64,000 bases of DNA from Polychytrium aggregatum (Eukaryota > Chytridiomycota > Chytridiomycetes > Polychytriales). The stretch covers positions 310,001 to 374,000 of the forward strand of contig NW_026516226.1 in the NCBI RefSeq assembly GCF_025602895.1. The letters run 5' to 3'. Below the pieces are notes generated by a model. That model searched no databases and was not told the DNA's origin. It saw nothing but the letters and a program-made list of their open reading frames with translations. The position numbers and the translations under genes are program-made. Positions 1 through 64,000 of this stretch are shown piece after piece (positions within the stretch are counted from its first letter, which is position 1; each line of letters begins with the position of its first letter).

Positions 1-1321
1 TGTCGTGCCGTATCCCTTGGCAGCCGAAATGCTGCTGAGTCCGGCGGTAGCGATACCTCCAAGGAAACCAAGCGTCCCCTGGGGGCGAGATGACGCCTGG
101 GCAGCTATGTCTTGGGACCGGGAGCCTCGGGAGATGGAGGCTTGGGGAGGGGGTGCCTCGCCCCGCTCGTACGAGTCCAGCAACTTCATCACCTGCGCAA
201 TAGGATCAGCAGCATTGTAGTGTCAATGACCAGACCAGCGATTCAACGGTCTAATCGCAAACTCTGCCACGCCCGAGCATTTTCCGGGCGCACACACACC
301 TCGTCTTCGGTCATCTTGGCCATGTCTTCAAAGCTCCACTGGTCGCAGAGGCGGCTGAACCAGCGCATGCGCCGGTCGACCGACTCGGGGCTCATGTCCG
401 CATGTCGCTCGCGGACCCGCTTTCGCAGGTTGCCGATCCGTTCAACAGCCCGGCATGTTTGCTCGGGTCCGCCAGGAAGCGAGCTGACCACATGGCTTCG
501 GAGGCGGGCAGCTAGTCGAGGGCCGCAGCCGTTGGTGGAGATGCCGATCTGGCGAGCCGCATCCACAAACAGATCAAAGGATCAGCGGCGTCATTGCATG
601 GACGGCATGGGCGGTATTGCGCATTGGATGTGGGTTGCAGATATCCAGTTGGGATGAATTCCGCATCGGTAAGGTCGCAAGCCATCGATTGGATTGGGGT
701 GTGGGTCGTCGATTGCATCGACAGATGCATATTTGGTACCGGGATGTTGATGTGACGCTGCGTTAGTGCATCGACAGGACGCCATATGCAATCCATCGGA
801 CACAGATGCGACGACGCTCATGCCGGCCAAATCCCAAGCGATTCTCCAACTGAGGGCAAGCGCTTTCCGGTCCATGCGAGTGCCGGTCAACCCTGCTATT
901 GGCTGCTGACCTGCAACGGCCCCTCGCGATACTGAGCCATGAAGTAAAAGTCGCAGAGGTCCGGGATATCGGCGCAGTTGACGAGGATGCTTCGAGCACG
1001 GCACAGCTGTGCGATCCGGGCCGACTCTTCGTGATCGTCAATGCAGGACAGGACCATATAGACACCGCCGTCGAGGTCCAGATCGGCGTCGTCAAAGTTG
1101 CGGTCCAGATGGCGCACCTGGCCCAGGTCGATGCGTTGCTGCACAGCGGCCGTGAGGCCGGTCTGCGGCGCTACGATCGTGACCCGGGCATCGGCGTCTA
1201 GGGCGAAGAAGATACGCCCGGTGGCTTCCTTGCCTCCTCCGACGATGAGGACGTGCTTGTCAGCGAGTCGTAGGGCGGCCAGGAATGACGCCTGTCCGTG
1301 GACCTGTTTGAGCTCGGCCAT
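1..1321 (-). CDS. MET8: MET8-like siroheme synthase (precorrin-2 dehydrogenase/ferrochelatase), 3' end cut by window
   Basis: The product would oxidise precorrin-2 to sirohydrochlorin and insert iron to make siroheme, the cofactor of sulfite reductase. Three exons fit: 911-1321, 300-548 and 1-192, all joined in phase 0. The first 137 residues hold an NAD-binding Rossmann start (VLIVGGGKEATGR) and the DIPDLCDFYF segment typical of the family. Exon 2 starts with IGISTNGCGPRLA, the family hallmark at the domain junction, and joining it to exon 3 gives TEDEVMKLLDSYE. The last residues seen (TLGFLGGIATAGLSS) look like the hydrophobic C-terminal segment of many fungal MET8 proteins, so only a few codons are probably lost off the window edge. 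At 362 bases the first intron is long for this locus. The start at 1321 is the first ATG before the Rossmann fold. Confidence 0.9.
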
Positions 1322-1981
1322 GGCGGTTGGAGGGAGAGTGGCTGTACTTGGGAGAAGAGAGATGGCGGGTAGGGGTTCTCGGGCAGTTCTGCTTTTCTGG
1401 CGAGGACTTGCACAGTGCGGTTCGGTCGTGGACAGTGCGGCTCGGTCTTTCTGTTCGACAGCTCAGCTTGGTCTGGCTTGATCGGGACGGTATGCTCGAA
1501 AGAGCGCAATCAGCCCTGTGCCTGATTTCGGTGTGGCTTTTTTTGGCAGCGCAGTCGGGCACGTGGAATGGCGTGGGCCATGGGACAGGCATGGTCGACT
1601 CAGGGCCGTATCCAGCATGGCAGGCGGGCACTCGACAGCAGGGCCCTGAACATACACCGCTCATCACACACCGTCAAGTGGATATAATCATTTCCCTGTG
1701 TGGGGCGAAGTATCCAGCACAGCGAGCGAACAGGCAAGGTCGCTGGTTTGGGTACCGATCCAAGCCGTCCAGCCAGATCGATCAGCATCAACCGATGTGA
1801 AGGTGTCCCGGTTCAAATCAAGTTCGCTGTAACGAGCGCCAATACCAATCACGAATACGTCATTTGCACACAATCCACACCGTCGGGCCATTCACATATT
1901 TCGAGTAACCTGCTTCGGATAAGCCGCCTCTCCTCTTCACCGCCAGCCCCGTTGGCCTCTGCGTCCCATCGTTCTGTCGTG
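1322..1981. other. Intergenic spacer between MET8 and CCP5-like gene
   Basis: This is the shared upstream region of two divergent genes. I see no convincing coding segment. Near 1640-1660 a CTGAACATACACC stretch resembles the core of the dispersed repeat described at 4440-4765. At 1804-1825 there is an inverted copy of the GGGACACC-type end, so an old degraded element may lie here. Confidence 0.5.
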
Positions 1982-4171
1982 ATGAAGGTCCAGATCGACG
2001 AGTTCGAGTTTGACTCGGACTTTGACTCCGGCAACCTCGAAAGTGTTGTTGATCCGCTGGGCGGCGCTGGTCTCGAGGACTCGTCTGCGGCCCCTTTTCC
2101 GGCGACGAAGGGAACCCGGCGATTTGTTCTGTTCACACGGCCCGATGGCGCCGAGGAAGGCGCAACCCTGTCATCTAGCGACAAGAACAGGACATGGTTC
2201 CACTTTTCCGTTCGGCTCGCATCTGGCCCAGAAGTCTGCAGCGAGAATCGTTCGGATGCGAGCGCTGGCCCCAAGAAAACATTGTCCTCGCCAGCCAAGG
2301 GAGCATCGGCCAGGCGAATGCTTCCGAGTCGGGGTAGCGACTCTCTCACTCGCCTTACAAAGCCCGTCCAGTTGATCTTTCCGAACCTGAACAAGGTCCA
2401 GAAGCTCTTTGTGGCAGGGATGCGGCCATTCTTCCGCCGGGACGGCGACGGAGGCTGGAAGCGGATCTCACGGGCCCCGCTCTTCAAAGCATTCGACTCG
2501 GGCATGCGGCTCTGCTTCGAGTTTGACTTCTACGAGGCAATGTCCTCGACAGAGCTGCAGCAGCTCCCGCGCATTGATATCAAGTACTACTTTGCATACG
2601 GGATGCCGTACTCGTGTGCTGATCTCCATCTCCGACTGAACTGCCTCGATGCATTGTTCAAGGCCCACAACCCAAAGGCTGTCCCGAGCCTGCCCTCGAT
2701 CACTCAGACGGTGAGAAAGTCCATCCAAGACACACACGCCTCGATCGATCGTCTTGGAAAGACTGCTGGCACAACCGCGGAGGTCGGCAGCCTCTACTGG
2801 CATCGCGATACTTTGGCCGAATCGATCGAAAAACTCCCGATCGAGGTTCTGACAATCACGTCCACTGAGGACATGCTCGAGATTGAAGAGGATTGCCGCA
2901 TCCAAGGGCTCTTCCCTGACAGGGCTATCCCAAGAGCCAAGCGATTTCTGATGGCAAACGAGCAGAATCAGAGACCATCACTCGACGGCGGCGACACCGG
3001 CGATTCCTCAGGATCCCACAGCACCAGTCCTGCCAGCGACAGCAACTCGAGCCGCACTTCGCGATCCTCCCGCCGCGACATTCCGGTTGGCAATCGCAAG
3101 TCCCGGACTAAGCAAGGCGCCAAGGCCGCTGGGAAGCGGTTCGTGTTTGTGAGCGGACGGGTGCATCCTGGTGAAGCGGTGGCCAGTTACATGTTGGACG
3201 GGTTTCTCGGCTTTATTATCTCGGCCGATCCTCGAGCCAAGCTCCTGAGGAGCATGTTTGTTTTCAAGATCGTCCCGATGCTGAACCCGGACGGTGTGCG
3301 CCTGGGCTGCTATCGTGGCGATGGTCGTGCAGTTAACCTCAATCGAGTCTACGACGACCCGGACCCAGTGCTGCATCCGACCATCCACGCAACGAAGCAG
3401 TATATCGGCTACCTGTCGATGCTTGGGTCGATCGCATACTATTTCGATTTTCACGGCCATGCCAACAAATTCGGGTGCTTTCTGTTTGGCAACCGGCTCC
3501 CGTTGCTCGACGACCGCATTCAATCCTGGATGTTTGCTCGGTGCATGGAGCTCAACTGCCCGCAGTTTGACATTCAAAAGTGCGAGTTTCTGCGCTACGA
3601 AGCCCCGGATTCGGCCGGAAGCGCACGCTCTCTCCAAGAACGGAGCGACAATATGAACCGCGACCGAAGCGGCCGGGCGGTCATGTTCCGCGAGTTTGGG
3701 ATCGTCCATAGCTATACGATCGAGGCCAACTACCACTGCTGCCAGAAGCCGACAAGGGTGACTCCACGACGGATGCGGGATGCTGGCTTGTCAAGTCCAC
3801 CGGTATATCCGAAAGCAATATTGGGCAAGGGATGGTCTGTTGACGAGCTGGAAGGCATGGGCAAGGCCGTAGCCATCTCGATCTTGGACACGGCAAGAGC
3901 AAACCCATACACCCGCGTTTCTTGGCCAACGGCACAGACCTGGGCGAGGGAACAAGCCATGGCAATGTCCAAAGAGCCAAGTTCGGGAGGCTCCAGTTCG
4001 TCGTCGCTCGTGTCGATCAGCTCCATCGGGTCCGAGGCGCCATCGCCGCGGGAGCGCCCTGACGGAGATTCACTGCGGATCAGCGTTCGACTAAAGTCCA
4101 TCAATCTGAATGACCAGTACTCGAAGCGGCCTGCAGACCCCTCCCGAGCAGTACCAGCGCTGCAACGATGA
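1982..4171 (+). CDS. AGBL5: CCP5/AGBL5-like cytosolic carboxypeptidase (tubulin deglutamylase), M14D family
   Basis: A single exon encodes 729 residues. The N-terminal beta-rich domain of cytosolic carboxypeptidases is present (NRTWFHFSVR, then LIFPNLNKVQKLFVAGMRPF). The M14 catalytic domain follows with the zinc motif HPGE at about residues 395-398, MLNPDGV, the third zinc ligand in FDFHGH at about 491, and the presumed general base Glu in YTIEANY at about 581. The pattern is closest to CCP5, which removes branch-point glutamates from tubulin, in keeping with an organism that builds flagella. A Ser-rich spacer of about 50 residues separates the two domains. I chose the ATG at 1982 because the upstream 94 in-frame codons look non-coding. 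The C-terminal 120 residues are Ser-rich and poorly conserved. Confidence 0.88.
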   Translation: MKVQIDEFEFDSDFDSGNLESVVDPLGGAGLEDSSAAPFPATKGTRRFVLFTRPDGAEEGATLSSSDKNRTWFHFSVRLASGPEVCSENRSDASAGPKKTLSSPAKGASARRMLPSRGSDSLTRLTKPVQLIFPNLNKVQKLFVAGMRPFFRRDGDGGWKRISRAPLFKAFDSGMRLCFEFDFYEAMSSTELQQLPRIDIKYYFAYGMPYSCADLHLRLNCLDALFKAHNPKAVPSLPSITQTVRKSIQDTHASIDRLGKTAGTTAEVGSLYWHRDTLAESIEKLPIEVLTITSTEDMLEIEEDCRIQGLFPDRAIPRAKRFLMANEQNQRPSLDGGDTGDSSGSHSTSPASDSNSSRTSRSSRRDIPVGNRKSRTKQGAKAAGKRFVFVSGRVHPGEAVASYMLDGFLGFIISADPRAKLLRSMFVFKIVPMLNPDGVRLGCYRGDGRAVNLNRVYDDPDPVLHPTIHATKQYIGYLSMLGSIAYYFDFHGHANKFGCFLFGNRLPLLDDRIQSWMFARCMELNCPQFDIQKCEFLRYEAPDSAGSARSLQERSDNMNRDRSGRAVMFREFGIVHSYTIEANYHCCQKPTRVTPRRMRDAGLSSPPVYPKAILGKGWSVDELEGMGKAVAISILDTARANPYTRVSWPTAQTWAREQAMAMSKEPSSGGSSSSSLVSISSIGSEAPSPRERPDGDSLRISVRLKSINLNDQYSKRPADPSRAVPALQR

Positions 4172-4439
4172 ATGTGCGCGAGTCGGGATCAAGAGCGCAT
4201 GCAGAAGTACATGTTAGTGGCAGCAGCCGCAGATGAGGGTAACATCTCCAGCGTGGAGTACGGCAGGTTGTCGCCAGCAAGTATGTGCAATACATCTACG
4301 GGTGCAGACACAACGAAACGTGCCGCTTGTTCCATAGCCCAGCACCAGTGGCAGTTGTTCCAAAACAAACGGGACGGTGACCCTGTTCTCTGGCATCAGA
4401 GCCCTGAAGTCCGCTGATCATCTGGAGGCAGCCGTGGCT

Positions 4440-4765
4440 TGCGATTTGTTTCCAGTCCTGGCTGGCAATCTCTTGGTTTCGTGGGTTTCGGGAAGCATGG
4501 TCTTGAATACACCGGACGATCTCTGTGGCGACAATCGGCCGGTATTGACGTCGCGATGCGGGAGTGTCGTGTATTCATTCGACCCTCTGGACAGCTCCGT
4601 ACAGTATCAACATATCGGCCTTCTCGAGTCAGTTGGCTTGCAGGCACTGTGGACGTGCTCTTTGGTCATGATAGCGATGAGCAGTGTGTGTATATTCAGG
4701 ACCACAAATCAACGACAACCCCGGCTCAAAGCAGGGTGTCCTGTTTCAATTGGGTACGCTGTATT
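4440..4765 (-). repeat. Dispersed repeat family A, copy 1 (longest)
   Basis: Read on the minus strand, this segment matches 33929-34115 closely (shared tracts include TTGAAAC, GACACCCTG, GGTTGTCGTTGATTT, CCTGAATA, GACTCGAGAAGG, CGATATGTTGATA and GTACGGAGCTGTC). Its distal half matches 41500-41625 (CACTCCCGCATCGCGA, CGATTGTCG, CCCGAAACC). It carries no open frame of its own. It starts within the last codons of the GGPP synthase gene and extends into the spacer towards the CCP5-like gene, which ends convergently at 4171. Confidence 0.75.
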
Positions 4766-6810
4766 CAGTTCGCAGGAAACCTATGATGCCCTCCAGGGCT
4801 GGGTTGCCCCCGAGCCGGGCTATCTCGTCGAGGGCCTTCTTCTCAATATCGAAGAGGTAGTTGCGGGTGTATTCGAACGACCCGTTGTCCTCCAGCAGTT
4901 TGATCGCATACTGCTTGACAGACACATCCTTGGTCCTCTGTCGAAGTATATCTGATCCAGCAAATTTGAGACGTCCAGTGAGTGTGCTGTCGTTATCTAT
5001 CTGGACAGGGCAGAGCACTTGAAGCTGGCACCTTCGATGTGACCAAGGACACGGACGAAGATCGGCACGACAGTATCCCTGTGGCCGTGAAGTAGCTGTA
5101 GCATCACAATGGCCCATCTATTCGAATGGTGTGCTGCGTCTTACTCTGTATCTGCTGTCCGGACTCGTTCTTGTTGTGCTTGATGCCGTGAATCAGCACA
5201 AACGAAAACTTGCCCTCGGTCAGATCTTCGGCAAAGCCCTTGTTCTCTGTGTACTATTGGCAGGACCGAGCAAGAACCCGCGGGTCGCAGCGGGTTCGCA
5301 TGCAGCATTGTGAGTCTCCAAAGCGATCCCAGCACGCCGCCTGTGGTTCAACTGCTTAGCCATCAATCTCGAGTTGCCGAGTATGCTGCACAGCCATGCC
5401 TACCGTCTTGGAGTGGAGATTGATGTAGTCATCGCGGATCTGGAAATGAAGCCCAAGAATGTCTACCAGGGGAACGTAGTCGCTGCACAGAGGATGCAAT
5501 CAGTCGTCTTCTTTCAGTCAGAGCTTTCCACTGAACCACTGCCTCAACTTTGCTGCCTTGAACCACACGAGGCACTCACGATTTGCATCCCGAGGCGATT
5601 TCCATCATCTTGACGGCCAGGCGCAACAATCCACCCGTTTCTGCGCAAGAAAGGCGTTTGCTTGAGTCAAGAAGCAATGTCCATCGAAACGTCCAGGCGG
5701 TGGCTTTGATGCACCTTCCATCACGCTGTGCAGGACAGATGCGACTTTGATACACTACTGTTTCCAATCATCTCCAGGTATTCCTCCTCAGAGGGGCAGA
5801 TACAGCTGTCGCGCCAGTACAGCTCCATTCCCTGTCCCCGATGCAGAAGCAGGAGCTCTTCTGTAAAGACCTTGACGATTTCAGCACAGTTGAGCTGCAG
5901 CAGCTTTTGCAGTGCCAGGAAGTATCTGTTGGTGTGGATTCGAGGATAGTGCGGCTCGTGAGTGGAGGTATGCACAGCGACAACGACGGTGTCTGTTCCA
6001 GGCGCGGCCATCCTCCCCTCGGCCCTTGCAATCCTTGCCGAGCGGGCGACTTCCGGTCCAGCTGTTATATCAGCAGAGGACATACACATGATTTGCACAG
6101 TTGATGGTGAGAGGCACGCCGTAAATCTTGTGGGCGACTATACGAGGCATCCAAGGGTTAGCGCCGCGAAGTGTGGCTGGCCGAGCCAGCCGTAGCTTGG
6201 TAGGTTAGTTCCAGGCATGCCACGAGCTCACACCTGGAATGCCACGACGCAAGTCTGAGTTGTCTTGGATGTCGTCGATGCTAGAGAAGATGGGAGTCGG
6301 TATGAGTTGCACACGGGCAGCATATCGGTGTGATGGCAGGACCGTTGGTGGTGCTGTTGCCTGAGGGATTCTTGGCGCACTCCTCAGGGCCAGCCACGAT
6401 CCCGCGGATCCGATGCGTGCAGCAGCACGATGCGATGCATACAGTAGACTCGAGTTGTGGAGCATTTCGATGGCATCGCGGATGACGGCAAGTTTCTCAG
6501 GAGGAACATGAATCCACGCATCGAAAGCGTTCATCAGTTTGGAGCGGAATTCCTTGCCGCGCTGTCGCCATAGATACAGAAACGGCTCGAGTATGTCCTG
6601 GAGGAGCAGGAGGTACAGGAACAGGGATGGTCTTGACGTTAGAGTAGCGGATATGATGTGGGATGTGCTCCCCAGATCGAGAGGGACGACATGCCACAGC
6701 CGATCCTGTTGTGAGTGGGCTGGCTCTTGGGTGCAAGATCATCGGTTCGTTCTGGACGGTACCTTCTCGATCGGATGGCTGATATCGAAGGGAAGGTGGC
6801 TGCTGGACAT
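4746..6810 (-). CDS. BTS1: Geranylgeranyl diphosphate synthase, nine exons
   Basis: The enzyme condenses farnesyl diphosphate with isopentenyl diphosphate to make the C20 precursor for protein prenylation and terpenoids. Exons fit at 6763-6810, 6443-6597, 6234-6280, 6086-6137, 5759-5925, 5580-5640, 5404-5482, 5145-5253 and 4746-4951. All phases agree and give 307 residues, the usual length. Landmarks are the first aspartate-rich motif DDIQD followed by NSDLRRGIP, the stretch [27 protein letters not shown], the second aspartate motif in [29 protein letters not shown], and the C-terminal [15 protein letters not shown]. The ATG at 6808-6810 is chosen because the short first exon splices in phase into [10 protein letters not shown]. 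The final codons and stop lie inside a dispersed repeat (family A copy 1). Confidence 0.93.
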
Positions 6811-7083
6811 GCTTGCGTTCGGGACGGTTGCGATCGACGAGACGATGGGCGGCGGAGACGATGAGCAATTGAAACGGCGAGTGTCAGCGGGTGATGCTGG
6901 CAGCGACGTGGAGCCGACCAGGGGGCAAGGGCCAAAGAATTAGGGCTGGCCGAACCAGGGCGAACGGGGCAGACGAGCAGAACCAAACAGCACCGCACTT
7001 TGACCCAGATCCAGACACCACATCACCCAACCACCGCATCGTCCAACCACCGCATCGTCGGCCAGATACCATCCAGAGATACC

Positions 7084-8510
7084 ATGGCACATCCCGATCT
7101 GCCATCGCCGCTCAACTCGACTGACAAAAGTATGGTGATCGTCGATAATCTGCTCACCAAATCCATCCGCTTCATCCCAGCCCATCCGGCAGGATACTAA
7201 TATTCACGCTCCCGCAGTCACCATCGCGCTCTTGGGCGATGCCGGCGTTGGAAAATCGTCGCTGGCCCACATGATATGCAATCAGCAGCCTCTATCGGCA
7301 CCTTCGAGGACAGTTGGATGCAGTCTGCATGTCAAGGTTAGCATCGCCTGGCAGCCTCGGCGGCAGCGGCGTCTATTCACCAGTCCGGTCGAATCTGTCC
7401 TCATCCTCGATTGCGGTTTCCTGACTTGCACCGCCGTTGTCCTTTCGACGCCGCGACATTTGCCCCCTGCTTGCCCATCCGACTCTGGAAGATCCACGAA
7501 CACAGTCGGCGGAAAAAGACGTTCTTTGTTGAGCTGATCGACATTGGCGGCAGCGCAACCAGGCATCGGTCATCGAGGCATGTGTTTTATCGGAACGGGA
7601 TCGATGCGGTCATGCTGGTTCACGACTGCACCAACTCCAAGTCATTCAACAACCTGGCCAAGTGGCGAGCCGATGTCTTCGAGAGCCTGCGGAGCCTTGA
7701 ATCCAAGAAGCAACGATCGTTGAGCTCGTCAGGTATTGCTGCTCTTCATGCTTGCTTACTGTCCACTCGACTGCTCCTGTCGACGACTCACTCGCTGTCT
7801 TGGTAGTGGGTGGGTCAGGGGGAGTATGTTCTCGTCGGTATCCTGAAATACGAAGCTATTTCCAACAGGCTTCGAGCTGGACGTCTGTGTAAGCACGGAA
7901 ACCTCATCCCTTTCCTCATCGACCGGCGACATCCCTGTCCTGACCGTCGGCACCAAGATCGACCTGACAGAGGGCACTGCGAGCCGATACCGACAGATGC
8001 CGCACGACGGCGATCTGTCTGTATTCGTTGTATGTAGAGCCGATGGACTGAGAGCATGAGCCGCGCACAGCGAGACCACGACCGACTGTGCGGCTGCATG
8101 ATTGTGCGATTTGCACCCGTGTGCGAAAGAATGGAACGAGTTCTGCTGGCTAACGTTATGTTTCGCCGACGGCCGTCCAAGTCGACCCTGTCCTACGAAT
8201 CCTATTCCACTGTCGAGCCGTTCTTTTCATCGTTCTTCGAGAGTATCATCGACAGCAAGCTCCACCCGCTCCACGAACGAAGCCATCCTTTGCCGCACAC
8301 CCAGTACCAACCACGAGACGCCGTCTACAGCAACGGTAGGATGAACCTGTCTCGCCACAAGCGGAGGAGATGCATGGGGTTCTGGCAAGTCCGGTCAGCG
8401 GATGGCTATAGGGCGGACTCCACTGACTCTTTGTGGGGACTTTGACTGATCTTGCAGACTCCCAGCGACGGCGGCACATTGTTCCTGGCGAGAAGGCCGG
8501 ATACTTTTAG
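7084..8510 (+). CDS. RABL3: RABL3-like small GTPase, six exons
   Basis: This is a Rab-like GTPase of the RABL3 type. Exons fit at 7084-7129, 7218-7336, 7492-7732, 7869-8029, 8182-8335 and 8458-8510, giving 257 residues (animal RABL3 has about 236). The P-loop is LGDAGVGKSSLAH and is followed by SRTVGCSLHVKIHEH, a RABL3-specific stretch. FFVELIDIGGSAT takes the place of the usual WDTAGQ switch II. GTKID is the guanine-specificity motif. The C-terminus has no prenylation cysteines, as is normal for RABL3. The first intron has a TACTAAT branch site 13 bases before its acceptor. The acceptor before 7492 lacks a strong pyrimidine tract and was chosen on phase and similarity. The stop is directly followed by a family A repeat. 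Confidence 0.86.
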
Positions 8511-8625
8511 AAATGCACACAGAACGAAAGGGGCTGTCGCACTTCTGGGTTCTGAATACACACCCATCCACTATGGCCAAAGGATATGTCCAAAGAGATC
8601 GACATTGTGGTTGCCTTTGGGGCGG
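8511..8625 (+). repeat. Dispersed repeat family A, copy 2 (divergent)
   Basis: This segment follows the RABL3 stop codon at once. It shares CTGAATACACACCC, an ACTATGGCCAA tract and GATCGACATTGTGGTTGCCTTTGG with the copy at 37571-37690. Its left end, where the GACACC motif should lie, has diverged. Confidence 0.6.
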
Positions 8626-8744
8626 CTTCGTTTCGTTTCGTTTGTTCGCTTGCTTGGTTGCTTGTGTGTGTTTCGGTTCGTTTAATTCGTTATTGCTTTC
8701 TTTCTTTTTTTTTGGATTCCGGGCTATACCTGTATTACAGTCAA

Positions 8745-9000
8745 TCCAATAAAAACGGGACACCCGTGTTTTTGACCATTGAATGAATATTTTGTTCCCC
8801 AATGTTATCGCGCGCTGGCCATGACCATTCGCCAGTGTGTCCAAGAGCGCCATTCGCCGCTGGCACTCCGAGTCCAGTGTGCATGTCGATTGTGGAGACC
8901 GGAGAGCGACCGGTGGTCTTCACTCGGAGGCTGCCAAAGTGATTTGATGTATTTCTTGTGGCTTTGCTTGACGCAAGCACATCCCATACTACATCGCTGA
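8745..9000 (+). repeat. Dispersed repeat family B, copy 1
   Basis: It begins with AATAAAAACGGGACACCC and shares TGACCAT, a TATTTTGTTCCCCA-like tract and ATCGCGCGCTGGCCATGACC with the copy at 55930-56280. Similarity then fades but returns near GCTTGACGCAAGC. No open frame fits an encoded enzyme, so this looks like a small non-autonomous element. Confidence 0.65.
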
Positions 9001-9464
9001 TACATGCCGGTGCGTGTCGTTGGGGCTGCTGGTCAATCTCGTTTGTGGCGGGTGGTCGTCCTTCGGCAGCGCCGTGCACAGACCCGACATGGATCCGTCC
9101 ATGCACCCTCCCCCTTGGCAGATCTCGCACAGACCGATGGCAGCCCAGGCCACTGCGATCCCCACCACCGACACTGTCTCGCCCAGCCAAGGAAAGTGTG
9201 GCGGCGTGGTCTTTGTCGCTGCCACCTGCGTCCACGGGCGATGTGCTGCCGGCAAGGACCGGCTGCAAGGAAAAGGCTGTCGTCCGTGAGGCCTGACCCG
9301 ATACGGCTGTCCTGGACCCAAGACCAGCGCCGGCCCCAGCGCCCTTTTGCCAGCATCATCCTTCGCTGGCATTGGACCCGCCAGCCCGTCCAACCCGTCC
9401 GGCCGAGCCCAGCCCAGCATCGCATCTGCTCGCATCCCTCTCTCTGGCGGCTCTGCTCTCCCAG
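9001..9464. other. Presumed upstream region of the 9.5-13 kb gene
   Basis: The region is GC-rich, with an in-frame ATG at 9372 that could move the start of the next gene upstream. I see no other feature. Long minus-strand open frames here are composition effects. Confidence 0.4.
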
Positions 9465-12400
9465 ATGCTGAGCGACTCTCAAGCAGTCCACCGGGACTAC
9501 AATATCGATAAGCCACTGCCGGAGCTTCCTGATGCCGACAGCGATCTCAGCTCGCCACCGCCGTTGCCACCACCGGTCCCCAAGAGCCAGTGCCAACGCC
9601 AGACCAAGCGCTCGTCTCTGCGGGCGCTCAAGGGGATCCGAATGTCGCTCGATGGGGCGGCCCGAGGCATGTTCGTAGCTCGGGGAAGCCCGCAAACCGG
9701 CGACTGGTATGTGGAAGCCTGCGTAGCTCTTGGCAAGGTGCCAGAGTTTCGGCAAAGAGTGTCGCTCGGGCAATGTTCGAGCAACGTTCGAACGTCGATC
9801 GAATACCTGGTTGTTTTCGTGGGGGGGGGGGACGCATTGGCTCACTGTCTGCTGGTGCTGCGTCGGCCCATTGCCGATCCGCCCTTTCCCGTCGCCGTTT
9901 GCATAATTCTGCTCGAGCCCCGTCTTTCTCTCCGATACTCTGGCTCGCTTCGTTGTTTGAACCATCGACCCACATTGACACATTGGCATTACTCTCCCTG
10001 CTCGCATTTCATCCACCGTCGCTCGCGACTCCACCGCCCGCCCTGGCTTGCATATTGTCGTCACAGCCCAGACTTGCGAACTCGCACGGTCTCGGAGCCA
10101 TTTCTGAGTCCCTTTGCTGGCGCTGTTTGGCGTCGGCCGCTGCGACCATCGGACCGCCAAAACATCAGCCAGGCCGACATCTCGACCATAATTGCGGAGG
10201 AATCCAGTCTGTCGGAGGACGGCCATGATCCCAACGGCTATGATCCCAGCGACCATGGCCCCAGCGACCATGACCCCAAGAACCACAAAGCCGCCACCAT
10301 CCGTCGACCCAGCGACCACCGAACCACCACCGATCTCCACTCTGCGCTCTCGCTTCGCTCCGAAGGATACAACTTTACAACACCGTCGACCCTGGGCTCG
10401 TCGCTGCCGCCGTTTATGACGACCGGGGCTGGGATTGAAGCCGGGCATGCACTCGAGTCTGCGTCTGCCCTCACGTCCGAGCAGTGCTTCGAGGTCAGCC
10501 CCGTTTCGGAACATGCCCATGTTGAGCCGGTCTCGCAGGCCATTCGGAATTGGGCGTTCTTGCGTCTCTACCATCAGCACTACTCGTCGCACGACCCGCT
10601 GCAGCAGCAGCGTCCAAGCCTCAGCGACCTTTTGCAGCCCCACTGTCGGTCTCCCGACAGCGTCCATGCAGAGTACAAGGTGGGTTGCCTGCTCTTTCGG
10701 GGTGTGGATGATGCATACTTGAGGCTCTCCACGATCAGACTGCTGACGAGCCCATGTTGAACCCTTGATCGACGCGGCTCCATGCAGGCGTTTTCTGGCA
10801 TCCTCTCATGGCTTCATGGGGCACCGGACCGAGGGTTTCCGCTCTACGCTCTCTGGGTGCCGGCCATCCGGACCCTTCAAATTATGACCCTGCGGCTACT
10901 CGGCGCACCCGCCATCGACATGGGCGTAAGTAGCGGGGCTAGACATTGTGTCCTTGGTGTGCATCGGGACTGACAACGTGACTACGTCGCATGGCCTGAC
11001 AACAAGTCTGCATTACACCCCGGCAATGCAACTGGATTACATCGGTAGACGTCCAAAATCTCGACTCGCCTGCGACGGTCCATCTTGCTGATCAGCAGTC
11101 TCGAGTACAAATGGTGGGAGCCTGTCCTGCAACTACCGACACTGGATCTAGCCGCTCTGGTTCTTGGATGTGGTTTTGTCGATGAGTCTATGGGCAAATT
11201 GCAGCACGTTATATCCCTGCAGCGCACCCTATCCTGCAGCTCACCATTGTGTAATGTTCTTACAGTCACTACAACATTGCGCAAGCCGCGGCATTTGGTA
11301 ATTACTCGTGGTGACTGAGGTCGTCGTCTCATCACCGAGGAAGCAGTGTTCGTTCCGCGCAACTCCCCGCCCGAGTTCGTTGTCTCCACATCCTTACGGC
11401 CTGATACTGATGCACTGCTTTCTGGACGTATCCATCGATCGGACAGGTGATTTGATCCATGGCTCGTGGAAGTACCAAGTCGAGAGCCTGAAAACACCGC
11501 CGTCGCCGTCGCCGCCGCCGATTTTCGATCCGCAAGATAGTCGTCTCACATCACAGGAGCGCAGTGCTCTCGAGCTGGTTGCTGCTGCCAGCCGACTGCC
11601 CTCGGAGGCAACACCGGAGCTCCGCCAGGCTGTAAGGTCAAACTTCAGTGAGGACGTTTTCCAGCAAATCGTCTGTATCTCGGCCGCCTGTGCTTGGACC
11701 GATGCTGTGACGGTAAGCATTCCGAGGCATCCCAGGCATGAGTGGGCGATCCGTAGTGTGCGGGCATTCATGCTCGTAGTTGTGGAGAGAGAAAGAGATG
11801 GATCCGGCTCCATACCACTCGCTGCTGACGCCGCTTCGCCGTTGCAAAGGATGCCCTTGGTGTCGAATTGGATCCATCGCTCATTGCCTGGACCCAAGAT
11901 CAACTCGGCGAGCTTGGCTTTTGGGACAAGACACGGCATATGCCCCTCGATTACGGCGGTGAGGAAGACCCGGAGTCACCAACGAGCCGCTTATCGGACT
12001 CGCGGACGCCCGGGAAACGGCGTGGCATTGGCATTGGCCGGGTCCGGGACCTGCTCCATCTGCTCCGAAGCATCCAAGAAGGCAGTGCGATGGAGGCACG
12101 GTGGCTGAGCGAGTTCCCTGCAGGTAATGCCGCTTTGCCGGTGATGAAACGAACCATTTTCCGACTCTTGCTGCGTTTGAGACGGACCATGCGAACAACA
12201 CTATGCGAACAGCACCATGGAAAACGTTGCTATCCTTACCGACGCCGTCGCCGCAGTATTCTTTTGGGGGGGGGTTTGCCTCCACCGGCGGGTTGCACTC
12301 GTGCTCTAACGCCAGTACTCTGCTGCCCATCGCAGGACGTTCGAGGCTCAACTCCTGGCTGCAAGCCACCCTGGGGTTCCAGCCCGAGTACATCGTCCAG

Positions 12401-12955
12401 ATCCTCAACAAGGACATCAAGCGCGCCGTATGCTTCGCATTATGGCAGTTCTTGCTCCGGCCGAGCCACTACATCGATCCGTGCGTCACAGCAACGTGCG
12501 AGTCCGAGTGGTCCAACCACTCCAAGATCTTGATGTGGTTTGTATTCAGCGTCACGGCCGGCAACAGGTTGCTGCAGGGCCATGCGGCCTTTGTGGCCCA
12601 CAAGTTCCGACTCCCAACGCACTTGCTGATGATCGCCAAGGCCGGGGGCTCTGTCGGCGACCCCAAGCTGGACGTGGCACTCAATTTCGTCCGCCGGTCG
12701 GCGAGTGCAGAGCGATGCTTCTCGCGCCAGTCGTCCATCGAGCTGTTCCAGTCGATGCGGGCACCCGAGGGCGTCATGGAGTTCCTTTCGGTGCTGGGTC
12801 TCCTGAATATGCTCCACCGGCTTTCAGGCATGCTTGCGGCCGATCCGCCGCAGTTTGAGCTCGAGGTTCGCGAGTATCTGGCTTCGGCCGGCGGGCTGGG
12901 TCTCGGCCTGCATCCCAGCGAGGCCCAGGCAGGGTGTGCGAGCGCGCTGCGATAA
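9465..12955 (+). CDS. Uncharacterised multi-exon protein, possible double AhpD-like (carboxymuconolactone decarboxylase) fold
   Basis: I do not recognise this protein. Supported exons are 9465-9706, 10067-10679, 10788-10925, 11850-12123 and 12336-12955. Between them one exon probably covers about 11045-11210 (SLEYKWWEPVLQLPTLDLAALVLG) and another about 11445-11712 (SRLTSQERSALELVAAASRLP). The N-terminal third is low-complexity and Pro/Asp/His-rich. The rest reads as amphipathic helices. The C-terminal part (GDPKLDVALNFVRRSASAE, then GVMEFLSVLGLLNMLHRLSG) resembles the helical repeat of AhpD-like proteins, and NFSEDVFQQIVCISAACAWTDAV may be the matching segment of a first copy. No AhpD CxxC centre is evident, so a structural role is as likely as catalysis. 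The start could be 9372. The exon 4-5 junction is unresolved. Confidence 0.5.
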
Positions 12956-13861
12956 GAGGGCAGCGTCTGATCGGTATCCGGCCGCGCCGATGCCACCCCC
13001 AATAGACATGTCCATGATCGGGCAGCATGGACCAGCGACGCTCAATACTATGCATATCCGATATCATGCACTTTGACAGTAGCCGCCGCCCCCCCCCCTC
13101 GCTGAGACGGATGTGGTCTGTCGGCCCAAAGCCGCTGCCCGAACCAATGGCCAGACCGTCGCCCACCACTCGCTGCTTGCTTTCCCTTTTGCATCACATT
13201 GCAGACGCCGGGGTCAGCGAGCACCAGACGCGCTGGCCGTTGTGCTGAGCCGAGCTGAGCCAGGAGAAGTGGCGGCCCAAAGCAAAAGGTCAGAGCAGGC
13301 AGCTGTGGCAGGTGTGGGAGAGCATAGGGCAGATGGATCCAGTCGACCGCATCCCCCCCCCGCATATCAAATCGCCATCGGCGGCTGTTCGTGGGCTCTG
13401 CGCGGCCATCCACAGCGATCCCACAGCGATCCCACAGCATGTCCATGGGCTTTCCGTCCCTCCCCGCTGCACAAGCGCAATCGCCCGGCGTCGCTGCGTC
13501 CAGTCGATTTGTTTGCGCACTCGCCCCCTGCGAACACAGCCGGCGTGCTCAGCCGATGGCGCTGTCTCCGATGCAGTGGTGTCGCCTGTCGCCTGTCGCC
13601 TGTTGCCTGTTGCCTGTCGGTTGCTGCTTCTGTCAGGACGCTGTCGCTTCCATCGGTCCTTCGCCTCCCAACCCCTCCCATAAAACCCCCCCCCTCGGCG
13701 CTTCTCGCCTGCTTTGCCTGGCATCCCTCTTGCTGTCTCTGAGGTGTCGCTGCCCCGGGCCTCATCCATTTCCCCGCTCCCCTTCGGCCTTTGCTGGTTT
13801 CCTCAGCAGCCCAACCAGTTTCGACCTCTCAGCACACCGCCCCAACCCTCTCCCGGACGGC
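12956..13861. other. Intergenic region upstream of the TIR-ankyrin gene
   Basis: The plus strand is strongly C- and T-rich from about 13430 to 13850, as in many fungal promoters. I see no TATA box that I trust. A short GCCTGTC tandem array lies at 13583-13622. No coding segment is supported. Confidence 0.5.
13583..13622. repeat. Short tandem array, unit close to GCCTGTC/GCCTGTT
   Basis: About five imperfect 7-base units occur in a row within the C/T-rich upstream region of the TIR-ankyrin gene. Confidence 0.7.
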
Positions 13862-16800
13862 ATGCATGCCTCGGCTGCCATGGCGTCGGCCCAAGCTTCC
13901 CGGAGCTTCCGAACATCCTCGATCTACATGGACCAGCACCAGGCCCAGCGAGATCCGACTCTGCCTCCGCGATCGCACTCACGGGCCTCGCACATCTTCA
14001 CCCAGGATCCCCGCGAATCCCGCGAGCTCCACATCCCTATAAAGGACCACTTGCTGGAGCGCCTGATCGAAATCGAGGAGACTCGGTTTGCGTTCGAGAA
14101 GGAAAAGGTTAGCCGGATGGATGTGTGGATCCTGTGCTTCACAGACAGCAGGGCATTGGGGATGTGCAAACGCCATGAGCAAAGCAGCGGCCCACAGGTC
14201 GATTGGGTTGCTGGGTTGTCTGTCGGTTTTGTCTCCTCGGCATTCGCCGGCTTCTCATACCCTCCTCGTTCCTGTGTTAACCTCCGTTTTCCTGGCCCTG
14301 CCTCGCAGGAGCAGCGCGAGGCCATCTTCCGCCAGCGGATGCTGTCCATTGCCGAGTCGCAGTTCACCTTCGACATGCAGAAGGTAATGATCATGGCGCC
14401 CTTGGCCGGCTCTCCAAGCGCCATTGAGGCCAGCCCCACCCTCCACAACCCCTCCTCGTATCGCCAGCGTCGTATCGCCAGCGTCTTTCGCCAGCATCTT
14501 TCGCCTTCCCCGACCCATTCCCTCACTCTTCCGGTCTCGCTCGCATGTGTGGTGGTGGCTCCACCTTACCCTCCCCATTCCCGCCTGCACCGTTTCCGTT
14601 GCTGGAGCGCTGACCGCCCCCCGTTCACCCACCCCCCTCGTCAACGCTTCTGACATCGGCGCCCGCTCCATCCACAGGCACAGAAGGATCGTGATACTCA
14701 GCAGCAGTTGCGCAACGATGTATTGGTGAGTTCTGGCTGCCGGTTCCACCGGGCGAGTGTGCTGCTGCCTCGGCGTCACCGTGGGCCTCCAGCATTGATG
14801 TCAAGTGGTGTTTGTGACAGGGATCCTTGGTCGGCGTGCAAAACTCGCTCTCGGGACTGGTGAGTACTTGGACCTCCAATGGCCTGGCTGCTGCCGGTCC
14901 ATGCCCATGCTTGCGGGCCCTGTTCATCTGGTTGGGCGGTCGGATACAGCCGTCTTTGGCTGCGGCGAAAGTATCACGACCGAGAACGACGTCGGGCTCA
15001 CCTGCTGCATCCCTGCAGGAGCGTTCGCTGCTGTTCTTTGTCGACCAGCTCGACCAACGGGTCCATGCCCTCCAGTCCAACATGGTGGCCCTGCAAGCTC
15101 AGGTCCTGACCCGAACCGACCCACAATCATCCGCGGGCGCTGCCGCTCCTGTGCGGCCCCGCACCCACTCGCACCCGAGCAGCGAGTCGGGCGGATCGTC
15201 CACCAAGGCCGTCTCGGCTCGAGCTGCGGCTCCGGCTGACGCCCCGGCCAGTCTCCCGCCCTCAAAAGCACTGAAAGTGTACTTTAGCTATTGCTGGGCA
15301 AACAGTCGGTATGTAGGCACCGCCATCCGCATCTGCGAACCACGCGCTCATTGTAGGGCCGATCGAAGAAATCTCGGTCACAATGACCTGTACGAACACG
15401 ATACCCGCCGGCCAAGCAGACCAATTGATCGTATCGAGCTCTCTTACATCCATGAACAGCGATCAAGTTGCTAAAAACATCCAGGCTCAGAAGGCCAACC
15501 GCTCGGATTTGGATCTTTGTGGGCTGTAAGTACTCGGCCGCGCGAATCACAAGTGCTGGGCCTGGCCGGAGACGATGGACTCAGTGGCTTCCCATGTGGC
15601 ACCGCAGGGGATTGAATGGGTTCTTCACGGAACATCGTGTGGGACGGTAATACTTTTATATGACTGATGTGCTTGGCTGTGCCCTGTTTCTTCCAGCTTG
15701 GACCCGCGTCGACTGGCGATTGCGCTGGTCAGTGCGACAAAATACGAGCCATGGCTTGACGTGAGCGAGCTCGACATCCACAACGAAGGCGAGCGGATGA
15801 GCGAGCGTTTGGATGCCATCGAGAGCAAAGGTAGGCATGCTCAGACCCATGCGCGCATCATCTCAACCCACGAACTGTATCGGCAGGCGATCTCGCCCGA
15901 CCAGACGACGCAGCCAACGCATCGATGCAACTCAACCGACGGACGGCCGTGTGACGCTCGCTGTTTCCTTTCGTAGCCGAAGTCTTTGTGGCGTTTATCT
16001 CGGACGAATATGCCGCCAGCAAGGCTTGGTGAGTTGGCTCGCTTTCATGGACGCTAATGGGCCAGCAAGCATGGCAGCAGCGGGACAATGCAGAAGCAGC
16101 AGCCAGAGACAGAGGAGTACGTGCGAATCTTCATCGATGCCGGCATGCTGATCGTGCGTCCTTGTGGCCTTGGGCCGTCCAGCCGACAAGAGTTTTACCA
16201 AGCCGTCAAAAAGAACATCATTATAATACCGATCATTGGTGGGTCTGGCGGTCCGAGTTGGCGCATGCTCATGTAAACGTCGAACCATCGGATCCGCACC
16301 AATGGTCTGACGCCGGTTTCGTTTCCTGTTAGTGGGATTGTCTTCGGCCGAGAAGCAGAAGTTTGTTTCGTCCAAGCTCACCAAGTAAGGATCATACAGG
16401 CGCAGGGTCGTCGAAGCGGCGTCGTCCCCGCCCTCCATGGCTCGGTGAATCCAACTCCCTTTTCTTTCTTTGTTCAGAAAACTCGATCCTTGGAAAAGCA
16501 CAAGTGTTCGATTCTACCTCGCCGGTACCTCGTAAGTAGCGCCGAGCACACGGCTACCCCTGACCTCTCTCACTGACATGATCCACGAGTCTGGGGTGAT
16601 TCTGAAGGGAGCCGATGGCGGCGTGCTTCAAGTCGTCGCTGCGATTTGGCACCCTTGGGTGTGCTCAGCATGTGATGCGATTTGCCGCTCTCCGTTGCCA
16701 ATGGCCGACGTCTCACGCAACATCCCGTCAATGGCACGCCTGTCGCTAGATACATCGATGCCAGAGTGTCCTCTTTCGCCGACCTGGAGTCCAAGATGGC

Positions 16801-19800
16801 AGAGATCCTCGCTGTGATCCGCGCCAGGATGGACAAGCTCTCACAGGAGCGCATTCGTCGCCAGCACCACCATCAGAGCCACCCCGAGCATCCGCCCGAG
16901 ACGCTGTTGGATGCAGTACAGGCAGGCAACCGCCAGGCCGTCCAGTTCATGATGAAAAACTCGGCCCAAACGGCAAGTCTGGTCCGCCAGGTCGACACAC
17001 GCACCGGACGGACGGCTCTCCACTTTGCGGTGCTCGACAACGACCTGGAGCTCTGTATGCTCCTGACTGCATCTCAGGCGCAGCTAGATGCCGTCGATAA
17101 GCACGGCAAGACACCGCTGATCCTTGCATGTGAGCGGGGCTTTGTCAAGATTGTTCAGTTTTTGCTCGAATCCGGCTCGGCAGTCGATGGAGTCGACGGC
17201 AGCAAGCTCAGCCCGCTCGCTGTAGCTGTTCAGAACGACTACGTCCAAGTTGCAACTGTCCTGCTGCAGTACCACGCAAACGCTCGCCTCAAGGATGCCC
17301 ACGACGAGACCCTGCTTCACAAGGCTGCTGAGATGGGCCACGCCAAGCTGATCCCGCTGCTGCTGAATGAAGGCTGCGAGCGCGACGCCAAGACCCAGGA
17401 TGGGTCAACCGCCCTGATGCTTGCCGCTCGAAACGGCCACGCTCATGTCGTTGTGAATCTGATCGAGCACTCGGCCGATGTCAACGACCGCCGCTATGAC
17501 CAGCTGACTGCCCTGATGGTGGCGGCACACGGCGGCGAGCTCGAGGTGGTGCGCGCTCTTGTCGAAAGCGGCGCCATCATCAACGAAGGCGACGACGACG
17601 GGTACACCTCCCTGATGCATGCCTGTGTCGGAGGCCACCCTGATGTTGTCAGCTACCTTGTCGAGCACGGCGCCCTGCTGACCTCGGAGTGCAACAACGG
17701 CTGCACTGCCCTGATGCTGGCGGCCGAAAACGGGCACCTGCGCGTCGTCAAGTTCCTGGTCGGCAAAGGTGCCTCGCTGGACCAACAGAGCCGAGACGGC
17801 TGGACGGCGCTGATTGCCGCCGCTCAAGACGGGCAGATGGCCGTTGTCGAGTATCTGGCCCAAGCCCAGGCGCCCCTGGATCAAGCCGACAACGATGGAT
17901 GGACGCCCCTGGTGCATGCCTCCCGAAACGGCCATTTGAATGTGGTGCAGTTCCTGGTCGAAAAGCAGGCCAAGATCAACCTGGCGACCACAGACGGACG
18001 CACGCCGCTGACCCAAGCCTCGCTCAGCGGGCATCTGGAGATTGTCAAGTACTTGCTGCAGAAGGGAGCTGTGGTCAACCAGCAGCCCGACGAGGGCTGG
18101 ACAGCGCTCATGCTGGCAGCACAGAATGGCCATCTGCATGTCGCCAAGCACCTCGTCGAAAGCCAAGCCTCACCCGCACTCGAGAGCAAAGATGGACGAA
18201 CGGCTTTGATCCAAGCGTCGCTGAACGGCCACCTGGAAGTTGTCCAGTTCCTGATCGAGAGCGGCGCCCTGGTCAACCAGCAGCCCGGCAAATCTTGGAC
18301 CGCGCTGATGGTCGCTGCCCAGAACGGCCATCTCGAGGTCGTCCACACGCTGCTGGACAATCAAGCCAACGTCAACCAGCAGAGTAGGGACGGGCGAACG
18401 GCGCTGATCCAGGCGTCGCGCAACGGACGCACTGAGGTCGTTAAATACCTCATCGAAAAGACCGCCGAGATCGAAGCAACGACCAAAGACGGATACACCT
18501 CGCTGATGGTCGCCGCCCAAAACGGACATGCCGACGTGGTCGAGTGCCTCCTGGAAGCCGGTGCGGTCGTGGAGCACGAATCAACCGACGGCTGGACGGC
18601 GCTCAAATATGCTGCGTCGAACGGACATGTGCAGGTTGTCCAACTGCTTGCCAAACAAGCCTCGTCCGTGAACCAAGTCACCCGAGACAGCTGGACGGCG
18701 CTGATGGTCGCGGCCCAGGGCGGCAAGCTCGAAGTCGTCAAGGTCCTGTGCGAACACAACGCCGATCTGTCCTATGGAGCCGGCCGCGGCCTGACGCCGC
18801 TGATTCTCGCTTCACAAAACGGTCACCTGGATGTCGTCGAATACCTCTTCGAAATGGGATCGAACATTATCGAGCAGACGGTAGACGGCTGGACGGCGCT
18901 GACAACCGCGTCTCAGTACGGCCAGTACGCCGTTGTGCAGTATCTGATCCAGAAAGGTGCGCCGGTCAGCGACGAAGACGAGCTTGGCTGGACGGCGTTG
19001 ATCTATGCCGCCCGCAACGGCCACCAAACCATCGTGCGGATCCTGGTCGAAAGCGGCGCGCTGATCGGCCACAGGAGCCGAGACGGGCGCACGGCCCTGA
19101 CGCAGGCATCGCTCAACGGCCACCTGGGTGTGGTGCAGTACCTGCTCTCGAAGGAGTCGCTCGAGGCGCAGCAGCCGCCGGACGGATGGTCGGCTCTGAT
19201 GCTCGCCGCGCAGAACGGACACTTTGAAATCGTCAAGGAGCTGATCGACCAGGGTGCCGATGTCAACGAGCAGAGCCGAGACGGACGAACGGCACTGATC
19301 CAGGCATCGCTCAACGGCCACCTCAGCGTCGTCAACTACCTGCTAGAGTTTGGTGCCCAAATCAACCAGCAGCCCAACGATGGCTGGACAGCCCTCATGG
19401 TTGCCGCGCAGAACGGACACCTGGCCGTTGTGCAAACCCTGGTTGAACACGAGGCGCTGTTGAGCCAAAAGAGCCGAGATGGCCGCACGGCGCTGGTCGA
19501 AGCCGCTCGCAAGGGACACATTGAGATCGTCAAGTACCTGTGCGAGAAAGAAGCCCTGCGCCAGCCCCGACCCAAGGACATATGGCTTGCCCTGCGACAG
19601 GCATCGCAGAACGGGCACGTCGAGGTGGTCAAGTGCCTGATCTTCGAAAACAAGGATGTGATCATGAGGCTCGACAAGGGCTCGACGGCCCTCCGGCTGG
19701 CTCTGCAGTACGGACACAGCGAAATTGCCAAGCTGCTGATGGACATGGGTGCCGTTCTCGACAGCAACGATTCCAACGGCGAAGACGCCTTCCTGAATGC

Positions 19801-20086
19801 CTGCCACAGCGGCAAGACCGAGCTGGTGTCGTTCATCATCGAGACAGGAGCCAACCTCAACGTCGTCAACCAGCAGGGCGAGAGTGGCCTGATTATCGCC
19901 GTCCGCGAGGGCCACATCCACCTGGTCAAGCTCCTGCTCGGCACCAACATCAACGTTCGCCACAAGCGCAAGGACGGTGAGTCGGCGCTGTCGCTGGCAT
20001 ACCAGCTGGGGCACATCGAGATGCGCAACATGATCGAGGAAGCGATCCGCCAGAACCGCCGGAGCACGTTGCTGTCGATCGAATAG
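13862..20086 (+). CDS. Coiled-coil/TIR/ankyrin-solenoid protein (about 1482 residues, 12 exons)
   Basis: Exons fit at 13862-14107, 14309-14383, 14678-14725, 14821-14859, 15019-15308, 15460-15525, 15697-15830, 15977-16028, 16183-16238, 16333-16384, 16478-16531 and 16750-20086. Residues 60-200 form a coiled coil (LIEIEETRFAFEKEK, then QREAIFRQRMLSIAESQFTF). Residues 222-372 are a TIR domain: strand A KVYFSYCWANSR, LDPRRLAIAL, BB loop YEPWLDVSEL, strand C AEVFVAFISDEYAASKAC, then RQEF with the likely catalytic Glu320, and strand E NIIIIPIIVG. Residues 421-1475 hold about 32 ankyrin repeats. The TIR family either scaffolds signalling or cleaves NAD; which applies here is inference. The acceptor at 16183 rebuilds the conserved C-x-x-E-F motif, whereas an earlier one at 16081 would add 34 residues in frame. 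A second ATG at 13880 has the better start context. Confidence 0.9.
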
Positions 20087-20772
20087 AGCGGTACTTGCGA
20101 GTGCCTCATCGGCTATCCTGGGAGCGGGTGTGATGGCTGCACCGTTTCGCATAATCTCAGAGTTCGCAGCGGTGCATCCCGTCCCTGTGCTCGGTTTACT
20201 TTATTTTTCTCCTTTTGCTTTTCGCAGCCGCCTCCGGGCTTCCTGCAGTTCATCCGCCCAATCTGGTCTTGTTTTATTCATCTCTATGTTTGCTGGTGTC
20301 TCTTTGGTGTCCGGCATCGATTGTGTCTTGGTCTTGTTGCGCTGCTCCCTCTCCCCTGTCTACATCCTCCCTTCCTTCCGTTCCGTTCCCTCGTGCCTAT
20401 TGCCTCCCTGGATCCAAGTTTGATATGATACGAACGAGCGCCTGAAATCCCCCGAGGTGGCTCTGTCCACCTCCTGGTTCTGACTTTGCTGCCTGGTCGG
20501 GCTACCGAGCAACAGACCATTTTATCAATGAATAAAAGCCAACAACTACAGTTAGCCAACGAAACCAAGGCTCTGCTCCTTCTGGACAGCAGAACTCGGT
20601 GCCTTCGTTTCTCTCCTCGGTCAAGACAGAGTCGTGATTGTCGGTTGTCGCGGCCCTGGTCCAAGCTGAAAAGCCCAGAGAGAAGCCCTTGCCTCATCAA
20701 CCCCGGCCACACCGCAATATCGGCCGGCCGACCTTACCGAGCAGTCCTGACCCGCCTCCCCACTCTCGGCCG
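20087..20772. other. Spacer between TIR-ankyrin gene and thioesterase
   Basis: The spacer holds a T-rich stretch after 20200 and a candidate poly(A) signal AATAAA at 20531-20536, about 450 bases after the stop. No coding segment is supported. Confidence 0.5.
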
Positions 20773-21733
20773 ATGAAATTGCCGGTGACAACGCTGTCGA
20801 GAGCCCTTCGGCCCTTCCCCGTCCAGCTGTCGCTGCCTCTGCACTGGGGCGAGCTCGATGTAGGCATTTCCTTATCAAAATCGCCGACGAAACAGCTCTG
20901 CACAGGCGGAAAGGGATGGACAAGAAGGAAGATGGACAAGAGGAGGAGGAGAAGGAGAAGGAGAACGATAAGGGCGCCCAAAGATCGTCCCTTCGATGGA
21001 TGCAAAGGGCCAGCTTCGAAATCCACAACGGTTCTCGCCTTGGCTCACCCATCGCTGCTCGATTCCCTCCTTCTCCAGGCCGCTGGGTCCATCAACACAC
21101 TGTATTTTGCAAAGTTCTTTGAGGCCGGACGTAAGCACGGCGGGTACCGCTTGGTCTGGGAGCGAACGATGACTCGTTCGTGGGCCGATATGCTCATCTG
21201 GAGCATTGGCTGCACTCAATCCCCATCCCTCACCACCTCGACTCGCTCCTCCCTCTTGTACTTTGCTTCTACCTGCCCCACCCACCCATCCCTTCGCAGG
21301 CCGTTCATACTATCTCCAAGTACTCAAGCCGCAAGTGTCTCCATCGTCCTATGCGTCCTTTGCCGCCCCCACCACGATTGGGCCGATCCTCAAGTCGTGC
21401 CAGTTCGAATTCTTCACTCCCGTCCCCTTTGACGGACCGGGCTCTCGTCTCGAGATCGGCACCAGAATCAAGACGCTCCTGGCGGACCGCTTTGTCTGGG
21501 AGTTGGTGGTGCTCTCGAACTCGCCGCGGCTTTTGCAGGCGTCCGAGTCCACATCGGCGCCGGCGTCGGCAGCCGATGGCTATGTTCTGGTCGCCCGAGG
21601 CGAGGCTGTTTCGGTCATGTTCGACTATAGCCTCCACAAGAAGGCACTGGTGCCCTCGGACATTGCCGATGCCATCCGGACCGCGGAGCAGTCCGATGTG
21701 CAGCAGCGAGCCGATCAGCGAGCAGGCGAATAG
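20773..21733 (+). CDS. Hotdog-fold acyl-CoA thioesterase-like protein, three exons
   Basis: Exons at 20773-20859, 21079-21130 and 21300-21733 join in phase and give 190 residues. The join produces LHWGELDAAGSINTLYFAKF and then FEAGRRSYYLQVL, the classic start of the YbgC/4HBT hotdog family (usually W-D-D-x-x-G-H-V-N-N-x-x-Y-x-x-Y-F-E-x-A-R). Beta strands follow (SCQFEFFTPVPFDG, RLEIGTRIKTLLADRFVWEL, VLVARGEAVSVMFDY). In this copy the central His of the HxN motif is Ser (GSINT), although the Asp equivalent (ELD) is kept. The family hydrolyses acyl-CoA thioesters; the substrate is unknown. Intron 1 contains a 65-base purine-rich run at about 20920-20985. Confidence 0.75.
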
Positions 21734-22033
21734 GCAGATGTGGCCCATCGCAGCCAACGCTCCACGGCCAAGCCAGTTTGGTAGCCACTCTCTGGACGGA
21801 TGAGTCTCGTTTCCATATCCTCCCCCCCCCTCACGCCGTGCTGTCGTCATCCGAGCCGCTCTCTCTGTCGATCGATTCAGTGAGCGACACTGTGTGTTTG
21901 CATGGGATGGACAGTGTGTGATGAACACAGTTTCATGTACAAATTTCGTCGCCCTTCATCGAGTCTAGTCACGGAAAGAGCAGGTCGTCACCGCAGAGAT
22001 CAACTTGAAGCCTGTGCGATCGGCGCCGGGTGC

Positions 22034-23867
22034 TTACTTCTGTTACAAAAGAACCAGAGATTGTGCAAATCGTTAGAATCGGGCCGGCGTCGATTTGGCG
22101 GAGCCGGCTTGACAGAATCAATGACCGACCACCCGGTATGCGAACGCACAGCTGTTGCTATTGCCGCACCGGCAGCATCTACATCAGGTCTGCTCGAGCC
22201 GTGCCACACACGGCCAAATATCGACATCGGTTGCCCTACCTTCTTGTTGTTCTTCTTCTTCGAGGCACGGACGGGCTGCTTCAGCAGCTCCTTCAGCTCC
22301 TCGTTCTTCAGCTCCTTCTCGCTCTTGACGAGCTCCTCGCTCCATGGGAAGCTGGTGATCTTGAGAGGGCCGTTGGGCATCAGAAGCACGGTGTACATGA
22401 AGTGGGCAACGTGGGCATCCTCCTTTTCGTACAGGACGTTGTACGGAATAACAAGGTTGTGGTTGGCGAGCTCGATCATGCCCATGCGGGCCTTCTTCTC
22501 GTCTTCAAACTGGCGGAGCGAGAACGCCATGTTGCCGAACTTGCTGGTGACCTCGGAGAAGACGACGCGGGATGTTCGCATCTTGAGCTGGTAGTTCAGG
22601 CCGGCGTTGCGCTTGAAAATGGTGGTGCGGGTCTCCTGGGTCTTGGGCTTGCCCTCGCCAGTGGAGATCAGGATATCGATCGAGTAGACCTGACCCTCCT
22701 CGAAGGTGAAGGTCTCGATCTCCTTGCGCTGCTGCTCGGTGGGGTTCAGGACGATCTGCTTGGGACCGTCCAGGACATCCTTTTGGATCTGGTGAGAGAG
22801 CATGCCTGACGATTGCACAGGCCGGGGCCGTGTTAGGGCGCCGGTTGACAGGAGGTGATCGTATGCAAACAAGACGACGGAGGATGTGTGCAACTCTATG
22901 CAGAATAGAGGGCGGCGACTTACCTTCGATGGGGTTGCAGTCAAAATCCTGGACAATCTTCTCGACGGCCTCGGTGACATCGTAGTTGGTCTTGCCGGGC
23001 TTGAGGAGGCGAATAGCGGCTTCCGAGGCGAGGTAGGCAGCCTGGAGGACATCAGCCTGGCGACCGGTGACGGGGGCTTCTTTGGAGGCACCAACGACGA
23101 CGGTGTGGGCAACCTGGGCAATGTAGCCGTCCACATGGGCACCAAGTTCAATTCGGACAAGATCTCCGTTCTTGATAACGAGGGCAGCCTCCTGATCGCC
23201 AGGAAGGGGCGAGAGATGGCAGATGATGTTGTTGATGGAGACGGTGGTGGGGAAGGCAATGCCTGTCAACAAGAAGCAGAGGGTGAATGCCGTGCGAATG
23301 GGTTGGGTCGAAGGGGTCATGTCGTCGCAGTAAACTGACAGAGGCACAGCCTCGGATCTAGGCAAGTCAAAGGGAACTCTCTCCAGGGGACATGCCATGG
23401 GTCTCGTATGAACCAGCCGAAAACGTCAAGCAGCACCCATCGAGCAGCAGCGTACCCTTGTTGACCTTGCCCTTGTTGTAGACCGTCTTGGAGATTTCGA
23501 CGATGGCATCGTCACCGACCTTGCACAGATCAACGACGAGGACGCCATCAGCGACAGCAGAGAGCACGTTGGCCAGAGATCCTGAGGCGCGGCAGAGATT
23601 CAGTGCATTTGTAAGGCGTCAGAAACACAATCAGGGCGTGCGAGCGCGATCGCCTGGCGGATCCATCGAAGGGAGATCGGAAGGAAGGGGGGGGAAGTCG
23701 TCTGGTTGGGCTGGTGCTCAAGAGCGAGTGCCGCGGTGTATCGCGGGATACTAACGGTTGGCGATATCGGCAGCAGTTTGGTACTTTGTGACGTTGTTGG
23801 GGGTCAGAGCGTTGACGTCCTCCTCAACGACGGGGGCGGCAGCGGCGGTGGCGTTTTCCTCAGACAT
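22034..23867 (-). CDS. PA2G4: EBP1/PA2G4-like protein (pseudo methionine aminopeptidase), five exons
   Basis: The protein belongs to the EBP1/p42 group, which has the pita-bread fold of methionine aminopeptidase without activity and binds ribosomes and rRNA precursors. Exons fit at 23756-23867, 23456-23581, 22924-23262, 22240-22805 and 22034-22039, giving 382 residues. Landmarks are NNVTKYQTAADIANR near the start, DLCKVGDDAIVE, GIAFPTTVSINNIICHLSP, GDLVRIELGAHVDGYIAQVA, GEGKPKTQETRTTIFKR, FEDEKKARMGMIELANHN, VLLMPNGPLKITSFPW and a Lys-rich tail. The last coding exon is only AAG TAA. It is inferred from a good branch site and acceptor; without it the frame would run on for about 65 unrelated residues. 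Confidence 0.9.
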
Positions 23868-24274
23868 GGCGTTGGAGAGAGCTTTGGGGGATGGGCGCAA
23901 GATCAGATGCAGACAGCAAGCAAGATCGGACGGGAACGGAGCGAAAAGGGTGTCGAAGCGACCAGGGTGGATCGAGCCGGGATGGCTGTCAGTGGATCGA
24001 ACCGCGTGGCTGGAAGAAAAAACAGGGCGACGAGAGCACGGCCGAGAGCCGCCGAGAGCTGCCGAGAGCGCTCTCGCAGCACAAGCCACTGCGCAGCGAC
24101 TGCCCTCCCACCCAGCCAAGTTGCTGCTGCGTGTTCGTATTTCGAGCGATGTAATATTGGCAATATTGGCAATGTTGGTAAAGGGTTCTAAAGAGGACAT
24201 CTTGTGTGTATAGAGAAACTCGGGGCACGAGATTGTAGCAAGAGAAAGTGCACTTGGGCAGACAGAGCTTTGCC
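23868..24274. other. Spacer between EBP1 and the GPI-anchored protein gene
   Basis: Both neighbours are on the minus strand, so this is the EBP1 upstream region plus the 3' flank of the GPI protein gene. A short AATATTGGC tandem lies near 24150-24180. Nothing else is seen. Confidence 0.5.
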
Positions 24275-25684
24275 TCACATTGTTGCGTGCAATGCAGCCA
24301 GGGCGCAGAACAGGGCAGTCATCACGGTCCATGTGCCTGGCGCAGACAGAGACCCGGCAGCGGCCGAGATCGGGGGCCCTGCGATCGCTGAGGTATCAAA
24401 ATAATCGATCTGGGACACAGATCCAGAGGTGCCGCCAATATAGAGCAGGCTCGTATACTCGTTGAGTTCGAGGGAGGTGATGTTGACAAAGGACGTGCCA
24501 ATGCTTCCCAGGGGAGCCCCGGTGTTGCTCAGCACTGCGATTGTCTGGTTTGTGATGCCAACAAAGATGTTTCCGGTGTTGGGAGAGACGGCCAGCGACG
24601 TCATGACATGCGTCTCGTTGGCTGCCGACAGCTTGGCGACGACAGTGCCTTTGCTGTCTGGGAGCTGGCGAGGTCCGCTGATCGACCAGCGCCAGAGAGT
24701 GTAGGCCAGCGGCAAGTTTTTCTCGAGTACGAACATTGTCGAAAAGTCCTGCATCATCCAAATGGACTGGACCGTGCCTGTGGGACCACCAGCGGACGGG
24801 AGCGTAAGTCGGGATTGTGGCAGTCGCAGCGCAGTTTTCATCCTGGAGCGCCGGCCCGCTCAGACTGACATCACTGGCGCCTACCGTTAAACTGCCGCAC
24901 CAGCATGCTCTGGTTGTTGGAGGGGGGCTGCGTGGTCAGGGGCTGGAGCACGGGAGTCCAGTAGAGCCCGTTGCTGGCTGAGACGGCATAGACACCGCCC
25001 TGGTTATCCAGCGACGACATCTTGGTGATGTCGGCAACGCCGGAGGGATACGCAACCTTGAAAGCCGGAGCCGCCCAGTCGGAGGTTGTCCGGGGATTCA
25101 ACCACCAGTAGAACAGAACGTCGATCGTCTGGTTGCTCTTGTTGGCCAGGATCAGGACGTTCGGCGCAATCTGTAGGCTCGACTTTTTGACCGACAGGGC
25201 GGTGTAGACAGCCGATGAGTTGGCGACGGTTCCGTTGCTGAAGGACCAGGCCCAGAGCCACGCCGAAGTGGTGTTGGTGCGGGCCTGCCAGACTTGGTCA
25301 AAGACCTGGCTCTTGGCGCCAGTGGCTGCCTGGACGTCCGCGGTTGGGTTGATGGGGCCGAGGACCATGAGGAAGTTGTTTTCGACGCCCATGCTTTGAG
25401 AAAGGGAGATTGTGAGATGGGGTGCGGTGTGGTTGGCCAGAGGTGCCGAATCAGCACCCAGCTGGCGGGAACACCATGAAGCAGATTCGAGAAGCATGAA
25501 GCAGATGGATTCGAACGACAAGCACATCAAATCTGTACCTAGTGATGGTGGAAAACGGACTGGAGTTCAGCGACCCTGCCGACTGGACCTGGAAGACGCT
25601 TGATGTCCAGGACGAGGATGCGGCATGGACAGGCCGAGCCAGAGGCGCCAGGAGCGCCAGGAGCAAGTATCCCACAAAGAACAT
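24275..25684 (-). CDS. Secreted GPI-anchored glycoprotein of unknown function
   Basis: I do not recognise the family. Exons at 25539-25684, 24885-25393 and 24275-24777 join in phase and give 385 residues. The N-terminus is a clear signal peptide (MFFVGYLLLALLAPLARPVHA). The C-terminus has a small-residue stretch (ISAAAGSLSAPG) followed by a hydrophobic tail ending in LHATM with no charged end, the pattern of a GPI-attachment signal. About nine N-x-S/T sequons are spread between them. Repeated motifs of the type VYAVSASNGLYWTP, NIFVGITNQTIAVLS and LLYIGGTSGSVSQID look like blades of a beta-propeller, so the ectodomain may be a propeller exposed on the cell surface. Confidence 0.72.
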
Positions 25685-25896
25685 GGCCTGGGTTGAGACG
25701 GCCGACAGAGAGGGATATGGGCGTGAGGCAGGCTTGGCCCGGATGATATGTCCTCAAGCGAATGAAGACGGGATGAGTGAGTCGCCGGACGACGGGGGAA
25801 GGACGGGCGGAAGGAAAGAGGAAGCGCAAGGCGGGCGACAGGACGCGGCGGGTTTGGTGTTTGTTGCGACAGCAAACAGAGGGCTGTGCGGTGTCT

Positions 25897-25978
25897 GGAT
25901 GCCACTCGGGATGCCATTCGGGATGCCATTCGGGATGCCATTCGAGATGCCATTCGAGATGCCACTCGGGATGCAATT
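25897..25978. repeat. 12-base minisatellite, unit GGGATGCCATTC, about 7 copies
   Basis: Seven tandem units differ by one or two bases (GGG/GAG at the start, ATTC/ACTC at the end). The period is a multiple of three, which keeps shadow frames open across it. Confidence 0.92.
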
Positions 25979-26251
25979 GCGAGAGAGCAGATGGATACGC
26001 ACGACAGTATGTGTCGCCATGCAGATCGGCGAGAGTTCCATGTTGCGGATGTGCTTTCAGCGACATGATGGCCACTGGCAAAGTGCGACGACAAGCACAC
26101 TTGCCAAGTTGAATCAAATGTATCGTTTCTGCCGAGCGCATGCCGCCCGACATCGCTCGCACATCATCGAAGCCCATGCGCACCAATTTACCGCATTCAT
26201 CAGCTATATCACACTCGCCAAGCGAGCCACCGCACCGATCGCATCGATCGA

Positions 26252-26292
26252 ATTGACGGCATTGACGGCATTGACGGCATTGACGGCATTGA
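26252..26292. repeat. 9-base tandem repeat, unit ATTGACGGC, about 4.5 copies
   Basis: Perfect tandem units follow one another with no interruption, in the upstream region of the CAF120-like gene. Confidence 0.92.
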
Positions 26293-26907
26293 TCTGCACC
26301 CCTTCCCGAAACACATCCACCGTCTTCGTGCGACCGACCTGCAGAAAAAGGCGAATGCGCGCTCCACAGAAAAGACTGCTTGCTGGCTGGCCCACCCACC
26401 CTCTGCAAGTGCCTCTGCACCGAGCTGATCCCGGCTTGCCTGTTTCCGTCTGGCTACATCTCGACCTCCGTCTCGCCTTGGTTGCCTGTGGTAAGTCCAG
26501 CTGTCGCTGTCGGGCCTTCTTTCGCTGGCCGGTTGGCAATTGCGTCGGTTTGCCTCCAGGTCCAGATGCTGTTGGCGATGCTGTCGTCGATGGCCCACAC
26601 CCGGTTCCGATGTCTGGCGAGCCTCAGCCGTCGATGTCGAGTCCCTGTCCTTTGCCAGCCATCCTGGGCTGCAGCGAGCGCTGACTCATCCATTCGTCTC
26701 CAACTCTGCCTCTCTGCCGTCACTTCCATATCTTTCCCGCTCGTCGTTTGTCTCGCTCCTCTGAATATGTCCTGGTCGCCATCGTCGTCGGCTCGCCCCT
26801 ATAACCCTCCATAACTGCCCCGAAACCGCCTGCAACCGCCGCCACCACTCGCAACCTTCCGCAACGGCTCCCCGCCAACGATCTGCCACCAGGGTTTACA
26901 TCTAGTC

Positions 26908-29900
26908 ATGGACCCAGGCGAAAAGAGATCGTTCTTTTCGAAAATGCCAAAGGCGTCCGCCTTGCTCATCTCCTCCAAGAGCGAAGCCACCGGCTCCCAC
27001 GATGCTCCTCCTGCGGCCATTCCGATCGCATCCCTGCTTCCTCCCGTCTCAGCAGTGCTCTCCAGCTCGATTGCAACAATGTCGATGCTTGACCCTGCCC
27101 TCAACCGATCGACCATTCCTTTGGGAATGGACGACCCGTACGATCTCTTCTACACCTATCGCCACAAACTGTACTTTTCTGGGTTTGTCTACAAGCGCAA
27201 TATCGCCGACATCGATGGCAAGCTCCTCCGCCCAAGCTCAAAGAACCCAGAGGCCTATTGGACCAAGTACTGGGCCGAGCTCTGGGGACCGGTACTGCAA
27301 CTCTGGAAGGTGACCGATGAGCTGGCCAGCCTCCCGTACCAGGTTATTCCGAGTCTCGAGCGCACCATCAACCTCGACATCACGCCCTCGATTGAAATCA
27401 TCACCAGGGTCAAGGCCGCCAGTCCCAGCTCGCTCCTGCTCAACGTCAGCGATGCCGTCGTCGACCTCTTCCCCTTCCCATACGATCCGCCCGAGTTTGA
27501 GCAAATCCCGCCGCCGCCGTCTCCCTTCTTGAACTACTTTGGCCTCTGCGGTGCGGGCTCCAACCTTATGATGTTTGTGGCCCCGTCGACGGTGCAGTGC
27601 AACTCGTGGGTGTCGGCTCTGCGCCTCTCTGGCTTTGAGCAGACTCGGCTCAACGAGTTCTACGCCCTCAAGCTCCTCAAGCGCGGCCCCTTCTACGACA
27701 TCTGGTCCGAATTTGCCCTGACGCCCTTCCAGACGCCCAAGCCCAACTACACCATTCACCACGAGGGCCAGATCTTTGCCCGCTTCACCTACCAGAACGA
27801 GTGGAGGCCCTACCAGATGGTGGTTCGCACCCGCACCATCCTGCCTCAGTCTCCCTCGCCCGTGACCCCCGTCAAAAAGGGTTTCTTTGGCTCCAAGAAG
27901 AAGAAGGAAGAGGCCATTCCGGACGACCAAATCGAGCGGCGCACCGAGGTTCTCTTGTTCGAGCCCAAGAAGGACACCAAGACTGCCCGCCCGATCATCC
28001 AGATCGACACGGTCCAGTCGGCGCATGCTGTCCTGAACCCCGAGCTGACTGACTGGAACGACCCGTCCTTCTTGGCTCTGGGCCGCATCAACGCCATCAT
28101 TAATGTCATTCCGACCGATCTCAAAGCCAAGAGTCTGAAGCCCCAGGCTCTTCCGACCTTTGCAAACCCACAGCGTGGCTTCAGTCTCGAACGTAGTGGC
28201 GACCAGCAGTACGACAAGCGCCCCGCCCCCGATTTCCTGTACTTCTCCCCTGGTCAAGACAACATGGAGCTCTGCCGATGGATCGTGGCCATCTCGGCTG
28301 CTTTTGGCCTCGAGACCGATCTTGCCGAGCGCGAGCGTGCCCTGGCCGAGGGCGAGGTCGGCAAACTCGACCCTCCTCCTCCCATTGTCGAGCCCGAGCG
28401 CACTGAATCGGCCGAGCGCCGCAAATCCAAGCGCCTCACCCGCACAAATCCACTCGGCGTCCCTCCTTCTCCATTGTCGCCTCAGAGCCAGACGACGGGC
28501 TCGTCAAACAAGCGCCAGTCATTGCTGACGGCTGGTTCCGATCGGCGACAGAGTAAGGTTCTGTCTGTCGCAGAGTCCAGCAAGAGTCGTCTCTCGGCCG
28601 AGGTGCCCACCTCGGCGTCCGGCACCAAGCGCGCAAGCTATGCTTCTGTGGCGTCCAAGGCCGTTTCCGCCAACGTACCCGATCATGACAGCGAGCAAGG
28701 CAGCGTTTCCGGCACTGGTGAGTCCTTGTTTGGGAGTTTGGTATCGTACCGATCCTTGTTGACGGTCCTACCGCCCAGTCACATCGACTGGGGGTTAAAC
28801 TGAGCAGTACCGGTCTGTGGGGGCGACGAGTCTGAGGGAGGCCGCTGTAGACCTGTCTTCTTCACCGGGCACACACCGAGCATCGTTTGGCTTTGGCTCG
28901 GACTCATGGTGTACGCTAGCACTAACGCGCATTTGCGTGACTGCTTCTTGCTCCCCCCCCCTATCATTCCGTGTTGGCTATCATGCGTGCTATCTTGCGA
29001 TCACCGAACCCGATGCTCTCCATGAACAGAGAGCTCCGAGCCTGGATCTGCTGAGGAAGATTCGGTTGATGAAGGTGACGACTCCAAGCCCCTCTCCCAG
29101 GTCCGCGAAGAAGATGCCAAGCAGCTCGCGCTCGGTTCTGATGAGCAGGACGGAGTCGAGGCGTCGCAGCCTCCTGTGTCTGCATCCCTCGAGTCACAGG
29201 ACCATCTCGAAGACAGCCAGCCTGCTGTCGACACGGACGCTGGGGTCGCTGAGCCGCTGGCGTCAGCAAGTACAGAGGAAATCGCCGTGTCCGAGACACT
29301 CGCGGCTTCTGCGCCTGCAGCATCATCCGACGATGAAGCCGAAGGCACCGACGCTGACACCGAAGATAACAGCGAGTCAGAAGTCGATGAGGACAGCGAT
29401 GGGGAAAGTGGCGAGGAAACCGACGAGGAAAGTGACGAGGACAGCGACGCAACCGACTCGGACGAGAGCGATTCCGGCTCCGGCTCCGACTCCGGCTCCG
29501 GCTCCGGCTCGGCGTCCGACTCAGAGTCTGGCGTGGACGACCAGCACGAGCCCAAGGAAAAGCTTGTCCAGGGCCCGACTTGGGGTCTGCTGTTCCTGAC
29601 CAGCCGCGATGTTGAGGGCCTGGATCAGTCCAAGTTCACAGACTGGACTGTTTGCGCCGCTTTCTCCAAGGTTCTCGCGGACAAGTCCCTGACCAAGTCC
29701 AACGGAAAGCTCGCCATGTGGTCGGATGCTCTTCGTCGCGGCGATCACTTGCGCAAGAGTCTTGAGCGTAAGGAAGTCGATGCGCGCATCCGACTCCTGA
29801 TGGGATGGATCCAGATGATCCGCATGCAAAGTATGATGCAGGGGCTCGTTCTTGGCGGTGGTCCTGGTGTCCAGCTTGTCGATGAGTCGGTCGAGGCTGT

Positions 29901-32900
29901 CCTTCCTGCCAGTCGGGGCGAGCTCGGCGCTCAAGACAACGACGAAAGCGACAACGACAAAGATCAGGACGAGGACGGAGACGAAGACGAAGATCAAGAC
30001 GAGGACGAAAGTATTGACGAGAGCGCCACCGACCGCTCGAGCGCCCAGCCGAGAAGCATCGGCAACCTGCCGTTGTCTGCACAGCCCACCCTGGGCGACG
30101 CTGCCAAGCCGGGCAGCGAAAATACGGTGATGATGGCTGTGCCCACGCTTGGACCAGATGGCAAATGGGGCTGGGTGTATCAGCACGTCCCGGCCTCGAG
30201 CCAGTGGGTTCCGCCCCATCTCGGTAATGCTGCCGCTGGTAAGCCCAAAGAGTCTGATCCAGCCGCCAAGGCAGAACGCCATGTGGGTGGTGAGGACGAC
30301 GGCAGCCCGAGTCACGACGACGACGAGAGCGGTACGGAATCTGAGTATAGCAGCGAAGGCAGCGCCTCCGAGGAAAACGAGGCCCTGGCCGACACGAGCA
30401 AGCGACTGTCTGCCATGGTGATCAAGGCGCCCGATCTTCCTGCCGAAGCCGACTCGGACCGAGGAAGCGTCAGCGATGCCTCCGAGGTGAGCGATGAGTC
30501 CTCCAAAGACCAAGGCAGTCAAAGCGACGAGAGCGAGGAAGAAAATGACGACGACAGCGAAGACGATGAGGAAGAGGAAGACGATGGCTCGATCGCCAAC
30601 TACCGCAACAGCTTCCCTCCGCCGCCTCAGCTTGCTCCTGGCATGTTGCCCCCTGGCGCCATCGTGTTTGATGCCAACGGTATTCCTGTGGTGATTGGCC
30701 CAGACGGTGTGCCAGTCCCAATTGCCAGTATGCCCTTCATGTCTTCCGAGGCGATGCAAGATGTAAGTCCTGGAGGCGCGACTGCTGAACTCGCTGTGAG
30801 CCAGATCGTCGGTGCTGTTCTGCGACAGAAACGTGCTCGATGGGCCCTGTCGCTCAGTCGCTCGCTTTGGGCGCAAATATGCTGACCACGAACAATGCAT
30901 TCGCTTTGGTTTTCAGATTGCACAAGGTGCCTCACCGGTGAAGCTGTTCTCGGACAACTCGCTGCTCGCTGGCCTAGCCAATCCTGACAACGCCGCCGCG
31001 ATCGGGGGCAAGAAGGGGCCTCTCATCCAACTGCCTCCCGAAGTACTGGAGGCCCAGGAAAACGCCAAGCGCATCCGCCGCGATCGAGTAGCCAACGCGG
31101 CGCTGTTCAGTCCCATGGACGGCGTCGAGGCAGGCCCATCGGGGCTGGACTATGTCAAAGCCCGCGAGACCTTCAAGCTCTTCCAGGACCAGTCGCTCCT
31201 GGGCCAAGCTGCCAACAAGAGCAAGCAGCATCTGAGCCCCGACCGCGAGTTCGACGGACCCTTGCTGGGCAAGATTGACAAGGAAGCCAGCAAGCCTAAG
31301 CTCGAGGGCGGTCTCCTCGGCGAAGTCCAGCGCCGCGAGAAGGAGCTCGAGGCCCTGAAGAAGCAGGGCAAGTACCGCGCCACAGCCCCTGTGATGGGCG
31401 ACGCTCCCCATCCGATGGGCTTCTATCAGGTCCCCGGCATGCCTGGCTACTATCTCGTGCCCAGTGGTATCCCTGGAATGGCGGCTGCTGTTCCCATGGG
31501 AGCCATAATGCCTGCGGGTGTCCCCCCCGGCATGGCACCCGGCATGGTCCCTGGTATGGCACCCGGTATGGTCCCTGGTATGATGCCGGGCATGGCTCCG
31601 GGTATGATGCCCGGCATGGTTCCTGGCATGGCTCCCGGATTTGCACCTGGCGCCCCGGGCATGATGCCCATGGGGATGATGCCTCCCGGTATGCCTATGT
31701 ATGCTGGTGAGGATGATGAGCCCTATGTCCCTGAGGATCCGACGGTTGCGTATCAGCGCAACGTGCTAAAGGAGCAGTTCTTGGAATTGGAGCGGTAAGT
31801 CGACGCCATCGATATCCAGCGGCAGATGGTCCGGCGGTGCAGCACAGAGATGGCACCGGCGCGCCATGATACTTCGTAGAAACCTTTGACGTTTTGGATG
31901 GGAGTTATGTCCGCAGCAGTGTCACCGGACTGGATGCTGGCCAATCCTGACTGTCTCTATTCCTTTGCCGATACGGCTTTTGTCCTGTGTGACTGGCGAT
32001 GCTGTCCTCCAGCCAAAAGGAGCGCCAGCGCATTATGGAACGCCACCACGAGTACGGCTTTGAACAACAGCCCGTTCCGGTCACTGCAGTCCTGTCGCGT
32101 AAGTTGAGTCACGCTCCTGTCCTGCACATTTTCACGCGGTTTCAAACGCAATTTCCTACTGTTGGCTTCCTCTTGATTGCTGCCTTGGAATGAAGCGAGT
32201 CTTGAGATTCTCGGGTCATGGCAGCCCATCTGACTCCTCACCCCCTCCCGTCGCGCCCGACGGATCTCGCTCTGGTCACTTGTAGCATCGTATCTGCCCC
32301 CTGATCTCGCCATGACAGAGCCCCTGTCGGCTATGACAGCAAGCTCCCGGGGTTTTGGTATCCCTGTGGTGGCTCCGTCGGATGGCACAGACACAGACAC
32401 GGACGAGTCGGACAATCAAGTGCTGGTAAAGCGAGGCAACAACAGTGGGACGGAGACGGACGGCTCCGGCACGGACGAAGACGACGAGGATGCCGACCAA
32501 GCGCCATTAGTGAGTCAGATCCGATCCAAAGCCATCCGCAAGACCAAGGCCAAGAACAACGATGACGACAGCGGCACCGAAAGCAGTGTTAGCAACGGCG
32601 CTGCTGCTGGATTGACTGTGGCCGGCAACCGATCCGATCTCAGCAGCGAGAGCGACACCGAAAACGGCAGCGAGAGCGACAGCGATAGCGAGTCCGATGA
32701 CTCTGACGCCGACGACCAGCCCCTGGTTAGCTCTGCTGCCCGGGCCAAGAACATTGGCGGACGTCTGCGAGACAACGAAAGTATCAGCGGCGAAGGATTC
32801 CCACGATACGCGGGCTCGGTGGCCGGCTTCGAAGGCAACGGCATGATATCTCCTGGCGGATTTGGCTACCCCGGGTATGCAGCCAACGCAGGACCCTACG

Positions 32901-33253
32901 GCTACCCGGCTGGCAATATCCCGATGATGCCCGCCAATGCAGGTTTCCCGATGCACCTGGCCGGGCAGTATCCAGCCGGGCAGTATCCAGCCGGGCAGTA
33001 TCCAGCGATGAACCACCAAATGATGGGCGGCTATCCCGGCATGCCAATGGCTGCCGGCCCAGGCATCGGCTTCAACCCTGCGATGCGGCCCCATCCCGGT
33101 GTGCGTGGCCCGGGCAACATCGGCCCGTCGTTTTCGCCAAGCGCCCCAGGTGCTGCTAGCCGGGGCGCCAACCCAGGCCGCAAGGCAAACGCTGTGAGCG
33201 CCAAGTTGTTGCGACAACAGCAGGCCAGCGACAGCGACAGCGACGAGGAGTAG
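26908..33253 (+). CDS. CAF120: CAF120/SKG3-like PH-domain protein, CCR4-NOT associated (1813 residues)
   Basis: Exons at 26908-28717, 29030-30762, 30917-31794, 32013-32098 and 32319-33253 join in phase. The first 530 residues hold the split PH region of fungal CAF120/SKG3 proteins ([67 protein letters not shown]). In yeast these proteins associate with CCR4-NOT and the bud neck; the role here is inferred. The middle is very acidic (long D/E/S runs at 29330-29520 and 30280-30590), then a conserved block ([38 protein letters not shown]). A Met-Pro-Gly repeat lies at 31527-31640, and the helical end [17 protein letters not shown] joins [16 protein letters not shown]. The C-terminus is another acidic tract plus a Gly/Pro/Tyr-rich tail with three AGQYP repeats. 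Confidence 0.83.
31527..31640 (+). repeat. Coding repeat, PGMAPGMV type
   Basis: A 12-base unit (roughly CCTGGTATGGCA) is repeated about nine times and encodes alternating Pro-Gly-Met-Ala and Pro-Gly-Met-Val within the CAF120-like protein. Confidence 0.9.
32960..33006 (+). repeat. Coding repeat, AGQYP x 3
   Basis: Three perfect copies of a 15-base unit (GCCGGGCAGTATCCA) occur in the C-terminal tail of the CAF120-like gene. Confidence 0.92.
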
Positions 33254-34942
33254 ACCCAACCTGCATCCATCTCGATACCCGGCTCTGGGTCGATCGAAGT
33301 GGTTGGTGCTTCGCCAGCCCATCGAAGTGATCCCCCCCCCGTGTCCTGGTGTCCGATCGACGAACAAACGAGCCGATGATGCCACAATCCTGCCTGGTCA
33401 ACATAGTCGTTCCCTAATCTTTGCTATGATGTGGAATGCATCAAACCGAAGCAGATAACAGCAACAAAAAAACAGCAAACGAAATCAGAAAAACTGCAAG
33501 ACCGATTGCACTCCAGGCACCTCATAGCACCTTCAGCATCCCTTCCCCTCCCTCCCCCCAACAGGCTTTACGTGGAACTGGTCGGCGCTCGAGTCTCATC
33601 GCGACCGTGATCCCGCCTGAAAGCTGCTGTTTCCTCTCTTGTCGTGTTTGTCACTCGAATGCCCTGTCATCCCTTTCATACCTGCTTCCGTTGCGACCTT
33701 TCCCTTTGCTTCGCATTCTCTGCACTTTTTACTATTATTGTTGTTTCCTTCTTTTCGCGACTGTCCTTGGCCGGTCTGCCACTGCGCCTCCAGCTCTTGA
33801 GCGAGGGTGGAATGGGAGCCCAGGCATACACACTCGCCTGCACACACAACTCGTTTTCCTATTATTACTTTCCCCCCGTTGTCGTTTCTCTCCATACGCC
33901 TGGCTCCCACTTCCATCCCTCATAGAATGATACAGCGTACCTATTTGAAACGAGACACCCTGTTTTGAGTCAGGGTTGTCGTTGATTTCCGGGCCTGAAT
34001 ACACACCGCCTATTGCCACCATGACCAAACAGGGTGCTCACAGTGCCCGAAGTCAAGCGACTCGAGAAGGGCGATATGTTGATATTGTACGGAGCTGTCT
34101 AGAGGGTCGGGTGCATCCACCACTCTCGCTTTGAGACATCAAATATCAGTCAATCGTCACAGACCGACCCAAAATGCATTCAAGAGCGCCGCGCCACACA
34201 CCAGTCGGCTCGATCCGGCGGCCGCGCGGCTGGATCCGGCTCGTCTCGCTCGGCGGCGTCTCGCGCCCGCCGATTGGGCCTCGCTGCTTCTCGCCCGCCT
34301 CGCGGCTGCCCCCCTGTCCTTGCGCCTGCCCAAAGCCAAGGGCCGTCGTCGGTTGCCGCGTTTGTTTTGCCCTCGTCTCCGTCGCTCATCGACCAAGCTC
34401 GCCTGTCTTGGACCGCCTGCTGCTGTCCTCTCATCCACCGATCGGCTGCCCAGGTACGCTTGAGATGGGGATCTCTAGCCGACCGCTTCCCCGTCTGCAT
34501 CGCCCTGCTTCTCCGCCAATGTCCCTTGCGGTCTTGAGTCGGTCGCTTTCCATGACCACCCACCGACTCGAGCAATCGCCCTGAGGGACGGGACGGGTTT
34601 GCTGTTGCCACGGGCGAGGCGGACCGCATCGTCCGTGGGATGCGATATCTGGATGAGCGGCGACTCGCTGCTCGTTTGTTTTTGCTGTTGGCACCACCCG
34701 ATGGCTTGTCGAGCGTCCTCGACCTGCGTGTTAGCCAGCCGTCCAGCCGAGATATCGTCCTCAAACAGCCGTCACTATTTCCGCTTCTTGCTTGGGCCGT
34801 ATGGCCAACGTGAGAATCTGCACTTGGCTAACCCTTCCCGAACGGCCGCTGATACCTCCTATTGCATCACTGCGCAGGCACCCTTTTACTCTCGAGATCC
34901 TCCACATTCCCCTTCGTCCTTATTGAATCCTCGGTCGCCAAG
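33254..34942. other. Long spacer between CAF120-like gene and ARP3
   Basis: This 1.7 kb spacer contains a family A repeat (33929-34115) flanked by T/C-rich DNA. A GC-dense block with alternating Arg/Ala/Leu-type codons at 34180-34420 opens frames on both strands, which I take for composition. A 5' untranslated region of ARP3 probably lies at the right end. Confidence 0.5.
33929..34115 (+). repeat. Dispersed repeat family A, copy 3
   Basis: It starts with ACAGCGTACCTATTTGAAAC and matches the minus strand of 4565-4765 along nearly its whole length, with small indels only. Similarity stops near GTCGGGTGCATCC, so this copy is shorter than copies 1 and 5. Confidence 0.8.
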
Positions 34943-37418
34943 ATGATGCGCACCCGCCCAGTGATTATGGATAATGGAACCGGGTAACGTCCTCAGCCCT
35001 CCTCCTTTCTCATTTGGCGACGTCCGAGGACAGCGCATGGATCGACATGGCGTCATGTCTCCCGCCTCTCGCTCAGTGCTCGACAGCAGCCCACGTCCCC
35101 GTTGCTAGCGACTTGCTGCTGGCTTGTCTGTTTTTTTCTTGGCACTTTCGCTCCTGGCGCCCTGGTATGATAGCAGCGAGCCAGAGCAGGGTTTGCCTTT
35201 CATGGTGAAAGAAGCCCCCGATTGCTAACTCGTCTGCAACCCGTCTCGAACGCCCCTCGGCCATGACCCGCCCTCGGCCATGACCCTCCCTCGACAACGC
35301 TCTCGGCCGGCAGCTACACCAAGCTCGGATATGCTGGCAACCAAGATCCCCAGTTTGTGATCCCCACGGCCATTGCCACCCGCGATGGCCCCTCGACCGG
35401 CAACACCTCCAACCTGGCATACAAGCGCGACATTGCCGACCTCGACTTTTACATTGGCGACCAGGCAGTGCAGAACTCCAAGACGTACTCGCTGAACTAC
35501 CCCATCCGACACGGCCAAGTCGACAACTGGGATCTGATGGAAAAGTTCCACCAAGCCTGCATATTCCAGTATATGCGTTGCGAGCCAGAGGACCACTACT
35601 TTCTCTTGGTGAGCGGTCTGTTGGGGCCCGCGCGTGGCGACAAGTCGGGCAGCTCACTGGCGTTCTGCGCAGAGCTGGAGCGTCGAGTCTGGCGGTGTGT
35701 GGTGGTGACACACTGTTGCATAGACATGCATCGTGAATGGAGCTCGGATCCACACCCCATCGATGTCGATCGGTGGCACTCGACAAACTCCAAGCTTTTG
35801 CATCGCACGTGTGTCCGCAATGCCTGCGCTAATAGCTCCGATCTTCTTGATATGATTGCCCATACTTATGACAGACCGAGCCTCCGCTGAACGCCCCCGA
35901 GAACAGAGAGTATACGGCCGAGATTTTCTTTGAGTCCTTTGGCGTCAAGGGCTTGTATATTGGAGTCCAGGCTGTGCTGGCTCTCGCTGCCGCCTGGATC
36001 AGCAGCAAGAGCGACCAAAAGACTCTGACCGGCACAGTCATCGATTCCGGAGACGGTGTCACGCACGTCATTCCGGTGGTGGAAGGTTACGTCATTGGAT
36101 CGTCCATCAAGCACATCCCCATTGCCGGCCGCGACATCACCTACTTTGTGCAGCAGCTCCTGCGTGAGCGCGAGAACAGCATCCCCCCCGAGGAGACCAT
36201 GGAGGTGGCCAAGTTCATCAAGGAAAACTACTCCTACGTGGCTCCCGATATTGTCAAGGAGTTCAAGAAGTACGATGCCGACGGCGCCAAGTGGATCAAG
36301 AAGCACGAGTTCATCCATAGCGTGACCAAGAAGGTGAGTGACCCGGGCGGTGCTCCGTGCTGCGGATGTGCTGCGGGAGTGTCGGGAATGAGACTCGTAC
36401 ATCCAGGGCAAGTGCCCTGCGATCGGCTCCGATGGGATCCAGAGGATGTCAGGCAGTCCAATGCGAGCATGCCGCCGCTCCTCTCGCCTAGCATGGCGCA
36501 TTCATATTGATCCGCATGTCTCACTTGTATCCGTACTTTGGATCACGCTCGAATCCCACGGATGGCGCTATCGATCCAACTCGTTGCCGTGACGGGGTTG
36601 TGAATAGCCATACACGGTGGACATTGGATTTGAGCGGTTCATGGCCCCCGAAATCTTCTTCAGCCCCGAGATTTCCAACGCGGACTTTCTCACTCCTCTG
36701 CCTCAAGTCGTCGACCAGGTGATCCAGAGCTGCCCCATCGATAACCGACGAGGCCTCTACAAGGTATGTGCAGATGAAAGTGCCTGTCAGCCAGCGGATC
36801 GCCCACGTTCGCGCGAAACGGTCGCCTGGATCGCAACAAGCGAGTCTGAGTGGCAGCAACCACTGCGCTCGTACTGACGGCTCGAATGATTATGCCTCTG
36901 TCCTTCCCCCACACGTTCGACAGAACATTGTGCTTTCGGGCGGATCGACCATGTTCAAGGACTTTGCCCGACGTTTGGAGCGCGACATCAACCGACTGAG
37001 CTCGGCCCGACTTCAGGCCATCCAAGCCGTGAACCAGGCCAACATGAGCCACGGCCAGATCAACGCAACCGCGATCGAAGTCAATGTCGTCAGCCACAAG
37101 CGCCAGCGCAACGCTGTCTGGTCAGGCGCCAGTATTCTGGCTGATACGGTATGTAGTTGGCGACCGACTGCATGTGCTCGGTGATGGTGACAAGAGCCGC
37201 GACTGATCCTGGTGCATTGTTTGTCTTTTGTTGGTGCTGGTTGCTGCTGGTTGGTGCTGGTTGCTGCTGGTTGCTGCTGGTTGCTGCTGGTTGGTGCTGG
37301 TTGCTGCTGGTTGCTACTCCAGCCCGAGTTTTTCAGCTTCTGCCACACGAAGGAGCAGTACGACGAGTATGGCCCCAGCATTGCCCGATACAACAAAGTC
37401 TTTGGATCGGTTCTGTAA
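34943..37418 (+). CDS. ARP3: Actin-related protein 3 (ARP2/3 complex subunit), six exons
   Basis: ARP3 is one of the two actin-like subunits that nucleate branched actin filaments. Exons at 34943-34983, 35314-35608, 35875-36333, 36608-36763, 36924-37148 and 37323-37418 join in phase and give 423 residues, the normal size. Landmarks are [88 protein letters not shown] and the C-terminal [18 protein letters not shown]. Two adjacent in-frame ATGs (34943 and 34946) can start it. The last intron consists largely of a 10-base tandem repeat that runs up to the acceptor. Confidence 0.96.
37231..37317 (+). repeat. 10-base tandem repeat, unit TTGCTGCTGG, about 9 copies, in last ARP3 intron
   Basis: Nine units alternate between TTGCTGCTGG and TTGGTGCTGG and end five bases before the splice acceptor used at 37323. 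The array fills most of the intron and takes the place of a normal pyrimidine tract. Confidence 0.93.
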
Positions 37419-39275
37419 ACTGTACAAGTAACGGTGCAGATGGCCGTCTGCTGGGAAAGTGGTGTGGCAGAAGGCCCGCCAAAGCCCATCCCTTCCCTGT
37501 CATGGCTGTTTCTTCCGACGTTTTTGTGAACGAGGGAGGGAGTGTGTGTGATTCCGTTCTCTCTGGCCTTGAGTCCACACAAAATGAAACAGGGCACCCT
37601 GTTTCTGGGTCCTGAATATACACCCGACCACAACGGACATTGTGTCCAGGGAGACAGACATTGCGATTACCTTTGGGCATGGCCCGAGGAAGTAAGGAGT
37701 GCTTATCGAGCTCGCGGAGACCCAGGTTCGCCAGGTGTCTTGAACAGTCCCACCGCCCCCAGAAGCACCATGTCTCAGAAAACATGCCGAGCGATACAGG
37801 TCCAGGGTACCAGAATCGGAGCCTGGTCCTGGCCAGAGCAGCGACAAAGCCGGGCGATGCAAGGACTGAGAAGAGAGGGGGAGGAAAGAGACAAGACCCC
37901 AGATCGTCCGCGAGCATGCGAGCAGCAGGAGACCCGCGACAGGGCGGTGGATGGGGGGTGGGTCACTCGCATGGATGGCAGGTGCCCCAGGAACGGCGCA
38001 TGAGCGCTCGCAGCACGGGAGCGACACGCGAGCATCGCCCAGGATGAAAAGAAAGGAAAAGGAAAGGATGGCAGCATGGGGACGACGACAGGGGAGGGAC
38101 CTTGCCATGTCTTGTGAGCTGACATGGCCTTGTGGAGGGGGTGGTGGGGGTGGTGCATGGTCTGGCATTGCCTGTTGGTGTGATGCTGTGGCGGACATTG
38201 CCTGTGCTGCCCAGCACTGTACAGCATTGTCCAACGGTGTCTGCTAGTCACCTGCATGGCCTGCCGGTGGGCTGGAGGCCGCCTTGCTCGCGGCTTCGGT
38301 GAAGGTTGCTGAAGCAGAAAGCAAGTCTGAGGCCATTCCTGGAAGCCCAGAGGGCTGCAGCACGAAGAAGGGAAAGAAAAGGCGAGAAAGTGAGAGCGCT
38401 GCCTCAGGGCGAATCGGGCAAGAGAGCCTCGAGTGAAAGCCTCGAGCGAAAGCCCCAAGAAGGCCGACAGCAAGAGGATTGGGTGCGGCAAGGACAGCGG
38501 GACAGGAATAGCAATTGGGCGGCAAGGGGTAAGCGGCGCGTGCCCAGCTGACCCCAGACGCGCGAGCCCAATGCCAAAGAGGCAAGTGGGATACACGCAC
38601 TGTTGCAGACAAATTTGCACGGAGACACAAGGGGCACTCGGGCAAGGCAGGCGGGGGCGGCTGGGAGGGACAGAGAGCGCTGAGTGCTGTACAGCACGGG
38701 GCCGATGTCAGGTTGCACGGAAGAAGAAAGGAAAGGAAAGGGCAGCAGCCGTGCAAGGGCGGCTGGCCCTGCCACCGATCGTCGGGAGCAAGCGACGCTG
38801 CTGGATTGTCCCTTTTGCGGCTGCTGGCGGGGCAAGTGCATGCAGACCCAGGAGTATTGTTAGCGGAAGCATTAGCAGAAACAGACGCACTGGAGCAAGT
38901 CGCCTTGGTGATTTGCTGGCAATAACGATAGCAATGGAGCGCATCGTCGCCGAAACCAAAGGCCCTGGGCCACTGTGACAGAGCCGATCGACCGCAACAG
39001 AGCTGCAACAGAGCTGCAACAGGACAACGGGGCTGGACACACTGCGACAAGACACCCACCGCGACAAGACACCCACAGAGCAATGCGTTGTGCATCGCCT
39101 TGGTCGGGCGACCACATGTGCCCTTGCTGCCCTGGCCCCGCTGCGCCGCACGATGCGCACAACGAGGAAGGGCCTCAGGCGACAAGCACCGGCGCCCCCG
39201 CAGCAAGCACCTCGTCGGTCGCCCGTCCCCTCCCACGGCCGCGGTCGCTCTCGCCCACTCTCGGCTGACAACAAA
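37419..39275. other. Long spacer between ARP3 and the chitinase gene
   Basis: Apart from the family A repeat at 37571-37690, this 1.9 kb stretch has no supported gene. It is rich in purines on the plus strand from about 37850 to 38450 and contains short imperfect repeats (CAGAGCTGCAA near 38995-39020). Minus-strand open frames of up to 387 codons look like composition. Confidence 0.5.
37571..37690 (+). repeat. Dispersed repeat family A, copy 4
   Basis: It starts near AATGAAACAGGGCACCCTG and shares GTCCTGAATATACACCC and GACATTGCGATTACCTTTGGG with the other copies, most closely with 8511-8625. Confidence 0.7.
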
Positions 39276-39283
39276 TATAAATA
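39276..39283 (+). promoter_or_regulatory. TATA box of the chitinase gene
   Basis: A perfect TATAAATA lies 84 bases before the chitinase ATG. It is the clearest TATA box in the window and fits a strongly or conditionally expressed gene. Confidence 0.7.
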
Positions 39284-39366
39284 CCGGCGTCGCCCTCCCG
39301 ATCCTCATCTCGCCATCACCGAGAATCTCATCACCACTCCGCATACCAGCACTAATCCGAGTCATC

Positions 39367-41169
39367 ATGAAGGTCCTCTCTGCCGCCGTTTTGTTGGCCT
39401 CCTCCATCGCCGTCGCCGCCGCCGCTGCTAGCCAGAAGGTCGTTGGCGGTTACCTCCTCCTGAACCCCACCGATGGCCCTGCCAAGCTCAAGGCTCTGGC
39501 CGACAACGCCGCCACTATCCCTGTCAACCGCATCTTCCTGTCCTTCCTCCGTCCCGATATGTGAGTGTGTCTGCATTCTCATGTGTCTCTGGTTGCCTCG
39601 ATGCCCGCCTCGGTACTCACCGGCCCTTCCCTCCTTCTCCAGGATCTACGAGTCTGGAAGCAACACCCTCGCCACTGCTGGTCTTGGCTACGGAACTTCT
39701 GGTGACTATGGTTTCGCTGATCTCAAGGCCCAGATTGCCAAGCTCAAGGCTGGCGGCGTTGAGGTCTTTGTCTCCGTTGGTGGCTGGAACTACAACTGCT
39801 TCCCCTGTAAGTAGCTCCCACCGCTTCCCACGCCGGAGCGCATCCGTTACTCGATCCACACATCCCCACTGCCGCTCTGGAGCGCACTCGCTCATCCTGT
39901 TGTCCCATCCCGCCCTCGCCCACAGACGCCTACGCCACCTACTCTGTCGGCGGCTACGGCACCTCGACCCCCAACTACTGGAAGATTGCCCAGTTCGGCA
40001 GCCTCAGCAACTGCAACGAGAGCAACCAGTACTGCTACGTCTGCGAGCCCAAGTCTGAGAACACCTCGCTCTCTGACTTTACCATCTTCCCCGAGCCCGC
40101 CAAGTCGGCCACCTGGAAGTCGGCCCAGAGCTACATTGCTGCCAACGCCAAGGGCGGTGCTCCCCAGTGGCACCCCGAGCTCATTGGTGGCGCCAAGTGG
40201 ACCGACAAGGGCAACACCGTCACCGTCCCCGGTGATGGCACCTGGTCCACCAAGGGCCGTGATCCCTACCAGGATCTCGTCTACCTCGCCAAGGATCTTG
40301 GCCTGGACGGTGTCGACATTGACTACGAGGAGATGTGGCACGCTGATACCTTCAAGACCGGCTCGGGCCCCTACAACCTGCCCCAGACTGTCTACAAGTA
40401 CACTGCCATCGCCAAGGACGTCATCCTGAACATCCAGTCCATCTACCCCACCCTCAAGCTCTCCACCGCTGCCTCTGCTGCCGGTGGCCTCAGCACCAAC
40501 TGGTGGGGCGGTAACCTCAAGGGTGTCTGGTACTACGCCTCCCAGTGGTACCCCGATGTCATCAACTTCATGACCACTGGCAACAACGCCGGTGGCCTCA
40601 ACATCATGACCTACGATCTCTCGGACAACAACCAGTTCCACGAGTGCCCCGCTGGCGACAACACCCCCTGTGACCTCCAGGACCAGGTTGCCTTCTACAT
40701 GAGCGGCTACACCCAGAACAAGATCCCTGCCTATGTCGGCTACGAGATCGGCACCCCCGCCTACCCCGACCCCGTTCAGGACCCCACTCACCAGGTTCCC
40801 CTGACCCAGGCCCGCCTCAGCGCCATCCTCTCCAACACCCAGCCCCAGTACAACGGCGGCTTCTTCTGGGAGCTGTACAAGCCCGAGGGCAAGGGTGACA
40901 TTGATGCCACCACTTCTGCCCAGCAGATCTGCAAGGCCGTTCTTGGTGCCAGCACCGCTCGCTGCTCCGGCGTCATTCCTCCCGCTAGCGGACCCGTCGT
41001 CACCTCCACCAAGGCCCCTGCCACCTCCACCAAGAAGACCACCACCACCACTACCACCACCAAGGCTCCCGCCACCTCCACCAAGAAGACCACCAAGAAG
41101 ACTACCAAGAAGACTACCAAGAAGACCACCAAGAAGGCCAAGACCACCAAGGCCCCCAAGACCAAGTAG
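39367..41169 (+). CDS. Secreted GH18 chitinase-like protein with a Lys/Thr tail
   Basis: Exons at 39367-39560, 39643-39806 and 39926-41169 join in phase and give 533 residues. A signal peptide (MKVLSAAVLLASSIAVAAA) is followed by a GH18 barrel: VEVFVSVGGWNYNC is the SxGG motif, and DGVDIDYEE is the DxxDxDxE catalytic motif with its terminal acid Glu. Between them lies a long insert (about residues 125-235) with cysteines. Later barrel strands (GLNIMTYDLSDNNQ, GGFFWELYKPEG) are present. The last 55 residues are Thr, Lys, Ala and Pro only (KKTTKK repeats), probably a linker or wall-binding tail. Codon use is far more C-ended than in the neighbours, which suggests high expression. Chitin as substrate is inferred. 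Such enzymes remodel the wall or attack host or detrital chitin. Confidence 0.9.
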
Positions 41170-41348
41170 GGCGCTGTCGAGGAGTCTGCTTAAACGGCTT
41201 GTCACCGTCGTGTCTCCCTCCACCTTATAAATCTCTATAATCACTATACGACCTTTGACTTCATTCTGGCCCGCTAAATCCGGTGTATATTGGCCATGCT
41301 GCCAGCGCCGCAGGAGTGTATTTGGCGGCCCAATGTTTAATTGCACAG

Positions 41349-41354
41349 AATAAA
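41349..41354 (+). terminator. Candidate poly(A) signal AATAAA of the chitinase gene
   Basis: AATAAA occurs 180 bases after the chitinase stop codon and immediately before the family A copy 5 repeat. Confidence 0.45.
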
Positions 41355-41625
41355 CAGCAGGAGAACCTATTTCGAACGAGACGCCCTGTTGATGACTTCT
41401 GGCCCTGAATGCCCCACCCGTCCATCGCGAACATGGCCAAACAGCGTGCTCAGAGTGTCTGGAAGACAAGCGGCTCTGGCCACTCGAGCAATCTCGATGG
41501 TCAAGTGAATGCACTTGCACTCCCGCATCGCGATGCCAATTCCAGTCGATTGTCGTCACAGGGGGTATTGTATTGAAGGTAATGCTCCCGAAACCAACGG
41601 AGACAAAACAACTCTCAACGAGATC
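41355..41625 (+). repeat. Dispersed repeat family A, copy 5
   Basis: The start (AACCTATTTCGAACGAGACGCC) matches copy 3. The distal half (TGCACTCCCGCATCGCGATGCC, TCGATTGTCGTCACAG, GCTCCCGAAACC) matches copy 1. Copies 1 and 5 therefore define a full element of roughly 270-325 bases. Confidence 0.72.
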
Positions 41626-41820
41626 CTGGGGATGAACCAACCGCACGACCAACACGGCCGGATATGCCATGCCATCGACGCGGAGGTCATGATGGATTGC
41701 CCTTGTTGCGTTCCTGGTCAATATCATTAGTTTACATGCTGTACCGCGTATGTATTGGAATATATCGCGTCGATTGAATGGGGACACATACGGAAATCAG
41801 ATCCTCTTTGGCGGCGAACA

Positions 41821-43383
41821 TCATTCTTGATACTTGCCCAGGCGCTTCAGCTCGTGCTTTGCTTCCCACCACCCCTGGTCTGCTGACCTATGATACCACA
41901 AGACGGCGGTGTCGATGTCTTTGGCCACACCAAGACCATTCCTGAAGCAGTTTCCCAGCCGGACCTGTCCGTGTTGGTTGCCCTGCTCAGCCGATTTGCG
42001 ATACCACTCGGCTGCCTTGGTTTCGTCCTTGGTGACTCCCCACCCGTTGCCGTAGCACGCACCAACCATCCACTGCCCGTACGAGTTGTCCTGGTCGGCT
42101 GCCTTGCTGAACCAGTAGAACGCCTTGGAGTAGCTTCTCGGAACTCCTCGGTAATAGAAATAGCAGCATCCGGTCCAAAACTGGCTATCGCTGTGACCCT
42201 CGTTGGCAAGCTGCTCAAAGATGCTCACCGCCGTGTCGCTTGTCCCTTCTTTGCCGTATTCGATTCCAAATTTGCAATTCAGACACAGGGCTGTGAGGTG
42301 CTTGCAGAGCCAGTCTCGCTCCGATCCAAGCTGACACAGCTTGAAGAGTTTGCGTGCAGCGGGTGAGTGGGAGCCAGGCGCATTATATCCGCCAAAGCAT
42401 TTTCCATCGCCAAGGGAAAACTCTGGAGACTGGTTCTCTCGGATGATCAGGATGCCCCTCTGCTTGTCTTGCTGAGTTCCCCGGCCGAGGTAGAGCATCC
42501 AGCCAACCATATGGGTGGCGATGGGCTTGGTGATCCGATCGGTGGACTTGTCGCTGACCTCCTGCCAGTGGCTGAAGGCATCGACATCACTCTGCTCGAC
42601 ACCGTGGCCGATGAATGAGACCCAGCCGCCAAGGAATGTTGCTCCAAGGCGAGCACTTTTGTCGCCTTGACTGGCAGCTTTGGTGTACCACTCGATGGCG
42701 GTGGTGAGATCTTGCTTGACACCCTCCCCGTTCTCGTAACATTGGGCGAGACTGGCACTGGCCTGAGCGATTCCGCGGTTGGCACATTCATGGAGCAGCC
42801 CGATGGCTTTGGTGTGGTCTTGGTCGGCTCCGTGACCGGTGAGATAACACTTGGCCAGACTCAGGTGGGCCATTGGATGGCCGGCCCCTGCAGCTTTTTC
42901 CAGAAGGCTCAGGATGCGGCCGTTTTGTGAAGATGGCGTGGAGCGCTCGGAAGCGGCGTCATCAGAGTCGCTGTCATCATAAGCGTCATCCGGTTCATCT
43001 TCACACTCTGCCCGCCTGTCGATCTTCAACAGCAGGAACCGAGCCAGGAAGAGCGAGGCGACGATGTCTGCTTGGTCGGTCAGGGCGGCAAGCCAAGAGT
43101 GGTCGTCGACGGCTTGATCGCCGAATCGGCGAGAGATGGCGATCATATCGCTCGGCAAGATCAAGTCGGGCAGCGGCTTGTCTGGGCGATACAGGCCATT
43201 TCCCCTGCACCAGCGGCGGAATCGAGTCAGCTTGGAGTTCAAGATCGGACCAGCCCGTCTGCAGATCCCAAACAGTGCACCGAGCTCGTTCAGCGTGAGT
43301 GACAGCGTGAAGCAATCATTGGAGAAGACGATCGTCAGGATGTCCGGGCCACAGCGGTGGTCAAAGGTGAGTCCCTGGGCCAT
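41821..43383 (-). CDS. Sel1-like repeat protein
   Basis: A single exon of 520 residues ends at 41821. The N-terminal 120 residues (TFDHRCGPDILTIVFSND, FRRWCRGNGLYRPDKPLPDL) form a conserved leader seen before Sel1 arrays in chytrid proteins as far as I recall; its function is unknown. After an acidic linker about seven Sel1 repeats follow (for example AHLSLAKCYLTGHGADQDHT, ASLAQCYENGEGVKQDLTTA, WYRKSAEQGNQHGQVRLGNC). Sel1 solenoids are protein-binding adaptors. The ATG at 43383 is the first in frame, but the frame stays open without an ATG up to about 43555 and reads plausibly (NTFVLDGSVQGGISSLITSG), so an upstream first exon may exist. Confidence 0.8.
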   Translation of the reverse strand: MAQGLTFDHRCGPDILTIVFSNDCFTLSLTLNELGALFGICRRAGPILNSKLTRFRRWCRGNGLYRPDKPLPDLILPSDMIAISRRFGDQAVDDHSWLAALTDQADIVASLFLARFLLLKIDRRAECEDEPDDAYDDSDSDDAASERSTPSSQNGRILSLLEKAAGAGHPMAHLSLAKCYLTGHGADQDHTKAIGLLHECANRGIAQASASLAQCYENGEGVKQDLTTAIEWYTKAASQGDKSARLGATFLGGWVSFIGHGVEQSDVDAFSHWQEVSDKSTDRITKPIATHMVGWMLYLGRGTQQDKQRGILIIRENQSPEFSLGDGKCFGGYNAPGSHSPAARKLFKLCQLGSERDWLCKHLTALCLNCKFGIEYGKEGTSDTAVSIFEQLANEGHSDSQFWTGCCYFYYRGVPRSYSKAFYWFSKAADQDNSYGQWMVGACYGNGWGVTKDETKAAEWYRKSAEQGNQHGQVRLGNCFRNGLGVAKDIDTAVLWYHRSADQGWWEAKHELKRLGKYQE

Positions 43384-44532
43384 GGCTTGCACGGCGGCAG
43401 ATGGCAGTCGGAGGGGCAAATGAAGGATACCAGATGTGATGAGAGACGAGATGCCCCCTTGGACAGAGCCATCGAGAACGAAAGTGTTGGGCTTGGACTG
43501 CGGATCCCTCGCGACTGGTGCATGTGGCGACGATGCCGTGGGCCTGAGAAGCTTCCCTGGACACCCTCACGGTCGATGCCGTATCTGCACCTAAGTGAAA
43601 ACGCAAAGGCGAGGGCCATGTAGGACCCAGCAGATCCCTTGGACAGACGTGCGTAGGCGAAGAAGGCGCCTGGGATGCTCTAGTGGAGAATGGGTCGGTC
43701 CCAAGACGAAGCCGAAAGGGCCGGGCGGGTTGAATACTGACGGACATGCCGGGAGAGGTCGACAAGCTGCATAGCGAAGAACCCATCATGGAACAGGCCC
43801 TCGTCGACGAGTGAGCTGGTTTGGAACAGATGGTGCGTGACTCGATGTGGATTCTCGCTGGATGGAGACCAGACCTGGCGACTCGAGTACGATGTATGAG
43901 GCACTCGAGTATCTCGACAGAGAGAGCGAGGTGCCAGGGTCCCTGGGGTTTTGATGGCCAGTGTCTGGCCGTGAAGACGAACGCACAATTGAACAGGAGC
44001 CGGGCATCGAAAGCAGTAATCCAGCCACTGGTTCGGGAGCGCCGAGGCACTCAGCATCCGCATCAACAATTGTCAACAGCGGAGCCAGATGGACTGGCAA
44101 GGCTGGAGACCGATCAGGGCTTGACCAGCAGAACGAGACCAGAGCACGAGGAGGTGGTCGACTTGTGGGATGGCGTGCATATCTGCAGCCAGACACAAAC
44201 AAAGATATAAGAGTGTCGAACTTGCACATGTGTTCCCACTGAGTGAGCTGATCGCTGAACGAACAGTGGATTTGCAAGCAGCTTGCTGGGCGAGGCAACA
44301 GCACAGTATCGAGGGCAGCCGAGAGGAAGCAAGGGCACCCATTCAATGCAATATGGCAAGCAGCCAGGCCAAAGGCGCTTTCCCCTGGCTGCCCAGACGA
44401 CAAAAGGCACTCCCTCACCCTTTCCCCTCGTCGTCGTTGTCTCGTTTTGCCCTTTCGGCTCCCTCCTCGCTCTCCTGCCCTCATCTGGCTTTGGCATCAA
44501 CACCTTCGTCGCCCTCACCCCGCCTCTCCGCC
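43384..44532. other. Divergent spacer between Sel1 gene and A-T-R gene
   Basis: It may hold a missing first exon of the Sel1 gene near 43400-43560 (minus). The rest shows only non-coding open frames. A C/T-rich tract at 44395-44530 leads into the start of the A-T-R gene. Confidence 0.45.
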
Positions 44533-47500
44533 ATGCTCAGGGCCATCTCCTGTTGTTTTGGAGGGTTCACAGACCCGGTCGACGACCGAGATGTCTCCCA
44601 GCAGACCCCTATCTCCCTCTACCAGCAGACCCACCCACCAGCAGCCCAACAGAGCCAGCCTCCTGTCTCCAAGCAGACCCAGGATGTCGTCGCCCAATCT
44701 GCTGACACTCAACCCCAGACCCCTGTTTCCCAGCAGCCAAAGTTCCCTCCTCCGCCCGATCCGTTTGGCCCTTGGCTCCATCCCGTCGAGTGTCTCATCA
44801 ACACTGCTCGCGATGAACCCGATGCCCTTCTGATCAACACTTACGAGAACGGTGCATCTCGGAGCGACTCAGCTATCTCCAGGTGTGGAAGCAAGCCTAT
44901 TCGGTCGCCCAGGCCCTCAAGGCTCTGCCTGGCTGGAGCGACGACGGCCACGAGGCCATCGGCACCTTCTGTGAGGCCGAATCCAGCTGGGCGATCGACT
45001 CGCTCGCCGTGTGGATGCTTGGCAAGTGAGTATCTCTGGTCTGTTGCAGCGGTGTGATGTTGGGATGTGGAGTCGTGAGGACGGGCTCAGGCAAGGGTCA
45101 TGTTCAACCCTTGCTCCGTGCCATGTCAAGGGTCGAGTCTCACCTGTCCTTTGAACTCCATCCAGGAAAACACTCAACCTTGCCCTCAACCTGCCACCTG
45201 CAGCCCGCAGGGCCCTGTGCGAGAGGTTTGTGCTGGTTGCTATCGTGAGGATGAGCAGGCTGGTTCCTGCATCCTGGGTTGAGCCAGCTTCTCTTCTGGG
45301 CTGGTCGACTGAGATCCTGACACTCACATCGCCACCAACCGACAGACATGCGATCAAGTACATCCTCCACCACCACACCAAGCCCGGCCGCACCGAAGGC
45401 GTGACCCTGGTCGATGCTGCCACCTTCCCGGTGTTGGACGACATTCCATCACCGACTCTCGATATCTGTGAGCCCCTTGATGAGTTTATTGCCTTTATGG
45501 CAACCTCCGGAACAACTGGTATGTGAGAGGAGTATGCGAGTGCCTGGGATTGCTGATAAGCCAAGGTCCAGCCACAAAGGTCGAGCATGGGAAGTTGAGC
45601 TCTAGCGGTTGCGACAGTAGATGACAGACAGTGAAGCACCGGTTGGAAACGTATTTGACCTCTGTGTATCAATCCTCGATGCTGCTCCCTGATCAACCCA
45701 AAAGGCATTCCGAAGACGTAAGTGACTCATGGCATTGCATCCATACTGCTCACTCGGATCGAATGAAGGATCTCACACTCAGTGCCTTGTGGTTCTTCAG
45801 ATACAAGTTCCCTCATACTGGTGCAATCTCTGGCCGAGGCGCTCTGGGACTCGAGTATGTGAGTTCCGGGCTGTGCCAGGTAAGTCACACGGTTCTGAGC
45901 GACAGAGTTGAGCCATCCATGCATGAGAACTAACGCGGAATGACAACCAGGCACCTTCGTTCGGTGCAACAATCATCTCAATGCTTTGCGTCTTGAGCCT
46001 CAAAGGATCCATTTGGTTTCCCGAGCCCACACCCAATACTGTGGACAATGTCAAGAGCATCATCAGAATGCTTAACGATGGTCTGTGGCATTTGTATATG
46101 GTAAGTAGAGTGCATCAAAGGCAAGGTTCCTTCGTCCCAGTGCTGACGGATTGTCCTCTGATACAACCTTCACAGACGCCCTCACTCATGAAGTTGATCA
46201 TCAGTGTGGCTCGAATTCAGAATCCGAATGTCAAGTGGAATGAGATGAGAAAGATCGGTTTGGGCTCCGAGTTTGTTCCTGCGAACGTCGTCCTACAGGT
46301 CAAGAAGGCATTTCCTAAGGCCGAAATCATGTCTGCATATGTCTCGAGCGAGGTAAATAATTGCTTGTCGTAGTAGCACAACGACTTGATACTGATTTCG
46401 TCGCCCCTTCTCGTTGTAGGCAAGTCTTATTGGTGTTTTCACAGTATTCCACCTCCCTGCCAATCGGACAATTGCAACCGACAAACTGATCTATAAATTA
46501 GCCAAGCCTGGAGTTCGCTGTATCCTCTTTGACGAGGAGGGCAACATTGTCGACCAGAGTGTCTCGAAGAGCGGCGTGCTTGGCTTTGCTGTCGACAAGG
46601 ATCATCCCATCAAGGATCACCCGAGCTTTGTCAGTGCAAATCCGAATGACAGGCTTGCTACGTTCGGCTTCCTCGAGGATGGCTCTCCCCGTGTCTGCAC
46701 CATGGACTGGGTCGAGATGGTTGGCGAGAAGCAGTTCACTGTGGTTGGAAGGTGAGTCAATGGCTGGGTGTCGCATCTCATTGATGGCGAGTGCACATCT
46801 GGCATCCTGAGGACACATCCAACTACTGTATCGAGAGTACTCACGCCATCCACCCCCTCGCTCCACACCATCGCTCCAGATTTGACCAGAAGATCAAGGT
46901 CAACGGTGTCTATGTCGACCTCAACGCCCTCGAGGAGCTGGTTTACAAGCACATGCCTGATACCATCACAGACTGTACCTTTATCCAAACCTCCGAGAAG
47001 GAGATCGTGATGCTCTACGTCGTTCGAAAGGGATCGGGCTTCAAAGTAACCCCCAGCGAGATGATCCGCCGCACCGAGGAGCTATTTACCCTCGAGAACG
47101 TCGCCAAGTTCCCGATCCACAACGTCTTCGAACTTACACCAGTTCCCCTTCAACGACTCGAGCAAGCGCGACCTCAAGAAGCTCAGGCGTTTCGCCGAGC
47201 ATGCCGAGTACTTTGGCGAGTCGGTTAGTCTATCCAACCCTTGACATCGTCAACACCCCTCTGTCCCGCACCGCCGCCAAGATCTCCACACTTGGCAGCC
47301 AGATCATCGACAACCCCGCCCTCGACGGCCGCAACTACTACATCGGCGGTGTCGGCTTTGACTCGCTGAGTGTCGGCCGTCTGGCCCTCGCCATCAAGGA
47401 CGAGCTGGATGTTGAGATCTCACCGATGATCTTGCTGTCGAACGGAATGACGCCGCTCGATGTCGCCCAGTTGGTCGTCGACATCCTCGACGACAAACCG

Positions 47501-49170
47501 ATGATTCCCCCGATTGTTGATCTGGCTGCCGAGGCCGCCAAGCTCGACGATGCGAGTGTGACGGCCGAGGGTCTCCCTCCGTTTGTCTATCCCAAGGACC
47601 CTCGCGGCATCGTCCTGACCGGTGCCACTGGCTTCCTCGGTGCCTTCCTGGTCTTTGAGCTGGCCCACAAGTTCCCTCGGGCCAAGATCTACTGCCTGGT
47701 CCGAGCCCCGACCGAGCAGGTGGCTGTCGAGCGCATCATCAGCACGGCTCAGAAGCTGGTCCTCGATCCGAGCCAGAGAGCCTTCCTTGACCACAGCCTC
47801 AAGTCTCGACTCGTTGGACTGTGCGGCGATCTGTCGCAGGACAAGTGGGGACTCTCGGACGAGCGATGGAAGGAGATCAGCGAGGAGACCGACATGATTG
47901 TCCACAACGGCGCCGAGGTCCACTGGCTGTTTGACTATGACAGACTCAAGGGACCCAATGTCCTCAGGCACGGCGACGGCCCTGAGACTGGCCACAACCC
48001 ATCACCTGAAGCCGCTGCACTACATCTCGACCATCGGCACGATCCCGATGGCCAAGAAGGCAGACAAGCCGCTCGAGGAGAAGATCTACTCGGCCTGGAA
48101 CATCTCTGGCGGGTATGGCCAGACCAAGTGGGTCTCTGAGCAACTGATCAACAAGGCACGATCGAGGGGAGTGCCGGTGACGATCATTCCGCCCAGCCGT
48201 CATTGCTGGCGACAGCCAGTACGGAGGTAAGCTGAGTGTGGTGGTGTGGTGTGATGTGGTGATGGATGTGGTGCAGATGTCTCAATTCGCTCACATGGAC
48301 TGGCCATGAATCGATGGTCTCGATTGTCAAGTGCCACTCATCCACCAACTGACATCAACTGACGCCTTCACACCCTCCATTCGCTCCAGTGTCCAACTCT
48401 GATGACTACATCTGGCGATATGTCAAGGGATGCATCCAACTCGGTGTTGCTCCGTCGTATGCCACTCCCGTCACCTTGACCATGGATCCCGTCGACCATG
48501 TCGCCAAGGTGGTTGCCGAGATTGCCGGCTCGGAGGAGTCCCTGTCCAAGTTTGTGTTCCACATCAGCGACTCGGAGCACAGGTGAGGACTGTGTGATGT
48601 GGTGTGTGATGTGGTGTGGTGTGGTGTGGATGGTGGATTCCGACTTTGATTACTCACCCACCCACTCACTCACTCACTCACTCACTCACTCACTCACTCA
48701 CTCACTCACTCACTCACTCACTCACTCACTCACTCACTCACTCACTCACTCACTCACTCACTCACTCACTCACTCACTCACTCACTCACTCACCCAACCA
48801 CTCAACCACCCAACCACAAAGTGTCCTCTCCGAGACCAAGCTGTTTGAGATTGTCAATGCCTTTGGCTGGCCCGTCCTCTTTGAAACTCGTGAAAAGTTC
48901 AAGTATATTCTTTCCACCAACCCCTTGTTTGACCAAAATGCCCTGTCCCCGCTCATGCACATGATGATGGACATGTCCTTCAAGCTCGACAACGCCAACA
49001 CCCGCTCGATCTACCCAACGCCCTGTCCCTCGACTGTGCTGATCGCCAAGAAGTGTCTCAGCTACTTGAACCACGCCCACTTCCTTCCCAACCCCATCCA
49101 GCCGTCGAGCGAGCTCAAGGACGACGAGTATCCCGAAGTCAGCATCTTCACCCGCACCGGCCGCAACTGA
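44533..49170 (+). CDS. Adenylation-thiolation-reductase enzyme (carboxylic acid/aminoadipate reductase-like) with five apparent frameshifts
   Basis: Enzymes of this layout adenylate an acid, load it on a phosphopantetheine arm and reduce it to an aldehyde. Exons fit at 44533-45023, 45346-45518, 45705-45717 (13 bases), 45801-45879, 45951-46100, 46176-46352, 46420-46751, 46880-48226, 48390-48582 and 48822-49170. Adenylation motifs are ATSGTTGIPKT and SAYVSSEASLIGV. The carrier site is GGVGFDSLSVGRL. The reductase has GATGFLGAF and the catalytic YGQTK, as in LYS2-type reductases. The frame breaks near 44855-44861, 47131, 47226, 47966 and 48195 while the sense continues on both sides. Four breaks look like one extra base, and the first like one missing base. 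All introns keep clean splice sites. It is a recent pseudogene or carries assembly indels. The substrate is unknown. Confidence 0.8.
48662..48793 (+). repeat. Tetranucleotide microsatellite (CACT)n, about 33 copies, in the last A-T-R intron
   Basis: An uninterrupted run of CACT units fills most of the last intron of the A-T-R gene and ends about 28 bases before the acceptor. A CCCAACCA-rich tract follows it. Confidence 0.97.
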
Positions 49171-50470
49171 TCAGCGGACGGTGATTCAGCAATAGATTGA
49201 TCAGGTTGTTTCTTCCCTCTTCCTTTCTGGTTGGGATTGCCTTCTGCACCCAGTGTGGTCATATCGACGATGGGACTCGATCCCCGGATGATGTTTGTCG
49301 CATCTGTGGTTCGGGCACACCTATCCACTCCAGTGTCCCTGTCTGCCCCTTCTATCCTACATTCCTCTCAGTCTCTGCTTTTCCGTGAATCTTACTTCGT
49401 CTCAGGCTTCGGCTTATTGGATAGACATAAAATTCGAATGTCGTTCACCATCGCGTTCTATCGTGAGCCTCGCCCGTCTCATCCGAGCCCGAACAGTGGT
49501 GGTCGCCGAGGGAATGTAGCTCGTACATGGTGGCCAGGTTTCCCAATCCCGAAAACAGCTTACTCTGCACTCACTCTGAAACGGAACACTTCACGCGAAT
49601 GGCTGGAGTGAATTGTGTGGATTGAATATTGTTAATCAAGCTGTCGGAAAGAGGTCGATCGACGCTTGTACTGATGAGATGTCGACCACAGAGCCACCCA
49701 ATTCAATTAAGTGATCGATATTGTAGTTTTAAGTCAGCTCGATGGGCCGGACACCCAGGAGGGGATGCTCCGAGACACTTGTTCGGCTTTGCCGAGCTAA
49801 TAATATGATCCGACGACGCCGCACATTTGTCCAAGAGCAATGGTTTGTACCATTGCCTTTCAACACGTTGTACCCAATAGCATCACCTCATTGATCTCCG
49901 TCATCACAGGAATGGAGCGACCCATGTGGTCCATACTCGTCTTGGCCAATAACTCTCTTTGAATCGAATCCGTTGCATGTTCGTCTGTCAGCAAGCATTC
50001 TGTCCCGCAACTCTCCGAATTGCATGGCTGTTCTGTTTGCGCGCCAATGCCAACCAGGCCCCCTCGCCCCTGGGCTTCCATCGTCTTGCTGATCGATCCT
50101 GGTCGCCCTGTTCGTCTCGCAAGCTCGACCCGCAAGCCGCCGCCCGTCTCTGTCCCGCTCCAACATGCCGACCCAGCCCGTATCCGACCCATCGCCATCT
50201 AACCTGGCCTCGGCTCGCCAGCCCATTTTCACCGGATCGCTCAAGACCGGCTCGCTTCTATGGAATCGCCACCACTGGCATTCGCTCTTGCAGTCCTCAT
50301 GTCTGCCGTCCAGCAAAGTCGAGTAAGCGCCAGTGCAGCCCCTCCCCACATCTGACCACGACTGAAGCGGCCTTATCGCCCGGTTGTCTCGGCGGTCTCA
50401 GCGCCGCTTGTATCGGTAAAGCCCTCCATTCGCTCACATCCCCATCGTTCTTAGGAAGCTTCTCAAGATC
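49171..50470. other. Spacer between A-T-R gene and TBC1D31
   Basis: These 1.3 kb hold AT-richer DNA at 49600-49860 and C/T-rich DNA after 50050. I found no supported gene or repeat copy. Short open frames here lack splice partners. Confidence 0.5.
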
Positions 50471-53400
50471 ATGAATGCTTCCTACGGCTCCGGTGTGCCC
50501 ACCCGATCCAAGCCGGATGCACGCTCGGTCCGAAGCCATATCCATCGGCCCGTTCCGTTCACTAGCATCTGCTTTAGCCACGATATATCCGGGCCAGTCA
50601 TCCAAACCAACGCTGCACCGCTGAATGTCTCGCACTCAACCCGACGGAGAGACAAGACTGAATCGCGCCCGTCGTCGCTATCGATGGCATCGGCGTCGCA
50701 ACCGCCTCCTCACACAACCTGGACCACGCTCAACTACATTCTCGGAGCCGTTGATCAACGAGGGCATATCTATGCATTTGACCTCCACCAGAACACGTAG
50801 GTTCAGAAGAGGGCATCGTCGATGTGACTTTGGCGAGACGGACAAGTTGTTTCTGTCGATCGGCTGTGCAGGATCTCGATATCCAGACCCAGATGCCCCG
50901 TTCGCTGCCAATGTGTTGATGTATCCACTGATCCAACTCTTGATCTATCGCTTCAACCCAACGTATGTAACCGCCAGGTTCATGTTGGTTGGCCGCTGTG
51001 GTGTCTCGGGCACTTGCATCTCGTTCAACACCATCCGGCGGCGTGAGCTTATCGTCGGTCTCTCTGATCACTCCCTGCAGTGCTACAACATTGGTACGGA
51101 CCCATGGACTGCACGGATGCTGGGAAGGCAGCTTGCTCGCAGCCACTCCGGCTGTGGCACGGCCGATGGAGCCCGCCACCTTTCTCATCCAAGTGGTTGA
51201 CCCTCCTTTCGACGGCCAGATACCGGGCATCTCATCGCTCGTCTTCCCGCATACCACTCCTGGGAGCCCAGAAGCATCTGTGTCCATCCTAGCAAAGCGT
51301 TGGCTCTGACCTCCAGCCGCTCGGAATCTCTCCTGTGGAATACTGAGGCATGGACCCGGATCCGGGTGCTTGCTGGCGGCGACTCACTTATTGTTCAGCA
51401 GGTTAGATCCCTGAGCAACGGCCGACGACTGACGCTGGCGTGACATCAAGCTGCGAGATTTGCCCCGCCTTTCCTTCCATGAACTATGGTCGTGCCCGGC
51501 ATTGTCGAGTGCGGGAATGGTGTCGCTCCAGCACCGATCGTGGCGATATACACGACTGACGGTGATTCGGCTCGGCATACTCTTTCAGGCATCGTTCTCG
51601 CCAAACGGGAGCTCGATTGTGTCGTGCTTCTCGGACGGAAGCATTCTGCTTTGGAGCCTCGAGAGCTTCTCGCTCTCGTGGAAGATCTCCTTGGATCAAC
51701 TGGATCTTCAGCCAAGCTCGGCGCTCTCGCAACGAGAATTCCTGCTCGTCGATCGTACATCGTGTATGGCACAGTCGCATGACAGCGAGCTCATTGTCTA
51801 TGCTGCTCTGTAAGTCGGTAGCGTCGAAAAGCAGGGGCAAGTCGTTTAAGTTACTCGACTCGATCATGGACAGGGGGTGGGATCCATGCGTATGTACTCA
51901 CCTTCGGTCACAACCATATGCCGCTGTGCATCTTCGTTCATCGACCGGTGCTCGCGGGCACTCTTTCATTTGCATGTCTTTCATTTGCATGCTTCCTTTC
52001 AGACCATCAGCACTCTATGTGTGGAGCGCATCCGAGAAACGACTCTTGCACGAATTGGTTATCCCCGCCTTCAAGGACCAGCTGTTTTATCAAATTGAAT
52101 TTATCGCCGGCACCAAGGTGGGCGAAGCGTGCTTGGCTCCGACTCGGCTAGTCGTGCACTGCTCTGTTGCTTCGGACTCTTGCGGCTCACACAATCGCGG
52201 AGCTCATCGTAGCCATTCTTCCTTTCCTTCAACAGCTTGTCGTTGTGCTCACTGACCATGGCGAAATCGCCTTTGTCGATGTCCTTGGCGGTGCACTCCT
52301 TGGTCAACTCCATGGAAAGGACTCGGTACAGTCTCTGTCTGCGGTTTGTTTGTGTGCTGCAGGTGGGGCGACGAGGGCGACACCAGTGTTGCCATCGTTC
52401 TCCAGACTCGATCGCCATGAGGTGACCGTGAGTGATGATACCGAGTATGCTCTACATTTGCAATTGACACGCCGGGTGCGTGTAGTTCAAATCCTTTTGC
52501 ATTTCTCGCGATGGTCGATATATCACAGCCATCATGGAAGAGTCTCGCTTCGTCGTCCAGGTGCTCAGAATCGACTCGATTTGGTCGCATTTCAAAGTAT
52601 GTGAGACTCGGACTCTGCACCGCAAGCACAGTCGCTCGACCTTGTTCTGATCATCGACCATACCTTTGTGATTCATGGTCCACATTTCTAGATCAAGCTG
52701 CGGACCGCGGAGGGATCTGACCGTGGTGAAGAAGAGGGACAATCGGCAAGTCTCTCCATCCACATTCGCTGCCGCGATACTCGCACGAGCCCGCACAGAG
52801 ATGGCTTGCTGAACGCCTGGATCCCCGCGTCGCATGCCTCTGACACGACCTGCTCTCACCAGATTTCAGAATCTGGGCACCAGAATCAATTGGACGAGTC
52901 GGAAGGAGGCTCCATAGAGGATACGCTCGAGCGAGCTCCAGTAAAAAAGCACACGCCAACTGTCAAAGTTGCCGATCAACCGGAGACGTTTTATGAACTC
53001 GTCGAGTCGAAGGTGAGCCGCCGATCTTCTACCTATCATTGCGAATTTACCGCAGAAAATCCCGCTGCATTGTGCACGAGTGTGGGCCTACCGTAAAACT
53101 GAGCCAGGTCACCGATCAGCACGACAGCTCCATCATGAACCGGGCAAAGCTCGCCAAGTTCCTACATCACTACGGAGTATATCCAGACAAATACAGGTGC
53201 GCCTGTCGGGACAGGGGATAACAGAAAGGATCGCCGATGCGCTGGCCACCTGTCGCGTGCGATGGCTGATCAAGCGCCTACACTGAATCCGTTGGATTGA
53301 CTGGCATCCATATGCATTTGGTCGTGTGCAGGATTCTCATCTGGCGGTTCCTACTGCGGCTACCAGAAAACTACGAAGCATACCAGGCACTGATGCAGCT

Positions 53401-55820
53401 GGGCCCTCATCCCGTTGTCAAAGAGTTCCGACGCAAGTTTCCGCTCAAGAGCGAGCGGCTGAACAAGTCGATGGAAAAGTACGGTACCTTTTCGCCTTGT
53501 AGTCTTAGTTGGCCAATCGACAAGATTACACGATGCCATCATGGAACCAGAAGGGTGCAAGTACATAGGGACTTTGTGTGTCTTCCAGCCCTGTCTAAGT
53601 ACATTTCCAGCACTAAGCGCGTTTCGGTACTTACAGTGTCCGTACTGCATGTCGACGCACAGGGTCCTTTCGGCTCTTGCGCACTGGACGCTCATCATCG
53701 AGAACCTCGAGTACATGCCCGCGTTGATCTTTCCCTTTGTGAAACTGTTTTCGAATGACATATTCACATGCTTCGAAGTTCTCGTGACCCTCGTCAGTAA
53801 GTTCGGGTCAGCTTATGTTGGCTAGTCGTACCAGCGGCGAGCAACCTCGCAGTCCCTCCTCCAGCTCATCACTGATGCGATCGATCCCAAACCGCAGTCA
53901 ACTGGTGTCAAAAATGGTGGGACTACTATCCCAACCCCCCGATCGAGATCCTCGACGTTGTCGAAGATTTATTGGCCTACCACGATCCCGAACTCGTTGG
54001 CCATTTTGTGAAATGGAACATCACAAGCCAGGTATGGAGTCGATGCAGCGCGTTGGCATCCGGAGCGATGAGGGATGTTCGATCGTGCTGTCGGCTTGCT
54101 TGGCGCCCAGACGGCCGCCGATTGGCCCCCAGGACCGCTGGTACCTGTTAGCAACCGCATACGCTTAGAGCCAGCTGCTGTCATGCTGACACAGCTCTTT
54201 CTGCAGATATACGCCTGGATTATGATCCAGACGTTCTTTTCCGAGAACTTTTCAAAGGATGAGTGGCTTCGGGTGTGGGACCATTTTGTCACCAGCGAGC
54301 CTGCGTTCATGTATCACTTCCTGGTGGCGTATCTTCGGAGCTTCCGGGTATCGCTGATGGCCATCACCAAGGTGTCTGATTATAAGGTGAGATGATGCAC
54401 AGCAACGATGAAAGCAATGAAATGGGTGTAGCCGGTCGTGCAGCAGTCGCCGAGGCTGGTCGGGAAACAGTCGCCGAGGCTGGTCGAGCGGCGATCACCG
54501 AGGCGAGCCATTCAATGTCAGGGCAAGGAATAGGCGCGGATCTCGAAGTGATTATTCAACAGGCCCTAGTTATGTTACTGACTGTGCTGCATAACTTTGT
54601 GGGATCGATGCGATGCTTCTCACTCCACAGCACTTCTTTACCCGACGCAACGCTGTCAACCTGACTGCTGTGTTGGATCTGGCCTATAGCCAGTCATCAA
54701 ACACTCCCCCGCAGATATGCCCGACCAGCTTCTTGGCCACATTTGAGCCTACGCTGAAAGGGCAAGTACCCCATCTTCAACCGATACCCTCAGTTCATCA
54801 TCAACTACCAGACGCGCATGCGCGAGCGCATACGGGAAGAGGAAGAGGCCTATCTGCGCAAGCGCATGCGGACAGATGAAGTTAGCCGGCTCGTGGAGGA
54901 GCTGAGACGAGACAAGCGCGAGTGGGAGAACTCGGACTGGAAGATGAACGAAATGCTCGAGAAGTGGTGGTCCAACATGATGGACGAGCAGGAAAACCAC
55001 CAGCTCCGCAAAGCCAAGTAACGTATCCCGCTGCCAAGCCTTGGAGATGCTACTCGCTCGCTCGGATGGAAGGAAAGGGGGGGGCGGACGCAAGTCGTGA
55101 AAGTCTGCACGAGGGAGTTCTCTTTGCCTCGGACGACTGACTCGCTCCGGTTGAAATCTGGTCGTCTCACATGGACAGACTCGACGCGCTCGAGAAGGAG
55201 CAACGATCGCGTGCCGTCCAGCGCATAATCCAAGGTTCGTTTCAGAGACACAGATGCACTCTCTCGCAGTGGTGATTTGATCTGGCATCGGAGCGTTGTA
55301 GTCGATGGCGCGACCTACGATCGTCTCCTTTTTTTTTTCTATTTTTTGGCTAACCTCCAAGAGCACTGGCCCGTCCCGCATCGCACTCGACAGCGCGGTC
55401 GTCATTTGTCGACCACCAAAACTCGTCGATCACTCGCCACATGGCCAATATCTCCAAGACCGTTGGATTCAACCGCCGCGCACTCGAGTTTGAGCTGGAT
55501 CAAGCCGAGCTGGATGAAAAGTTTTCGGAGATCGAGAACGAGTGGCTCAAGCGACGCGAAGACATGATCAAGAAGCGCGAGGAGCTGGCCAAACTAGATC
55601 AGGAGCGTATCGAGCGGTACGATGGCTTTTGCTTGAGAGAGCGAGACCTTGGAGGACGGAGGGGGAGATGGCTATCCCGCTATCGGTCGCGGCCCTAAGC
55701 TGACGTGAATATCCGCTTCGCGATGATAGTATGATCAAGCAGGCCCACAAGCTCGGCGTCCGTGACGGCGAGTTCGAGGATGAGCTGCGAAAGCGTCTGA
55801 ACAAGGACACAGCAGCATGA
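50471..55820 (+). CDS. TBC1D31: TBC1D31-like protein (WD40 repeats, TBC domain, coiled coil)
   Basis: TBC1D31 is a centriolar-satellite protein needed for ciliogenesis in animals; a basal-body role here is inference. WD40 exons are 50471-50796, 50978-51093, 51220-51401, 51589-51809, 52003-52117 and 52236-52325; exons between 52326 and about 53100 are unresolved. TBC exons end at 53196, then 53332-53478, 53663-53796, 53898-54031, 54207-54386 and 54631-55017. Coiled-coil exons are 55179-55234, one ending at 55616, and 55730-55820. Diagnostic stretches are RSICVHPSKALALTSSRSE, YRILIWRFLLRLPENYEAY, VLSALAHWTLIIENLEYMP, INWCQKWWDYYPNPPIEIL, NITSQIYAW and GKYPIFNRYPQFIINYQTRM. A single-base frameshift lies at about 54757-54763 (LKGKYP needs one base fewer). 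Confidence 0.87.
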
Positions 55821-55929
55821 CATGGATCCGCTGTACTGCCTTCCTGAGATGAACCGGCAAACGAGCGCGCTATATTGACCTTGAGTTTAGCCCTCCTCTC
55901 GATCCTCAGAGCAGCATATTGCAGGCGTT

Positions 55930-56280
55930 CCAATAAAAAATGGGACACCCCGAATTGTTGACCATCGACTTGATATTATGTCACCCGATACCATCGCGCA
56001 CTGGCCATGACCATTCTGCGTTACGATGCTACACTATCGTTCATAGCCGGAGAAAAGCTGCCTCCATATTCAGTGTGTACAGGAGCACCATGCACCGCTG
56101 GCAATGCGTCATGGCGTCAAGGCAAGGGCTATGCATCCAGTCCCAGGAGGTAGCGGTTTGCTCGGTACTTTGAGCAGCTCAAGCACCACCGTCGCCGCCC
56201 ACATCGCCCTTCATATGGCTTGGCTAGACGCAAGCTCATACTGGTTGTTCATGGAAGCGGGTGTGGTGTCCCGGTTTTCA
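55930..56280 (+). repeat. Dispersed repeat family B, copy 2, with inverted ends
   Basis: The left end reads CAATAAAAAATGGGACACCC. The right end near 56250-56272 reads GGTGTCCCGGTTTTCATAAT, its approximate inverted complement. The interior shares ATCGCGC, CTGGCCATGACCATTC and TAGACGCAAGC with copy 1 at 8745-9000. An element of about 330 bases with imperfect terminal inverted repeats and no open frame fits a miniature DNA transposon. Confidence 0.68.
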
Positions 56281-56670
56281 TAATATAGTGCACTTCATGG
56301 GTCATAGTTTCTCCTGTCCTTTCCTTTCCTTTCTATTTCACGGATCGCAGCTGTAATACACCGGAGGCGGAGGCCAAAAGAAGAAGAAAACTGAGATAGA
56401 GAAGCAAGCAGCAATATCGAGATAAATAGCATCAAACAAGATGAGGGCGCAAGTGGAGGGGTGGGCGATGGGCGGTGGGGTGAAGGCTCGGGGACGGGGT
56501 GAGGAGCGAGCGACTTGAGCGCAGGATGAGACTTGGGCGGCGCAAGTTGGGCGCGAGTGGTATGGCTCCGTTCGTCAGATATGCCATATCGTCCTAGATG
56601 CATCTCGGAGGGGAGGGTGTGTGGAGCATCCGCTGTCAAAGCCATCATAACGACACCACGCTGATCCTAA
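56281..56670. other. 3' flank of the PXA-C2-RGS-PX gene
   Basis: This region, between the family B element and the stop codon of the sorting-nexin gene, has C/T-rich and A/G-rich runs. No gene is seen. Confidence 0.4.
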
Positions 56671-59600
56671 TCACGAAGAGCTACGGGGCACGTCGCTAAA
56701 TACTTCGTCGATGACCGCTCTGAGAATGGACACAGTCAAGATGGCGTTGAGCTCCTTGACTTGCAGCATGTTGAAGACCCGGGCACAGCCGCTGGTGACG
56801 TTGCTTTTGCCAAAGACCCGCGACACGGCCTCGAGCTGAGAAACAAAGTCCTTCAACAGCACCGTCTTGGCAGAGAGCTTGGTGTCCTCCATCTCCAGCT
56901 CCGTTCGCGGCCGGGGCGGCTCGGACGAGAGACTCGACGGGGGCGCCACAAAGGATGATCCAGCGAGGTCCTGCTGCGAGCGAGCGTTCCTTAGACCGGC
57001 GGCCGTGCCGTTGCCTTGTGCGGCAGCCTCGTTCGGCCAGCCGGCCCGGATCGCCAGTTCGATATACGAGGCGACTTCGGCGGGTTGGCTCAGGTCCGTG
57101 AGGTAGTTTTCGACGTAGTTGGAGATGGTGGTTCCATAGGTCCGGCGCAGCAGCGCCTTGGCGGCGTGGAGGCCCTTTTGCAGGATCCACTGGTTGGGGT
57201 CGTTGAGGTTCAGGACTTCCTCGATGGTTTGCACGGCCGACTCGAGGACAACCTTGGTGTCCTCGGGAGAGAAGCGGACAACATAGGACAGCTTGCGGTC
57301 AGGGATAACTGAGGGCGATGTCGCTCGGAGAATGGTCTTGGCACCGGCAACAGAGGGATTGACGTACGGGGCCATCTTGCCCCGCGAGCTCGCACGGGCC
57401 ATCTTGGGCGGATCCAGCACCGAGTCCTGCTCAGGTGCCAGGGACCTCAGCGACGGCTGGCGGCCGATAACGGGAGCCGTTGCGGCGCGGTCGTGGGAGA
57501 GCGACTGGCCCGTGATCGATGCTGCCGAGCCCGAGTGATTCGGATGCATGTACAGACTAGAGTCCTTCTCGATGAGTCTGGGATCGCTCGAATCCCAGTC
57601 GTCCTCGCTGTCGGTTTCGAACCCGAGCTTCTGTAGCATCGATCCACCCTTCTTGAGGGCCCGCACGAACGACTGTTGGAGGCTGTCGGGGCCATTTCCG
57701 CCCGCCTCTGACGGAATCGAGGGGCGCTGACCACCTGAGAGAGCCTCGAGTGTTTGTTCCAGAAGGAAGGCCCGCAGCTGGGCTGTTTTGCTCAGGTCGC
57801 GATCCATGAGCAGCATGTTGGTCCACTTTTCCAGTTCGACCGCCAGAGTCTCGCGGGACTTTGCGTGCGAGATTCGCGGTCGGTTGGGCACGGGGTTGCT
57901 TCGGATAAACGCAAACTGCGGCTTGAGCACGTCGCTCAGTAGGACCCAGTCGGCGTAGCTGCGGTACAGACTCCAGCGCTGCTGGCTTCCAACGCGATTC
58001 ACCTGGACAAGGAACAGCAGACCCTTGTTTGAGACGGCGCCGAGGGTACCGGCAAAATTGGAGAGCACGCCGTCGCGTCCGTCGACCGGAGCATCGTCGC
58101 TTCCATCGCCGGTGATGTCCTGGATCGTCACGCGGACGCCGACGAGACTGACGGGATCTTCTGGTAATGCCCATCCGCTCTCGGCTGCAGCCTGAAGATA
58201 CCGCTCCTCCTCGGCCAGAAAGCGCCCGAGAATCTCGATGCGGCTCTCGATTTCAGCCTTGCTACGCTTGTACTGGATCGCCTCATAGCCGCTGCTCGAC
58301 TCAAGGGCGATCGAGATGGCAAGTGCTTCATCTTGGCCCGCGGCGATCGCGCTCCGAAGGTTACGCCGGTACTCTGAATCAAAGGTGCGGGGAGAGGCGC
58401 GTGGGGCCACAGCGTCCATGGTATGGGACTGCACTGGTGCTGCTGACGACGGATTTGTGCCAATGTCGGCGTTGGTGTCGATGTCGATGTCGCGGCTCGC
58501 AGGATGTGCTGGAGTCGGCTGAACTGCAGCAGATAGAGGCTCGTCGTCGCCAAGCAGATTTGGTTGGGCAGTGCCCACATTGCTTGATCCGTCCAGCACT
58601 GGCACCGCTGCTGGAGCTGGGACTGGATCTGGATCTGGAGCAAGGATGGATCCGTCGCCTTCTTGCACCGCAGCAGCAGGGGCTGTGAAGAGATTGCCGG
58701 GGATTTCGCTCGACAAGAAGTCGAGATTATCGGTCAGCGGCTTGGTAGAGCTCGTGACCTCAGGTGCCTTTTGGATCGTTGCCGATCGAACAGGGCGAGG
58801 TGGTTTGGGCGGGGGTAGCGCTGGTTCCGAAGATGGCGCCGCTGGCGGTGGGGAGGTCTCAGCTCGTCGACGAGGGGGCTTGGGGGGCGGTGCAGTAGAC
58901 ACGTCGGGAGCGAGGGTGTTGGCAGCGGGGAGGTTTGTTTGGCGAGGCGGAAGAGCTGGGGAAGCATTTGATGACGGTCGGGACGGGACGGTCTCTGGCA
59001 CGGCCACGGCCGCAGGCTCGATGATATGCGTCGGCTCGGTGGCATTCAGACGATCAAGGGCATCGCCGCGACCGGCGATGTCGACAGGGGGTGTGCCTCT
59101 GGCAGGCTCGACGACTTCGAAAGGATCGATGGGGCGAATAGCCGGTTCTTGGATGATCGACTCCTCCAACAGCGATCGAGGCGGCGGAGTCGGTGTGCCA
59201 TCGTTGCGTGGCGGCGCGGGCATCGAGGCAGCCGTCGGGCTGCTCCCGGTGGTGGCCAGGTACTCTTCAAAAAACTCGCTCTCTTTGAAGGCTTGCCAGT
59301 ACTGCTGCTGAACGTGCGCCTTCAGAACCTCTGTGATCTCCTCAAACACATTAGGCGAGGGATCGGAGACGATCCGATCCAGTACCCTGGCAGCGATTTC
59401 GGAATCGCCGGGGATGGAGATGGGGTACTTTGCGTCCTTGGAGAAGAACATGTCGTAGACGTCGATGGCATCGGATCTGAAGATCGCAGGAGAGGTTTCG
59501 GCCGCGTTGGCGAGTTGTTGAAACGAGTTGACCATGATGAAATACTGGGCGTAGGCGCCTACTTGGCAGCTCTCCATGAACTGGATAAACTCCATCATGG

Positions 59601-62404
59601 CCTCGTTTCGATCGAGAACATCGGACAAGACGAGGTTGCGAGGGTTGAATTTGGGCTTTACATCGGGCACATTGCGGGGTTCGTGTCGGCTCTGGAGGCT
59701 GCTCTGTAGCGCCGGGCGAGGATCGTCATCGTCGTCGATCTCGATGGGGTTAACGTATATGGCCTCGATCAAGATTTCAGCCTCACCAAGGGCTCCGCGC
59801 TGGTCGGACGACTCTAGTGGTATCCACTGCTTCAGATACCTGTTGGTGACAGCATGGATCGGGATAAACACGCTCCCGATCAACTCATCTGGATGGCGAT
59901 GTTAGGAGGGGGTTATTTGTGGCGCCAGGCAGCGATGGTCGTCTCGCTCAGAAACAAACCGTGGGTAGCAGAATGTGGTGCGCCGTCGCAGCGCATTTCA
60001 GTGCTGGGCATCAACGAACCTCGAAGCAGTCGGCTGCGGTAGATATCCACCAAGATTCCAGGGACGCTCTGGGCACTTCTTGTAGTCCACGGGCTGAGAC
60101 GATGCAGGCGGGATCACGGTCACGGCGGGAGTCAGAGGAGCAAGCCAGCGATCGGATCCCACAAAAGTAACAATAACGGACAGCCTCGGTCCAGCCAAGA
60201 ATAGAGGCTCACCGGCCAGCATACACCATGAACAGGACGGAGATCCTCACGGGGAGCAGACTTTTGCAGAGTTGGGAACGCGGGGAATACGGTTGACTTA
60301 CAAGCTGAACTCTTCCAGCCAGAGTGGATTAGACTCGGCATTGACCTTGGTTGTCTTGTCGCCTTCTTTGCCGACGGTTACCACACAATAAAGAACTGGA
60401 GGACAGCGACAAGGATACCAATGAGAACTCGTCGAGGGAGGGGTGCGCAGAGTGAGTCAGGTGGCATGCTTGATCCATCAAACTACTGTACCGCTCGAGG
60501 TGGGATTGGGTAGCTTTCGAGCCTCCAAGACTGACGAGAGCGAAGGCATGCCCACAGTCGATCGGGAATTTAGAGATGCGGGACACACATTGGGCCAAAT
60601 GATGCGATCAAGACATGAGAGTTGATGTCAGCGATAGAAGTCAGGGTCTGGAATTGACCACATGCCAGGGAAACACAGACAGGATCGAGCCGTTGCCCAC
60701 GAGAGAGAAACGTGTGCATGCTAGCCTCGGATCCTGTGAGAATGCCGCTGACTTGCCTTTGACATAAACCTCCCCTGGTTTCGGTACACCACTGGAACCA
60801 GCTCGCTGGCCACGTTTCGCATCTGCGGGTCCCTGGAGCGGGTCGGGGTTGTCTGAGCTTGCACCTGACGAGGCCTCGCTCGACTTTTGATAGTGGCTGA
60901 CGATCTGGAGGTTGATAAAGTCCGGCTCGCAAATCGTCTGGATGATGGGCTCGAGAATGGAGGTGGCCACGATTTCCTGGACAAGAGGCACCGTCGACGG
61001 GCTCGCACGGTCGTGCGATGGGAGGATTTTGTTGAGGACGATCAGGACGAGCTCGCGCAGCTCTGCGATTCGCTCTTGCTGGGACACATGGCGGGCAAAC
61101 GGCGATCTTGGAGACTTTTTGATGTACTGGTCGAGAGAGAGGTTGGAGGCCTCAAACTTTTTATACTCGCGCTGCCGTTCCAGACCAGAGTCGGATCAGC
61201 GGGCGTGGACGAAAGCAGAAGCTGTGAGTGTCAAGGATCACAATAGTCAAGCAGCCGGATGGCACACGGGAGTCGAACTGAATATAATGCAGGCAGCACA
61301 GGGGCGGCTGAGAATACGCAGGCAATGGTAGGCGAGCTGTACCATGTGGTCAGTGATGGTTCGGAAGATGGCCGCAACGATGGCTGAGTAGTCGCTCTTG
61401 AAGACGAGAAGGCCCAGTGTGGCACAGGAGGAGATGATGGCACTCTTGACAGCATTGGGAAAGTCGGGGCTCTGCGAGCGGTTCAGGGTCGAGTACCACG
61501 AGTTGATGTAGTCCCTGATGATATTGTCGACGAGGCGCTGCAGCGGGGCGTTGATTTCGGAAGGAATGGAGAGCGTGCCGCTATTGATGCGATCGAGTTG
61601 CTGGAGAACAAGGGTGAACCAAGCCGGAAACATGAGCAAATCCAGCAACACAGACAAGGCTCTGTTGACAAAATCGGCACACCGACGAGGACGGGCGGTG
61701 CAGCCAGGGGGGCATGGCCAGACGGGGACTGCGGCGCAAAGAAAAAAGTTTGGGGGAGGAAGAACAGGGAATGGAAGCTCGGAGTCGGGGGTGATGCGGG
61801 TGTGGCCATGGGAAGGTGTACAGAGCGGCCTCGGGTGGTTCAAAAGATGGATCAAGCGGGGAAAGAAAAGAGACGGACCCATATCCAGCAGAGAGCGAAA
61901 AACGGAGCGGCGCAAAGAATCGGAGGATCACCATACCTGCGGAGGCCACAGCGAACCCAGATAGAGAACCTGGCCGTCGGGCAAGACGACCCTGCGGTTC
62001 TCGGAGTAGTTCATCCAGCGACTGGTGATGCGGTCCTGCAGATAGACCTCGTCCCGATGCGGAACAGGAGTTCTGCAGATGTAACCCAGCACAAAGACAA
62101 GGCCCAGGGGGACAGCCCAGAGCAGCAAGCGGGGAGACAGGAGGAGCACGGCAACAGCGACGAGAATCAAGTCGCGGTAGCGAGCAGGTATATCCAGGGA
62201 GTCTGCAAGTCGAGAGAGGCCAAGAAGGAGCGGGCTCCTGCATGCCCACGCCTCGAGGGGCAGCCTGATGTGCTCGGGCACCCAGAGCAGCCAGGCCGAC
62301 CCGACTGCAGCCCCGACAAAGGCATTCAGCGACGAGACGGCGCTGGAGAGAGACGACGGGCTGCTGCCGACAGGCGGGTCGTCGAATTGGACGGAGGTGC
62401 TCAT
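56671..62404 (-). CDS. MDM1/SNX13-type membrane-anchored sorting nexin: TM, PXA, C2, RGS, PX, nexin-C
   Basis: Proteins of this type are ER tethers that contact vacuole or lipid droplets. The first exon (61937-62404) has two hydrophobic segments (AAVGSAWLLWVP, and LILVAVAVLLLSPRLLLWAV with what follows). PXA lies in about 61320-61601 (PLQRLVDNIIRDYINSWYST) and about 60750-61200 (RELVLIVLNKILPS, IVATSILEPIIQTI). Two short exons (60302-60395 and 60213-60260) encode a C2 core (LYCVVTVGKEGDKTTKV, ESNPLWLEEF), and at least one more small exon must lie before 59888. The exon 56671-59888 completes the C2 domain (DELIGSVFIPIHAV), then RGS (AMMEFIQFMESCQVGAYAQYF), a Pro-rich linker, PX (WSLYRSYADWVLLSDVL) and nexin-C (NLNDPNQWILQKGLHAAKAL). 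Confidence 0.83.
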
Positions 62405-62691
62405 CGGGTGGCAGCGACTTTGGTTGTGCGGCTGGTCGTCGATGGAAGGGCCGTGCGATATAATGGAGGGTGGGGACTGCTGATGAAGGCTGCTGGTGGG
62501 ACTGCAGGATGGCAGAGGCACGACAGGGCCGAAAGGATGGTTGATGCCGGGGCAAGAGAACGAAAAGAGGGCAGGGGGGGCGACGGCGATGGCGATGGCG
62601 GGCGGTGATTGGTCGAGGCGGTGGGACAGGGCGCTGGCTTGTCGGGGGCGGAAGCGAGACGGTGGATGGATTGGATGTTGGATGTTGGATG

Positions 62692-62801
62692 GTGGTTGAT
62701 TTGGAGGTTGATTTGGAGGTTGATTTGGAGGTTGATTTGGAGGTTGATATGGATGTTAGAATTTGGATGGTGGTTGATATGGATGTTGATTTGGATGTTG
62801 A
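62692..62801. repeat. 12-base minisatellite, unit GGTTGATTTGGA, about 8 imperfect copies
   Basis: Five near-perfect units are followed by degenerate ones with ATATGGATG variants. The array starts 288 bases upstream of the sorting-nexin start codon and ends 84 bases before the tRNA gene. Confidence 0.9.
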
Positions 62802-62884
62802 TAACTGCGCGGTTGAAGCATCGATACGTACGGGCTCAAATAGTGCGTCCGCGGAATCCCTCAATAACGAGTTTGGTTACACAA

Positions 62885-62957
62885 GGGGAATTAGCTCAGA
62901 TGGTAGAGCGCTCGCTTAGCATGCGAGAGGCACGGGGATCGATACCCCGATTCTCCA
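62885..62957 (+). tRNA. tRNA-Ala (anticodon AGC), no intron
   Basis: Seventy-three bases fold as a cloverleaf. The acceptor stem GGGGAAT pairs with ATTCTCC (one G-T pair). The D-arm holds TAGCTCAGATGGTAGAGC. The anticodon loop is CTTAGCA with AGC at its centre. The T-arm CGGGGATCGATACCCCG has TCGAT in place of the usual TTCGA context. The discriminator base is A, and a CCA end is not encoded. Confidence 0.95.
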
Positions 62958-63428
62958 TTCACTTTTCTCACTTTTTGCATCCTTGGGCCGATCCGCCGTC
63001 CTGGTGCGCCTGCTCCCGGACAAAGCCCCCGACAAAGCCCCACCGCGCCATCGCCCGCGGCTGTGATTGGTGGCTGCGCGCCCCCAGCCGATTGCGCCAT
63101 CCCGTCTGCAACAAAGCCGTCCGTCCTGGTTCGAGCCGCCCCTGACAAATGGCTGCGCTTGGCCCAAACCCAGATCCGATAACCCCACGATCCATCTTTT
63201 TTTTGTTTGGCTGAACGCTATATATCTTGGCAGCGCTCTGGCCATCTGCCCCCCCCCGCTGGCAATCAACCATCGGCCTCAATCGTCGCCCTCTGTTATC
63301 TGATTGGCATCCTCTCGCTGTTCAACCTGGTTTCTTCGGCACCGGCCCAAGCTGTCATCAAGGTCCACAGCGAAATCTCTGCCGCAAACTTGTTTTGCAG
63401 CCGCCCAACAACACCCCACTCAACTGCC

Positions 63429-64000
63429 ATGTTTCAAGAATCGAGCGATAGCGCTGCCGTCAAGATGGAGCCCAGCAACATTGCACTTTACAGCGATATC
63501 CCTACGCCTACGCCTACGCCTGCGCCTCTCTTTCCGCCCATCGACACCACCCAACAATCACATCTCTCGATCCAAGTCAAGTCGCTGATGAAGTCTGTTC
63601 TGGTTCTGGGATCGGACCACATCGCCACGCAAGCAGCAAACCTGCTGCTCCAGGCCGGCATGATTGTCACCGTCGTCTCTGGTGCTGAAAAGCTGCCGAC
63701 GCTCGAGCTGCAGACCCGCTGGCGCCAAGGCGAGCTCGGTCTGCTGGAGCGGGATTGGTCTCCGTTGGATTGGAGCGGCAAGGCCATGGTTGTCGTTGCC
63801 GACCTGGAGCTCGGCTCGGCCCCGATTGCTGCCCAAGCGCTTCTGTTTCGAGTTCCAATCTACTTTGTCGGCCGGTCCGAGCTCAGCGACTTTGTGATCG
63901 AATCGCTTGAAGCCCTCCATCGCTGCCAGCATCGATGCGCCGGTGCATCGTCGCCTTGCTCCGTTGCCTCTGTCCCCGGCTCCCTGCCCGAAAGGACCCC
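63429..64000 (+). CDS. MET1-like protein N-terminus (siroheme-synthase-like Rossmann domain), cut by window end
   Basis: The frame stays open from the ATG at 63429 to the window end (190 codons). After a Pro/Thr linker the sequence SVLVLGSDHIATQAANLLLQ, AGMIVTVVSG, LGLLERDWSPLDWSGKAMV and FRVPIYFVGRSELSDFVIE follows the order of a precorrin-2 dehydrogenase N-terminal domain. The glycine motif is altered to GSDHIA (not GGGxxA), so NAD binding may be lost. In fungi such a degenerate domain precedes the uroporphyrinogen-III methyltransferase domain of MET1. That second domain would lie beyond the window, so the identity is inferred. Confidence 0.55.
   Translation, partial: MFQESSDSAAVKMEPSNIALYSDIPTPTPTPAPLFPPIDTTQQSHLSIQVKSLMKSVLVLGSDHIATQAANLLLQAGMIVTVVSGAEKLPTLELQTRWRQGELGLLERDWSPLDWSGKAMVVVADLELGSAPIAAQALLFRVPIYFVGRSELSDFVIESLEALHRCQHRCAGASSPCSVASVPGSLPERT

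Follow-up and report, generated by a model that had tools for sequence, protein, structure and literature searches.

According to its sequence, a single gene of a chytrid-type fungus (gene A) encodes a protein in which a probable coiled coil at the N-terminus is followed by a TIR domain, with the conserved glutamate of a C-x-x-E-F motif, a linker and an array of 32 ankyrin repeats. We propose, with moderate confidence, that its product is an intracellular TIR signalling protein gated by its ankyrin repeats, for which a role in defence is predicted. Two paralogues (genes B and C) keep the TIR domain and the intron plan, and their ankyrin arrays differ in length and sequence, so that the TIR-ankyrin layout is present in at least three genes of this genome.

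Results

Structure of gene A

The genome searched comprises 64.7 Mb in 418 contigs, and gene A lies on contig C157, of which the window analysed here (the whole stretch of 64,000 nucleotides) covers positions 310001-374000; coordinates below are those of the window, and all features are on the + strand. When the three forward frames were read and GT-AG introns joined, a model of 12 exons and 1,482 residues was obtained, extending from 13862 to 20086, with all introns GT-AG and in frame and a single stop at the very end. This model reproduces the span that the first-pass annotation had given to the gene.

Exon 1 (13862..14107), with the start codon at 13862, encodes residues 1-82, a low-complexity and helical N-terminal stretch in which LLERLIEIEETRFAFEKEK is clearly matched in gene C and weakly in gene B. 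Exon 2 (14309..14383), also bounded by GT-AG introns and in frame, is the one for which no counterpart was placed in gene B or gene C, and exons 3 (14678..14725, 48 nt) and 4 (14821..14859, 39 nt) have the same lengths as the matching gene B exons. Exon 5 (15019..15308) contains the end of the coil, a Ser/Ala/Pro-rich linker and the first TIR strand, KVYFSYCW, the TIR domain starting at about 15265. The domain continues through exon 6 (15460..15525), which corresponds to an insertion in the TIR, exon 7 (15697..15830), with the DPRRLA helix and WLDVSEL in the BB-loop region, exon 8 (15977..16028), with EVFVAFISDEYAASKA, and exon 9 (16183..16238), with RQEFYQAVKKNIIIIPII. Each of these four exons is of the same length in the three genes (66, 134, 52 and 56 nt) and the introns between them are in the same phases. 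The C-terminal part of the TIR is found in exon 10 (16333..16384), of 52 nt versus 61 nt in B and C, and in exon 11 (16478..16531), with the last TIR strand region VRFYLAGTS, whose gene C counterpart lies inside the ankyrin exon. Finally, exon 12 (16750..20086) carries the end of the TIR (YIDARV), a helical linker, an ankyrin cap, 31 repeats and the stop. Another acceptor for exon 9, near 16064, would insert a stretch ahead of the glutamate, and it was dropped in favour of 16183 because the exon length and the C-x-x-E-F motif are then common to B and C.

A near-identical copy of the gene A locus is present on contig C116 (99.8% over 14 kb). The two copies show 4 differences in 1,776 intron positions and none in 4,449 coding positions (Fisher p ~0.007), and this confinement of the differences to introns supports the exon calls. 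Furthermore, this one pair of copies suggests that the coding sequence of gene A is under constraint.

The first-pass annotation had described a coiled coil ahead of the TIR domain. A heptad stretch was detected at 14714..15111 (residues ~120-167, exons 3-5) with a score of 4.85 on a home-made scale of heptad hydrophobicity, which is not a published coil predictor; a peak as high was reached by 7 of 200 shuffles. In gene B the corresponding peak is found just ahead of the TIR linker and was reached by none of 200 shuffles. The N-terminus is thus likely to form a coiled coil, the signal in both genes favouring the description while falling short of proof.

The TIR domain and Glu320

When residues 1-421 were searched against Pfam (E up to 1), TIR_2 (PF13676) matched with 36.0 bits (E 1.1e-8, cut-off 28) and TIR (PF01582) with 16.8 bits, below its cut-off of 21.3; the TIR_2 scores of genes B and C, 42.5 and 41.5 bits respectively, are also above the cut-off. 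The gene A match begins at residue 260 and covers profile positions 15-96 of 122, and the first strand, KVYFSYCW, is separated from the remainder by an insertion that we estimate at roughly 20 residues. Because the Pfam match is partial and the first strand is set apart, the description of this TIR as complete rests on the paralogue alignment and not on Pfam, although the presence of the domain as such is supported by the TIR_2 score. The WLD BB loop reported previously is also found in it, being part of the WLDVSEL of exon 7.

According to PMC8635717, in the passage concerned, SARM1 uses a glutamate for catalysis, and plant TIRs conserve this residue at their catalytic site. The corresponding region of the paralogues reads SDEYAASKACRQEF in gene A, SDEYAASLNCQREF in gene B and SDEYAASKNCKREF in gene C, and the residue aligned with this position, Glu320 (codon at 16190..16192, placed by the paralogue and profile alignments), is a putative catalytic glutamate. 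It is conserved in the three genes and in all six genome TIRs aligned, its column being one of the six invariant ones; this alignment consists of A, B, C and the single-exon loci L037, L038 and L039, hand-picked from 14 TIR loci of which the other 11 were left out. With a profile made of A, B and C, Glu320 was aligned with the glutamate of At1g72930 (PDB 3jrn) and of Cat1, and with a glutamine in MyD88, all of them through weak matches (E 0.05-0.93). The glutamate pointed out by the first-pass annotation at the catalytic position is therefore kept, its location in a pocket being putative and taken from the alignment. Four residues ahead of it (Glu-4), gene A has Ala and genes B and C have Asn, where 3jrn and Cat1 have Trp in the same weak profile alignment. 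SARM1 also has Trp at this position. The predicted TIR pocket of A, B and C is in this respect different from the usual one, and for this reason NADase activity may be absent. A search of solved structures gave weak matches, the best with E 0.018 for the single sequence and 0.053 for the profile; prolyl-tRNA ligases, matched by the single sequence with E 0.26 and worse, were judged to be chance hits.

The ankyrin array

Thirty-one units, each of exactly 33 residues, follow one another in the array without any indel (17003..20071, residues 456-1478), compared with a mean of 0.27 and a maximum of 3 units in 200 shuffles. The last exon matches Ank_2 of Pfam with E 6e-293, and also the KRIT1 and LRRK2 ankyrin models; four unrelated families matched as well, all below their cut-offs. 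A single-sequence AlphaFold model of residues 409-1482 (mean pLDDT 68.8, pTM 0.43) has 67 helices, mostly paired as in ankyrins, and the cap that precedes the 31 units is the first helix pair of this predicted model, which brings the total to 32 repeats, in agreement with the number of about 32 proposed before. The structural model is of middling confidence, and it is Pfam that settles the repeat type as ankyrin. Two repeat types show a weak alternation: next-but-one repeats are more alike than adjacent ones (lag 2 minus lag 1, 0.050 identity; 18 of 10,000 shuffles as high), a difference equalled by 4 of 10,000 shuffles when only repeats 8-26, a range picked after inspecting the repeats, were considered. 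The identity between repeats is higher still at lags 9 and 11, and these similarities suggest that the array has grown by duplication of blocks of several repeats.

No NACHT or NB-ARC domain was matched in residues 1-421 or in the ankyrin exon, and no LRR, ARM, SAM or DBB domain in gene A (Pfam, E up to 1 in all cases); a DBB model is included in Pfam.

Paralogues and the unity of the gene

Searching the genome with the gene A TIR revealed gene B on contig C146 (minus strand) and gene C on contig C397, the latter with a near-identical copy on C66. Their TIR exons can be joined in the same way as those of gene A. The intron at the junction ahead of the ankyrin exon is common to A and B, in the same phase, and is absent from gene C, in which a single open exon encodes both the end of the TIR (KLPSWRDSGIGIQICNDLYKDAVV) and the ankyrins. 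Moreover, the junction is homologous on both sides in the three genes (YIDARV, YLDARV and YKDAVV in A, B and C). As gene C carries the TIR end and the ankyrins in one exon, TIR and ankyrins should be part of one protein, as the first-pass annotation had them. The gene A model was derived from genomic sequence, and it could be argued that the TIR exons and the ankyrin exon are in fact separate neighbouring genes; however, the intron plan and junction sequence common to three genes and the intronless junction of gene C make such an artefact extremely improbable, and on the strength of the paralogues we reject it.

The ankyrin exon has an open frame of 931 aa in gene B and of 2316 aa in gene C, and the identical score, at its lowest threshold, counts 31, 18 and 49 ankyrin units in A, B and C, respectively. 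The identity between paralogues is 45-58% in the TIR and 31-33% in the ankyrins, and this higher conservation of the TIR is what would be expected for a common output coupled to differing sensors. The two copies of gene C differ at 4 places of the ankyrin exon, two substitutions and two one-base gaps, the latter of which may be assembly errors.

When 150 of 334 candidates from a genome scan for Ank_2 were scored, at least 88 matches had E up to 1e-10, and genes A, C and B ranked among the strongest. No PF13676 match of the genome is closer than 10 kb to any of the Ank_2 matches listed, and the layout was found in A, B and C only, both lists being lower bounds.

Other TIR genes in the genome and origin of the sequence

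The TIR genes of this genome form a larger set, in which the TIR-ankyrin protein represents one layout. The genome scan with the PF13676 profile gave 39 matches, 9 of them above cut-off, and A, B and C were not among them; PF01582 gave none. The TIRs of A, B and C were probably missed in these scans because introns cut them, and the counts are therefore lower bounds. After grouping equal-scoring matches on paired contigs, the 39 matches correspond to 27 places, of which some, such as L030, are probably spurious. Fourteen TIR loci (13 places) were examined by their long frames, and the frames of five were scanned with Pfam. L037 carries a TIR of 61 bits; L039 has TIR_2 above cut-off with an NB-ARC match below cut-off; in L041 it is NB-ARC that is above cut-off and TIR_2 below; L038 has a TPR array and TIR_2 with 26.1 bits, below cut-off (25 of 36 families listed); and L042 has NACHT and WD40 with a TIR exon of 46.2 bits upstream. 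Furthermore, at six NACHT places a TIR_2 match on the same strand precedes NACHT by 0.5-1.3 kb (C223, C90 twice, C113, C46 and C146); together with their paired contigs they account for 8 of 15 NACHT rows, and two of the six TIR matches are above cut-off (C223 and C90:282 kb). These candidate TIR-NACHT arrangements, followed by WD40 in L042, resemble a known receptor type. The 20 long frames scanned in the 64-kb window suggested no immune partner gene near gene A. A HET profile search found no match in the genome; the control genomes were also silent, so that the absence of HET is not established.

The fungal nature of the genome, proposed by the first-pass annotation as chytrid-type, is in agreement with 26 matches to the chitin synthase domain PF01644, which marks fungi, and 8 to ParcG (PF10274), which marks flagellated cells (counted exon-wise, with paired contigs counted twice). 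A bacterial or viral origin was considered and rejected: pattern matches were found in contigs of 84,980 prokaryote species (116) and in IMG/VR (61) and none was confirmed, and a tblastn search with the gene C TIR gave no plasmid match. As the scans were seeded by short patterns or confined to those collections, distant relatives are possible.

Discussion

A model for gene A

In the mechanism that we propose, the ankyrin solenoid would keep the TIR inactive or scattered until a microbial, viral or damage-related ligand binds to the solenoid itself or to a partner placed on it. Binding would gather the TIRs, possibly helped by the coiled coil, and the gathered TIRs could then cleave NAD or produce a nucleotide signal, by analogy with SARM1 and with plant and bacterial TIR proteins; by the same analogy, this output would lead to cell death or defence. 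The TIR genes found beside NACHT or NB-ARC sequence in this genome point to defence as the context.

The main rival to this signalling reading is a scaffold without enzyme activity, in which the TIR would work through TIR-TIR or other contacts and the ankyrins would bind cargo in the manner of BCAP, with no NAD chemistry involved. It would be in line with the missing Trp at Glu-4 and with the lack of a nucleotide-binding domain in gene A, and in the animal BCAP and BANK adaptors, too, TIR is found together with DBB and ankyrin within a single cytoplasmic protein. However, the glutamate is kept in the three paralogues and in the six TIRs aligned while the scaffold MyD88 has Gln there (in a weak profile alignment), and gene A has no DBB match; on balance we regard a scaffold as possible but rather unlikely.

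In another reading, the ankyrin array could be the variable surface of a polymorphic self-recognition (allorecognition) receptor. TIR-related HET domains in NLRs act in allorecognition in other fungi, as summarized in part of a review (PMC10197012), the arrays of A, B and C differ from each other, and the weak alternation of two repeat types (18 of 10,000 shuffles) is what multi-repeat duplication would leave. Against this, the two copies of gene A are identical in coding sequence and differ at four intron positions, and the ankyrin exons of the gene C copies differ at four places, two of them one-base gaps. One pair of copies in one genome is thin evidence on population polymorphism, but it disfavours self-recognition, raised by the first-pass annotation, and we hold it to be improbable. 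About equally improbable, in our opinion, is a role in development or metabolism instead of defence, such as stage-specific cell death or NAD balance during the development of zoospores or sporangia. It would fit with the absence of coding change in the single pair of gene A copies compared and with just three TIR-ankyrin genes having been found, a lower bound; the wider TIR set, partly located beside NACHT or NB-ARC, argues for defence instead.

Intracellular TIR signalling gated by the ankyrins is therefore the reading that we retain. On this basis, we would tentatively go further, to a view that we consider possible though not probable, in which chytrid-type fungi have a TIR-based intracellular immunity with one output placed on several sensor types, including a switchless class (three genes) that would sense by its ankyrin solenoid alone. 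Such a layer of immunity would either predate the HET-domain system found in filamentous fungi or exist in parallel with it. Most work on fungal immunity has dealt with filamentous fungi and their HET-domain and NLR genes. The family described here, which couples TIR to ankyrins and conserves a putative catalytic Glu, allows TIR signalling to be tested in a lineage that branched early among fungi; the flagellated fungus that carries it also has other TIR genes next to NACHT and NB-ARC sequence. Because it has no nucleotide switch, the family is also a simple system in which to study how a TIR could be gated by a repeat solenoid alone.

Comparison with known systems

The first-pass annotation considered canonical animal Toll components unexpected in fungi, a surprise that is only partly justified. 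Fungi do contain TIRs, as stated in PMC7075850; a paper of 2022 (PMC9815663) refers to TIR in NLRs of Chytridiomycota; and a passage of PMC9153377 describes ankyrin repeat-TIR proteins, uncharacterised, as common to some oomycetes, its acknowledgements mentioning a colleague's discussion of TIRs in fungi. The 39 TIR_2 matches of this genome (9 above cut-off) agree with these reports. An analysis from 2014, in the portion concerned, found no NLR hits in the chytrids then analysed and noted that HET is remotely similar to TIR (PMC4986451). As chytrid TIR-NLRs and oomycete ankyrin-TIR proteins are in print, gene A belongs to a kind that is known though uncharacterised. Among the matches listed in the open-access PMC literature, in the passages these returned, we found no description of a chytrid TIR-ankyrin protein, and the corresponding parts of PMC5094078 and PMC7075850 hold nothing on this layout; within this literature, no fungal TIR-ankyrin class lacking a nucleotide switch turned up.

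Several known proteins share part of the architecture. In a Toll-like receptor there is an LRR ectodomain, which is not matched in gene A. The BCAP and BANK adaptors share TIR and ankyrin with gene A, which has no DBB match, and the ankyrin array of BCAP is far shorter. A negative regulation of TLR signalling has been reported for BCAP in a passage of PMC8635717. SARM1 likewise has a helical solenoid and a TIR with a catalytic Glu, putative in gene A. Unlike gene A, it has ARM and SAM domains in place of ankyrins and a probable coiled coil, its TIR is at the opposite end of the protein, and it has the Trp at Glu-4 that gene A lacks. The NADase of SARM1 is gated by ARM-TIR autoinhibition, according to the same passage of PMC8635717. 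The ankyrin repeat-TIR proteins of oomycetes show the same joining of TIR and ankyrin in a microbial eukaryote (PMC9153377, in the passage cited above), although they are not fungal, and the likeness drawn here is one of described domain content. The TIR-NLRs of Chytridiomycota and bacteria also combine TIR with a repeat array (PMC9815663, in part) and have similar layouts elsewhere in this genome, but gene A differs from them in having no nucleotide-binding domain (NACHT or NB-ARC) between TIR and repeats. Finally, the HET-domain NLRs of filamentous fungi, in the accounts given in parts of PMC4986451 and PMC10197012, join a TIR-related effector to a repeat sensor in a similar way, gene A carrying TIR_2 instead.

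TIR domains elsewhere in the genome

Profile searches of the whole genome (G000) revealed six places in which a NACHT domain is preceded, 0.5-1.3 kb upstream and on the same strand, by a match to TIR_2 (PF13676), which is over the cut-off of 28 bits in two of the six. These places are the locus L042 (G000:C90:278001-283000), where a WD40 array follows the TIR_2 and NACHT matches, a second site on the same contig (C90:270-272 kb), C46:364-366 kb, C146:143-145 kb, and one site each on contigs C223 and C113.

Long open frames with both TIR-like and NB-ARC-like sequence were found at three further loci, L038 (contig C13), L039 (C46), and L041 (C385), and L038 also contains a TPR array. Judged by eye, the three look like a layout of TIR, nucleotide-binding, and TPR regions. 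At L041, the TIR and NB-ARC frame is adjoined by a frame (65-958, minus strand) that, judged by its motif, looks reverse-transcriptase-like.

At L037 (1629-2834; contig C386) the TIR lies in a single exon and scores 61 bits. The region C-terminal to it has, by eye, a two-fold repeat look, and a Pfam scan gave no match for it at E up to 0.01. A single neighbourhood at L031 (4500-6550; G000:C1:1502.5-1504.6 kb) apparently holds two TIR-like stretches, with a different partner region between and after them, also by eye.

Many rows of the genome scans are equal-scoring pairs, one on each of two contigs. Both pairs compared are near-identical: 99.8% for C157, which carries the TIR-ankyrin gene, and C116, and 99.3% for C397, which carries one of its paralogues, and C66. 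The pattern resembles that of a diploid genome whose two haplotypes have each been retained in the assembly.

Neighbours in the window

The window also contains ordinary neighbours, namely frames for a zinc carboxypeptidase (1982-4171, plus strand), an M24 metallopeptidase-like protein (22505-23398, minus), Sel1 repeats (41821-43383, minus), and RGS/nexin-C domains (56671-59598, minus), and a tRNA-Ala (62885-62957, plus). In addition, the domain search found a carrier-protein domain paired with a reductase domain at 47201-48139 (plus), a pair like that of alpha-aminoadipate reductase, an enzyme of fungal lysine synthesis.
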